This document shows, in pieces, positions 1 to 64,000 of a stretch of DNA of 64,000 bases. Each line of letters opens with the position of its first letter. Position 1 is the stretch's first letter. The notes below the pieces were generated by a model. The model saw only the letters and a list, made by a program, of their open reading frames with translations. It searched no databases and was not told the DNA's origin. The DNA comes from Collybiopsis luxurians FD-317 M1. Lineage: Eukaryota; Basidiomycota; Agaricomycetes; Agaricales; Omphalotaceae. A program made the translations under genes and the position numbers. Location: the NCBI GenBank assembly GCA_000827265.1, contig KN834797.1, forward strand, positions 124,001 through 188,000, read 5' to 3'.

Positions 1-612
1 ATATGCAGTCCATCAAGACTGTGCTTCCATTCCGAAATGATAGGAGAGGTGAACCCAAATGCGCCATTTGGATACTGAATTATTAACATGCTCCAGTGTA
101 TCCTAATGTCACTTGTATCATACCATGATACCCCTATGATGTACTTACATTCCTCAATGTTTTCCTATGACCCATTTGATAATTGCTGTCTATGTATTGT
201 CTGACCGCCAACCACAGGTCTCAGATGTTGGGTAGACTGTGGGTAGTAGGTATGTAGTACGAACATACACCTACCCTAATACTATTTATGCGAGAAGGAA
301 AATTGGGTGAGTGACAAAGTAACTTGTCTAACTTGTCCAGATTTCATGATTGCAATTTGCCTTCTTATAAGTATAAATAGTAACAGGGTAGGTGTATATA
401 TATACCCACAGTTTATCCAACATGTTCGACCTTTGGTCGGCGGTGGCATTAAACACCAGTATTAATTAATCGGGCTATAAAACACTTGAGAGTCTACATA
501 ATAGTGGCAGGTGACATTATACATATACTACAGTATGTAATCATAAATAATTGCTTTATTTCTTATCAGCCAGCTGTTCTGGCGCCTTTGGGTTGACCTC
601 TCGAATGATCTC
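1..612. other. Intergenic, no gene seen
   Basis: AT-rich DNA with short TA runs (about 395-405) and no reading frame that resembles a protein. It lies downstream of the membrane protein gene ending at 613, so part of it is probably that gene's 3' UTR. No RNA gene or repeat was recognised. Confidence 0.6.
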
Positions 613-1955
613 TTAATGAGTGCTTCCAATGCTTGGATCAACTGTCCTGGTCGGCACTTGGCTCTCTCGGTGAAAATCCTCTGTGGTCTGATTGATTTGG
701 ATGGACTCGATCAGTGGAGAGTTATCCATGTTTACCAAAACGGCTACCACCATGGGATACCAGGCCTATGAAGTTACTGATGAATATTAATATCCATCTG
801 CAAAAGAAATTGTGACTTACAGATGCAAGAGAAAATGTGGAATCAATAATAGCCTTATACTCTGCAAACCTTAGGCTATCCAGAGGTCCATACACATCCA
901 GCAGGATACTAACAGCATAGACAGTCTGTATGGTGCAATATATAGCACCAGATTCAATTAACAAAAGTAGGACATTCTGAACTCTTGTTCTTCTGTGTAA
1001 TCCAGCATCTTTGACAATATGATAGTGATTCCTGTGCACACTGCACAGTGAACTGGATAAATATAGCATATACTTTTGGGGCACTTACCATGCCTTCCAT
1101 GCAATTAGGCCTGTTGCAAACATGTTAACCACCAGTGAGACCACAGGCGACAACCAATCCAAAATTGTGCTAGGATTAGATTCTTCTGGCACCTTGATCT
1201 CAATGTCATCCAGGATGCCATCTGCGATCTGAACTCCTGTGTGGTATCATACAAAGGATTTAGTTAAATTGATACCTACGGCTAAATTTTTCCAGCCTAC
1301 ATACCAAAATTCGTAATCATGAGAAGCACAAGTGCAACCTTCCAAAGCTTTTGCTGTTGAAATAAAGCCCATGCCCTCCAAACTACAATGAAATCACTCA
1401 AGTAAATCTAGATGAAATGATCAAGCTATTGGAGAGATAGATGAACATTGCTACCTTACGGATAATGTTAAATCCCAGCTATTCATATATGTAAATGGCA
1501 AAAGTTTCCTGTTTGTTATTTGCGCTTTTGCCTCAACTGCTCCCTGTACATCTGGTTTTATTTTAAAAAGCTCCACCTTGCCTTGTATAAGTGGGAATGC
1601 TACATTGGCAGAGGCATTCCAAGTCAAGGCAATAAAAGTGATGATCAGGCAAGCAAACAGAGCAACTCTTGAGTGAGACCATGGTTTGGTCCTATCATAG
1701 CATCAATGTGTCATTACCAACCCAATATGTAAATCCTAGATCCCACCCTGAGATTACTTACGTCAGTATCCGAGTAGCAATAAGTATTCCCAGCACAGTG
1801 GCACCTAACCAGAGTCAATTCAGGTTGGTAGCCCTTTGTAAGAAGTGAGGTGAGGACATACCAAAGCCCGTTGCTAACACCATTATGTAAGCTACTGTAT
1901 TAATCTGGATAACGGTGGCATAGTAGGAAATGATCTGTTGCTCTTCAGGTGTCAT
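613..1955 (-). CDS. Multi-pass (about 7-TM) membrane protein, Agaricomycete-type
   Basis: Seven exons on the minus strand: 1955-1862, 1804-1762, 1691-1455, 1396-1305, 1236-1089, 1031-821 and 765-613. They give 978 nt, or 325 residues, with all phases matching. The protein starts MTPEEQQIISYYATVIQ. It has hydrophobic spans with recurring landmarks of a large uncharacterised membrane family in mushrooms: DFIVVWRAWALF, GLIAWKAW, LLLLIESGAIYC and YPMVVAVLVNMDNS. The start is the only ATG that opens this family-like N-terminus. The tail is short and hydrophilic. An upstream ATG frame of 81 codons (2231-1986) ends 30 bp before the start and may be a uORF or chance. The role is unknown; it should sit in a cellular membrane. 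The family identity is from memory of sequence pattern; the exon model is read directly. Confidence 0.85.
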
Positions 1956-4240
1956 AAGTTATAAATTGGGTGAAAAACACTACGTTCAGTTTTTGTTGCT
2001 CATCCTCTTATACTGTTGAACATATGATGACTTGACGTCTGTTGTTGGTATAGGGCCAATGCTAATGCGTGGCGGTGCTCGTGCCTTGAGCAAATTAGTA
2101 GAGTTTTCTCGGATCAGTTCATGCTGTGACTCACAAGTGACAGGTGCCATGTGCCATAATTCATGAAACATTGAGTGCGCCTTTCGACGAGCCTGCGGGC
2201 TGCGATGAGCACAACTAGGCAGTGTATCCATAGTGAAACAGTGGTGTAATCTTTTTCTTTTTCGATTCTATTCCAATTGAAGAGCAAAAAGCTTGACCGT
2301 GTCTCATTGTGACACTAGCACTTGTTTAAACCCTGTAACGCCTGATATGCAGTTAGTGTTGCCGTGGCCCGCACATAAGCCGGCTTCCAGCCGAAGCCGA
2401 TCGGGAGTTGGAGCCGAGCCGGTCACAAAGATATTCGGCATCGAAATGGCAGACGCTAAGTTGATGGTGCCTTTTCGAATATACGTCTACTGAATTACAT
2501 GCATATCCTTTAGCACTCACCCTGCTCTCTTCCATTGATGTCTTCCCCGCCGCTCTCAATCAAGCCTTGATCAAGCCTGTGCTGGACGTGATGAAGAGCG
2601 AAAGGTCCATCTATGCTATCAACGCAAGTGGGACCACTCATTTGACTGCGATACTGTGACTTCAAACAGGACCATCGGACATCATTCACTGGGGGATGCT
2701 GGTTTGCCGTTCTACGGTCGAATACCTCTTTGGGCCAGCTTCCCACGGCTCAAAGCTGAACAGTCGGTTTCAAAAACTATACAGAACTCGTTGACATTAC
2801 AGAATGAGATAGTCATAACTTACAAGAAGCAGATATCTGGGAGATGTTCTTATTCATAGGAATTTTTACCTTCTACTGTGCAGGAAAGATAATCAAAACC
2901 TTCTCCCGGCGTCTTCTCTCTCTACTTCGAACGATCTTGTAGAGTCATCTGGGGACAGACAACGGGTTGTATTAAAAAGAGCAAACGCTAGTGGAAGCTT
3001 CGGGATTCTGTAATCTATTCTCAGGATCTCTCTCAATTGGTTTTTTTTTTTTTTAACCTAGCCAGAGTTTGAGCTGCATATAACGTCCGTCCTTTTCCAG
3101 ATCCGTCTGCAATGGAACTTATTTCATATCACGGAGAATTCCGAGTAAGTCCTGGGAGGTGAGGAAAGAATTTGGTGTCCCTCGTGAGTGTGCGACTGTA
3201 GCTGTTATACTCAAGTGTCGTCGGCGGCAGAAATCTTCTAAAAAGTAATAGGGTTTAGGGCTTTTCTCTTTCTCACAAGATGTTCAGTAAATGCGTTAGC
3301 ATGGGTACCAAAGATTTGACAATCTGAGATAAAGGTCGTGTCGCAGGGACATTTTCATTCTTCTCTCCAGATTTTTAACTCGGAGTTTCCGACGGCTAGA
3401 TACGAGTTTCCATTGGCGGGCTTTTCCATCTTATCCGAATGTCAAAATGATACTGAATTGAGTTATTAGAAACTCTCCGGTCGAACAGGAAGGCGGTCAT
3501 GTCACGGTAGCGTCGTTATTGAATCGCGTAGTTGATTAGCTTGGCAAGGGACACACGGTCAAAAAGTACATACATCCTTACCTATACTCTAGTGGATATG
3601 TAGTCGACAATATTCAGGGCTCAATGACAGCCACAGGAGGCGATTTGAACGCTGGTCATGTACGTACATACTTAGGAATTTCGGATCCTTCCAAAACCAC
3701 GTTTGCGCTAGCTCGCAAAAGTTGTCACTAGGCTCCCCGACCCTTCACTTTCTGACCTTCTATGTAACACCTCCGGATTGTATGAAGCAAACAAAAACAT
3801 GGCGGGATCGATTCTCCGAAAAGTCTATGTTCCTGTCAAAAGATGTCAGAAAACAAACGACCGATGGAGCGTTGTGCTTTAAAGTTCCCAAAACGTCTGT
3901 AAGTGCCTCTTTGTACTTCCCAATCAATTTACACAGATCCCTGACTTCACACTGCTGCGAAACCAAAGCGCCGCTGTTGGCCTATGTAGACCGGCGTTCG
4001 ACGGATCTGAATTCTGATATCATGAATTGTAAAGACTCAAGCGATTGTTAAGATTGAGATTCGCTACTTTTGGTACTCTACTGGATTCTGACTTTAGAGA
4101 ATTTCTGACCCGCAGAATCGCCTCATATCAGCACCTGCGTTGTAAACCCGCTGGGACTGGCTTTCTCCAGTGAAGTTCCTATCTCCCGTAAGAAGCAAGA
4201 TTCGCTATATACGAACTAGCGTTTTGATGGAATGTTATAG
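1956..4240. other. Intergenic, no supported gene
   Basis: Contains the 5' flank of the membrane protein gene, including an 81-codon minus-strand frame at 2231-1986, and a poly-T run near 3042-3054. Small frames on both strands look like noise: none has a recognisable domain or plausible splice partners. CpG is more frequent here than in the gene to the left. Confidence 0.5.
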
Positions 4241-4856
4241 TTAACCGTTCGGCCGATTCTCAAGTCTCACAGGCACCTTGAGGCTGCCTTGGAACTGCAA
4301 ATGCTGCCTACCGTGAGTGCTCCAACTTGGAACGATCTCCCCTAAAATTGCTACTACCTCAAGAGCATTAGCAAGGTACCTAAAACACATCATGAAAATA
4401 AGGTTAGACGCGGAAACTGACAGCGAGAGTTCATCATCACAAGCACTTCTCCCGATGGCTTTCCCAACGACTTGTGAACTCACTTTCATTCGGAACTTGT
4501 GGTAGCAATCTGTTCTCCGGAGCATGCGAGAGACGAGGTTACATGCGCTCATTTTCCACTGGGTTTGAACTCACTATTTACTCATTCAGGTCACCTAGGT
4601 GGATCCTTATCTGTCGGAAAACTGGTCCGATGTAGACAAGGACCCCTTGGCCAGGAATAACTTCCAGCATGAGCTCATATATTGGCTGAACATCGGCTCG
4701 GTATTTCGTTGTTTGTGTATTTGGAAACCATCGGAAATTTTCGCTGGACACAGCTGAATCTGCAGCCCGCCTGATGTATGATTCGTGCTTGGACCAGTCC
4801 ACCACCTTACTGGCGACACGGATACCCTTACGCTAATGACCCATGAGAGATGAAAT
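4241..4856 (-). other. Coding-like minus-strand segment, possible gene remnant
   Basis: Two stretches on the minus strand look protein-like. After a possible acceptor near 4835, one frame runs to a stop at 4578. It contains RWFPNTQTTKYRADVQPIYE, ELMLEVIPGQGVLVYIGPVF and RQIRIHLGDLNE. A second frame lies after a possible intron end near 4378 and contains YLANALEVVAILGEIVPSW. I could not join them into one model, found no upstream exon before the reductase gene, and do not recognise the family. It could be a small gene with an intron model I missed, or the relic of a larger one. Confidence 0.25.
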
Positions 4857-5012
4857 TATAACCTGTAATTCAGCGAATTTGAAAGAAATAGAATCGATTG
4901 AAAGGTCGTCTATGGATAATTGTACATGCTGCTAGAAGTGAACACTCAGCCTACTAAAGCGACGAGAACAAGAACAAGCGTTAGAACCAAAACCCATTAA
5001 AGATAATAAACT

Positions 5013-6144
5013 TCAAAGTTTTCCCTTTACCATCTTCGAAATACTTTCAGGATCTAGAACAGCTTGGGGATAAGGAAGCTGAGACTGTCTGGTGTTTTCC
5101 GCTCCTCCATCGACAACAAGGATTTGACCTGTGATAAATGAGGCAACATCACTGAACAAGAAGACAGTCGCGCTCTCAACATCCTTAATTTCGCCCACAC
5201 GCCCGAGGGGAGACACGAATGGGCGACGACTCTCCTTATTGGATAAACGAGCTATACCCTCAGTGCCAGCTATAGCTCCAGGCGCGATAACATTCGAACG
5301 AACACCAAAGGGACCCTCCTCAACCGCGAGTACCGTTGAAAGAGCATCAATTCCGGCCTTCGCTGCTGAGACGTGAGCCTGATACTGGGAGCCTGAAATC
5401 CAATAATGAGCGATGGAAACACTTAATAAGAGTCGGCTGGCGCTTACCCTTGTAATGAAGTGTAGCGCTGACATGTATGTATGCGCCCTTGGTTTTCCGT
5501 ACATGAGGAATCGTGGCTTTGATCGTGTTGTACGTTCCAATCTTCAAACAGAACCTGTAAGTTTCAACTCCGCAGTACACTTCCTCACTTACAGTGTCAA
5601 TCTCCATCACCGTTCTGAATCCATTTTCCGAGAGGCCGGATATAGGGGCCAAAAAGTTACCAGCAGCTCCTGAATAACTCGGTCCGTACATTTAACGTGG
5701 ATGTAGCCTGAAAGTGCGCACCACAAATCACAAAATCTATCTTTCCAAACTTTTCAATCGTCTTCTTCACAGCTTCCTTAAGCTCCTCTGGTTTCCTAAC
5801 ATCTGCTTGAGCAGGGATGCACGTCCGTCCCGTCTTCTCCGAAAGTTCTTTTGCGGACTGGGTGAGACGATCCAACCTAAAATGGCCAGTTCAGGAAACG
5901 AAAACTGGACTGCAGAAGTTCATACTTTCTTCCAATGATTACTGCGTTCGCTCCATGGCGCATCTGTAGGATTATTGGCAAAAATACAGGGAATATCGAG
6001 ACATGTACGAACCACAGCTTCAGTCATTCCGCGACAAATTCCAGAACCACCGCCCGTACAGAATAGCACTTTTCCCTTGAAAATGTCATCTTTAAACGCA
6101 GCCGTAGACTCGACAACCGGTGCAACGAATGGAACAGGCGACAT
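5013..6144 (-). CDS. 2,4-dienoyl-CoA reductase, peroxisomal type (SDR family)
   Basis: Six exons on the minus strand: 6144-6013, 5963-5926, 5876-5722, 5669-5593, 5541-5448 and 5392-5013. They total 876 nt and 291 residues with all phases consistent. The enzyme reduces 2,4-dienoyl-CoA with NADPH, an auxiliary step in beta-oxidation of unsaturated fatty acids. Landmarks are a Rossmann nucleotide loop TGGGSGI (30-36), [11 protein letters not shown] (from 108), [10 protein letters not shown] with the conserved Lys near 177, and [15 protein letters not shown], a signature shared with DECR2/Sps19 proteins. The usual SDR catalytic Tyr four residues before that Lys is not present, as in other DECR enzymes. 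The protein ends KGKL, which resembles a weak PTS1 peroxisomal signal. Introns are 48-51 nt. The neighbours do not suggest a cluster. Family call is strong; peroxisomal location is inferred. Confidence 0.92.
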
Positions 6145-9100
6145 CTTCAGATTTAGAGTCTGTGAGCGAAGCTGGAAGAGCACAAGGCGTAGGCGCTTGT
6201 CGCGCTTACCCCGCGTCAGGCTTCGGTGACGCTGCGGCCCCTCGGGATACGGCAATCAATGATCCCGGAACCGGCTACAACCTCACACTGGCCGGATGAC
6301 TAAGCAGCTGAAAATCAACTCGTTCCCGTTTCATTCGCAGTTGGAATGGAAAAAGTATATGGCATCCCTTCCTCAGCTTCGATTATTGAACTGGATGAAT
6401 TGGAAGTAATTTGAAATCTTGGCGCGAAGTTCAGCTTTGACCAGGTCAATTCAGTTCCGTGTCCTCAAGAGCTCACAACCTCTGGTTCCATTCCGGGTAT
6501 GCTGGGGTTGCTGGGTGTCACTTTCTGTCTTCAGTACGATTCTTTTCAGCGACTCCATTTGCTAAAAATTTCAGCCCACATCGGCCTTCGCCCCGAGGCA
6601 TTCGTACATCTTTTAAAAAGTCACAATCACGAATATGATGGTTCGTACTCCCGTTTCATCTCGCTAAGTTTGTTCGTGGCAAGATTTTCTAGAATCTCCT
6701 CTTTCTGCCTTTTTTACTCAGGCAATTTTTTTGTCCGTAATTTCCCATAGGTACTGCCTTTGAACATCATGTCATAACGCGCCATTCGCGGGCTTCTTGA
6801 CCCAGCTGAAAGGGTCTGGTGATTGCTACGATCTCTGCTTCTTCCCATGAAGGGTGGAGACATTGCAGGTCCATTTTCGGGCAAGCTTCGGTAGCTTCCT
6901 ACACTGTCGGCGGTCTTGTAAGAGCTTTACGGTCTTGGACCGTGCAAAAGGAATGACCAAGTATTGCCTCGCTGAAGTCCTCTCTGGCTCACATCATGTG
7001 TGAATTAACCGAGGTAAGAAGTGTCATCGTACGGTAATACGAGAAGATAGGACTTACCTACTCCGTCCACGATTCCTCCGTTCCCTTTTTTGATTTCTCC
7101 TCCCGCCCTCTCCCGCCTTCTCTTTGGGGTGGAGATTTCGAGTACTAGATCGTGTCCCCGGGATTCCAGCCTCTCAGGGCGACAACTTTCACAGGCACTA
7201 ACGTCTGACCATGACAGAAGTCCGAGTTCCGAGTCTCCATTCGAGAGTACGGCGCTGGGCTCGGGGAGACTTCTCAATCCCCGAGGTCAGTTTCGCTCGG
7301 TCCTTCTTTCCGAGCAAAGTTTTTCTGCTACCCTTTTGCTCAAGAATCATGGATACCAAAATCATCTTTCGTGGTTGACGCTATCACTGATACTGCCAAC
7401 CGGTGATGATTTATCCAGTGATACTGCATAGCAATGAATTCCAGACCACCACCCGCAGAACGGGATTTCGTCATGTCGCATGCTAGTGGAAAACGAGAGC
7501 CATATCATCTAGCTGTGAATTTTGCATTATAGAAATAGTAGATGCGCCTCTCCTTGGCCTGCTCAACATGCAGTAGTCTTGTCAATGATTCATTAGTTTT
7601 TTAGAATTGGCGTAAGCATGTATCCAGATGTATTCACGGACGCGCATCTGTCATGATCATGATGGTTCAAACGCTGATTTTCAAGATGAAATGCTCGGGC
7701 TTCGGCCCTCTGTTATTGCTGTCATCCGGTGATTTTCGCTGAATGAGGTCTATACATACATCAACGCATGAATTGAATGTTTGTAGTTCATTTTTCTCAA
7801 TCCTCGGTTATTATCCATATATGTATAGCTCTGTGAGTGTCGTTGACAACGACGGGAGCGACATCTCATCCATCTAATCATCTAAGGCTCAGTATATGCT
7901 TACTCGTGTTGGCGCTAGGCTCTGCTGGCGGAAACCTAATGTCATCCTTTGGAGAAAAGAACTGATAAATTGAATGACAGGTGGTAGTTATATGAGCGCA
8001 TCATTGCTCGAAAAGTGGTTCATAGCTTACATCTGCATGCATCTTTTCGTCGCGTTTCATCCTTTTGGCGTTATGCCTGCGAGCAGTGCGAGCTAACGGT
8101 GTTCTTTCCGTACTTACCGAATAAGGATAAGGGAGTTCCGCAGCAAGATGAGCAAGCTTCGGGGCAATATGTAGGCTTGTTTCTCAACAGCTATCGTTAC
8201 GTGCATGAGAGGAAGGCGATGAACTTTAGTCGTCATGTCGAAAATTAGTTCGAAATAGTCTCATTCTCTACATCGCTGGAACCGAAAGACGAACGGAAAT
8301 TTGTCAAGGCGATGATTCTGCATAGGTACGAGCCTAGGAAGTATGATGTTCGTCGTGACGGGAAGCTTATACTGACCGTAATGCGCTCAGACGTGGCGTG
8401 CAAGGACGTGTAAACCCATCTTCCTTATCCCGCTTAATACCATCCAACCAAGTGATGCCCAAAAATGTCATTCATTTTTCTCGTTGCCTACTTGTGTATC
8501 CTGCAAGAGTAGGAAAACTCCAACTGACTCAAACGTAAGGTAAATTTTGAGGTTGAATATAAGCTTTTTGACAGTGGCGACTGGATTCACCTGGTCCCTG
8601 GATCGTCGGGCGTTCGCGATTTTCACGCCTCTTTATTAGCTTACGGTTCTAGGTTGAAGGTTGATTGTACGTCAAGTAAACTCTAAACTATCGCATATTC
8701 TTTGTAGACACTAGTACGATTCGGGTACCACTTTCAAGCTGAAAGTCTCCGAAATCCTTGACCGCCGCTTGTTACTTTCGCGATGAAAGCCTGTCTTCCC
8801 CGTTGGTTCGAGATCGTCGGGCACCTGGCCCTGAAACCTCGATTTGATCGTTCCACGTTCGGCGCCGTCCCCGTCGCTCTTCGATGTGCAGGACGCGTAA
8901 AAATCTCTGCGACTCGAGTTGAGATCAAATTCTAGTCAAGAAAATGGCTCTGAATCTGTGACTAATTGAGAGAATGGAAGACAAAGTTGAGTTTGTTCAT
9001 TCGGCGCCCGCCCATTGAATCTCCTAGTACTTACTCGACGATCTTCATCTTATTGCTCTTGGCTCGCAGCATATTCAATTTGATTCAATTCCGGCGTTCA

Positions 9101-12100
9101 AAAGTGATCAATTCGACATATTCATACATATATATGTATGGATCAGTGAGGCCCCCTCGACGTATTGAATTCATTCACACCAGTGGCACAATCAATGTGC
9201 ATTCAGACGTTTTGTATAACGCAAACAACAATTGGCAATTCCACTTTCGTACATACATTTCAATTCATTGTGATAATCGAAGGATTATCAAGATATGAAC
9301 AGATTCTACACTCTATGTATATGTACGCTTTAATGCGGTAATTCAGTATTCATCGATTTGTCCACTCGAGACTCATTCATTCATATTCGATTTCTGTAAA
9401 CTGAATTGAAGTACCTATATCTGTCTTTAACTGGCGTTGAATGAAAGGGGTTATCTGCCATGGCCATAGAGAATTTCATACTCAGCTTCCACACGTGGAG
9501 TTGAATGTGCGATGGCAGTAGATTGGAGCGTGTCTACTGAATATCCATCTCTGTACTGTGTACACGAACAAAGACCTCGTGCCTTGCCAGAATATAAACA
9601 AGGTATTCAAGACTGCGATACTCTCTATACAGTGTACGGTTGCGTTTACTGATATACTCTTTGGTGATGTTACTTTATAGTGATCAGCGAGGATTGATAG
9701 GCTTGAATTATCTGAGGAAGAGTTCATATGCACGCCACATAAGTCTATCACAGTGTATATACTCGTAACTCTCTTTCAAAATGGTTTTGATCTCTCTTGT
9801 TTTCCTAGATGGAAAGATCACTAGATACCGCTTCTGCTTCAGGATGATTGACTGCGATAAGCGTGATCGGCTTTTTGCCTTGCTGGAACTGCGTACTCTG
9901 TGCGGATAACTGTTGCGCTTTTGCAAATCGGAAAAGAACACAAGCAGCCTTCTGTCCACGCTTAAACACCTATGATCTTCCATGATTATTCCTAGTACGG
10001 TTCCTACTCTCATGCACTCCGGAGAACATATGGAAGGGTCGCCTCGTGTTCCCAAAGAGCCCGAGTTGCGCGGATTGGAGGCTCACTGGAACGCGAGAGG
10101 ACGCATGCAAGAATCGAATCGAGAAGACGGAGATAGAAGGAAGAAGGCCGGAAGGAAAGCCGGGGAGGGAAATGGGGGGAAGGAGGAACGACGTAAAACA
10201 AGAAGCATTAAAAAGATCCCGGGACATTCGGGATCCGAAAGCCCTTTTACCTGCTCTCCTTCTTTTCCTTCTCCTTCTCCTTCTCCTTCGTCTACTTCTA
10301 TACAGGTAAACAGGTACGCTGGTGAGCAAGGAACCCGTGAACGCGTTCGAATTTCGATCTCCGTCCAGTTCGTCCTTTTCATTTCGCGAAGCGTGATTTT
10401 CATTTCCCAAATTCCGGATTGATATGTACGTGTACATACTTATTATCACCACTGACCAAATGGATTATAAGTGGATCAAAGATTGCCTTCTACAGCCATC
10501 CGTTAGATGCTTGAAACAGAAACAAGAAAGAACTCGGAGCAGGAGCAACTGACAGCGTACACGCTTGCATTGGACCCCGTTTTGGATACGTGTGACGAGC
10601 GCCCATCTAGCGATGCCGGGTCATGCATCTCCGAAGTTACCACATTGTCGTCCACATTGCCCAAGGTTTAATCTGGCGTAGCCAGACTCAGTACAAGATT
10701 CTTAACGGGGTGGCCAGCCCTATGATCAGATCTCTAAAAGATCCCTTCGTATCTAAAATCCGCGGACAGCAGAGGCGATGGAACCATGAAAGGAAGCTGC
10801 TAAGGATCACACTGGATCAAGGTGGTATCATATCTGACCACTGATATGAATATTCGTTTTTGGTGTTTTAGTTTTGACTCGATTCTTACGGCCGGAGTCA
10901 ATACTCGTAAAGGAATGACCGCCGGCTCCAAGGGCTATACTCTCCACCGCATCGAACGATGTTCAAGTATGGGGATAGTTGGGGTGGAGAAGGGGGCGTA
11001 TCATTCTTCGTTCGTTCCTCGCTGCCTGTCAACGATCACGATTGTTATGACGAGTCGACCTGACCAGTGGTACGCCGTCGCTTGAAGGAATGACAAATAG
11101 AACATACATAGCCTTGAACTTTGTTTTATTTTTTTTCTTCCGTTCTTTTGCCTAGTCGCACTAACGACATTGGGAAGCCAGAGGAGCTAGAGCTCACCTG
11201 CGGCGACCAATGGGATCACCGACCAATGATATATGATATTCTGATTTTCTACATTTGTAAGATGCAAGTACCGGCCGGAACCGTGCGCAATGCGTATACA
11301 GCATGTCTTGTCAGCTGGCCAAGCGGTAGCAGTAAATCGTGTACTCGCGTTTCGTTCCCCCCCATACCCTTTTCCCCACCTCCGTATCCCCCTCTAACCC
11401 TAAATATGAGCTCATTCCGTTTCTGAGGTTCCAAAGCATCATATCGCGGTTTGGACGAAGACCGCCAGCAATCGACGTCGTGAAATTCGTCATGGCCGTT
11501 TTCGTTTTGCGTTTAAACCACTTCGAGTACTACCTAGTGTTTGGTATTCGGATTACCCATTCAAACACTCTTTTTCAGAACGCCAAAGCTTGTAATTCAA
11601 ACCATGTACCGGAACCGCACAAGAGTACATATGTATACTTAATCATACTTTTGCGATGAACGAAAGGGGTTTACTTGTTGAATACTAGAATTCAACGCAC
11701 ATATCACTTATCATCACTATACAGTACAAACATAGAGTATGTACATTGTTCGAATTAAGGTCTCTTCTGTATTCAAGCTGCGACTGTATACAGTGCGCTG
11801 TACTGTATTCCATCACGCCAGATAGAGTACATTGGCAGTACATACGCGCGCTCATACATCGTCATACCTATAGAGTACTAATGCTATCAGTGCTCAATGT
11901 TTTGACCGTTGTTGAATGCTGAATGTTCGATCCCTTTCATAGAGTGTGTATGTATGTATGTATATACAACAGTGTATATACATAGAGTTCATAAAAGAGT
12001 TCGACGGTTGAATAGTGATGATGGTTGTATGAATTCGCAATTCCATACCGGACATCATACCTATATACCTTACTATAACCATACCATACCATACTCTATG

Positions 12101-13813
12101 TTAAAGTTGCATCGATACGGACTATGATAGAGTTGAGACAAAGTTGAGTTGAGTTGAGTCGAGTGTACAGTATGTATGGAGATTGCGTTTGGCGAGTTAA
12201 TCTCTGTGTATACGACCTCTCTATCATTTCGATCGCAACGATAGTGCATCTAGACTAGTGTGGCGCTGTGGATAGTGCACACATACGGCGAGGGGCGTCG
12301 TCAGTGATATTGATCTTAGCGGATGGGTGTCTGTGGGGCCAAGAATCCTTCAGATCGAAAAGGTCTCGTCCAGGGAAGGGTCCTTGCAGCTCCCCTTGTT
12401 CCACGACCCACTTGACCTTGAGGGGAGCGACACTGGACAAAGGGAAGTGGGGGGGATCCGGTGAATACGGCGAATTTACGCGCCTGGAGCAGAAAAGTTC
12501 ACAGGAAGCGGTATTCCCAAGGTATCTGTTTATTTGTTTGTTCTTTTTCGCTTCGCTTCCTAAAGGGCTGGGAAGGGGGAGTGTTTTCAGTGTTCACCGG
12601 TCAATCCCTGACGAGAAGAAGGGAAGTAGGGAAGTAGGGATTCTAGGAACTGCGTAATCCGACAAGAACTCGGACGGCGGGAAAAAGAAAAAGAGTACAT
12701 AACACATTAGATGACATATACTTGATATGGAAAGAGAGGGAAAGACGGAGATCTGGAATTCTTTCTTGGATTGTCCATATGATAGAATGATGGGGAACGG
12801 GGGTTGGGTTGCGCATGGACACGCCATGCCGGTGGTCAACGTCTACCGTTGACCCATCTCTCTCGTCCCTCTCCCCTCCCCGCGCCACGGACTATGTGGA
12901 GTGGAAAAAGGTCCAGTGACTGCTCCAAAATCGAGTTCCGATATCCTCTCTTTCTCCGGGAGACACAGCATAACTTTTTAGGTGAAGTCAGGTCAGGTCA
13001 AAAAGATGTGTGTTGGTAGTTACGTGACGAGAGCCTCGTTTCCAATTGATGCCGCGATGCTGTAAGTTGCCGTAAATGAAGGGAGCTGGAGTAAATTCTC
13101 TAAAAGGAAGGGAGGTAGTTTGGTACGAAAAAAAATTGCTCCCGAAGTAGCATTCACATGGCCTTGCTGAAAAGTCGCCGCGGGACCCTTACACCACAGG
13201 ATTTCCCTACTTCCTCGTACGAAGGCTGAGCTGGGCTGACACGCAGAGGCTCATTATCGAGTCGTAGAGTGAGGAAAATGATTGCGGAGCTTAAGCACGC
13301 CGCAGCTGAAAATACTTTCCTTCGCCAGCGCGGTGATCATGAAGCTCCGTCGCCCCCGTTCAGGGCAGCAACTTTCATAAACTTGAGATTTTGATTTGAT
13401 ATGTAAAAAATGCGCCCAGATTTCCGTGGCCAGATCAGTTTGTTTGTTTCGTGATAATTGGGACCGAATCCAGGTCAAAAAGTGAATTATCAATCTGAAT
13501 AAATAAGCCACCCCCATTCACCCACACGAGTTGACCGAACTCTACGCGAGACAAAAAACAGCCAACGAGTTTTGTTTGAAACTTGTGGTCTGGGGAACGA
13601 GAGCAGAGTCCTTTTTAAACGTTGTCGTTGCTTTGCTTTTAGCCCTTCTTTCTTGCTTTAAACTCTTTATATTTTCGTGTGTTCCTTTTGGACGTGGGAC
13701 GCGTACCGATCATACCGCAATTATAGGGGATTTGTTAGGTGTGTCATTTCTTTTGAATTCGTGGGCCCGAATACAAAAAAGTAGACTCATTGGGTTCTTG
13801 TTGATCAGTGAAT
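6145..13813. other. Long gene-free region upstream of the HMG-box gene
   Basis: About 7.7 kb between two divergently placed genes with no supported coding sequence. Frames on both strands are short and often compositional, for example the Arg-run frame around 10258-10290 created by a pyrimidine repeat. It holds simple repeats: TTCTCC-type near 10258-10290, TGTA near 11948-11962 and GAGTT near 12138-12158. There are many short AT-rich palindromes. The last 300 bp are pyrimidine-rich and probably form the leader of the HMG-box transcript. No tRNA or rRNA was found. Confidence 0.5.
10258..10291. repeat. Pyrimidine microsatellite, TTCTCC-type
   Basis: Imperfect tandem copies of a six-base pyrimidine unit. 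The repeat produces proline/serine- or arginine-rich frames on either strand, which are not taken as genes. Confidence 0.8.
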
Positions 13814-15456
13814 ATGACCTCTCAATACTCCCCTGTCGACGCGCCGAACGGTGACCAACAAGAACGTACTTCTCAGTCTCCTTCAGACGATGCTTCCAAT
13901 GGTTAGTTGATTTCCATTCATTATCTGTTCTTTTATCTCACTCTTCGTGTAGACGGCGACTCTAACCAAACCCTCACTTCACAAACACTCAACGCTGATG
14001 GAACTCCCAAGCGACCCATGAACGCGTTCATGATCTTTGCAAGACGTAGACGTCCCCAGGTCTCATCTGAAAACCAGTCCATGCGTACTGGCGAAATAAG
14101 TAAAATCCTCAGTAAAGAATGGAACTCGATGCCCCCAGTGAGTACAACGACGCCCCGATTCTCGGAAATCACTTGACTCACTCTCACTTCGATCAGTCCG
14201 AAAAGCAATTCTACCTCGATCGCGCAAAAGAACTGAAAGAAACCTTCAACAACAAGTACCCCGACTATGTCTACCGCCGTCGTCCCAATAACTCGCGTCG
14301 AAAGCGCAAAGACAACAACGGTGTTCATTCTGTAGACGGCTCTGGCCCTTCTCCTACCGATCCTCATTCTCACCCTCACCTTCCTGACCCCGGTATGCCT
14401 CGCCAGCCCTACGACGACCACATCCATCCCCATCACCGATCTTCCGGCGGTCTACCCGGGTACGGTGCCCCAGATCCCTACGCTCGCGAATCATCCTCTA
14501 GACAACATCCATATCTTCCCTCCGACAGAGGTCCCCCACCACCTATGAACCACAATGGCCCGCTCCCCTCCCCCCGCCTCCCAGGCCAATCCAACTCCAT
14601 CCCCGCTCTCCACTCCTACCTCTCCTCCCAAAACATCCCCTCCGGTGGACACATGTACCCCGGGCCCGGCGGTCCTGGTGGAGGCTCATCCTCATCACAT
14701 TCCCACTCTTCCTGGGACCATCCACGTCTAGATACCAAATTAGACGGTCACCCAGGCGGAGGCCATGGGAGATCGTCCTCCGCTGGGTCCGGATCAATGT
14801 GGCCTGGATCTGAACGTTCCTCGTCGAGAGGGTACCCCGGCCAATCTGGTTCACCTACAGGTTCCGTAGGACCTGGTGCGCCGAACGGTTCAGCACCGAA
14901 TGGACATGGACATGGGCATGGACACGGGCACCACGCAGGCTCAGGCGACAATTTCCCTTTTCCCTCTCTAAACTCACCTTCGTTCTTCCCTACGCCTTCG
15001 CAGATGTTCAACTCTTCCTCCAACTCGCCTACTTCGTCTACAGGCGGACCGGGTAACGGCCCTTCGTCTGCTTCTTCCACGTCTACCTCTGCAGGGGGTC
15101 CAGGGGGCGGAGGTGGAGGTGTAAGCGCGTTCGGTGCAGCTTCGAACCAACTCCCTCCTCCTCCTGGCGGTCTGTCTACCACCGGAAACACCTCCAACGC
15201 TCGCAGTAGCAGCGGCGGGTACGACGTTCACCGCTCATACGCTCCTTCACCTCCACCGCCCTCTCTCAACGGCGCCGCCTTTGCTCAGTCTGCGTCTAGA
15301 CATGGGCTCGGTGGAGGTTCGGGGATGCCGAGGAGCTTACCGCCTGTGCAGAGTATACCGGGGTATAACCAGCCGGGGTTGGGGAATGGACATGGTGGAC
15401 CACCTGGGCCTTCGCCTGTAGGTGAGATTGGGGATTTGTGGTCGAGGGGATCGTAA
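13814..15456 (+). CDS. HMG-box transcription factor
   Basis: Three exons: 13814-13901, 13953-14137 and 14197-15456, 1533 nt and 510 residues, all phases consistent. Residues 49-119 form a MATA/SOX-type HMG box. It begins KRPMNAFMIFARRRRP, continues MRTGEISKILSKEWNSM and ends NKYPDYVYRRRPNN, followed by a basic stretch SRRKRK that may serve as an NLS. This class binds DNA in the minor groove in a sequence-specific way. The rest is long, disordered and rich in Pro, Ser, Gly and His. It includes an alternating Gly-His run near 326-337 and Ser/Gly runs near residues 345-400. The intron inside the box falls between MPP and SEKQ. The start ATG leads directly into a short acidic N-terminus. Relatives include Rox1/Ste11-like regulators of fungi; which one is the orthologue cannot be told. 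The long 5' flank fits a developmentally regulated gene. Confidence 0.93.
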
Positions 15457-18400
15457 GTTTATTTAGATGGTTGTGATGTGGCGTGGGCGTGGGGTGGGGT
15501 GTAGAGTGTAGTTGGGGGTTGTGAAGTGAATTAAAGCTGTCGTGTTTATTATCTCGATTTCCTTGGTTCTGGTCTCCTTTTTGTCTCTCTACAACTCTCC
15601 TGTGTCTAATCTTATTTCTTTCTCTCGTCCTCTCTCTCTCTCTGCTGTTTTTCTATTTCTTTCCTACTGTGCTCGCTATCGTTGAATCCTCGCTTTGCCT
15701 CGTCTCGTCTGATCTGCTCTCTAAATCCATCCAACCCATTCGTCTTCTAGGAAGTGTAACATATATATCTATGCTTACGTGCATATACTTTACTCACTTG
15801 CTTGCTTTACTCGAACAAAAAATTCCATTTCTCAAATCCTCCTCGCGTGCGTCTGAATTTGGGAGTTGTGTACTCCCAAGTTTACATACTTATGTGTCGA
15901 TACAAAATTTTTTTTATTAACAAAGTATATACCTATCCGTAGAGTATATGTTGTATATGTACGTATATATAAATTCAAGAAATCAATACCATAGAGATTT
16001 CAAAATCCCGCTCGAGTAGATCGTTTTGCATTGAGGGTTAAAATATGGAATATGAAAAGCAGGTGGGCAGGCAGGTGGGCAATTCGGAACAAGGGTTTTA
16101 CGCGACGCTACTTGTTCCTCTACACGCGTACTTCGCGTCTGCGAGAGTACGTATTTTTTTATATAAACATTGTTCTTTGTTTTTTTTTTGGTTCCCTTTC
16201 TTTTTTTTTCGTTTCATGAGTTTAGGGCAGCAGACTTGCAGTCAGAGCGCTACGACTTATCACTACCGGTATGCACGGTGTAGGCACCATGTCCGATTAA
16301 TTTTAGGATAAAAAAATAAAGCAGGTATGTGGTTAAGCATTCGATTTCCCATCAAATCATCGTGCCTATTATCGTGATTCGTGATTGTGAAGAATGGAGG
16401 GAGATTAGTACCAGGGATTTTTTTTTAAAGAAGGAACACATCGCACAAAGGTGTAGAGTGTCGTCAGTGTCAGTGTAATCACCATAATTTATCATAATTT
16501 ATCATCCCTTCGTTCCCGACTTCCTTTCGAATGTCGGCTTGAATGGAGAGAAGGTCGGACGGATCGAGATGAGTGCGCGGAAATGAAAAAGGAAAGGAAG
16601 GGACTCGGAAGAGAAGGATCAAAATACCGCATATAATCAAAACAGGAGATGATTAATGAAATCGAATGGACGAGGTTCGTACGTACGTAGGTATGGCGGA
16701 GCTTCTGCTACGGTACTTACGATAGATATGACTGACTGCACGACCTCTAGGCCAAGAGAAAGATGTACATGTTGGGCGCTTGAGCCTTTTGACGCAATTA
16801 TCGTCGTAGCGGTCGCGTGCAGTGATAGGTTACGGCGATTGCACGATCAGTGGATCAGTTGCGGCGGTAAGTGGGGTTAAGTACAAAAACAAAGATAGAA
16901 GACTTGTTCGAGCTAGTAAACGCGTATGCAAACCAATCATGAGATAAGATCATAAAGCAGGGCGTAGGTGGGGGTACGCCTCTGTATTCACGAGCTACAA
17001 CTTCCATGACAATTACCATATCATAATATGTCCTAGGAAAGCTTCCCTGCAGTTGCTTTCACAGCTCGTCAATGCGCAGTGCGCAGCTGGAAGATCTTGA
17101 CCAGCCCCATGGGGGGCCGTACGACACATCAACACGAATGACTTGTTGAAAATCACCACCTGATTCTACCGAGACCTAGGCTCAAGCAGCGCTTCCAGCA
17201 CGATGTCTGAGTTAGGAAAGTTGAATCACCAGAGGGAGTCATCGAACGTGTGTATAGATAGGTACATGATACAACCAAGGATCATTCCGACCAGAGGGAA
17301 TATGTCAAAGAACCATTCAAGTCAATCAGCTTGACGCACATTGTTCAGTTTTTTTTTTTTTTCACAATTAGGAATTGAACGGCCGCTGATAAGTCAGTTG
17401 CTCCGAGAAGGATTTTGAAGGTATTTGGAAAAGGAACCATAGCATACGTAAGTTGTGAGGCAAAAGTTTCCTGTTCTCTGATGGTACATTGCCTGTAGCC
17501 TGCATCCGGGAGCACCCATCCGACGTTAAACTCTGTCATTCGAATGTTCTCCCGAATTTCAAAACGGAGACAACACTGGCGCTCCATACTATCGAGGTAC
17601 ACTTCTCGCAACAAACTTTAAACATATAAAGAATCCATACATTTGGACATTGATAGAGGGACAATGTGTACGACTATACACTGGTCATTGAAAATCCGCT
17701 GAATACACCCATACAGTCGTCTTTACAGAAACGAGGTGTGTACAAACATGTCATTTGAGCCGGTAAAATGGATGGATGCCTATGGATACCTGGTGATTGT
17801 TTGATTCTATGCACGTCACGTCAATAACCAAGAGCATTGACTGCCCTGACATTTTCCAGTGCTCGTCCGCGAAATTAGGATCGAATAGTCGATGAGTGAT
17901 GAAGCATAACAAGGCTCCACAGTCCCCATCCGCACAGGCTAGTAAGGGACTGTCATGCAATCTTGATGATAGCACAACGCAACGACGCATCATGATTCTA
18001 TATCTGAGGAGCGGAATGAATGGTGGAAAGATGTGAATGTTCGGGCCAATCAAAACCTTCGTCTGAGGTGTTTCCAGTGGCAACGCATGACCAAAGCGTC
18101 ATACTTTGTACGGAAATATTTGCCATCGTCTCCGTCGCGGTGCTGTGCTCCCCCGAGAAAAAAAAGCAAAATCTAGACTTTTTCCCAACGTTTTCTCGGA
18201 AGAGATTCCAAAACGTAAGTAGGAAGGCGAGAGTGCCCGAGACCCCAAGATGTGGATGTTGACATCCGCGTACTCGCTTACGGTTGTGCGAATATTGTAC
18301 AGAACAGATAGAGTTCAGAGAAATGGCAGCGCCTGTGATAGGTGGATCATAGAGTTAGTGACTATTAATTCCAAGGTTGACACATCATCATGGGGATGCG

Positions 18401-19580
18401 ACTCTGACAGAAGAAGAGGAGGCATGCGACCGAAGATATACATAGTCTCGTTGGCCTAGACCCTGTCATAAAACTCTGTAGAATATACTGTAAAAGAGGT
18501 CAGCAGTCAGGGCATAGAGGCACTAGAATCTAAATTCAGCAATTGTACTGCTCTCAATTTCCGATACTGAATAACGTATGAGTACAATATGAGTATGCTC
18601 TCTTGGCATTAGATATTTTTCTCAGGAATGAACGAGGATTTGCGGTTAAATGAATAGCAGAGCAATTTCCGCGAAACAAGATTCCTTACACGTTTTCTTC
18701 AGAAGTAGATGCAACGTGCACAAGAACTCGCGAAGAGAACCGTACACCTACTTGCGGAAGGAAGTCGCAGCGAAACTTCCTCTGTTCGGACGTGGTGAGA
18801 AAAGAGATAGTAACCAAATAGCATGACTGAGCCGCCGACCCATCTACGCATACTTACCTACCTAGCTTAGGCATTATTTTCGTGTTTCAGAGCAATATGT
18901 GATGCTTTGACCTCGCGGCAAAAGGCGAACCTATCAGAGACAGGGAAATGGCGCAACGGCGCTCAATTTGACCCTGGGACTTTGTCCAAATCCAGATGCA
19001 GTGGAGGAGAACAGTAGATTCCCGAGAAAGGGGTCGTTAGCTGTCGTTAGTTCGCCATGTCGCGCTAGTGGGCCGGAACCGTGCAATTCGGGGGCTGCCC
19101 TGCCACATGTCGTTAAGTTGAATGTTTAATACAGCACCTACTTAGACACCTGAGCTTGCAAACCCAAAAGGTCATATCCTCCCCGCTTAGAAAGATCGAG
19201 AACAGATATTCTCATGCTTTGTAAAACTATGGTCTAACATGGCTGCTTGACAGCAGAAAGGAATGATTGCATCTGCCAAGTCACCCCTAAGCAATCCCCG
19301 AACTTCTTTCCATGAGGCTGGATACCTTTCGAAGTTTCTTGCTTTCCGAAAAATGAAATTGTAGGAATGGTAAAACGTTTCCGAAAGTCTGAGAAACGGG
19401 GCGCTTACAGCTTTAGAACATGACCATGATGCAAGGGCGTTCCGAGTAGCCCGACGATGAGCTAGGCTTTGGCTTTGCCGGGATTTGCTGTTAAACGCAG
19501 TTCCTCAGGGTCAAATAGCAGTCCAGATTGAGGAAAGCCAACGCTAGCTAAGACAAGATGGTAGAAACATCACTTCCCGG
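15457..19580. other. Intergenic, no supported gene
   Basis: The first few hundred bases are the 3' flank of the HMG-box gene and include CT-rich stretches (about 15560-15680) and poly-T runs near 16170-16210. Beyond that I see only short frames without domain resemblance or splice partners. The stretch at 19300-19580 is the 3' flank of the kinase gene. Confidence 0.5.
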
Positions 19581-21706
19581 TTAAATTGATACAATTTTCT
19601 CCAAGATCTTGTACACTTCGTTAGCCGTAGGACGATCTGCAACCTCCGTCATCCAGCATTGAGTGACCAGTTCCCATATTGGATCTGTACACCACAAACT
19701 TTGCGGCCGAGAGGGCCGCTCACCAGCCATCAAGCTGTAGATTACTGCAGCCTCGGTTTTACGATCATAAAACGGTATCTTGAGGGTTAAAATCTAGTCG
19801 AAAGCTCTTCATGAGGCCGGCATGTAATTAGTACACAAGCGTACCTCCACAACCGTGCAACCAAAAGCATATATATCTCTCGAGCTGTGATTTGAAACCG
19901 ATTCAATGGGGGTGCGATTGATGACTAACTCTGGTGCCATCCAGCGTATCGCACCTCTCATTGTACTGGTTGTGGTATTCCAAGACTGGGAATCTGTAGA
20001 AACTAGAGATAGACCGAAATCTGCGAGACAACAACGTCGATCCTGTGCGACCAAGATATTCGCCTAGAACAATTAGTTCAGTAAGGGAAAGACGGACGAT
20101 GTAAAAGTTCCTTACCCCTCGAATGTCTCCATGCATAATGGATGGTTCTTTGGAATGCAGATAGGCTAGACCCGATGCAATGTCTAAAAGCTGGATCGAA
20201 GTAAGCACATGATATTGAAAATCACTGGTAGGTAACGGACTGCAGTGTGCCGATTATGGGCAGGGTTTTGTCTCAAGTAGGTGATAATATCGCGGTTCAC
20301 CATCCAAGGAGAGATGAGGCAAAAGGATGGGAAGAATAACTCCAAATTCACGCCGAGCAGAGGGAGTATGTTTGGATGTTGGAGCTGCCGCCATAGGAGG
20401 GCTTCGTTGCAGAATTGCTGAGTAGCATATTAAACGTGTGGGCTACATAGAATAGAGCGTCTCGCGTTACTTGTTTACTGACCTGATGAATCTTCTTGCG
20501 GATATCCTCATCTGGCTCAATAACAAGTCTAAGGACTTTAATGCATACTAGTTGGTCTCCAACTCGTCCCTGCCATATATCCTTACAGTGGAAAGGTGTC
20601 AATGAGCTGGCCCAGAACAAATTTCGCGCCATACTCACCGCGAATCCTCCCCCTCCAACAGGATTGTGACCGTTCCGGATAACTTCTCGGACAATTAAAG
20701 AAGATGGTAGGATATGATATTTATTGGACAAGTGACGAAGAGCTTGCAAGCACCTTTTGCTATATCTGCCTTGATCGACGTTCACTTCATCAGTGGTATA
20801 AATTGGGTGTCGGAATCGAGGTTTATCCAACTCCTAACAAACCCAAGAGTGTTAAGATTTGATGAATAATTAATCCCCATCTTACCGACTGAAAAAAATC
20901 TATCAGTCTCTGCACCGATGCTACGTCACAGCTGTGGTACGATTTGAGATGTTGCACCCAATTCCTCTTCCCGCTGTTGTCCCCGTCTTGGGTGGTATAA
21001 TCTTGGACCAGTAAGATTCTTAAATTTGCATAGTCTTTATCGATACCTGAGAGGGATAGGTATACTTAGGCGTTCGGAAATGATATGACGAACCTTCAGA
21101 AGTAGAAATAAGCTCTGATTTTCGGGACCATGGCATTTCGACAAATTTCTGAAGTCCGGCGATACTTGTCAAATCTGTGGAACGCAGCAGGCCGCGGATC
21201 CCTCCATGCAATTGAACCAACGAATTGGTATCTTCCGCGCTCGGAATGGGCTTGGATTGCTGCTCGCCGCAGATAAGTTGCGATGGTTCGGTGAAACTTT
21301 CTGGGCATTTCGAACCTTCAGAATTGGCCATTGCGCTTGATTTAACAGTCCCGATAGAAGTTTTACTGAGAGCTGAAAAGGAGTGCTCGAATGGGTTATG
21401 CTCGAGAAAATGATGCGACGCTCCTTGTTCCGCCAAAACGGGGTCGAACTTCGGTAGCAGTTGGGGACTGGGACAAGATATAACGCCAGTATTCTCCTTG
21501 CCCTGGAGTGCGGAGGGAAGATCCAAATGGAGCATAGCAGATCGGCGTCTACGAGGATGGGAGAGGGAAATATTTGTCGTCTTCATGGACTCGGAGAATG
21601 CTAGTTCGAATGGGTTCCGCTCGATATCAAAATTGGAACGCCTCGGACGTTTGTGTGGAGGAGTAGGCAAAGTGGAGTTCGGAGATGGAATGCGCTTCAA
21701 AGACAT
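19581..21706 (-). CDS. TKL-like protein kinase with an N-terminal NPFE-repeat region
   Basis: Eight exons on the minus strand: 21706-21094, 21046-20886, 20833-20639, 20581-20483, 20417-20241, 20190-20116, 20063-19845 and 19793-19581. They total 1752 nt and 583 residues with all phases matching. The kinase domain (about 311-583) is complete: glycine loop GGGGFADIWQG, Lys 338 in VCIK, HGDIRGAN with Asp 437, DFG at 455-457, and RWMAPE at 480-485. HGD in place of HRD and the motif RGAN are usual in the large Agaricomycete TKL expansion. The first exon encodes a basic patch HKRPRR and two related motifs, ERNPFELAF (31-34 core) and EHNPFEHSF (104-107 core). The NPFE.SF motif recalls the Osm region of fungal ATF/CREB proteins, but no bZIP is present. 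The 47-nt first intron joins the two parts in frame. The first ATG of the open frame was chosen. Substrate and pathway are unknown. The 5' two thirds are duplicated at 24.2-27.1 kb. Confidence 0.85.
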
Positions 21707-22605
21707 GTCGATCTCTTGCGAGAATCTAGCACTGTAAGATGACTGGTACAATAGCAATGTAGAAGCACGTATAGAATCAACTTGGAACCGGCCTTCTGGG
21801 TAGTGGTGGTCAAAGAGACCTGGTACCACAGCTGCCCTAGCTATAACTACACATGAAGAAGAAAAGGTAAGGAAAAGGTGTAGGATTGAGCTTCACGTAA
21901 AGTGGACTCCAATGACGTCTGGCTCACGCATCGAGCGCCGAGACTCGGCTCGCAAATGTTTAGATAATAGACAGGTCTTGAAGCGGGAGGGTGAACGTCC
22001 AGCGGCAAAGCAGTACAGTGGGCGCAGAAAAAGATGTCACTATCCTTATATGGTAACCCCCAAATTCTGAAGGTTTTGCTTCGTTTTTTTTCGCTTGTCC
22101 AATATCACTCTTATGGTTTGTCCATTGTACAAATTTCAGCAGTAGTTATAATGCATCTACGGCCTACGGGAGTCAGTTTATGGTCGAAGTACGAGGCTGG
22201 AGCGCTGTTGGAGCGCAGGTGGGAACGGCTCTTCCATATTTGGAAGTGACATCTTTTCTTAGATCGCTGCAGCGCTGGAATGCTTTTAAAAATGAGTGCA
22301 TATGTCCAGTGGTATTCTAGTACTTTCCAAACGCCTTCCCCTGATAAGTAGCTTCTGGAGTCCTGCATAAACATTCTCCAGAATATCTTTACCAAATCAT
22401 CACGGCCTTTGGTTGGGCTCCTCGGTAAATGATCAAGATCAGCAGAACAAAAAGAAAATTTGATTCAAAAAAGTGATTCCGATGATGCTATCCAGTCCTA
22501 GGTACGAAGGAATTACGTACAACATGAGGAAATGTGGCTGCCATTCACGCATTCTAAGGTGCTCAGGCACTTCCTCCCCGGTCGCTGCACGCACTTCCAG
22601 GCGTT
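21707..22605. other. Kinase upstream flank, duplicated
   Basis: Region between the kinase start and the DUF6534 exon fragment, also present at 25884-26783. A minus-strand frame (about 22395-22111) containing FWRMFMQDSRSYLSGEG is present in both copies. It differs by indels that change its downstream part, so I do not call it a gene. Confidence 0.45.
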
Positions 22606-22870
22606 CTAATCGAGATTGACGTTCGTATGTTCGGTCACTTCGTCACCAACGTCTATCTCTGTTGTGATGTATGGCCTGGCAAAAGTCACCTCCCCACCAT
22701 CTGCCTCCCCACCATCTGCCTCGGAGCGCGAGCTTCTATTGCAAGATTCGCAAGGGCTCAATTTTAAGCTCGCGACAGCAGAGCTTTCGTCTAACCCAAA
22801 GGCCAGAGTTTTGCGTCCGTTGAGATTTGCGAGGATTACGTTGGAGTAGAGGTTGCACAAAAGGAAAGCA
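22606..22870 (-). pseudogene. Orphan last exon of a DUF6534 membrane protein gene
   Basis: Near copy of the final exon of the complete gene at 26784-28257. It includes the acceptor, the family motif CNLYSNVILANLNGRKTLA and the acidic tail ending TEHTNV(N/D)LD. None of the other nine exons is nearby: the duplicated DNA ends about 20 bp beyond the acceptor. Relative to the intact gene it has a 15-bp tandem duplication adding a second DGGEA-like unit. It was carried along by the 2.8 kb duplication and cannot make a full protein. Confidence 0.85.
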
Positions 22871-22889
22871 CTAAAATGTGTGGGGGTTC

Positions 22890-23014
22890 AAGACCAAAAT
22901 TTGCGAGACAAGAACGTCGGTCCTGTGTGACCAAGATATTCGCCTAGAATAATTACTTCAGTGAGGGAAAGATGGACGATGTAAAATTTCCTTACCTCTC
23001 GGATGTCTCTATGT
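22890..23014 (-). pseudogene. Scrap of a third kinase copy
   Basis: Minus-strand sequence matching the exon/intron/exon stretch at about 20020-20137 of the intact kinase. It covers the catalytic loop, here HRDIRE instead of HGDIRG, the intron, and ANILVTQDRRSCLANFG in place of the ADFG segment. It differs from both other copies at several positions, so it is not a piece of either one. It abuts the duplicated membrane-protein unit that starts near 23015. Confidence 0.75.
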
Positions 23015-24170
23015 ATCAAGAAATTGAATAAACTAACAGAAATAGAATCAGATCACGTGAGCGCTTAAGTTCTCGGTATCTGTTCGACAGCACAGCATCT
23101 CATCTCCTCCAACCACGACCTTCATGCAACAGTCCAATCTTACATCTGCCCTTCGGCACTACACTGTAGCACATTCGTTGATCATCAGCACCTTCTGTCT
23201 TTTCTCCGACTCCCCTTTCACCTTTCATACCATCGATGGACTGACAGAATTGAAATTCCTAGTTGGAGGAATGACATTCTGGTCTACCGTCATTTCATTC
23301 TCCTTCCTTTCCCTTTCCTGCTTTATCTCGCTCTCTTTCCTTGTACTGCGCTGGACCATCGATCTTGTTATGTACTTCCGGCCCCATCTGAAAGCAATCA
23401 CCATCAATCGGGCTGCGGAAAGGAAGGCTAGGAGGGAGGCTGAGGACAAGGACATGCCGTCCAAACGTGCTGTGTGGAGTAGCGTCTTTTTCTATATCTC
23501 TGTCGGCATCACCCTCTTTCTCGGCGATCTCATCCTTCACCATCCCAAAGGTTCCACGACATTCGAGGACGGATTTCTCTTCCGTATCCTGTATCTTTGC
23601 GACAAAGCCTGTATCATCGTTTATGTGCAGGTTCTACTTCTTGCATTCAATATCTTGCTTGCTATCATCCTCTTCTTTGGACAAGCCCTTGTCTATCACC
23701 GCCGCCAGCAGCGTGCCCCTTCTGCCGATCCCCTTCTGCCTGGCAAGGAAAGTTATTCTGTGCCCGGGGAGACGATCGTAGTCCAGCCGAGGCAGAATTT
23801 TGCACAGGTTCTAGAGGAGAGCCTTACTGACCTTTCAGATGGTATGGATGCGATGTACGAGAAGGTGGTGATGTTTGTTGCACTCCCCGATGCTACAACG
23901 AGGCAGGACAAGGAGTCTTTAATCAAAGCATAGCATTTACGGTCAGTCCATACTTAACATTACTGTCGTATAGCTACATGCTTACGATTGCATGAATCTT
24001 GACAGCTCCTTCCTGGTCTCTCTTGGGCGCCGTTGGGGTGGGATGTAGATTCGGTCTTAGTATCAACTTTTAAGAACACTGTTTTGGTCGATTCAGGCGT
24101 AATCTATATGTTTGTGAGCATTTTGCTACGGTTTAAAGAAGGGTAGAAGTACATGGAGTTCCTCGGTTCG
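23015..24170. repeat. Inverted duplication, copy 1 (membrane protein unit)
   Basis: About 1.16 kb that recurs in inverted orientation at 41957-43126. It includes the coding sequence at 23124-23933 plus about 110 bp of 5' flank and 240 bp of 3' flank. Outside these limits the two loci do not match. Confidence 0.85.
23124..23933 (+). CDS. Multi-pass membrane protein of unknown function, copy 1
   Basis: Single exon of 269 residues starting MQQSNLTSALRHY. Hydrophobic spans lie near residues 14-26, 45-88 (probably two helices), 115-140 and 155-192. A basic segment RAAERKARREAEDKDMPSK lies in the middle, and the C-terminus is hydrophilic with NFAQVLEESLTDLSDGMDAM. About 80 percent of residues match its inverted paralogue at 42211-43023, which differs by one residue in length. 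I do not recognise the family. Persistence of two open copies suggests both were functional. Placement between two kinase copies is probably accidental, through duplication. Confidence 0.75.
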   Translation: MQQSNLTSALRHYTVAHSLIISTFCLFSDSPFTFHTIDGLTELKFLVGGMTFWSTVISFSFLSLSCFISLSFLVLRWTIDLVMYFRPHLKAITINRAAERKARREAEDKDMPSKRAVWSSVFFYISVGITLFLGDLILHHPKGSTTFEDGFLFRILYLCDKACIIVYVQVLLLAFNILLAIILFFGQALVYHRRQQRAPSADPLLPGKESYSVPGETIVVQPRQNFAQVLEESLTDLSDGMDAMYEKVVMFVALPDATTRQDKESLIKA

Positions 24171-24242
24171 TTAGATTAGAATATTTATGAGGAAAGTCAG
24201 CATTGAGGGTTATTGGGACTCCGCAGGCTGACTATCTGCTTA

Positions 24243-25883
24243 TTAGTTCAGTAAGGGAAAGACGGACGATGTAAAAGTTCCTTACCCCTCGAATGTCTCC
24301 AAGCACAATGGATAGTTCTTTGGAGTGCAGATAGGCTAGACCCGATGCAATCTCAAAAAGCTGGATCGAAGTAAGCACATGATATTGAAAATCACTGGTA
24401 GGTAACGGACTGCAGTGTGCCGATTGCGGGCAGGGTTTTGTCTCAACTTTCAAGTAGGTGATAATATCGTGGTTCACCATCCAAGGAGAAATGAGGCAAA
24501 AGGATGGGAAGAATAACTCCAAATTCACGCCGTGCAGAGGGAGTATGTTTGGATGTTGGACCTGCCGCCATAGGAGGGCTTCGTTGCAGAATTGCTGAGT
24601 AGCATATTAAACGTGTGGGCTACATAGAATAGAGCGTCTCGCGTTACTTGTTTACTGACCTGACGAGTCTTCTTGCGGATATCCTCATCTGGCTCAATAA
24701 CAAGTCTAAGGACTTTAATGCATACTAGTTGGTCTCCAACTCGTCCCTGCCACATATCCTTACAGTGGAAAGGTGTCAATGAGGTGGCCCAGAACAAATT
24801 TCGCGCCATACTCACCGCGAATCCTCCCCCTCCAACAGGATTGTGACCGTTCCGGATAACTTCTCGGACAATTAAAGAAGATGGTAGGATATGATATTTA
24901 TTGGACAAGTGACGAAGAACTTGCAAGCACCTTTTGCTATATCTGCCTTGATCGACGTTCACTTCATCAGTGGTATAAATTGGGTATCGGAATCGAGGTT
25001 TATCCAACTCCTAACAAACCCAAGAGTGTTAAGATTTGATGAATAATTAATCCCCACCTTACCGATTGAAAAAAATCTAACAGTCTCTGCACCGATGCTA
25101 CGTCACAGCTGTGGTACGATTTGAGATGTTGCACCCAATTCCTCTTCCTGCTGTTGTCCCCGTCTTGGGTGGTATAATCTTGGACCAGCAAAAAAATTAA
25201 ATTTGCATAGTCTTTATCGATACCTGAGAGGGATAGGTATACTTAGGCGTTCGGAAATGATATGACGAACCTTCGGAAGTAGAAATAGGCTCTGATTTTC
25301 TGGGCCATGGCATTTTGACAAATTTCTAAAGTCCGGAGATACTTGTCAAATCTGTGGAACGCAGCAGGCCGCGGATCCCTCCATGCAATTGAACCAACGA
25401 ATTGGTATCTTCCGCGCTCGGAATGGGTTTGGGTTGCTGCTCGCCGCAGGTAAGTTGCGATGGCTCGGTGAAACTTTCTGGGCATTTCGAACCCTCAGAA
25501 TTGGCCACTGTACTTGATTTAACAGTCCCGATAGAAGTTTTACTGAGAGCTGAAAAGGAGTGCTCGAATGGGTTGTGCTCGAGAAGATGATGCGACGCTC
25601 CTTGTTCCCCCGAAACGGGGTCGAACTTCGGTAGCAGTTGGGGACTTGGACAAGATATAACGCCAGTATTCTCCTTGCCTTGGAGTGCCGAGGGAAGATC
25701 CAAATGGAGCATAGCAGATCGGCGTCTACGAGGAAGAGAGAGGGAAATATTTGTCGTCTTCATGGACTCGGAGAATGTTAGTTCGAATAGGTTTCGCTCG
25801 ATATCAAAATTGGAACGCCTCGGACGTTTGTGTGGAGGAGTGGGCAAAGTGGAGTTCGGAGATGGAATGCGCTTCAAAGACAT
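24243..25883 (-). pseudogene. Truncated kinase gene, copy B
   Basis: Closely similar to the kinase at 19581-21706, with start ATG at 25883, and clearly broken in three ways. A CAG codon of copy A is TAG at 25326-25328, right after DLTSISGL. A 7-bp insertion near 24446-24452, after ITYLK, shifts the frame in the exon before the catalytic loop. Everything after HGDIRG (DFG, APE and the whole C-lobe) is missing at 24243. Upstream exons keep their splice sites. The glycine loop and the HPNILPLLG segment remain readable, so decay is recent. Confidence 0.88.
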
Positions 25884-27051
25884 GTCGATCTCTTGCGAGA
25901 ATCTAGCACTGTAAGATGACTGGTACAATAGCAATGTAGAAGCACGTATAGAATCAACTTGGAACCGGTCTTCTGGGTGGTGGTGGTCAAAGAGACCTGG
26001 TACCACAGTTGCCCTGGCTATAACTACAACTGAAGAAGGAAAGGTAAGGAAAGGGTGTAGGATTGAGCTTCACGTAAAGTGGACTCCAATGACGTATGGT
26101 TCACGCATCGAGCGCCGAGACTTGGCTCGCAAATGTTCAGATAATGGACAGGTCTTGAAGCGGGAGGGTGAACATCCAGCAGCAAAGCAGTATAGTGGGC
26201 GCAGAAAAAGATGTCACTACCTTATATGGTAACCCCCAAATTCTGAAGGTTTTGCTTCATTTTTTTTTGCTTGTCCAATATCACTCTTATGGTTTTGTCC
26301 ATTGTATAAATTTCAGCAATAGTTATAATGCATTTACGGCCTACGGGAGTCAGTTTGTGGTTGAAGTACGAGGCTGGAGCGCAGGTGGGAACGGCTCTTC
26401 CATATTTGGAAGTGACATCTTTTCTTAAATCGCGGCAGCGCTAGAATGCTTTTAGCAATATACAAAAAAATGAGTGCATATGTCCAGTGGTACTCTAGTA
26501 CTTTCCAAACGCCTTCCCCTGATAAATAGCTTCTGGAGTCCTGCATAAACATTCTCCAGAATATCTTTACCAAATCATCACGGCCTTTGATTGGGCTCCT
26601 CGGTAAATGATCAAGATCGGCAGAACAAAAAGAAAATTTGGTTCAAAAAAGTGATTCCGATGATGCTATCCAGTCCTAGGTACGAAGGAATTACGTATAA
26701 CATGAAGAAATGTGGCTGCCATTCACGCATTCTGAGGTGCTCAGGCACTTCCTCCTCGGTCGCTGCACGCACTTCCAGGCGTTCTAATCGAGATCGACGT
26801 TCGTATGTTCGGTCACTTCGTCACCAACGTCTATCTCTGTTGTAATATATGGTCTGGCAAAAGTCACCTCCCCACTATCTGCCTCGGAGCGCGAGCTTCT
26901 ATTGCAAGATTCGCAAGGGCTCAATTTTAAGCTCACGACAGCAGAGTTTTCGTCTAACCCAGAAGCCAGAGTTTTACGTCCGTTAAGATTTGCGAGGATT
27001 ACGTTGGAGTAGAGGTTGCACAAAAGGAAAGCACTAAAATGTATGGGGGTT
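24243..27051. repeat. Segmental duplication, copy B (2.8 kb)
   Basis: Partner of 20072-22888 in the same orientation. Copy B is contiguous with the full DUF6534 gene on its right, so this side looks ancestral. On its left it stops where the kinase intron after HGDIRG should continue. Confidence 0.9.
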
Positions 27052-28257
27052 TATATGCGTCAATCTTCGTCAGTGACTGCTCAAATTGATGTACTTACAC
27101 GGAAATATAGATGTAGTTGGTATCGAACTGGAGGAACAGAGCGAGAACCACAAGAGCTGCGATGGCTGTGATACTGCCTGTCTCGATGGCTCGTATAATG
27201 AGCCTTTGAATCACGGCTTGGGTCCTTATTGAGAAGGCGTCGCATTGAGCAGAGCGTAACTGGAAGAAATAGTCATTGAGTAGAGGAGAAGCTTGGTCAT
27301 CGGGTAGCATACCACGAGGAACATACTAATCGCGACAATGATATCCGCTGTGAATGCTCCGGAAAGCCATACCTGTAATGCAATCCTCATGAATGACTGT
27401 GGCTAGTTGGTTAAGGCAGAAGGTATCTACTGAAACTACGTTGTCATACGAAGCTACAGCTGTGATACTATTCCATGATGTTATCTGAAAGTTAAAACCA
27501 TCTTAACTTCACTTTTAATTGGTACCAATGGTTACTTACCGCAAGTGCAGCATACATTGCTGCTACTGCTTGCATAAAAGAGATCTGACGAATTCGGAGA
27601 ATGTATTTGACTTGTCGAGGAGCAAACGAACTTCCACTCACCAACAAAGTCAGAACTACCGCGCATCTTATGGCGAGGCTATCGTGTCTGAAAGACCACA
27701 ACCTCCAGCAAAAGAAACAATGCTCCACACTTGCCACTTTGTCCATCAATGTCCATCAGTAACATGGGTATGGCTTCGCCAGCAATGCAAACCTAACTTA
27801 CTTATTCCGCTCGTGATCGCACTTACGCTAGCCTGCCACGGGACTATCAGAAACGTCTGCGGGTCGCCCCATCCGCTTATTAGGAACTTCCAGACCCAAG
27901 TGAATGCGACTATTGATTGGATGAGAGACAGTGAGTAGACACTGCAGACTACCTGATAATCAACTTGCCAAAGTAGAACAAAGAAGCTCAACTTACCAAG
28001 AATCTTCAGTCGGAATTTATCCTGCGCGGAGCTGACGCAGAATGTGTATAGCTGAATAGTCAGTGCTCCCAAGAGGCTCCATTCTAAAACAATACCGACG
28101 AGCTGTGTAATTAAATTAGCTTCTCCGAAGTTGATACAATTGGAACTGCAGGTTAACCTACCAACGGGCCCGTTCTATCAACCACCAACGAAGTCAGATT
28201 ACTCCATTTTATTTATGGCACAACCTACAGCGGCACTGTATTTAAAGAAGTCGCCAT
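26784..28257 (-). CDS. DUF6534-type membrane protein
   Basis: Ten exons on the minus strand: 28257-28229, 28174-28162, 28102-27997, 27948-27802, 27736-27642, 27584-27540, 27484-27440, 27372-27313, 27259-27099 and 27033-26784. They total 951 nt and 316 residues, all phases consistent. Membrane spans include LLVGIVLEWSLLGALTIQLY, VCSVYSLSLIQSIVAFTWVW and VWLSGAFTADIIVAISMFLV. Family landmarks are SGWGDPQ, ITSGIMASVEHCFFCWRLW, an RTQ-x4-RLI-x4-ETG segment before the last helices, and CNLYSNVILANLNGRKTLA near the C-terminus. These match the DUF6534 family, abundant in mushrooms and of unknown function. The second exon is only 13 bp and is the least certain part of the model. The last exon is duplicated at 22606-22870. 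The acidic tail after NLNGRKTLA is probably cytosolic. Confidence 0.85.
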
Positions 28258-31200
28258 GAGTGCTTTCCTAACCAGTCGATACCTACCGAGAGGGCAGAGG
28301 AAGGAGCCTCGATAGAAGGATGAAGCTGTATGGCCGAAACATTCCCGTTCTAAGTATCCGAGGATTCAGGGACTTACGGAATCTTTGACAGTTCATTTCG
28401 CCTTCTGCATATTCAATCTTTTGGAGTGGATATTGCTTCGATTATCCTTGTCTCAACGAAGACTCTGCTCCCTTCAAAAAGTTTTCCGTTGTATGCAGCT
28501 CCCGTTGAAGAGCAACGGGGAAATCAAAGAAACAATTTTGTAAAGAACCAACCTATTTCAAACTCTTTCCCCGGAGCACGGGCAACTGCTCTTAGTGCCT
28601 CAGCATTTGCCCGGCATCGTGTCGTATGAGCATACGAAGGGGATAACCGAGTAATAACTGTCGCAAACTGTCCTCAGAGTGATGCTCCAATTGCATTCAA
28701 TTTTAGTTTTGAATCCACGGGTAAGCGACCCTACCCTCTTGCTCTAACTTTGGAAAGGTCTATCGGTGTCTTTACTCATGAGCGCCGGAACCCCTTCGAC
28801 TGGTTTGTTCGAAGCGTCAATCATGTAGGAAGGGCACGATTTGAGGCCGTTTTGGTCATATATGGCGCACCAGACTAACGGAGATACTCCCTCGACATTG
28901 TAGGAAGCGATAAGCTGAAATAGCTGCCGCTGCGATAAACGTCGATCTGGTAATAGCAGCGTTCCCTAAGCTGACGGGCAAGAACGACCACTAATGTGGA
29001 CTTCGGTACTGACCGTCAAGTACAACGACGCTGTGTTGTAATCGGAGCCCTCAGCAAAGCCGACAAAGATCCAAGCACTGCTTTGGATTTTCTTTGCCTA
29101 CTCTCTCAAATGTTTCCACCGTCAGCTCAGTTCTGGACAGAACTGACCGGACAAGGTCTTGCCTGGATAGGGCGTTGTTTCGCAACTGCGGTTCTAATCG
29201 TTTTCTCAGTGGCGTTTTATCGATATATCCATCTGTCTGTCCATTTATTCGGCCTCGTTGCTTCCATTCCTTCTTCATTCCATTTGACAACAGTAGCGAC
29301 AGAATTTGACAGCTCGACTGCTCTTAGCCATTGAAGGAATTATTCGAGGGAAAGGATTTGGGTTCTATTGGCCTACGCCTTGTCAACTGCGAAAAATTTC
29401 GTTTCGCCTCGTTCTGTACTCTTAACGGATTGGGGTAAAGAAGCTGGCATGACGGACTCTACTTGTTCTCGTTTTTTATATCTTGATTCTTCTTACTCTC
29501 TTGTTTTACGTACCTCGCCTTGACCAGATTCCAGGTATCACTATCTTTGTCTATTCCGATGGCATCCAATATCAACGACGTTCTCGATTCTCCAGGTTGA
29601 AACTAAGTACGCGCTTTTTTAATGTCTGGCTCTATATTGAAATACCGGGGAATAATTTGAACAAGAGAAGAACACGACTCACGCGCAAACTCAGCCTAGT
29701 ACGGCTCCTTGAAGTACCTTTCCCAGTGCCTAAATACGTCATCAACGACAGTATGATGTTTATGCAACTCTTCCTCATCTTCACTGACTACCTGCCGAAA
29801 AGAAGGCCGGCGCTATTCTAGTCTGTGTAATGCAAGAGGTTTATTGGCTCGGCACCAAGCCTGGGAACATGGCACGACTACGTGAAATCGACGTCACCTT
29901 GTCGACCCAAATTATCAGCCCCAAACGCCATGAGTAGTTCTAGTAAATCCCAATATCTGCAACATCTAATTCATTCCAATCTGAGAGCAACTGTACTAGT
30001 AAACCTGGGAGGGCTGTGAAACACTGACCCTAGCATCCTAATTAATGGCTGCAATGACTGACTTGATGAACAGGAAATTGCCATATGGACGGGTGGGGCG
30101 GGTGAGTAAAAGCACGCGTGCACGTGCTTCTCCGTCTTTTCGCATATCTCTCTGCACGTCGCGACCTTGCTTACAAACAGGCCAGTCCTCTCTAGTATAA
30201 AGAGGCTGGCTACGATACCTCCTGTAAATATTTCTTCTCTTTCCCTCTTTCCCTCTTTCCCTCTTTCCTTCTCTCCATCTTTCCTTCTCTCCATCTTTCC
30301 TTCTCTCCATCTTTCCTTCTCTCCATCTTCTCTCTCTTATAGACCTCCCATCAATAAGACATTTTGCCAGCTCAGTCGATGCACTCTTGTGACTACGTCT
30401 CGTCTCTTTCTCTCTCGTCTCCTTGCGTTGAGTGTCGCTCGTCGTGAGTGAGTTTCCAGTTCTATCTGTATGTATATTGAGACTGCGCTCAAGGAGGTAA
30501 GAGAAGGATAGGTATGGATAGCTATACTACCGAAGTCTAAAGTAATTTGTGCATTAGAATCAAACTAGCTTTGCCATGAAAATCTTCGCAGTCATCTCTG
30601 CTATCGAGAGATTTACCCTGTCCTCTTGCAGCTTGCGTTAATGTAAATGGCCTATGCCGGACCGGATAGGAAGATCGGAACGGATTACGTGTGGCGAGTC
30701 GGCGCCTTAAGATTTCTTCTTCTCGCTGCAATCCTTGCAAGAAAAATATTCAATCATAAGAATCTCGAGATGAAGTAACGAAAGATGAATATGTTTGCCA
30801 TTCGTGTACAGGTATTTTCGGGTCTATTCCGCGCTTCGTCTACTAACCCTTCCTCCTATGAACGGCCAATCGTTTTTTTGACTCTGGTATCATATAATAT
30901 CCCGCTCTGTTTGCATCTATATAGATTGAACTACAATTTTCTTCATCACTCCTGACGAGAATTGAGAAAGTGGAGAAAGGTTAACTTATTGAAAATAGAA
31001 GATATGTCAACCCTGCGGCGTTCTTACCTCGTTCAAGCTATTCCAAATATGCTTTTAGGTATAACGGCTTTACCTTGTACTCATCCATATTATCCGAATG
31101 ACCGAAACCAACAAGGGCATAAACTGCACGCGAAGAGCTTCGCAGGACGGAGCACCCACCTGCCTTTCGAACAATTCCACTCAATCTGATCCAACTGGCA

Positions 31201-32359
31201 ACCTTTCATTGGCTGCTCTTCCATCAGGTGCGGTTCAATGAGTAAGAATTCTCTGCTTGGTACGGTACGGGAGGTAAAAGGCCCAATTTAGTAACGGTGG
31301 TCTTCACCAGAATCCTTTCTTTCCTACCACCATCATCCAAACCCCCGACGCCAATCCAGCCATAGTTTCCGCTCTAAACTGGGCACGAACATTAATAACT
31401 GCATACCGAAGGTTTTTACTTTCTGAGTTTGGCTTTTTGTGCGTTCTGTTACTATTTTTACCGCCGTCGTGAACGACGTGCAGCTACTTTTTGCCTAAGC
31501 CATGCTAGCCCCTATTCCCACACCTCACCGCCTCGTCGGTTGTTTTCTTTCTCACGGGTGATCTGCGCGCCAGCGGATCGCTCAAAGCTACGACTGTCCT
31601 TGCGCTTTAGCGGGCAGTTTTTGAACCAAACAAACCGGGCCACTGTGCTAAACTTATTGTACCAGACTCATTTATACCATACTTTTTGATTGCTAGGGCA
31701 TCGATGAAAGGTGGACCCAACCTCACCCTCTACTCTACTACTTCCCGTATTGTAAATAGTCGGGTGTCGTCAGGGCGGGAAGATCTACAGCAGAGTTACC
31801 TTGCGTCAGTTGCGAGCTCGTCTCCTCCTTCTGCGGCAGTCCCAGAGACGATGGTGCATGGGTAAACACGGGGATAATCTCTGGAAACCGGCATTCAGAT
31901 TGTAGACCATGCCGTGTAATAGCACGAACTTCCTTCCTTCCTTCCTACTTGATTCTCTCGGCTGCCACGCCTTTCTCATTACTGGCCAGGATGGTTTCCG
32001 ACTTGTAAGTTTTCACGAAATCTTAACCCGCTCTCTACAAGATTTCATCTTATTTACTCTCTTCGAACAGTTTGCTCCGAGTTACATATTTAGTTATTTT
32101 TTCCCCTGAGGTTTGCGATCCGGTTAGTGGTCAGGCTACTAAAGGAGGAAGTCCCATCCAGAACGATACTGAATTCACGAAAAAACGAATCAGACATTTC
32201 GGTTACAATTTACGGTTACTATACAAGTCAACTTCTTTAACTTCCCTTGCTCATGTTGTCAACCACGTCTAGAGTAAAAAGAAACATGTTAGCCCATGTT
32301 AAATGATTCACAGAGCTATAGGCAAGTTCACATTTTATTTAACCTTCTCGTCGCGCTAT
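28258..32359. other. Intergenic, no supported gene
   Basis: Short frames on both strands without recognisable domains. A CT-rich minisatellite lies at about 30238-30335. The stretch near 28420-28630 is open but shows no family resemblance. Nothing here could be spliced into a convincing gene by eye. Confidence 0.45.
30263..30326. repeat. 16-bp pyrimidine minisatellite, four copies
   Basis: Four perfect tandem copies of CTTTCCTTCTCTCCAT, preceded by shorter TTTCCCTC-type units at 30240-30262. The low-complexity frames across it are by-products. Confidence 0.95.
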
Positions 32360-32628
32360 TCAAGTGGCACAGGTAAGGCCTCCGTTTCCGTTGACACAAG
32401 CTACAATTTTTCATGTAAGTAGACTGTATAGACTTTTCGAGACTGAGACAGAAACTGACCTCCGTTGATGACATTCCCATCTTGATAAAACGCACAGGAG
32501 TCGCCAAACTGGTGCTGGCAGTTGTTTGGGCAACGACAGGCACTGTCGGGGTCAGGAGCAATAGCCCCGACGCCGATAGCTGCGACGAGCAAGGCGGAGA
32601 CGGTAGAGATGAGTATGAAGAACTTCAT
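32360..32628 (-). CDS. Small six-cysteine secreted protein, copy 1
   Basis: Two exons on the minus strand, 32628-32460 and 32400-32360, give 69 residues. A clear signal peptide MKFFILISTVSALLVAAIGV is followed by a mature part of about 45 residues. Its cysteine pattern is C-x1-C-x3-C-x7-C-x12-C-x8-C, with CRCPNNCQHQFGDSC and a C-terminal GGLTCAT. The phase-1 intron of 59 nt lies just before the fifth Cys. A TATA box, GGTATAAAAGC, lies about 85 bp upstream of the ATG. Two paralogues share size, intron position and cysteine spacing (33848-34097 and 37731-38013). Function is unknown. Three disulfides and secretion are inferred. It could be an effector-like, antimicrobial or wall-associated peptide; nothing here decides. 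Confidence 0.88.
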
Positions 32629-32711
32629 GGTGTTCGATTGATATGAGTATGAGTTGTAAACCTGTTTAGAGTGCGAGGTTCGAGATGAAGTTTGAGGGCC
32701 CATTTCTACAT

Positions 32712-32722
32712 GCTTTTATACC
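32712..32722 (-). promoter_or_regulatory. TATA box of secreted protein copy 1
   Basis: GGTATAAAAGC on the minus strand, about 85 bp before the start codon. The two paralogues have a similar element at nearly the same distance. Confidence 0.6.
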
Positions 32723-33847
32723 TTTTTCTGACCCGCCCAAACGGAAATTTGAATTCCTTCTTCTCGATTTGCTCTCCTTACCTTGGGCTGACGCCGCGTA
32801 CTCAGTAGATGTGGAGTCTTCACTCTAGCAGAACACACTGGATTGCAATGGCTGGAGCAGTCGACCGTTCGTCTAACCGAGGAAATACAATTGCCTGTTC
32901 AGAATCCGTCCAGGTGGAGCGTCAATGATGAGGCAGTCCTGTGTTTCGAAACTGTGTAACCGTATAGTATCGATCCTCGATTGCTCGCGCCTATGGCGTA
33001 TACGTAGATATGCTGTACTCCCTCATACCCGAAAAAATCTCAATGTATGTACTGCAGCCAGCGCAGAAATCGAATCAAATCAATTTTACAACTACTGCAC
33101 AGATTGCACAGGAGGTAAGAACTTATCATTGATTATACTTCAAATAGCCCGACTGTGGAGTACCACTGTCACCGAGAATGAAAGCTCCTTCCCGAGTTGG
33201 GAAGGAGAAGCTTTTTTAATTGCATAAGACGTGCAATATCAAGAGGGGAACTTGGTCAATTCCGTGCTGCGTACGCTCTCCAGCCGCAGCTCTATTATAA
33301 CATCAAAATTATAATGTTTAAGTTGGTCATAAAACCACGCCGACGACGGCCGGAACATGATTCGTGGCTCTGTAGTCAATTTGGAGCTTACCCGAAAGAC
33401 TGTCGAGGTAAGAGATCAGTTGAGATAGAGTGCCACTCGCTCTTTCAAGTTATGGACAGACGATAGAAAAACTGGGCACGTTGCCCTTTTCTTTAATTTG
33501 AAACGAAATCGATTCACCCTGCCAACCGTTCAGATCATATATCGTACCATTCTCTAGAAATCCAGATAGCTCTGAGACTTTATGTTTCGTCATGCAGGGA
33601 GTAATGAGAAGTGATTTGCTGTCTAGATCTTCCACTTGTAGTAGCTGGGTCTCGATTCAATCAAAAATTAAAATCGCTGTTTTCGAATACTTAGGTACAA
33701 GGGCACATCCTATATACGAGTCTCGAGAACCAGAGAAGTGAAGAGCTAGTAAATTCAGCGAATGAGTCTAATGAAGAGTCAATATAAAAACTACACACAG
33801 TTAGCGTGAGATGACCGCTTGAAGGAATGTGGATAATTGTGAGCTGC

Positions 33848-34097
33848 TTAAGTAGCGCAGGTCAATCCTCCATCCCCATTGACGCAAGCTGGTGAATCTT
33901 TAAACACTAACGATGCAGTTTTTTAAAAAATGCTCACATCCTTCAATGACGTTTCCGTGGTCATAGTACTTACACGACTGCCCAAGCTTGTGCGAGCAAT
34001 TATTCGGGCAGCGACAGGCGCTGTTGGGGTCTGGCGCAATGGCACCGACTCCGATGGCAGCAGCAGCGATGATAGAGATAATAGCGAAGAATTTCAT
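33848..34097 (-). CDS. Small six-cysteine secreted protein, copy 2
   Basis: Two exons on the minus strand, 34097-33938 and 33888-33848, 66 residues. The signal peptide MKFFAIISIIAAAAIGVGA is followed by the same C-x1-C-x3-C-x7-C-x12-C-x8-C pattern as copy 1, with CRCPNNCSHKLGQSC and ending GGLTCAT. The donor has shifted by two bases relative to copy 1 (exon ends ..GGA T), yet the frame and the spacing to the fifth Cys are kept, giving SC instead of AC. A TATA-like element, GGTATATAAGCC, lies about 80 bp upstream. Mature-region substitutions (QHQFGD to SHKLGQ, AFYQD to KYYDH) fall between the cysteines, as expected for a diversifying family. Confidence 0.87.
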
Positions 34098-34173
34098 CGC
34101 GAGGAAATTTGAGCGAGTTACAAAGTATACAGTTTCGAATGTGGTGGATTGGAGGAGAGCCGAGGATTCGAAA

Positions 34174-34185
34174 GGCTTATATACC
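34174..34185 (-). promoter_or_regulatory. TATA box of secreted protein copy 2
   Basis: GGTATATAAGCC on the minus strand, about 80 bp before the ATG at 34097, equivalent to the element of copy 1. Confidence 0.55.
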
Positions 34186-34187
34186 AT

Positions 34188-36942
34188 TTGAAGTGCATAT
34201 ATCTAGGGTTCTCTTTTACTAAAGTAGAATTTCTATAATTACTTCCTCGGACCCACAACCTTCTTGCGCGGCTCCACCTCCTTTTCCTAGCTTCTCTGTC
34301 CGGTGTCTGCTGGCCCGGACTTCTCTTCTTTTCTTATTCAGTTTTTCTTTCGTTTTACTTGTTTTCTTAATATTCGGATGGAAGATGGAGCAGGGGGAGA
34401 TGAAGGAGGAGGTACAGACCCACCACCGACGCGTCGCCGAGGCTGCGGTACCTCGTCGCTAACCGTCAGGGGAACGCAGTGAACGGTACTGCGTACCAAT
34501 TTCCGACTCGAATTCGGTTCCCTCGTTTGTTACACTTGATTGATTCTCAGTCAGTCAAACTTTATATTCTTCTTTTCCTCTTTACTCCCACTTCACAATG
34601 ACTTTCTTATATTGGACTCAGTTGATAAAAAATACATTGAAATTTGAGCCAAAAAACCTACTACGAAGACTCGACGAAACCTTCAGTCCAAAACCCCAGC
34701 GTTCTGAATTTTCGGTACACTACGCGTCCAACGACGCCTAATCTTTGGTCTTCTCTAAACGCCTTCTGTTTACGCGCCTTCGTCTCGTGCTCCTGTCTCT
34801 TCCGATCAGATAAACACCCCACAGACCTTTCTTGGTCCACTCAACCCTATAGCAGCGGTGTGTTCAGCGTTTCAGAAATCGGAATCCTTTTCTCTCTCTG
34901 GCAGGACGTTCGTTTTCGGTTGAGTTCCTCAATGAAGACTGATTCCTGGCGGGAGTAATCACAAAAGATGGAACGCAAACTTCAAGAGCATCATGTAATG
35001 TATATAATGACCGGGACTCACGCTTTAGCCACACTTGGTGTGGTTTTTGTTCCAACTTTGTACCGGAATACATTGATGCGATCCAGCTTTAGCTGCAGTT
35101 GTCTCTCGAAGAGAAAAGTAGCGAAGGAGCGTTGTGGATTTAAACTGGAATCATTCCCAGAACCAGGCCATTCAGCACCAAGAATGTGAAAGGCCCGGCA
35201 GTTTATTAATTCTCCCATCTGCAAAGTTGATTTTTGAAGAACCACGCCACCGAGGACCCGTCCAATAACAAAGAGGATGCCGAATTTGGGATGTAATAGA
35301 GGTAGCATATTCGATAACAAATTATATGGCATATATGCGTTTCGAAAGGTAAATAAGTTTCTCGATTATTCAGTTCAGCAGCCTCCAACTCACGGTTAGG
35401 ATGCGGTAAATAATCCACCACATCCCATCCAGATCCGCCAGAACATTCTCCTCACGCTAGCTTTGCATTCGCTGTCATTTCTGCTATGTTGTCGCTGTTA
35501 TTGGAGCCAGTGTTTCTGTGCTTGACCCCCAGGACCTTTGTGGCTGGCACAAGTCGACGACCCGTGCAAGCTCTTTCAAGTCAAGGAGCGTAGTAAGCTC
35601 CAAATGGCACCTCTACCGAAAGACTGTTCTCTTGTAGCTTGTGTGAAAGAAAATGCAGGATCGACTTGTTTTATATATGTAAGCAGTCCACTACTCTCGT
35701 TCTTTTGGACGCTCGTACCGGCATGATATGTAAGCCCCATCTTCCTATTTCTCCTTGCTCATTTCCTTGCAAGTTTTTGAGCTCGCAAGTTGACTCTCGT
35801 AAGATGTACTTGTACATGCATTTAGTGAAAACAGCAATGTCGTTTGTCCTTTTAACTGTAAGATTCGAGCGACACTCGGGTAACATGCCCATTGTGGAGA
35901 TTCTACACTTTCCAGTTTACCAGTTGCTCTACAAAGAATCTTTGAGTGAGAGTAAGTAGCTGTGTAAGAATCGCCGACCAGCTCCGTGCGCACTATTTAC
36001 AGACGCAGCAGCTGTCTCAGACTTCATCGCTTGAGAGCATTTAAGCGACAACATAGTGCGGTTAACTGAAGTCTGAGTCAATAAGCACAGCATCTCCAAA
36101 TTCTCTGAATTAGACTATATTAATAAGAATAGTACTCTTCAATTCATTCATTCAAACAAGTTGACAACCGACTTCCCGTTATTATCAATAGTGACAGAAT
36201 ATATCAATTCTACAGAAAGCAAAGGTAAATACATAACGCTGACACCTTGGCGGTGCTTCAAAATAATTTCGAAGTAGTCAATGCCCTGATATTTCATCTT
36301 AACAGCCATTTAGTCAAGCTCCAAAGTAAAGGCAGAGACTTTTCTCGGCAGTCGCGAGCTTGAGAGTTGCGGTAGTCTGGGGCTTTACCTACATTTGCGC
36401 TGGAGGGATTGGAGCTAAATTGTAGACCGCATTGACTGAGATCTTCGCTCGATTCCGAATGGACTGCATTCTTCTCCATTATCTTCATTTCAAATTTGGA
36501 GCAGCGTTTCCTGCTCTACACTCAGTGTCGACGGCAGTGTGTCCTGCTCCATAGCTGAGGGCCATATGAGGTATTCGAGAATCAGTGAGACTAGGCCCTT
36601 ACCCTACCCCAAACTATGCGGAATGCATGAGAAGATAGGCACCTTCAAATTCAAAACATATCAGTGAGATAGAACTTGTGAAAAAAGTTTTCTTCCGAAG
36701 CTCGCTAAGTTGCTGCTGTCATAATCGGAAAGATTAAGATGTCCAGTATGAGGGAGCAGAACATACCTACATGTCCACCACGGGGGAGCGCGATCGAAGA
36801 TTGATACTAAGTCGACACTAAGTGCATACACAGTTTCGAAACAACAAACTGTCCCGTTAATGCTCCACTTGGATGGATTCTGAAAAGACCATTGTGTTTA
36901 TTTGGTAAAAAGGATAGTCGCTTACTGTTTCTATTGTGTTCA
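34188..36942. other. Intergenic, no supported gene
   Basis: Frames such as those near 34644-34958 and 35018-35421 are open but show no domain, signal or credible splice structure. The 1.2 kb between the first two secreted-protein genes (32629-33847) is likewise empty by eye. Confidence 0.45.
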
Positions 36943-36945
36943 AGT

Positions 36946-37519
36946 CACTACGGCGGTTCTGATTTTTCTGGGCCGTGATTATTACCGTAAATAGATTTGG
37001 AATGAATTTTTGATTCGACCGGAAAAACACTCGAAATTTGGAGCTTTTTTCGCCCGATATTGGAATCGAAAAAAAGAAGACAATTAAATCTGCATTTCGC
37101 TCGAAAAAATATTAAATGTTCCTTTCTAATTTCAATTGATAAAAAGCATTGATACCGGGCATAAAAGGATTAGAATTTCCTTTGTAATTTAATTATGATT
37201 TCGTCGGTCATTCAATTCCTTTCACAACTGAAAAAGGAACCCCTTTTCAATTGCAAAATGATTAATTCCTGGGGAAACGTAATGGTCAGTTCCAGCCCTG
37301 GAACCGGCGAAATCAATGCCTTTTATCAATTAAAATTAGAAAGGAATGTTTGATATTTTTTCAAGCGAAATGCAGATTTAATTGTCTTCTTTTTTTTCGA
37401 TTCCAATATCGGGCGAAAAAAGCTCCAAATTTCGAGTATTTTTCGGTCAAAATCAAAAATTCATTCTAAATCTATTCACGGCAATAATCAAGGACAGAAA
37501 AATCAGAAACACCGTAGTG
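36946..37519. mobile_element. CACTA-ended MITE-like element with long inverted repeats
   Basis: 574-bp element starting CACTACGG and ending CCGTAGTG, flanked by a 3-bp direct repeat AGT (36943-36945 and 37520-37522). The left arm (36946 to about 37155) matches the reverse complement of the right arm (about 37310 to 37519) with few mismatches. The arms include the 15-base core TCGCCCGATATTGGA. There is no coding capacity. CACTA ends and 3-bp target duplications are hallmarks of the CACTA (En/Spm) superfamily, so this is probably a non-autonomous member. A foldback MITE of another family is the alternative. It ends about 125 bp upstream of the TATA-like element of the third secreted-protein copy. 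Confidence 0.85.
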
Positions 37520-37644
37520 AGTGTATGTTGATTTCAAATGGAAGCTCCACCTCTACTAAGTCCTAGTCGTCAGTGCAGCCCCAGGACAATACAAAACGAG
37601 ATAGAAATTCAGTATTTGATTGACGTACTTTTGCCAGCGAAAAA

Positions 37645-37656
37645 GATATAGAAGCC
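37645..37656 (+). promoter_or_regulatory. TATA-like element of secreted protein copy 3
   Basis: GATATAGAAGCC about 80 bp before the ATG at 37731, in the position of the TATA boxes of the two intact paralogues but weaker. Confidence 0.4.
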
Positions 37657-37730
37657 GTAAACATATCACTCTGATTTCATTCCAAACTTCGCAATTAAAC
37701 AGCTTACAACCTCACTTTCAATCGAATGTT

Positions 37731-38013
37731 ATGAAATTCTTTACTTTTTGTTTCTGCTGTCTCTGCCTTGCTCGTCGCAGCTATGTGCGTCAGTGCTACT
37801 GCTCCTGACCCTGACAGTGCTTGTCGCTGCCCAAACAACTGCCAGCACAGATTTGGGGACTCTTGCGCGTTCTATCAAGATGGGAACATCATAAATGGAG
37901 GTGGGTTTTTCGTCTCCACTTTGAGATTTTTATCTCGTTCTCTGGAAACAAGACTGACAAGTTTGAACACAGCTTGTTTCAACGGCAATGGTGGCCTTAC
38001 CTGTGCTACTTAA
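37731..38013 (+). pseudogene. Small six-cysteine secreted protein, copy 3, frameshifted
   Basis: Exons 37731-37900 and 37973-38013, in the opposite orientation to copies 1 and 2. The mature part is intact (CRCPNNCQHRFGDSC, phase-1 intron, GGLTCAT) with the same cysteine spacing. The stretch from the ATG to the conserved APDPDSAC is one base longer than in copy 1. Reading from the ATG therefore runs into a stop after about 25 codons, and the signal peptide is out of frame with the mature part. An internal ATG at 37783 would give a protein without signal. The 5' leader is still recognisably related to that of copy 1. A sequencing error is the alternative to a true frameshift. Confidence 0.8.
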
Positions 38014-40203
38014 GTTGAAACCATCAAGATGACAAACCCAAAATTGTTTTGGTTCCTAGGTGAGTCTTAATCCCCTCTCATACGGCTATTTCGAGCCCAA
38101 TTCCCCTAGGTCAGAAAGGTTTTGGTTATGTTGTCACTGTTTATTATTTGTAAACTTGAATGTTTAAATTGCAATTTTCTCCACCTCCATTGAAGTAATT
38201 GTTCGTGAGAACATGCACGCACCCTAATCGACACTTGCTTGATGGTCAAGAGGAGCTCCTTATTCATGATCTGCACATCTTCATCGGACGTCTATGCATC
38301 AAATGAAATAAGTTTTTTATTCCACACACCTTTGGATACTCACCAACATCGAAGGTAGGCATACTTTTTTTTTGCTATTATATTCCATTCAAAATAATCA
38401 CCGGCGAATGCGATTTCGGCTATTTTTCTCAGCAATTCCCGAGATAGATTATGGGACAGAGCGTAAGCCGTCGTAACGGGGGAGATCTTTGGACTCGGGG
38501 AGCGAGAGATTTTGAAGGTCAGATTCGAGGATGGCTTTATAAGGTTTGACATACAGATGGAAATAAAGTGGTGAACAATTCAAAGGTGGGAGTATACCAG
38601 ACGGGGATCAGAAACAGGAGGAGGTAAAGCTTAGCTGGGCACATCTACATCAGATAATTCAGTAATACAACGAGAAGTAAGGAAAAAAAAAATACCAATG
38701 AACCTGGATGCAACACCAGGACGGCAAAGACGGCCAACATATTTTTACCAAGCAAGTGTCCATCTAACTATTCCCTTAGTACCCGTGTACACTAAGCAGC
38801 AAGTCATATAGTGAGACAGTGGGACAAATTAAATGAAATTTATTTTTTGTAAGCGCCTGTTGGACACCGGGACATTACTTTATGAAATTTAACTATTATA
38901 AAAAGCTCAGCACCCACAGGCGCCTCGAAAAAAAATTTCTAAAAGTTTGATTGGACACCAGACAGGGTGGGTTTTGTTTCATAAGATACCCCGTGGACAC
39001 AGGACATACGAGGTGCTTAAAATGAGACAGTACATCCCTTCCCTCAGATGTTGAAGATAAGGAATGAGTGGACATTGAGAACGCGAGATACATATAGTAG
39101 AGAGCAAAAGAAAGGGTGTATGCAATGCAGGTGAATGAAAGATTGAACAACAGGGAAATGTACGAACCTCTTTTGATGCAAACCAACAGCAATGGTCCCT
39201 ACAACAGCTATAAAATGCACAGCAGCTGCTCGTTTACATCAAAGAAGATTCTGATAGTCTTGCACGATTGGTAACCCTCGAGCTTTGGGAGCTGACCCTG
39301 ATTTGTAAGCGGATGCAATATTACAGAAAATTTAGACAAGAACTTACCATTCTATGAAATAGAAAAGGGAGGAGGGGGGGGATGAAAAGATACAACATTG
39401 GTAAGGAACGACGAACTAGTTATAATGAAACTCATACTCAGTTGTAGAATATCTGGCCTACTTCCTGCATTCTGTATCCTGATTCTATGGTCAGTTTTGT
39501 ATGCTTAACAGAAGGCAAAACCCGACATTGGATGGTCTGCTTGATCGTTGTGGAAGGGATAAGAGACTTTTGGGTGCTTATCTATCTCTTACTGCGGTGT
39601 ACCGGTCCGACGCCACAGCGCTCTCTCGATCCCGGCCGCCATATTTTCACCAAATCTCAACTCGCTAATGCATAACGTGCGCAAATTTCTCAATTGATTC
39701 CGTCCCGAGTCCACCAAAGCTCCATGTATTGGAGTTGGATAAAAGCTGAGTAATTCAAGATCAACCTATTAATAGCTCCAGGTACTAGCGTCAATACTGC
39801 TGACAGGATGTGCCCGACCTCCGATGAGAAGACAATCGACCCCCTTTTTCAGTGGCATACTTCGGGCCGAAGTGAAGGAAGAGTATGAAAACAAAACGTT
39901 CGTCGTCATCATCTAAATATCACTGCAAAACGAACTTGAACAGATCCTCTTATTCCGCACGTTCTTGAGCACACGAACTCTCTATTGTGACTCCAGTGCC
40001 AATTAAATTTGTCCTCGAATGAACCATTCTTTTTGAGTACCGCTGCCGCGAATTCTTCTGGACCTGTCGTACCCGCTGTCAAACTCGCCATCGCGAGCTT
40101 ATCGTACCTGCTAGCTGTAACTTGTGTCAGCCAGTACCTGACCGACAATTTGTTTCGACGCCAACCCGGATTGACAGCCATTCTCCAGGTGACTCGCTGA
40201 GAA
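38014..40203. other. Intergenic, no supported gene
   Basis: Includes 3' flank of the frameshifted secreted-protein copy and short frames on both strands, for example 38896-39192 minus, which is hydrophobic but has no family resemblance. No RNA gene or repeat was recognised. Confidence 0.45.
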
Positions 40204-40204
40204 A

Positions 40205-40214
40205 CTTTAAAAGC
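40205..40214 (+). promoter_or_regulatory. TATA-like element upstream of the secreted DUF3237-like gene
   Basis: CTTTAAAAGC about 55 bp before the ATG at 40266. It is the only TATA-like sequence close to the gene; assignment is by position only. Confidence 0.35.
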
Positions 40215-40265
40215 CCACTATTTTGTACATATTATCCTCAAGAATATTCTCATTCGACTCTCACT

Positions 40266-41055
40266 ATGTTTACCTTAGGTCATATATCCAAAATTGTCCC
40301 TTCAGTGTTGGGCATTGCCCTACTACTCTCGCAGCCAGTAGCCTTGACTGTCGCTGCCAGCGTGCAAAGCGAGACCCCAACTTTCACCCAGGTCTATGAT
40401 ATGGTTATTTCTCTCGAATATCACACCGGTATCCCTGGACCATTTGGGAGACGGATCCTTCACGCATTTACAGGGTGAGCTCAGATCATTCAAGAGACCC
40501 TAGATTACTGAGCAGATTTCCTTAACTTCTTTTGTTTCCCAGGGGCAATGTGACGGATGTGACTACAGGAGAATTGGTGGCCACCGTTGTTCCTGATATA
40601 GGGGGGGACTTAGGCCTTGTATCTAATGTGAACGGTAAACTCTACACAGATCTTAGTCTTGTCCTTCAATGGACAGATGACCAAACACTTGCTTTCCTCA
40701 AGCTGGATGGTATCGGGTAAGATTACATTGAGACACTAGTTCAATTTTGAAACCAAGCTATGCTGCTTTTAGTTCAGTTGTAAATGGAACAGCAATTGCA
40801 ACATCCTTCTCGTATGTCATTACAGCTGTGGTATTCACCGAGTCTGAATGCCGTGTTCATTTGTAGGCGAATGGAAACCAATTCCACAAGTCGACAGAAT
40901 CTTGTGGAAAATTTCCTCCTCATAACTAATAATATACCAAACGCTCTCTCGCCAACTACAACTGGCTCCTTAAAACTCTTTGTCCAGGTAAACAAATCTA
41001 AGAGTTCAGGATAATCGTTATTGTTAACTTTCTTCATGTGTAGAACAACTCCTGA
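40266..41055 (+). CDS. Secreted DUF3237 (UPF0311)-like protein
   Basis: Five exons: 40266-40474, 40543-40716, 40773-40811, 40867-40987 and 41044-41055. They give 555 nt and 184 residues with all phases consistent. The N-terminus is a signal peptide (a hydrophobic run around IVPSVLGIALLLSQPVAL). The rest follows the DUF3237 pattern: YDMVISLEYHTGIPGPFGRR, GGNVTDVTTGELVATVVPDI, LVLQWTDDQTL, and RMETNS followed by NLVENFLLITNN near the end. The family is a small beta-barrel of unknown biochemical role found in bacteria and fungi. The last exon is only 12 bp and supplies NNS and the stop. Several Asn-x-Ser/Thr sites suit a secreted glycoprotein. Secretion is inferred from the signal. No neighbouring gene points to a pathway. 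Confidence 0.82.
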
Positions 41056-41956
41056 TAGCTTTATTGTTAGATAGGGAAATGATATGTCCAGTGTGTGGCT
41101 GACCGCGGTTATGCTTTTCCTTTTCGTCATAACATTCAGCTTAAGGGGAAGGTCAAGGTATGGGTAAGACTAATAGTCTTAAGCCGTCTATACTGTGACT
41201 CAATAGAGAGACATGGACTTGGATGGAGATAGAATCTATGCAGGATGAAACCAGTTTATCCATTTTGCACACTTCGTATTGAACTTCTACAGCTCAGTCC
41301 TTTCTTAAATTAATTAATCCTCATCTTGTCCCAAAAGTGCCCTTCATATAGCTTATTCGTACTGCCTGCAGCTCCTTCCTCCTTCCATATCACACGACTG
41401 AAGCCCGTACTCGCCCTTCCCGCTTTGGCTTCAGCCTACAAAGCAGTCATGAATTGTCTCGCCTCTCCAGTTCTCCCCAGGGCCAGCTCGTCTTGAGCTA
41501 GAAAATAGATGGGCTTTTTGTAGATTCGGGTAAGGTCTTGAAATGCGACACGGTCGACTTCCAGCCGCAGTGAATTGTTGACAAGGTGATGAGAGTCGAA
41601 GAAGAAGGGACGTTAGTAAGTATGTGGGCAGTGAAACCTGTAGAAAACACGGCTTGAGCTCGGACAATCGAGCGATCTGAGCTTGATTGTTCTTTACAAT
41701 TTTCACTGTTGGATATAATGTTGTTACCTATATAACTGTATTCCTTAAGATAGTGGGCGCTGCAAAGTGTCGTTACTAATATCCCTGTCCCCTCGCGGTA
41801 TAGTTACATGCCAAAACGCGCGCACGGCGAGGCGAGTACAAATTTGTCCTCATATTGAGAGCATACTCCAATCAAGCCATATTATATTCAATCGAGGTGT
41901 TTAGAACAAGTAAACCTGTAATGCCGACTGCTTGGCTCAAGGAGGGGAAGACTAAA
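41056..41956. other. Intergenic
   Basis: 3' flank of the DUF3237-like gene followed by DNA without a supported gene, up to the edge of the inverted duplication at 41957. Confidence 0.5.
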
Positions 41957-43126
41957 GAACCGAGGAACTCCATGTACTTCTACCCTTCTTTAAACCGTAG
42001 CAACGTGTCTTTACCGTACAAGACGCTCCCAAACATATAAATTACGCCTGAATCGACCAAGACAATGTTCATAAAAGTTGATACTAAGACCGAGTCTACA
42101 TCCCACCCCAGCAGTGCCCAAGAGAGACCAGGAAGGAGCTGTTAAGGTTCATTCAATCGTAAGCATACAGCTATACGACAGTAATGCTAAGTATGAACTG
42201 ACCGAAAATGCTATACTTTGATTAAAGACTCCTTGTCCTGCCTTATTCTAGCATCGGGGGGTACAACAAACATCGCCACCTTCTCGTACATTGCATCCAT
42301 ACCGTCCGAAAGGTCAGTAAGTCTCTCTTCTAGAACCTGTGCAAAATTCTTCTTCGGCGGGACTGCGGTCGTCTCCGCGGGTATAGAATAGTTTTCCTTG
42401 TCAGGCCGAAGCGGATCGGCAGAAAGGGCACGCTGCTGGCGGCGGTGATAGACAAGGGCCTGTCCAAAGAAGAGGATAATAGCAAGCAAGAAATTGAATG
42501 TAAGAGCCAGAACCTGCACATAAACGATGATACAGGCTTTGTCGCAAAGATACACGAAACGCGGGAGAAGTCCATCCTTGAACGTCGTGGAACCTTTGGG
42601 ATGGTGAACGATGAGATCGCCAAGAACGAAGGTGGTGCCGATATAGATATAGAGAAAGACAGTACTCGACACAGCACTTTTGGACGGCATGTCCTTGTCC
42701 TCAGCCTCTCTCCTAGCCTTCCTTTCCGCAGCCCGATTGATGGTGATTGCTTTCAGATGGGGCCGGAAGTAGATAACAAGATCGATGGTCCAGCGTAATA
42801 CAAGGAAAGACAGCGAGATAAAGCAGGAAAGGGAAAGGAAGGAGAATGAGATGACGGCAGACAAGAATGTCATTCCTCCAACTAGGAATTTAAGCAATTC
42901 TTTCAGTCCATCGCTGGTATCAAAGGTGAAAGGGGAGTCAGAGAAAAGACAAAAGATGCTGATGATAAACGAATGTACTACGGTGTAGTACAGAAGGGCA
43001 GATGTAAGATTGGACTGTTGCATGAAAGTTGTGGTTGGAGGGAGATGAGATGCTGTGCTGTCGAACAGATATCGAAAGCGCTCACGTGATCTGATTCTAT
43101 TGCTGTTAGTCTATTCAATTCCTTGA
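41957..43126. repeat. Inverted duplication, copy 2 (membrane protein unit)
   Basis: Reverse-complement counterpart of 23015-24170, about 18 kb away. Both flanks of the coding sequence are included, and the match stops near GAACCGAGG on the left and TTGAT on the right. Confidence 0.85.
42211..43023 (-). CDS. Multi-pass membrane protein of unknown function, copy 2
   Basis: Single exon, 270 residues, starting MQQSNLTSALLYYTVVHSFI. It is the paralogue of 23124-23933. Both share the long hydrophobic segment ISFSFLSLSCFISLSFLVLR, the basic segment RAAERKARREAEDKDMPSK and the C-terminal LTDLSDGMDAMYEKV. Differences cluster in and around the predicted helices (for example SSVFFYISVGITLFLG against STVFLYIYIGTTFVLG) and in the linker after HRRQQRA. 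Many differences change the residue, which suggests relaxed or diversifying selection rather than strict conservation. No family was recognised. Confidence 0.75.
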   Translation of the reverse strand: MQQSNLTSALLYYTVVHSFIISIFCLFSDSPFTFDTSDGLKELLKFLVGGMTFLSAVISFSFLSLSCFISLSFLVLRWTIDLVIYFRPHLKAITINRAAERKARREAEDKDMPSKSAVSSTVFLYIYIGTTFVLGDLIVHHPKGSTTFKDGLLPRFVYLCDKACIIVYVQVLALTFNFLLAIILFFGQALVYHRRQQRALSADPLRPDKENYSIPAETTAVPPKKNFAQVLEERLTDLSDGMDAMYEKVAMFVVPPDARIRQDKESLIKV

Positions 43127-43320
43127 TCGCGAATTCTCACCTAGAATCGACCTAACCTGTACTACACCTCGAACTACTCTGGACATTTTTTGCTTTTGAC
43201 GACGCCCGGAGATCTAAGACGGTGTTAGTATTCGACATGTCCCGGATTCCAACATTCAGCGGTCTCGCAAAGTTCGAACTCTGGTTACTTCTACCTTTCT
43301 CTTGTCCAGGTGAAAATGTA

Positions 43321-43355
43321 GACAGCTGAATGTAGACAGCTGAATGTAGACAGCT
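43321..43355. repeat. 14-bp tandem repeat, 2.5 copies
   Basis: GACAGCTGAATGTA twice, then a partial third unit. It lies upstream of the membrane-protein copy 2 with no other feature. Confidence 0.9.
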
Positions 43356-44311
43356 CTGACGAAGATATGGGAAGCTATGACTGCTACGTCAGTGCCTGTG
43401 TTGTTCTTGTCCTAGTATCGGCATTGCCTGAACTAGCCACATCGATAGCTTTCGAACTGGTTTAAGCCCGAGAAGCAAGGAAAGGGACAATGCACTACGC
43501 AGCGCCCAAAAAATTACGTGAGAAATAGGAAGGGTAAAAGGGCCATGAAATATACTTCATTCTGAATTGTGAGTAAACAGTGAGTTTTGGACTGTCTTTG
43601 GGATACCGTACTCTACCAATAATATTCAACGAACAGAGATCGGGACGATAGTACTTGAAGATTCTCACTGTCTCTCTTTGCCTTTGGGAGAAGTTTATCA
43701 TTTTAAAGCAACGCACGAATGCTTGGACGCCAGCCGCCGGAGTATGCACCACGCCCTTTATCAGTTGACGACCAGCTTTTGCTAGCTACAAACGTAATGC
43801 AGCTTGTAATGGAAACGCAGGATTAGGAGAAGAAACTCAAGCACGAAAGACTAGATTATGCACATGATAGCTCGCTCTGTTCTTGAAGGTCGGGTGAGGT
43901 TGTCTGAAAGAGCAAGTATAAATTCTTTCCTTCGCCGTGTCATTATTCACATATATATGATATTTTCCCTATTTCTTTTTATTTCTTTTTGATTTTTTCA
44001 GTCTATAATCCATCTTACGTATCCATTACAACTGCTAACCCATCTTACCTTTGTGAAGTCATCTACCCCCATTGCCCGCCATATATGACAGTGCTAATGG
44101 AGTTGGTCTCGGTCTCTTAGCGAGTCCTCCCGTTATTTTACTGCTCACATCCCGACGCGTCTGCACGAAGAGTAGCACAGGGGCTCGCTGTTTCCGGTCG
44201 ACAAGCAGGTGTTGCGGCGCAGTAGGGAACAATTGTGCGTGGAGCGTCAACGATACCTCGACTTTGTCTGGGCCAAGTGGATCGGCCGTAGCTGCCCATT
44301 AGCGACATGCA

Positions 44312-45097
44312 TTGATAGGGGGTCAAGATGGTGCTGATCTTTCCAAGAATAAGGATGCGAAGGATGCGACGGCTACTCCTGCGTCTGTTGTGTGCGAAAA
44401 GTTGGCGTCAAGTATCTTTATGGCTTCTCCATTCTCGCCTATTGTGTTGGGTGGGAACGGGGAGAGTGTGCTGCCGAAGAATGCGGGTACAGGTACGGGT
44501 ACGGGCATAGGTGTGGGTGCAAATGCACATGCAAATATTGGTACACTGGAGGGGGAGAAGAAAGATAAACTGCAGTCTTCCTAAAGTCAAACCCAATCTC
44601 ACTCGGTTGAATTAAGCGGAGCCAAATAGGACGACATGTTTGAGACTGCCGTTGATGATGCCGATGTTGCATCTATGCCTCTTCTGCAGTCTGACAAAGA
44701 AGACGAAGATGACAACGAGGACGAGGACGACGAGAATGTGCATGGGGAAGATGAGGACGAGCAAGCGGTTTCGATGTTCGACGAGTTGAATGGGATCTCG
44801 TCATATGGAAGGGCGGAGCTTTTTGAGGGGTCGAGATTGGCTTGGACTAGGGATGCAATGGTTCGTCGAGGTGGACGTGGAGAAAATGGTGGTGAGGATG
44901 ATGATAAGGGGGAAGGGGAGGGTGCTGATGCACGAAAAGGACAGAAGCGAGAGGGGGAGAATTAAAGCTCAGGACGGGTTATAACTGAAATGAAATTGGA
45001 GTACATCAAGCCGCTTTCGCATGAAGAGCGGGATGCGTTTGCGTCGATGAGGGTTAGGGTTGAGCCCTTGTCGAGGATGAGTTCTCTGTCTCTTTGA
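44312..45097 (+). pseudogene. Acidic low-complexity reading frame broken by stops
   Basis: One frame reads like protein for 261 codons but contains stops at 44582, 44627 and 44963 before ending at 45095. Pieces include KLASSIFMASPFSPIVLGGN, GTGTGTGIGVGANAHANIG, a long Asp/Glu tract (44697-44763), FDELNGISSYGRAELFEGSR and EYIKPLSHEERDAFASM. Continuity in a single frame across three stops argues for a decayed exon rather than chance, although acidic repeats can give such frames on their own. No family was recognised. Confidence 0.35.
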
Positions 45098-46568
45098 AGG
45101 CTACGTCCAAGTCCAACTCCAAACCTACACCCTCGTCAAATTCCGATTTGGAGAGGGTCCTTCTCCTGGACCAGGATGAGACATGCTGATTCTCCGGCTT
45201 CGACATTGGCTCTGTATGGTGAATATATTTGTGTAGCTTGCAAAAGTTCAAATAAACAAGAAACAACTAGGAGCAGCCCAGCGTTATAGCTGTTTAGCCG
45301 AATTGAGCCTTCTTGATTCGATTGGATTTCCGTTCCGGCTTATCCGTCACTATTTTTCCATCCACCACCATCACCTACATTCCACTAGCCATATTTCAAC
45401 GACTTAGACACAGCCCTTATGTCAAGGCCTCTCGCTCCTCCTTCTAGCTCTCTTTGCCCTCTTCTAATGTTTACTATGGAATATTTCTGCACGAAAGAGC
45501 GGGACATGTAGGGTCTGGCTTGCTACACGTGGCCTTCGTACACGACACTCTTGGAGCTTAGGATTGCTGGACTGCAGGGTATGATACGAACTTGAGTGAG
45601 TTCACGTTACTTGTTCATCCTTGTGTTTTTGCTTAGTATGTCGTGGCGGCATAGTCAACGATTCACCTTGACGCCAACAGTACGGCAGCTTAGAATCTTT
45701 CTTTCGAACACGACACCACAACTGCAACCGAAAATAGTAGAACAAGGAATACGAGCAAAATGTTTGACCCAGCGGAATTTTAGCTCGGCTTTCATGACAC
45801 CAACCAGCTTACTGTTCTCTATAGGCAATCTCACACACGCTTACCCTCCATGCCCTCATCATTTGGGCATTTATCAACTGCGTCCATCTTTCTCTTACCT
45901 GATGTTGTTCTGGCGGGTTAGCTCACACGCACGATCTTTTACACCTTCTGTTGCCTGGGGAAAATTCAGAGCGCGGATTCGTAATCCACCTTCTCCGTAT
46001 TTCTATCCTATCCTCGCAACGTCCGAATCGAAATATGCACTACCCGCCGATGTCGATCAACTTAGGCCCTAGGACAACAGCATTCCGGCGGACGAAGCGA
46101 ACGGATCCCTGGACGATACATAGGCGTAGATGATAATAGAAAAACAGGTTGGACGTGTACAGTACTTTCGTTTGGAGGTATGTGTTTGTGATTCTTGACA
46201 TTCGTCGTTTGTATTCACAGTTTCAATGCCCCACCTTCGTTCCTCTAGTTTCTTCTTCGTGCCATTTCAACTACCTCGACTCGGCGTCGCCTCGCGGAAC
46301 TACTCTACACTAGCGCCGACATCCAACTCGTCTGCGATATTGATTATGAAGTTTTGGCTTCAGCATCCCTAGCCTTTAGTCGTGTTTAGCAGACACCGGC
46401 GGCGTCGGAGATACGAGCGGTCCACAGATCAATTGCGCTTGACATCTGTCGATAATGATCCAACGAGGACGCTGGTTACTAGATGAGTTAAGCTTCAAAG
46501 TTTTGTTTCTCAACATCGTCTCATATTTAGGTTACAATGTCTAGATCTGACCTAATATCAACTTGAAG

Positions 46569-47030
46569 GCTTGACCGGCGTTGGTCCCTTCGTGGCTGCA
46601 TTCGATACTGGAAGAAGGTCGCTGGAAGGGACGGATTGGGTATGTCGTTCTCTACCTCTCAGTTTTCATCTATTTTCCGTTCGCATGACCTATTATTGGT
46701 ATTCGTTAAAGCTGTCTAACGCATCATTTCTTTGTTTAGCCACTCCCATCTGAACCCCTCTTCAAACTTCCGTTCAACCACTTCCATTGGTTTAGACTTT
46801 CCTGTGGGCTCCTCGCCCGCTCCCGTAGGCTTCAAACGTCCCCTGCCCACGTCTGGAGGTATGTCTCCATCACTGGCAAGCGTCGCGGGGATTTGTGGGA
46901 GGGTCAAAGCATAGAAAGAGAGGGTGGTGTGTTTGGAATGGGGACAATTGGTATGGCAATTGTCAGTGATGACAAGGTAGTGGATGGCGAGGTAGGAGCA
47001 GACGGTGTAGCTGATGTATACTTCCGATAA
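46569..47030 (+). other. Exon-like pair of unknown gene
   Basis: After a possible acceptor at 46567-46568, a frame encoding LTGVGPFVAAFDTGRRSLEG and TDW runs to a good donor at 46640. After a TTTGTTTAG acceptor the same frame continues for 96 codons to a stop at 47028, with PLPSEPLFKLPFNHFHWFRL and VWRYVSITGKRRGDLWEG. The other frames across 46740-46910 are also open, so this is tentative. It may be the tail of a decayed gene whose front part is the frame at 44.3-45.1 kb. Confidence 0.25.
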
Positions 47031-48970
47031 AATCTTTACCTCGTCCCATCCTGAGTCTGTTTTGACTTGATTAAGGGTTGTCGTTGAGTGGTTGATACTA
47101 GCCGAGAGGAGGTTGTGAGTGGATATTTACTATTGTATTAATATATGGTATTAGAATGTTCCCCTTAGCCTTCAACAAAATGAAGCGGAGTTTTCAGCAA
47201 TAAGTATGCCGGAACGGTGAACGGCATGAAACTTGTGGTCCTGTCTGATACATCTTACCAGTTCCAGCGGAGTTGCGAGCCATGCAAGTGGGTCTACGCT
47301 GTTAGTTCCGTTCTATCCTTCCTAGTCTTGTGGTAGCGGTGTAAACGACTTACCATCACAATCCAGTATACAAATGTTTATTGTCCACCCCCCCTCTCCT
47401 TCTTTCCTTCCAGTCTTTTCTCCTCACTGTATCAATATGCTGTGATTGTCCCCCAGAAACATCCCACTCAAGCTCCACTGTTTACTGTTCGTCGCTCGTG
47501 TTGAAACGACAGGATAAATCGAGGACTTGGCATTACTACACCGCGGATATGTTTATTTTACCAGGACACTCACCCCCGAAGTCAACGAGGCTAGCAACCT
47601 TACGCTTGACCAACAAACATCGATAGTTATCGGACAAGGAGTACAGTCTAATTCAGGTACTTGGATCTCGAATCATCGTGGTCGATATCTCATACTCTTA
47701 TTGGACAAGGACAAGTGGAAGTACAGGAATTGCCTCCATTTCGTTGTCAGTAGTGAATGTACCAACGCGAATACAAAGGGGATGAAGAAGACGGGATAAG
47801 ACTAGTATGACGGACTGTAGATTTATCACTGTCATCCCAGTAAATGTCTTGATCCTTTAGTATGCTGGCGTCGAGTATATCAATCGTACCCTTACTCTTG
47901 CATTTTATTGATGGGGTGGATATCAAGGTAGTGTTGCGCAATTATGGCCAAGACGGGTACAAAGAAAAGGCAGCTGAAAGTGTTGGAGGAATTCGACGAC
48001 GTATGTGCCGGGTATGAGGACGGGAAAAATGCTTCGAAATGCTTGATGATAGTGAAGTCATTCCTATGACGTCCTTGCCTCGAAGTAGGCAGATCCGGGC
48101 CTATTCAAGTGCGCACATACCTTTGATTGCAAAGTGCTATCGACAACGAGAGCAAACGGAGATGGGGAATGGAACACCGCGTTGAGCACCCAAGGATGAA
48201 TTCAACTCAGGCCGTTTGTCTTTCCTTTCGATCACACAATTGCGAAGAATGAATACTCAAAAAGGGGCACGTTCCAGCCGAGAATGGGAGCCAGTCACCT
48301 TGCTTGCAAGGTCTATTGCACTCCACTTCGCTCGCAGAAACTGCACGGATCAAATCGGTCCGAAGGTCACCCTTCATCACCATCGACAAACTAGGTAGCT
48401 ACTAACTGAGGATGGCGTCGCTCTCGGAAGGTATTCATCAGGAGATTTTGTAGCTACAACGCAGTCTGCATCAACACCAGTTGACACATTGCTTATATGC
48501 ATGGACGAAAGGAAACTGAGCAAAGTTTGATAGATTCAATATTCAATGGTTACTTGTCTTAGCCGTAATGTTTAATTTCCATTTTCACTTCCTCACCCTA
48601 ACGATGGAGATACCTTCATCAGCAAGCAAGGTGCTTGACCATGCAAGTGGTCCTTTCATTGGAAACGGAAAATAGAAGTTCATGTGCTAAAACCGCGGAC
48701 ACATGTGTCCATGCAGTAACAAAGTAAAGCTGCTCTCACTAGCGCTCGTTCAACGCTCAGAAGCCTCATTAAATCTTAGGATAGAAGCTTGCCGGAGATC
48801 AAAATAATAAATACCAGGCAGAAACAAGATGCAAGTGCAAGGCATGTGATACTGGGAATTGGTGGCGTGGAGAAAGTACGCTCAGATAGCTGGGTCGATT
48901 CTCACACTGTTTGATCACATGTCTTACGTCTTATTTACCTCTTAACAACGACCATCATCTACTATCAGTT

Positions 48971-51900
48971 ATGTCTGAAAGACGCCGTATGCCCGAAAGC
49001 CATGCTCATTGTAAGTGGTTGAAATATTAGTTCCGTTCTTCTAACTCAGGATCGCAGGCCCAGGATCCACTCCAGTATCCATTCTATCTGGCGCATCCAA
49101 TGTTAGAATGCAAAGATCAAATTTCTACGCAGTAGGAAGGGACGTTCATAATGAGGTTCATCAATATTTTGGTATGACAAATATCCATCTCTATCGGTAA
49201 AACAGTCACAGTCTTATGGAAGCAGGAAAAGATAACATTGATCTCCTCAAGGAAAGGCTCAACCCGATAGTTAATCCTGTTAAAAAACAGATCGGGTGCA
49301 TGAAAGGAACTCGCGTGATAATTCTCAATGATCTCTGTCAGTGGGTTCTCAAGCCAGACAGTCGCATGGCTTGGATTCATGGTTTAGCTGGAAGTGGCAA
49401 AAGTGCAATAGCGGTGACGTTTGCTGAAAAGCTTAGGGACATCAAAGGCAAAGTTACATTGGCATTGACATTTCATTGTGTAAAAGGTCAAGAGACAAGT
49501 AGTACCTCTAATCTGGTGCCAACCATTGGCTACCATTTGGCAAAGATATATCCAGAATATGCCAAAGCAGTATTGGATATACTCGAGAACGATGTCTCTC
49601 TGCATGTGGACAGAGTCCCATTGGAGGAGCAGCTGTCTATCTTCTGCAAGCCAATGTACCAAATTGGCATGTTGAAGCCCACTGTTATTATTATCGATGG
49701 ACTAGATGAATGGGGGACACCTATGGAGCAGCACATCCTGCTTGATCAGCTGCAAGATCAATTAAGCAAAATCAAGTGGATTAGAGTAGTAGTGATGAGC
49801 CGTCCCAATAGGGAAATTCAAAAAGCCATACAAAAAATGAAAGGTCTTCAGTCATTTGACCTCAATGTTGATTATACAGCTCATCAGGATATTGAAATAT
49901 TTTTCAGACAGAGATTTAAATATTGGGATGACAATGAAATCTCAGAGATTGACATAAACAATCTCATATCTAAAGCAGATGGACTATTTATTTGGGCCAA
50001 TACTGCAATGGAATTCATAGCAGAATCAGGCTTGGACATGGCAGGAAACATCCAAGTTGTTTTACAGTCGAAGGGGCATGACAGCGAAAATGAGCACCCA
50101 CATGCCACATTATACAACTTGTATGCAGAGATCTTGAGGCAAAACTTTACCAGCAAACAAAGTCAGCAGCAATACCGATTAATTATAGGTACCATCATTT
50201 CATCTTATGAGCCTTTGACAATTGATGCTCTAAAGACAATGCTTCAGCTTGGGACAAATGTGACTCATCCCGTAGTGCAAAGAGTTATTGATATTTTGAA
50301 AGCAGTGCTATACTTCAGCAATGGGAAGGTTTGCTACCATCTGTCCTTAGCAGAATTTGTAGGCTCTGCACAATGTCCAACTGAGTTTAGAATTCAAAAA
50401 ACCTCGCAACATCAGAATTTGGCCAAGATCTGCATGAAAGTACTTATTGAAGAACTAAGATTCAACATTTGCAATTTGGAAACCTCCTCAATTCCAAATC
50501 GTAAGATAAGCGACTTGAAGAACAGGATTAATCACAAGATTTCATCTCAGCTGCAGTACAGTGCACGGTGGTGGGCACACCATGTAGGCAATGCTGAAGT
50601 AACTGACACCATTGTAAAGAGAGTAAGAGAGCTTACAAGCAATTTTCAATTAATATGGTGGTTAGAATGCATGAGTTTGATGGGAGAGATTTCTAGAGTA
50701 CTGGTAAGTACAAGCGAGATAATGAAATGGGCAGTGAATTTAAAGGTCAGCACTATTATTAAATGGATGAGCAGCCATTGACAAAAAAATAAGGACATAC
50801 ACCTGGTGAAGAGAATGCAGGAGCTACGGCAGTTTGTAAATGTATTCTCAGTCGCATTACATGAGAGTACACCACATCTGTATGTATCAGCATGTGCATT
50901 GCTCCCTTTAAAATCTACATTGAGGGAATACAATATAATTCCTTCTAGAAAAGTTGTAAAAGTGACAAGAGGTGGTCATGCTGGAAAGTGGGAAAAAATA
51001 TTGAATGTGATAGAAACTGAAAGTGTAGTAACATCAGTGGCATATTCACCTAATGGGCAGTATGTGGTATCTAGCTCTTGGGATAATACAGCAAGAATTT
51101 GGAATGCTCAAACAGGTCTGGAAATGAGGGAGCCACTCAAAGGCCACACTAATAGGGTTACTTCAGTGGCATATTCACCTAATGGTCAATATGTGGTGAC
51201 TGGCTCTTATGATAAGACAGTAAGAATTTGGAATGCTCAGACAGATCTGCCAGTTGGGAAGCCACTCAAAGGCCACACCAACAGCATTGCTTCAGTGGCA
51301 TACTCACCTGATGGTCAATATGTGGTATCTGGCTCTTTGGATGAGACAGTAAGGATTTGGAATGTACAAACAGGACTGCAAATTTTGGAGCCACTCAAAG
51401 GCCATACTAATTGGATTACCTCAGTGGTGTATTCACCTGATGGTCAATATGTGGTGTCTGGCTCATATGACAATACAGTAAGAATTTGGAACACTCAAAC
51501 AGGTGTGCAGGTTGGGGAGCCACTTAATGGCCACACTGATGGGGTTACTTCAGTGGCATATTCACCTGATGGTCATTATGTGGTGTCTGGCTCAAGGGAT
51601 AAGGCAGTAATAATTTGGAATGCTCAAACTGGTCAGCAGGTTGGAGAGCCAATTAAAATCCATACTGATTGCATAAGCTCAGTGGCATATTCACCTGATG
51701 GTCAATATGTAGTGTCTGGCTCTTGGGACAAGACCGCTAGAATTTGGAATGTTCAAACAGGTGTGCAAGTTGGAGAGCCACTCAAAGGTCACACTAATTA
51801 CATCACCTTAGTGGCGTATTCACCTGATGGTCAACATGTGGTGTCTGGCTCTTTTGATAATGCAATAAGAGTTTGGAGTGCTGAAACTCATCTACAGATT

Positions 51901-53274
51901 GGACACTCACTTAAAGGCAGCACTCTTTCAGTCACCTCAGCAGAATATTTATCTGATGGTCAGTATATGGTGCCTGGCTCTTCTGATGAGATAGTCAGGA
52001 ATTGGAATACCCAAACAAGTCTGCAAATTGGGAAGTTACAGAAAAATTCCACTGATTCCATTACCTCAGTGGCATATTCACCTGATGGTCAACATGTGAT
52101 TTCCGGGTCTGTTAATAAAATGTTAAGAGCTTGGAGTGTTGAAACAGGTTTGCAGGTTCAGAAGCTATTAAAAGGGCATACTGATTCTGTTACTTCTGTT
52201 GCATATTCACCTGATGGTCAATATTTGGTCTCTGGCTCTAATGATGAGACAATCAGAATCTGGAATGCTAAAGCTGGTCTGCAGGTTCAAGAGCCATTCA
52301 AAGGCCATACTGATAAGGTTACCTCAGTGGCATATTCACCTAATGGTCAATATGTGTTGTCTGGCTCATGTGATAAGACAGTAAGGATCTGGAATGTTCA
52401 AACTGGTTTACAAGTTGGGGAGTCCCTCAAAGGCCACACTAGTTCTGTTACCTCAGTGGCATATTCACCTGATGGTCAATATGTGATTTCCGGCTCTTAT
52501 GATAAGACAGTAAGAATTTGGACTGTTGACTCTGGTCTGCAGGTTGGAGAGCCACTTAAAGGCCACACTCATCTGGTTACCTCAGTGGAATATTCACCTG
52601 ATGGTCAGTATGTAGTGTCTGGTTCTGCAGATGAGACAATACGAATTTGGAATGCTCAGACTGGTCTACAGGTCCGGAAGACACTCAAAGGTCACACTAG
52701 CTATGTTAGTTCAGTGGCATACTCACCTGATGGTCAATGTGTAGTGTCTGGCTCTTATGATGAGACAGTGAGAATTTGGAATACTCAAACAGGCCTGCAG
52801 ATTGGGCAGCCACTCAAAGGTCATACTGATTGGGTTACCACAGTGGCATATTCACCTAATGGTCTTTATGTGGTCTCTGGCTCCAACGACAACACAGTAA
52901 GAATTTGGAATGCTCAGACACATATATATGTGGGGGAACCAACCCAAAATTACATGCCTTCCATTACCTCCATGGCTAATTCACCTGAGGGTCAATGTAT
53001 GCTCTCCCACTTAAGTAATAATACAGTAAGGTTTTCCCAAGAGCACACCTTTCAACTACCTCCCAATGTTCAATCAGGTCATATCAATAAGCATGGTTGG
53101 CTTTGCTCTGAACAACAACTCATTCTTTGGCTTCCTCCCTGGATGAGGTCTGGTTTTCAAGATAAACGTCAAATTCTCACCATTCCTGCTGATGCTGAAA
53201 ATTGTAGTCTTTCTGTGGACTGGTTAAATTTTGTTTATGGAACTCAATGGACTGAATGTTGGGTTACTGCTTGA
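48971..53274 (+). CDS. NLR-type receptor: short N-terminal motif, NACHT, WD40 array (copy 1)
   Basis: Four exons: 48971-49010, 49058-49171, 49226-50745 and 50794-53274. They give 4155 nt and 1384 residues with all phases matching. The N-terminus (1-52) has no large effector domain but contains SGASNVRMQRSNFYAVGRDV, a motif shared with copy 2. The NACHT NTPase has Walker A GLAGSGKS (104-111) and Walker B TVIIIDGLDEWG (about 204-215), then a helical region. Exon 4 encodes a short linker, 15 clear WD40 repeats of 43 residues and one decayed repeat. It ends in the cap seen in basidiomycete WD40-NLRs (GWLCSEQQLILWLPPW, FVYGTQWTECW). Such proteins act as cytosolic sensors of non-self or pathogens, oligomerising on ligand binding. 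Repeats are nearly identical except at a few positions. Introns match copy 2 in place and phase. The WD40 exon is very poor in CpG. Ligand and output are unknown. Confidence 0.92.
51026..53012 (+). repeat. WD40 coding tandem repeat, 129-bp unit, copy 1
   Basis: About 15.5 units of 129 bp, each encoding a frame like VTSVAYSPDGQYVVSGSxDx followed by TVRIWNAQTGLQVGEPLKGH. Unit length is constant, so the array stays in frame and can expand or shrink by unequal exchange. Units 7-9 and 16 are the most diverged. Confidence 0.95.
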
Positions 53275-56200
53275 ATTAATGTACCCATGAAACAATGTTT
53301 GTCAGGATAACTGTTTGAAGCATTGTTAAGGATATCAGTGTAATTTGTTAACCCTTTCATTGTCTTCTCACTGTTTATACCATTGTAATATAAATATCTG
53401 TGTATAATGCAATCTAACCGTTGATTTATGGAATTCACTGTCCATTCCTGAACTGGTACAACATGATAGTTCAATGGATTGCAGTTTCTGAAGCCCTGCC
53501 GCTAGTAATGGGCCAACGCTGCCGCATGGCGGCTACTCGCGCCCTGCGCGGTGGCGCTTTGCCTGTACCTGGTGACTCAAATGCCTTGCAAATGCCGCCG
53601 GCTTCTAGCTTAGTCTACACTCTCAACAAGTGGTGATTCCATTGTGATGTAATTATGATGAAAACTGTAATATATTGCCTCATTCTATTTGTGTCATCAG
53701 AATTATGCCATTAAGATAAAATTGCCTGTTAAAAACCAGGGACAGATTTCGCCACCACAAAAACTCAGCATTCCATTACATGCCATGCACTTGTGATTTG
53801 AAATGCAAAATTGAAAGGCAGAATTTTGAATGTGACCCAGATGGTAAAAAATTCATTGAGATGAACCACAAATTTCCAGAGGGCAATTCAGACTTTTATT
53901 CATTCTTCCTCTTTCGTATTAGCACTTAGATTCGGCGTCCATATTCAAACGTCTTGTGCGACTTATCTTCGTTTGAAAATCTCCTTCCTTATACGTCCAG
54001 AGCACTCGCCTCCAGGACTTGATAATTGTGAGTAGGTGTGTATAAGCATATGATATCATGATGTTTTCGCTAATATTTGATGAGCTAGGAAAATCGTTGA
54101 CGTGCTGAGAATCTTGACTGGGATCGCACTCGGGTATCTCGTTCTTTTTTTTTTTCCCTCCACCACCATCCCCTTGCATCTTACCTCGAAGGCTAACGAT
54201 GACAGAGTACATACTTCCAAGCCTCTCTTTCTCCGTCCAACTTCCCTCGTTCTCCTCCAATGTTTACACGGGAGCATGTTCGCACAAAAGCAGGGATTGA
54301 TGCTGTACCTGAACTGTTATACGCGAGACTCTCGGTCCTGTATGATGCAGGATTCCGGTAGAGTATTGCTAGCCATTCGGAGAGTGAGTCTATGTTGCTT
54401 ATTTATGCCTTTACTGTTACCCATTCTGTCGAGATCGCATAGGAAAACGGTGTCAACGACTGACCAATGTTACAACTTACAATAATGACAAGTCGACCTG
54501 TCGGTGATGACCACCTCCAATAGCCTTCACAAACTCTGCGCACAACCTTTTGTCTCTCTCTTACCTATCCACGTAGCAATCACTCGCGTCCATCTCCCTC
54601 CTCGGATGTGTCGAGCTCGCAGCTAATGTGCAGACCCATTTTCTTGCGCTCTGCTACTTGGGGACTCCGTCGAAAAAATTGCATTCTACTATCGTCAAGT
54701 TTCTGCGTCCATCTGTCCTATCATCATCACAGTACCTCGGCCCGCATCGAAATACGATTACCTGTCGATATCGATCTGTAGCTTTTGTCATTTCAACGAA
54801 TGAACCAACGAAGATATGGAAGGTCAGAAGCGAGACCGGCGACAGAGAACAGGATAGAGAAGCGCGCAAGTCTTGTTTAGAGGAGCCGTATAAACGAGGT
54901 ACATGTGCGGTGCCTTCCTTTGCATCACATTGTTTCCGCATTTTTTATGTTCGAGATCACGGTTGCAATACATCTCACCGTTTCACGGACCCGTAGTCCG
55001 CTTCAGAATGATCTGGCCCCGTTACTATTTCTCATTCTACATGAATGACCTCTACCAACAAATCGACCTTGAGCTGGGCGTCTTCGGCCTATAGTCGCCC
55101 ATAGTCGCCTTTATCTCACCCAGCAGACCCGCCGCCAACGTAGGAAAGACAAGCAGGCTGCGGGCCAATTACACTTGACCGATATCCATCGATAATCATC
55201 AGACAAAGAGCATAAATACCAAATCTTAACTCGGCGAGGCCAAGCGGTTCTAGTACGAGTTTGCGATGCGTCTGGCAGTTAAGTACTGAGCAGGCTTGAA
55301 CAGAAGCGGGCGGGCATGACCTTTCCGACTCTCACTGGCTGGGTTTGGGCGAATGCGAAGCAGGACGCGGCGAGGTGCTACGGATTCTTTTAGGCTGTAT
55401 CTTTATTGCTATCATCCCAATGAATCAATTGAAGCCTACTCTTAGCGTCGAGCGTATCAACTGTACCCTGAATCTCGCATTTTGTGTCTCGCGTTTGAAT
55501 TGAGAGTGTGCTTCGCCAAATTAGGGTAGTTTAACTTCTCCAATATTTTTGTCCCGCTTTGATCCACACGCCAAAGTGCGACTGCATCACGCTAGATGCC
55601 CTAGTTTGGCGTCGTGCAGGCTCCCTGTACTTCATGCTAAGAACACATCTTGAGCTATATGGACTATGCCTGGAACTTCAAGTAACAAAATAAGAAGGAA
55701 TATTGTGCGCTGGTGAGTAGTATTACAATGCCGACTCGGAGCTTGCCGGTTACTCTACTTACAATGGCCAGGCGGTGATGGTTCCTTCGTGCAAGCTTTG
55801 CATACTTAACGTACATCTGACAATGAAGTTCTGGCCCCATACAGCTGAAACGCAGGTCAATAGCATTTCTTGGGCTCACAATTGATAAAAGATTTTCAGT
55901 TCTAGTACGAGTTCCTACTGCGTGCAGCGCGATTCTAGTCACACTTTATGTATATGCTCGGCAGAAACTTTTGGCGCATCATTCCGAAGTATTTTGCAAC
56001 ACCCTGTAATTGGATGAGTACGATAGGCGCTGAGGAACGTCTTAACTCCTGTCATTGCCCATTTTCCACCACCTCCCTCTTTCAGCACCATGCACCTTTT
56101 TCACTCTTACAACGTCCGTCAAGTGAGTGCACACCAATAATACGGTAGCGGATGGCTAAAGCTCTTCATCCTATAATGCTCACTTCTCGAGGCATGTTAA

Positions 56201-57005
56201 TCAGGTGTAACCTGCGAGGTTCCAATCCCAGCCCCAGCGAGTGTTTTTGGTGGTTGACATGGGGTATCATTAATTATGAGGGCCGGGTAACTAAGAGGGG
56301 GGTCCGGATATGCGACATTATGGATTTAGGAAGGGAATTTTGATTTGAGACCAGACTTGCGAGTGCTGGGTGAACGGGGGCCAATGACTATGAGGAAGCA
56401 GATGACTAGGAGCACGCCACAGACGAAAAATAAGATTCCCCAAGAGAGGATCGAGGAGTAGACCAGGCCTTCCAGCTGTTCCTTTCTCGGCTTGGATTCC
56501 GCTCCGCGCCTTCTGTCTCCATCGTTTTGTCCCCCACCATCGCTCGCATCCACATACAGGAATACAACAGATGCTTATGTTATGGGGTTTCGTTCCCACA
56601 TCTCACTCATCTCTCCCGCTCTGATGTCCGTCCAAAGGCGGACGGTCAAAGTCCATCGAATCTTCGGGCCATTGTGAATGATGTGAAGGGAACGATGGTT
56701 AAAAATGTATTGATCACTCCTGCGGTATCCCAGGCCGGAACATTATTCTCGTTTCGCAAATTTCGACTGCGTATGTGGTCACAGGTTAGTGGCGATGCGC
56801 TCGATCCAGTTACATAAAATGTGTCGCGATGACATTTGGAGTCAGTGGCAACGATATCACGTTCATCATGATGGAGTAGATCCGCGAAGTGCAGCACTTA
56901 GCTAGAATCTCGGCCGAGCTGGGAATTCACCCGGCTAAGCTTATTGTACTGCTTCGAACGTGCCGTCATATTTTTGGAAGATTTGTTAAAAATCTCACGT
57001 TATCA
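53275..57005. other. Between the NLR genes: decayed sequence, no supported gene
   Basis: 53275-53480 is 3' flank of copy 1. A short GC- and CpG-rich patch follows at 53495-53615. From 54.1 to 55.55 kb the DNA resembles parts of 45.35-47.9 kb; one frame near 54260-54360 contains FTREHVRTKAGIDAVPELLY, not assigned to a family. On the minus strand at about 56553-56326 a frame ends with one strong hydrophobic span (SILSWGILFFVCGVLLVICF) and a basic tail, possibly the last exon of a decayed membrane protein. CpG is common here, unlike in the flanking NLR genes. Confidence 0.4.
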
Positions 57006-57015
57006 GTATAAAAGC
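57006..57015 (+). promoter_or_regulatory. TATA box of NLR copy 2
   Basis: GTATAAAAGC about 55 bp before the ATG at 57064. Its position argues against using the ATG at 57022, which would lie upstream of the expected transcription start. Confidence 0.5.
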
Positions 57016-57063
57016 AATTAGATGCCCATCGACGCTACAAACGTTGTCCATTATCTGCTACCC

Positions 57064-60000
57064 ATGAAGCACATCAAAAACACCATAAACTTTCTTTCAC
57101 CGCGCTCTGAATCTAACATCAAAGAAGATCATGAACAAGCAATTGCTGGTCAATGTAGGATAGCCGTGCACATTTATTGCGGATATCCAAATTAACAATT
57201 TATAGCGCTGGGGTCTTCCCAAGTAAACACGTTCTCGGGAGCATCCAATATTAAAATACAAGGATCATCAACCTTCAATACTGCAGGGAGAGATGTTCAT
57301 CACCAAGTGATCAACCAATACAATGGTAAAACTTTAAAATAGCGGCACACTAAAGCATTGACAATCTTTTTCAAACAGATAAGAATGATATTGACACTCT
57401 TAAAGAATTGAAGGAAAAGCTGAAGCCAATTGCCAATCCCGTAAATAAGCATATGAGCTGCATGGAAGGGACCCGCGTCGGTCTACTCAGTGACCTGTGT
57501 AATTGGACACTCACACTAGTCACCCACATGGCGTGGATCCATGGTGTGGCTGGAAGTGGCAAAAGTGCAATAGCAGTTGCTCTTGCTGCAAAACTCCGCG
57601 AAATGAATGACCAAGTTATCTTGGCCCTAACTTTCCATTGTGTCAAGGGTCAGGAAACAGATAATATTTTCTCACTTGTGCCAACTATGTGCTATCATTT
57701 GGCAAAGGTGCACCCAGAATATGCACTGCATTTACTGGATATATTGCAGAAGGATGCCTCCTTGCAGGCACAACACATACCAGTGCAGGAACAGTTTTCA
57801 GTCTTTTGGAAACCATTGCATCAACTGACTCCATCAAAGCCCACTGTGATTATCATTGACGGACTAGATGAATGGGGAAAGCCAATGGAACAGTACAGGC
57901 TTCTCAAATGTCTGCAAGAACATTTGAACAAGATCAAGTGGATTCGAATAATAGTGACAAGCCGGCCTTACAGTGAAATTGAAAGAGCCATGATAAACCA
58001 CAATCAGGTTCAGTCATTTGACTTGACTACTACATACACTGCACAAGATGATATTGGAATATTCCTGGAAGAAAGATTTACCCAGTTAGGGAATGACAGA
58101 GTTTCAAAAAATCATATAGCTGGTCTTGTATCCAAAGCAGATGGTCTCTTCATTTGGGCTACTACTGCAATGGAGTTTATAGAATCAGGATTTGACATAG
58201 TGGCAAATATCCAAGACATCTTGGATTTGGGGAATAACAGTAGTATTGAGCAACCCCATATGGAATTGTATGTCTTGTACAGAGAGGTGTTGATACAGTA
58301 CTTTGAAAATACACAGAAGCAGAAATACTTTCAATTGATTACAGGCACAATAATTTCAGCATTTGAGCCATTAACAATTGACGCTCTGGTTAACATGCTG
58401 AACTTGCCTCATGATGTGGTTGAGAATGTACTAAAAGCATTGAAGGCATTGCTCTATGTGTGCAGTGGAAAAGTGTATTATCATTTGTCACTGGCGGAAT
58501 TCTTACATTCTGAGGAATGTCCTCAAGAGTTTCAAATCCAAAGAAACTTCCATCACCAGAGATTAGCAAATGTTTGCATACAAGTATTGTCCAGGGAGCT
58601 TAAATTCAACATTTGTCAACTTGAGACATCCTCAATTCAGAATCACAAAATACAAGATCTACCAATTAGGATTGAAAAAAGAATCTCAGGCCAACTTCAA
58701 TACAGTGCACAATGGTGGGCACACCATGTAAGCAATGCTGAACCAATAGGTTATGTGATGAATGGGGTAAGAGACATTACATGCAGTTGTAAAATAATAT
58801 TTTGGTTGGAGTGTTTAAGTTTGATGGGGAACATCAATAGGATAAGGGTTAGCACAAGGATAATCAGAAAATGGGCTCAGAAGATAAAGGTAAGAATAGC
58901 TTCTCAGAGGAAAGTGAGTGGTGATTTATACTGGCAATAACAAACAGGACCTTGAAACTATGGAGGTAATGCAGGAGTTGGAGCAGTTTGTTGGGGTATT
59001 CTCTGGTCCATTGGAAGCAAGTACACCACACATTTATGTATCAGGATGTGCACTTGTACCTTCAGAATCTGCACTGCGAGAACACAAAATCATACATCCT
59101 AAGCAGATTATAAAGGTAACAAGAAGTGGTCATGGTCTGAAATGGGAGAGAATGTTGCATATAATGAATAATAAACAGAAAGTGACATCTACAGCATATT
59201 CACCTGATGGGCAATATGTGGTGTCTGGCTCTCATGATGAGACAGTAAGAATTTGGAATGCTCAAACAGGTCTGCAAGTTGGGGAACCACTCAATGGCCA
59301 CACTAGCAGCATTACCTCAGTGGCATATTCACCTGATGGTCAATATGTGGTGTCTGGCTCTTGGGATAAGACAGTAAGAATTTGGAATGCTCAAACAGGT
59401 CTGCAGGTTGGGGAGCCACTCAAAGGCCACACTTGGTGGGTTAACTCAGTGGCATATTCACCTGATGGTCAATATGTGGTGTCTGGCTCTCAGGATGAGA
59501 CAGNNNNNNNNNNNNNNNNNNNNNNNNNNNNNNNNNNNNNNNNNNNNNNNNNNNNNNNNNNNNNNNNNNNNNNNNNNNNNNNNNNNNNNNNNNNNNNNNN
59601 NNNNNNNNNNNNNNNNNNNNNNNNNNNNNNNNNNNNNNNNNNNNNNNNNNNNNNNNNNNNNNNNNNNNNNNNNNNNNNNNNNNNNNNNNNNNNNNNNNNN
59701 NNNNNNNNNNNNNNNNNNNNNNNNNNNNNNNNNNNNNNNNNNNNNNNNNNNNNNNNNNNNNNNNNNNNNNNNNNNNNNNNNNNNNNNNNNNNNNNNNNNN
59801 NNNNNNNNNNNNNNNNNNNNNNNNNNNNNNNNNNNNNNNNNNNNNNNNNNNNNNNNNNNNNNNNNNNNNNNNNNNNNNNNNNNNNNNNNNNNNNNNNNNN
59901 NNNNNNNNNNNNNNNNNNNNNNNNNNNNNNNNNNNNNNNNNNNNNNNNNNNNNNNNNNNNNNNNNNNNNNNNNNNNNNNNNNNNNNNNNNNNNNNNNNTG

Positions 60001-61526
60001 TGGTGTCTGGCTCTCATGATAAGACAGTAAGAATTTGGAATGCTCAAACAGGTCTGCAGGCTGGGGAGCCACTCAGAGGCCACACTGACAAGGTTACATC
60101 GGTAGCATATTCATCTGATGGTCAATATGTGGTATCAAGCTCTTGGGATCATACAGTAAGGATTTGGAATGCTCAAACAGGCCTGCAAGGCAGGGGGCCA
60201 CTCAAAGGCCACACTCATTATGTTTTCTCAGTGGCATATTCACCTAGTGGTCAACATGTGGTGTCTAGCTCTGGGGATCATACAATAAGAATTTGGAATG
60301 CTCAAACAGGTCTTCAAGTTGGGGAGCCACTCAAAGGTCACACTAAAGGGGTTACCTCAGTGGCATATTCACCTAATGGTCAATATGTGGTGTCTGGTTC
60401 TTCTGATGAGACAGTAAGAATTTGGAATGCTCAAACAGGTCTGCAGGTTCAGGAGCCACTCAAAGGCCACACTCAATGGGTTAACTCAGTGGCATATTCA
60501 CCTAATGGTCAATATGTGGTGTCTGGCTCTCATGATAAGACAGTAAGAATTTGGAATGCTCAAACAGGTCTGCAGGTTGGGGACCCACTCAAAGGCCACA
60601 CTAGTGGGGTTACCTCAGTGGCATATTCACCTGATAGTCAATATGTAGTGTCTGGCTCTTGGGATGATACAGTAAGAATCTGGAATGCTCAAACAGGTCT
60701 CCAGGTTGGGAAGCCACTCAAAGCCCACATTCAAATGGTTACTTCAGTGGCATATTCACCTGATAGTCAATATGTGGTGTCTGGCTCTTATGATAAGACA
60801 GTAAGAATTTGGAATACTCAAACAGGTCTGCAGGTTGGGGAGCCACTCAAAGGCCACACTCATTGGGTTACCTCAGTGGCATATTCACCTGATGGTCAAT
60901 ATGTGGTGTCTGGCTCATATGATGATACAGTAAGAATTTGGAATGCTCAAACAGGTCTGCAGGTTGGAAGGCCACTCAAAGGACACACTGATTGGGTAAC
61001 CTCAGTGGCATATTCACCTGGTGCTCAAAATGTGGTGTCTGGCTCTCATGATAAGACAGTAAGAATTTGGAATGCTCAAACAGGTCTGTGGGCTGGGTTT
61101 ACCTCAGTGGTGTATTCACCTAGTGGTCAATATGTAGTACCTGATGTTGGGAATAACATCACAAATCAAGTCCTGCAACCAAATCTTCATTTACATGCTG
61201 CTTCACCATCAATGCATGGCCACCAACCTTCCTTCACATCAATGTATACTCCCCCCTCTCAAAAATTTCATCACCCAAATGATCTCTTGCAACTTCCTTC
61301 TAGTATCCCTTCAGGCTACATTGATGACCAAGGCTGGCTTTGTTCTAATAATGGAGAGCTCATTATTTGGCTTCTTCCTTGGATGAGACATGGGTTTACA
61401 GATAAATGTCAAATCCTTACTATTCCTCCTGATGTCATTAATTGTGCTGTTTCTGTAGACTGGTCAAATTTTGTTCATGGAACCCAATGGACTGAATGTT
61501 GGAATTCAGCTTCGGCTGCTGTATAA
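57064..61526 (+). CDS. NLR-type receptor: short N-terminal motif, NACHT, WD40 array (copy 2, with assembly gap)
   Basis: Exons 57064-57148, 57206-57325, 57379-58889 and 58948-61526; the last contains 495 N. The first three exons give 572 codons in frame. The N-terminus holds SGASNIKIQGSSTFNTAGRD, matching copy 1. The NACHT domain has Walker A GVAGSGKS (124-131) and Walker B TVIIIDGLDEWG about 100 residues later. The WD40 array shows two full repeats and part of a third before the gap, then a partial repeat, eight full repeats and two decayed ones after it. The protein ends with GWLCSNNGELIIWLLPW and FVHGTQWTECW, the same cap as copy 1, preceded by an extra linker rich in His, Pro and Ser. Intron positions and phases match copy 1, so the two arose by tandem duplication. 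An earlier in-frame ATG exists at 57022. Exact length is unknown because of the gap. A role in non-self recognition is inferred from the family. Confidence 0.88.
59177..61140 (+). repeat. WD40 coding tandem repeat, 129-bp unit, copy 2
   Basis: Same 129-bp unit as in copy 1, interrupted by the gap at 59504-59998. Units after the gap are even more alike than in copy 1, for example repeated TVRIWNAQTGLQVGEPLKGH, which points to recent homogenisation. Confidence 0.93.
59504..59998. other. Assembly gap (495 N)
   Basis: Run of N inside the WD40 array of NLR copy 2, most likely caused by near-identical repeats. Equivalent positions of the repeat on either side are 524 bases apart, whereas four units would be 516, so the gap size is an estimate. 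Confidence 0.99.
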
Positions 61527-63479
61527 AACACAATGTAAGTTGTCCTCTTCTTGAACTCCCTGGCACAATGTTCCTATATAAGCTTGTTGCCAGCAGTAGA
61601 CATTCCCAATTAGTATAGACTCATGGGCTTGCAGGAAAGGGGTGGGGCACAAGTCATGAGGAATTATAATTACACAGTGAAGCTTGAAATGTATATAAAA
61701 CAAACAACAATAGTCCAGTCTATATTTAGAAGTGAGTTTAAATCAGTATAAAGTTGGCCCGGCCAGTACCATGATATTGCTGCCCACAGTGGTATGAGGT
61801 CTCTTCCAGCAGGATTACCCATCAAGCAAAGTGGAAATGGAACAAGAGGATATATATTTTCAATACTGCTTGTTTTGATCTGTACTGTAAATAATGGTAT
61901 ATGGAATACTCAGTGTTTGCTATGGCACTGTTAAAAGTTAGTACTCCACTTTCAAGCTTGAGCAAAGAACATGCAATAATAGTGTAAAGTCACTGCCACC
62001 ATTTGGTGTGGTCAAGGTAAGGTTACAGTACAGTTACAGTAAGGGTTATGGTAAAAGCTAGTGGCCCAAGAATGAAGTTAGACTATGTGCATAATGCATA
62101 CCAACACTGATCATTAACTTTGGATTTTCTTTGGTCTATCCAGGGATATAGTACTCCACTGGTTTTGCACTGGTTGTGCCATGATAATAATGATAGATGT
62201 GGGTTTCTTCTTCATATATTCTCCACTCAATACCATAAATGATATGATTATACATACATCTGAAAATTCACCCTTGGCCCAGGCCAAGTTTAGTGCTCTG
62301 AGTCCACTCAGGATATGGCCCAAATACTGGGCAGCCTCAGGCATTAAGGGGTGCCGGGGTTCCCAGGGTTCCCAAGGCTTATGCCCAGATCCTGTGCAAC
62401 CCTGGGAAAACCTCAGGTGCCCTGGTGGAGCCCTGGGGCTCCCTAGCATGAGCCTGGGAACTAAATCCCATGAGCAATTTCTATTAAAGCTATTATATGC
62501 TTCCCATGCTCTTCCTACTGCATCTCGACAGCCATTTTTCAATCCAACACTCTAATTTCAATTTGCAAACTCATTATCAAGCTTGTGGCAATGAAATTGG
62601 AACCTTTGTTTTGTGCGCATGCTTAAGGTGAGTCATGTACCAACTTGTTGACACAACCCACTATAATGTCATACTGAAAGAATCCATTTCTCAGAAGAAT
62701 GAGAAGCAAGCTCCTCAGAAGAATACTGAAATGGAGCAGATGGTATCCAAAGTCAATTCAATGTGAGTTTTAACATTAGTATTTAATGCCATGTTTTATT
62801 AAAGCATCTGAGCAGGACCTATGACACCTATTAAATTGGGTCAGTAATGAAAATCCATATATCCTTACTCAATTCATGACTCTATCTCCTCATTAACTCA
62901 CAGAATCACCAGAGGTTGCCACTGCACCTCCAAGCCCTATACTGCATCCATACCACATGGGCACACACTTGCGCTGTGTGCAAAGCTTCAATGACCTCAG
63001 CATATCTTTCTAGCTCAAAATTTCCTTTAATCCAGCAGTCTCAGTTATCTCCAGCCCTGAATCTTAACCTCCACTGTGATGCATTAGCAGCTTGATATCT
63101 TCTCTATCAAAACACACACTTTCTGAATATGAGGCCATCGATAAATTCTGCACACCATGCTTCAGCTAATACTTATCACCATTTCCATACTGAAATTTCT
63201 AATCTCTTTTCCTGGGTCACTGTGGTTGCACCATTCTAGTTGTACATACATATAATTCAGAAAACAAAGGCACTAGTTCAATATATTGTATATACATTGT
63301 ATGTGCTGGAAAGAATGAGATCACCAACAACCAAGTCTTACATGTATATGCAATGTTCTTTTGGGTCTGTTTATGAGAAGGACAATAGGCCTGGGCAAGT
63401 CACTTGTACTTCAAAAAGCACAGGTACTTTGAAAGCAAAGGTTTTGTTGAGTTTGCTGAGTTTCTGGCTTCTGTGTAGC
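61527..63479. other. CpG-poor 3' flank of NLR copy 2, no supported gene
   Basis: AT-rich DNA with very few CpG, containing only short frames. It includes a C/G-rich patch (62300-62465) listed separately. No RNA gene was recognised. Confidence 0.45.
62300..62465. other. GC-rich, partly self-complementary patch
   Basis: About 165 bp much richer in G and C than the surroundings, with repeated CCCTGGG / CCCAGGG blocks in both orientations (for example GGTTCCCAGGGTTCCC and CCTGGGAAC). It could fold on itself. It may be a small foldback element or the remains of one; no target duplication was found. Confidence 0.35.
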
Positions 63480-64000
63480 CTCATCAACTGTGAGAATTAT
63501 ACACACTGTATGCATGTGACCTGTGCTGCTCCTCCATTGAAGGCTTGACATCATATGAAACTGTATTGAATATCATCAGATCATCCATAATCCCGTTGAT
63601 TACAAATTGAATATTCACCATGCCTCCATGCATCTCACCTGAACTGGAAGGATCATTGTTGTCAAACATCACCACTGCTCCTGCATTATTGTAATATTCC
63701 TGTGGCAATGGAAGATATGGAGCAGTACTTCATTTCTGCATCTGAGGGAAGGACAGAGGACTGGGCTAGTAAGGGTAGGATTGCATTTTGAACATTGGTG
63801 TACTGTACAGGGAGTTGGCAGGTCCACCTCCATTTGAATAGCCAACTGTGCCATATGGACTCAATGATGGTGACAATGAAAATTGACCATTGAAGCTGTC
63901 AACACCTGCTCCTGGCATCTGATTGAATTGGAAATTGTATGAAGTTGCTGCTTCTGGTGTAGCATCGTAGGATGTTGGAGAGTTGACATATATCTGCTAA
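63480..64000 (-). pseudogene. Gln/Asn/Ser-rich reading frame with stops, cut by window edge
   Basis: One minus-strand frame reads as protein from the window edge: YVNSPTSYDATPEAATSYNF, DSFNGQFSLSPSLSPYGTVG and SNGGGPANSLYSTPMFK. It then meets TAG and, about a dozen codons later, TGA, and continues in the same frame with QEYYNNAGAVVMFDNNDPSS. The composition resembles a disordered tail of a regulator. Two in-frame stops suggest decay; the first could instead be the true C-terminus, leaving the rest as 3' flank. The gene's main part lies outside the window. Confidence 0.4.

What the first reader, a model, noticed from the sequence alone, without database searches (positions are those of the whole stretch)
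51026..53012. WD40 repeats of NLR copy 1 vary only at a few positions, as in fungal allorecognition receptors
The 15 clear repeats share most residues. Variation falls mainly on the two residues after GHT (NR, NS, NW, DG, DC, NY, DK, SS, HL, SY, DW), on the residue after SGS (W, Y, L, R, F, N, C, A) and on the residue after the following D (N, K, E). In Podospora HNWD receptors the same kind of limited set of positions lies on the binding face of the propeller and is under diversifying selection, while repeats are homogenised. Here the pattern appears inside one gene and is shared with its tandem neighbour, so this locus is a strong candidate for a rapidly retargeted recognition receptor.
Basis: partly seen in the sequence, partly recalled or inferred. 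Interest (0 to 1): 0.8.

Follow-up and report, generated by a model that had tools for sequence, protein, structure and literature searches.

The report
Fungal immune receptor with hypervariable propeller
A mushroom gene encodes an immune-type receptor whose propeller-shaped sensor varies most at a few loop residues, as in a known ascomycete family; its repeats match a DNA repeat shared with sister genes, and this copy has aged rather than stayed uniform.

Summary
The window is from Collybiopsis (Gymnopus) luxurians (100% match over 86% of the query to the partial record GYMLUDRAFT_106290). Copy 1 is an open NACHT-WD40 NLR gene. Against the backbone synonymous rate, replacement change there is in excess in copy 1 (dN/dS 1.67, 1.32-2.12), carried by codons 16 and 41; with free per-site synonymous rates it is not significant. 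Two corrections: 39 of 43 positions vary and 25% of replacement differences fall at the four; and copy 1 is not homogenised, 0 of 15 units having its nearest relative in the gene (copy 2: 7 of 9). The pattern is general: 16 and 41 are in the top five in 22 of 22 arrays. Copy 1 and copy 2 share one backbone DNA consensus although their NACHT domains differ at dS 1.79, pointing to a shared repeat pool. It is a new fungal NACHT-WD40 NLR that works like the Podospora receptors but fails their internal-conservation test. Allorecognition is not shown.

The parts
49090..49173 (+). N-terminal exon segment of copy 1 with a short amyloid-like motif (GASNVRMQRSNFYAVGRDVHNEVHQYFG)
   Evidence: Translation and a regular expression of my own; also found before NACHT in copy 2 and in 15 of 20 fetched paralogs. 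Likeness to the NLR05/08/22/44 meta-family rests on its description in PMC9815663, not on a profile match; no Pfam match.
49216..50745 (+). copy 1 NPHP3_N/NACHT exon
   Evidence: Pfam NPHP3_N 3.9e-21 and NACHT 2.1e-07; open frame.
50746..50793 (+). 48-bp phase-0 intron of copy 1 (GT...AG)
   Evidence: Read from the sequence; agrees with the splice of GenBank protein P0001 (...AVNLK/DIHLV...).
50794..53274 (+). copy 1 second coding exon: linker, WD40 array, C-terminal tail, stop at 53272-53274
   Evidence: ORF 50806-53274; translation; Pfam WD40, 14 stretches.
51034..52968 (+). fifteen 129-bp WD40 units r1-r15
51937..52065 (+). unit r8, the most diverged; predicted loop or hinge between two propellers
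   Evidence: 25% from the family consensus; residues 362-415 under pLDDT 50 with an alignment, and the longest internal stretch under 50 is again here (residues 309-363) in the single-sequence run.
52969..53097 (+). degenerate 16th unit
   Evidence: residues 711-751 under pLDDT 50.
53098..53271 (+). C-terminal tail (GWLC...ILWLPPWMR...DW.NFV.GTQWTECW)
   Evidence: Translations; copy 1-copy 2 dS 0.52 over 56 codons of 53086-53265.
57238..57327 (+). N-terminal amyloid-like motif of copy 2
57408..58940 (+). copy 2 NACHT open frame; by comparison with copy 1 its last bases are intron (my reading)
   Evidence: ORF; Pfam (translation 57390-58937).
59188..61094 (+). copy 2 WD40 array, 12 units seen, 3 of them partial
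59504..59998 (.). 495-N assembly gap inside the copy 2 array

Best explanation
Copy 1 is a working-looking fungal NLR. Its NACHT motor carries a WD40 sensor that the models suggest is two seven-bladed propellers (r1-r7 and r9-r15) with diverged r8 as the join. On each blade the b-c turn (residue 16, less so 18) and the d-a loop (41, less so 40) vary, most likely under diversifying selection, on a conserved scaffold. The sensor is thus a ring of changeable contact residues whose combination would set the bound ligand. By analogy with het-d/het-e, binding would release NACHT oligomerisation and a downstream death effector, here perhaps through the short N-terminal amyloid-like motif. The 129-bp units of the 22 arrays behave almost as one family-wide pool around one DNA consensus, so arrays are seeded or renewed across genes. 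Copy 1 has not been renewed for a long time and its backbone has drifted; copy 2 is young. Shown here: architecture, variable positions, excess over the backbone synonymous rate, shared consensus, lack of within-gene clustering in copy 1. Inferred: selection as the cause, ligand binding, exchange mechanism, signalling, role.
For: Pfam domains and open frame. Positions. Pooled fit with the synonymous rate fixed at the backbone mean: 16, 18, 40, 41 and 43 above 1, none of the other 38. Hot-residue difference is 0.78 in 7 young and 0.79 in 15 old arrays (my split after seeing the divergences), so it does not grow with array age. Consensus pS 0.000 against NACHT dS 1.79 for copy 1-copy 2; consensus pS below NACHT pS in 231 of 231 pairs. 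NACHT codon usage would give 36% master codons, 87% are seen. Linker dS 0.90, tail dS 0.52. Copy 1 is not collinear with any of 21 arrays, while the trio L012/L013/L016 is, z 6.9-8.1. Models.
Against: With a free synonymous rate per site none of the five is significant in copy 1; pooled, 18 and 43 pass (p 0.03, 0.046), 16 is at 0.05, and 40 and 41 get synonymous rates of 8.9 and 10.6 and come out nominally negative (p 0.019, 0.018); position 7 passes on a synonymous rate of zero; in copy 2 only 16 passes; the single-copy fits also ran to extreme rates at some sites. I read 40 and 41 as saturation or recombination but did not prove it. Units keep slight gene identity: within-array distance 0.154 against 0.167 shuffled, 0 of 500 as low, also in the 15 old arrays alone (0.186 against 0.195, 0 of 500). 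Between-gene unit pS is below linker pS in 221 of 231 pairs and below tail pS in 175 of 210, so not in all. Of four hold-out arrays two agree, L031 partly (30 of 38 codons; 16 not in the top six), L030 had 4 usable units. pTM is 0.47; the single-sequence model is poor (pLDDT 59.0).
Confidence: 0.68

Rival explanations
1. One reading: copy 1 itself is an actively homogenised, rapidly retargeted allorecognition receptor.
For: Replacement excess at the four positions; same positions as the neighbour.
Against: Synonymous divergence within copy 1, 0.376, is not below its mean to other genes, 0.337; 0 of 15 units is nearest to a sister unit; backbone identity 0.68.
Confidence: 0.12
2. Relaxed constraint, not selection: the top-face loops are simply free to vary, and the shared consensus is an old array inherited through gene duplication.
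For: R1 positions carry many residue types in WD40 proteins in general (PMC3419727, passages); free-rate tests are not significant in copy 1; hot codons have more synonymous differences too (25 of 87 same-residue pairs at codon 40 against 247 of 4141 in the backbone, young arrays).
Against: In the 7 young arrays dN at the five hot codons is 3.3 to 5.7 times the backbone dS. An inherited array predicts collinearity, absent between copy 1 and all 21 others, and unit dS like NACHT dS (0.34 from pS 0.276 against 1.79).
Confidence: 0.14
3. A targeted mutational process hits the hot codons, so that diversity there is made by mutation rather than kept by selection.
For: Third-base diversity at hot codons (0.33-0.58) exceeds the backbone third base (0.124) in young arrays, and free-rate synonymous estimates at 40 and 41 are high.
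Against: At codon 16, 0 of 41 same-residue pairs (two-fold residues) differ synonymously in young arrays; recurrent selected change could give the rest; I looked for no mutator or template.
Confidence: 0.04
4. Short-read assembly mixed or collapsed the arrays, creating false patterns. That this assembly is short-read is my assumption.
For: 495-N gap in copy 2; Ns in the loci L016, L026 and L027; short-read assemblies of such genes are unreliable in Podospora (PMC12222747, abstract).
Against: Copy 1 units differ by 13% or more of backbone bases from each other, so reads can tell them apart; 22 of 22 arrays agree on 16 and 41.
Confidence: 0.04

Closest known systems
Podospora anserina NWD/HNWD genes (het-d, het-e, het-r)
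   Same: NACHT plus WD40 repeats; few hypervariable codons flanking two conserved ones (D17 and V42 here); replacement excess; intergenic sharing of repeats (PMC1805685 passages; PMC2873952 passages).
   Different: No HET domain found; 43-aa instead of 42-aa unit; position 40 joins the variable set and 43 is mostly fixed in copy 1; in 10 of 22 arrays no unit has its nearest relative in its own gene, whereas Podospora repeats cluster by gene.
Fungal NLRs with highly conserved WD repeats (Dyrka et al. 2014)
   Same: Internally conserved WD repeats, typically 42-43 aa, reported in ascomycetes and basidiomycetes (PMC4986451 section).
   Different: Copy 1 lies below that paper's 85% identity by my mean pairwise measure; copy 2's backbone is 0.88.
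Gymnopus luxurians FD-317 M1 NLRs with NLR05/08/22/44 motifs (Wojciechowski et al. 2022)
   Same: Same strain; N-termini of 200 NLRs examined, several dozens with the motif (PMC9815663 section).
   Different: That section treats N-termini; the passages I read say nothing on these repeats.
Apaf-1
   Same: STAND protein with a double WD40 propeller (recalled); second and third PDB hit of the model.
   Different: Not internally repetitive or hypervariable (recalled); its 7+8 blades are recalled, the models here suggest 7+7.
Highly repetitive propeller 2ymu
   Same: First PDB match of the model, 38% identity, TM-score 0.39 by query length.
   Different: No NACHT in the solved chain (recalled).

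Membership tests
Fungal NACHT-WD40 NLR | NACHT/NPHP3_N ATPase domain with Walker motifs | tested here: met
   Both Pfam hits above cut-off; GLAGSGKSA and VIIIDGLDEW in the frame (motif names recalled).
Fungal NACHT-WD40 NLR | C-terminal WD40 repeats in the same gene | tested here: met
   WD40 5.4e-182; spliced as one protein in the GenBank record P0001.
Podospora-type NWD with high internal conservation | repeats about 85% identical within the gene | tested here: not met
   Copy 1 mean pairwise backbone identity 0.679 (my measure, not their pipeline); copy 2 backbone 0.877. Copy 1 is therefore not filed in this group.
Podospora-type NWD with high internal conservation | hypervariable codons flanking the conserved D and V | tested here: met
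   16, 18 and 41 of the four in copy 1; 43 is mostly T in copy 1 and in the top five in 10 of 22 arrays.
Podospora-type NWD with high internal conservation | replacement over synonymous excess at those codons | tested here: inconclusive
   1.37 (1.04-1.80) for the Podospora set against backbone dS; not significant with free site synonymous rates in copy 1.
Podospora-type NWD with high internal conservation | concerted evolution within the gene | tested here: not met
   Copy 1 within 0.376 against between 0.337, 0 of 15. Seen in copy 2 (7 of 9) and L009 (12.3 of 14, ties shared).
Podospora-type NWD with high internal conservation | repeat-number polymorphism among isolates | not testable with these tools
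   One genome only.
HNWD | N-terminal HET domain | tested here: not met
   No plus-strand open stretch over 70 aa upstream of the NACHT frame in 47800-49215; 10 of 17 such stretches of 35 aa or more searched, no Pfam match. A domain split over small exons or further upstream is not excluded. PMC9815663 reports no HET in basidiomycete NLRs (passage).
Heterokaryon incompatibility (het) gene | allelic specificity and cell death on fusion | not testable with these tools
   Needs crosses or transformation.

The most novel reading that the evidence does not exclude
In this mushroom the sensor repeats of the NLR family form nearly one interbreeding population of 129-bp units (differentiation 0.06 in the backbone over 22 arrays). 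Genes draw, renew and lose whole sensor arrays from that pool, with exchange between genes outweighing homogenisation within them, the reverse of what was reported for Podospora. NLR motors would then be platforms on which a common sensor pool is repeatedly re-dealt, and copy 1 an array left out of circulation.
Probability: 0.4. Interest if true: 0.65.

Novelty: new member of a known kind. Interest (0 to 1): 0.42.

Why it matters
It shows with codon-level measures that the variable-face design worked out in one ascomycete family recurs in a large basidiomycete family, and adds a position to the set. If the shared-pool reading holds, receptor renewal could be dated gene by gene by comparing backbone age with hot-site diversity, which would make the origin of fungal recognition repertoires testable with a few long-read genomes.

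Tried and rejected
Ancient array copied along with its gene: rejected for copy 1 by lack of collinearity. Codon bias as cause of the shared consensus: rejected. RIP-like mutation as cause of copy 1's drift: left open. G>A is the commonest change in all three sets (copy 1 0.135, copy 2 0.068, others 0.086 per site); C>T is raised in copy 1 (0.112) and the others (0.054) but not in copy 2 (0.021); contexts were counted but not normalised. Seven-fold periodicity inside copy 1: mean distance 0.231 at lag 7 against 0.218 at lag 1, no signal. A first codon fit had poorly optimised null models (some negative likelihood ratios; codons 16 and 41 of copy 1 looked significant) and was replaced. One search stopped with an error after the copy 1 bootstrap and was rerun. 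Papers: abstract, named sections or passages only of PMC4986451, PMC12222747, PMC1805685, PMC2873952, PMC3419727 and PMC9815663; others seen as search listings. Searches for prior work on these repeats; no listing shows a paper on the repeats of this family in this species, but most subscription papers are not held.
Full report
What it is. The window is G000:C49:124001-188000 of a 64.3-Mb genome. The copy 1 repeat exon matches the partial GenBank protein GYMLUDRAFT_106290 of Collybiopsis (Gymnopus) luxurians FD-317 M1 at 100% over 86% of the query. Copy 1 has a short N-terminal exon, a NACHT exon (49216-50745), a 48-bp intron that agrees with the splice of that GenBank protein, and a second exon with linker, 15 clear 129-bp WD40 units (51034-52968), a degenerate 16th and a tail. 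Upstream of NACHT no HET or other Pfam domain was found (10 of 17 plus-strand stretches of 35 aa or more in 47800-49215 searched). Copy 2 has the same plan with a 495-N gap in its array.

Observation. With S of SVAYSPDG as position 1, positions 16, 18, 40 and 41 are the four most variable of 43 in both copies; in each, only that set out of 123,410 reaches the value. But 39 of 43 positions vary in copy 1, and 25.3% of its replacement differences (46.5% in copy 2) fall at the four. Backbone identity is 0.68 in copy 1, second lowest of 22 arrays.

How general. Of 326 candidate NACHT matches in the genome 83 were scored; 49 of these have 53% identity or more, about 45 loci after I merged split pieces. 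I fetched 20 of these loci. With both window copies this gave 22 arrays and 266 units, after dropping 30 of 269 weakly matching units of the fetched loci. Positions 16 and 41 are in the top five in 22 of 22 arrays, 40 in 21, 18 in 17, 43 in 10. From the 120 relatives listed I aligned 36 with copy 1. Of these 37 proteins 36 had at least 7 units in a fixed register, 29 of them from other basidiomycete species; 16 and 41 are in the top six of 27 positions in 36 of 36, 40 in 34, 18 in 32, 43 in 30 (the regular expression itself fixes some of the other residues). Of four hold-out arrays L029 and L032 agree, L031 partly, and L030 had 4 usable units. I ran no control on ordinary, non-NLR WD40 proteins.

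Mapping. Wu et al. (PMC3419727, passages) place top-face hotspots at R1, R1-2 and the residue before the tetrad Asp; by their pattern these are 43, 41 and 16 here. Paoletti et al. (PMC1805685, passages) report codons 7, 9, 25 and 27 around conserved 8 and 26; by spacing these are 41, 43, 16 and 18.

Selection. Codon by codon in copy 1, 16 (2.97) and 41 (2.81) exceed 1; 40 (1.30, 0.66-2.40) and 18 (0.85, 0.54-1.17) do not; 43 (0.40) is below 1. In likelihood fits with the synonymous rate fixed at the backbone mean, 16, 18, 40, 41 and 43 exceed 1 in the pooled arrays and no other position does; in copy 1 alone 16 and 41, in copy 2 alone 16, 18, 40 and 41. With free synonymous rates the support is weak: pooled 18 and 43 pass, 16 is at p 0.05, 40 and 41 turn nominally negative with very high synonymous rates, position 7 passes because its synonymous rate is zero; in copy 1 none of the five passes, in copy 2 only 16. 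The case for selection therefore rests on using the backbone as the neutral yardstick, and it assumes trees that repeat exchange would blur.

Age and exchange. Copy 1 units are as far from each other (synonymous 0.376) as from other genes' units (0.337); copy 2 is 0.142 against 0.226. None of 15 copy 1 units has its nearest relative in copy 1; 7 of 9 complete copy 2 units do; over all arrays 40 of 263 do (shuffled labels 11.5 on average, at most 23.5); 10 of 22 arrays have none, and only copy 2 and L009 more than half. Yet copy 1 and copy 2 have the same backbone consensus at the DNA level (pS 0.000 over 38 codons) although NACHT differs at dS 1.79, the linker at 0.90 and the tail at 0.52. Consensus pS is below NACHT pS in 231 of 231 pairs; single units are closer than the linker in 221 of 231 pairs and than the tail in 175 of 210. 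Codon usage of the NACHT exon would give 36% master codons; 87% are seen, 84% in copy 1. Units radiate star-like (observed over star expectation 0.95 median), and copy 1 is not collinear with any of 21 arrays (z -1.8 to 1.4), while the trio L012/L013/L016 is (z 6.9-8.1). Slight gene identity remains (0.154 within, 0.167 shuffled, 0 of 500). In Podospora the repeats cluster by gene (PMC2873952 passages; PMC12222747 section), so the balance looks different here. Of 7 C. confluens proteins 4 share one unit consensus and a fifth differs from it at one residue, and it is not that of C. luxurians.

Diversity and age. I split the arrays, after seeing their divergences, into 7 young and 15 old. Hot-residue difference is 0.78 and 0.79 in the two and does not correlate with backbone divergence (rho -0.17, p 0.46); 263 units show 259 different five-residue combinations. 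The low ratio in copy 1 therefore reflects backbone ageing rather than loss of hot diversity. Backbone pN stays below pS in copy 1 (0.175 against 0.376), so the scaffold is still constrained.

Structure. With an alignment of 37 sequences, two strand blocks, mostly above pLDDT 90, match r1-r7 and r9-r15, while residues 362-415 (end of r7 and most of r8) are below 50; mean 80.9, pTM 0.47. Without an alignment the model is poor (59.0), but the longest internal stretch below 50 is again there, residues 309-363. This favours 7+7 with r8 out; 7+8 is not excluded. Array slot counts are 14 in 8 of 21 arrays and 15 in 5, the rest 10 to 22 (copy 2 left out for its gap, copy 1 counted without its 16th, some arrays with gaps or cut at contig ends). 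The first PDB matches are 2ymu and Apaf-1.

Verdict. A real, well-placed pattern in a new member of a known kind, the fungal NACHT-WD40 NLRs. Copy 1 works like the Podospora receptors but is not filed with their high-internal-conservation group, because that test fails. The strongest claims of the finding, homogenised repeats and rapid retargeting, fit copy 2 and some sister arrays better. The family-wide shared consensus is the part worth following.

Noticed in passing
window 49090-49173 and 57238-57327: Both genes have a short amyloid-like N-terminal motif before NACHT. The published analysis of this strain reports one HeLo protein with a double HET-s motif (PMC9815663); that it could be a partner here is my guess.
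   Followed up: partly
window 59504-59998: 495-N gap inside the copy 2 repeat array; Ns also in L016, L026 and L027.
   Followed up: no
G000:C49:173216-383122: About nine related NACHT loci lie within 210 kb of the window's contig; the one at 208164-209641 has stop codons.
   Followed up: no
L025: Array of about 22 slots, enough for three propellers.
   Followed up: no
L028 units 3 and 7: Units four apart are nearly identical at protein level, which suggests a recent block duplication.
   Followed up: no
P0100 and P0077: One C. luxurians and one C. confluens protein have a unit consensus unlike their sisters and similar to each other, perhaps a second old subfamily.
   Followed up: no
window 14119-15456, 21020-21829, 23124-23933, 25326-26006, 42211-43023: Five ORFs over 200 aa without a Pfam match at E 0.001.
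   Followed up: partly
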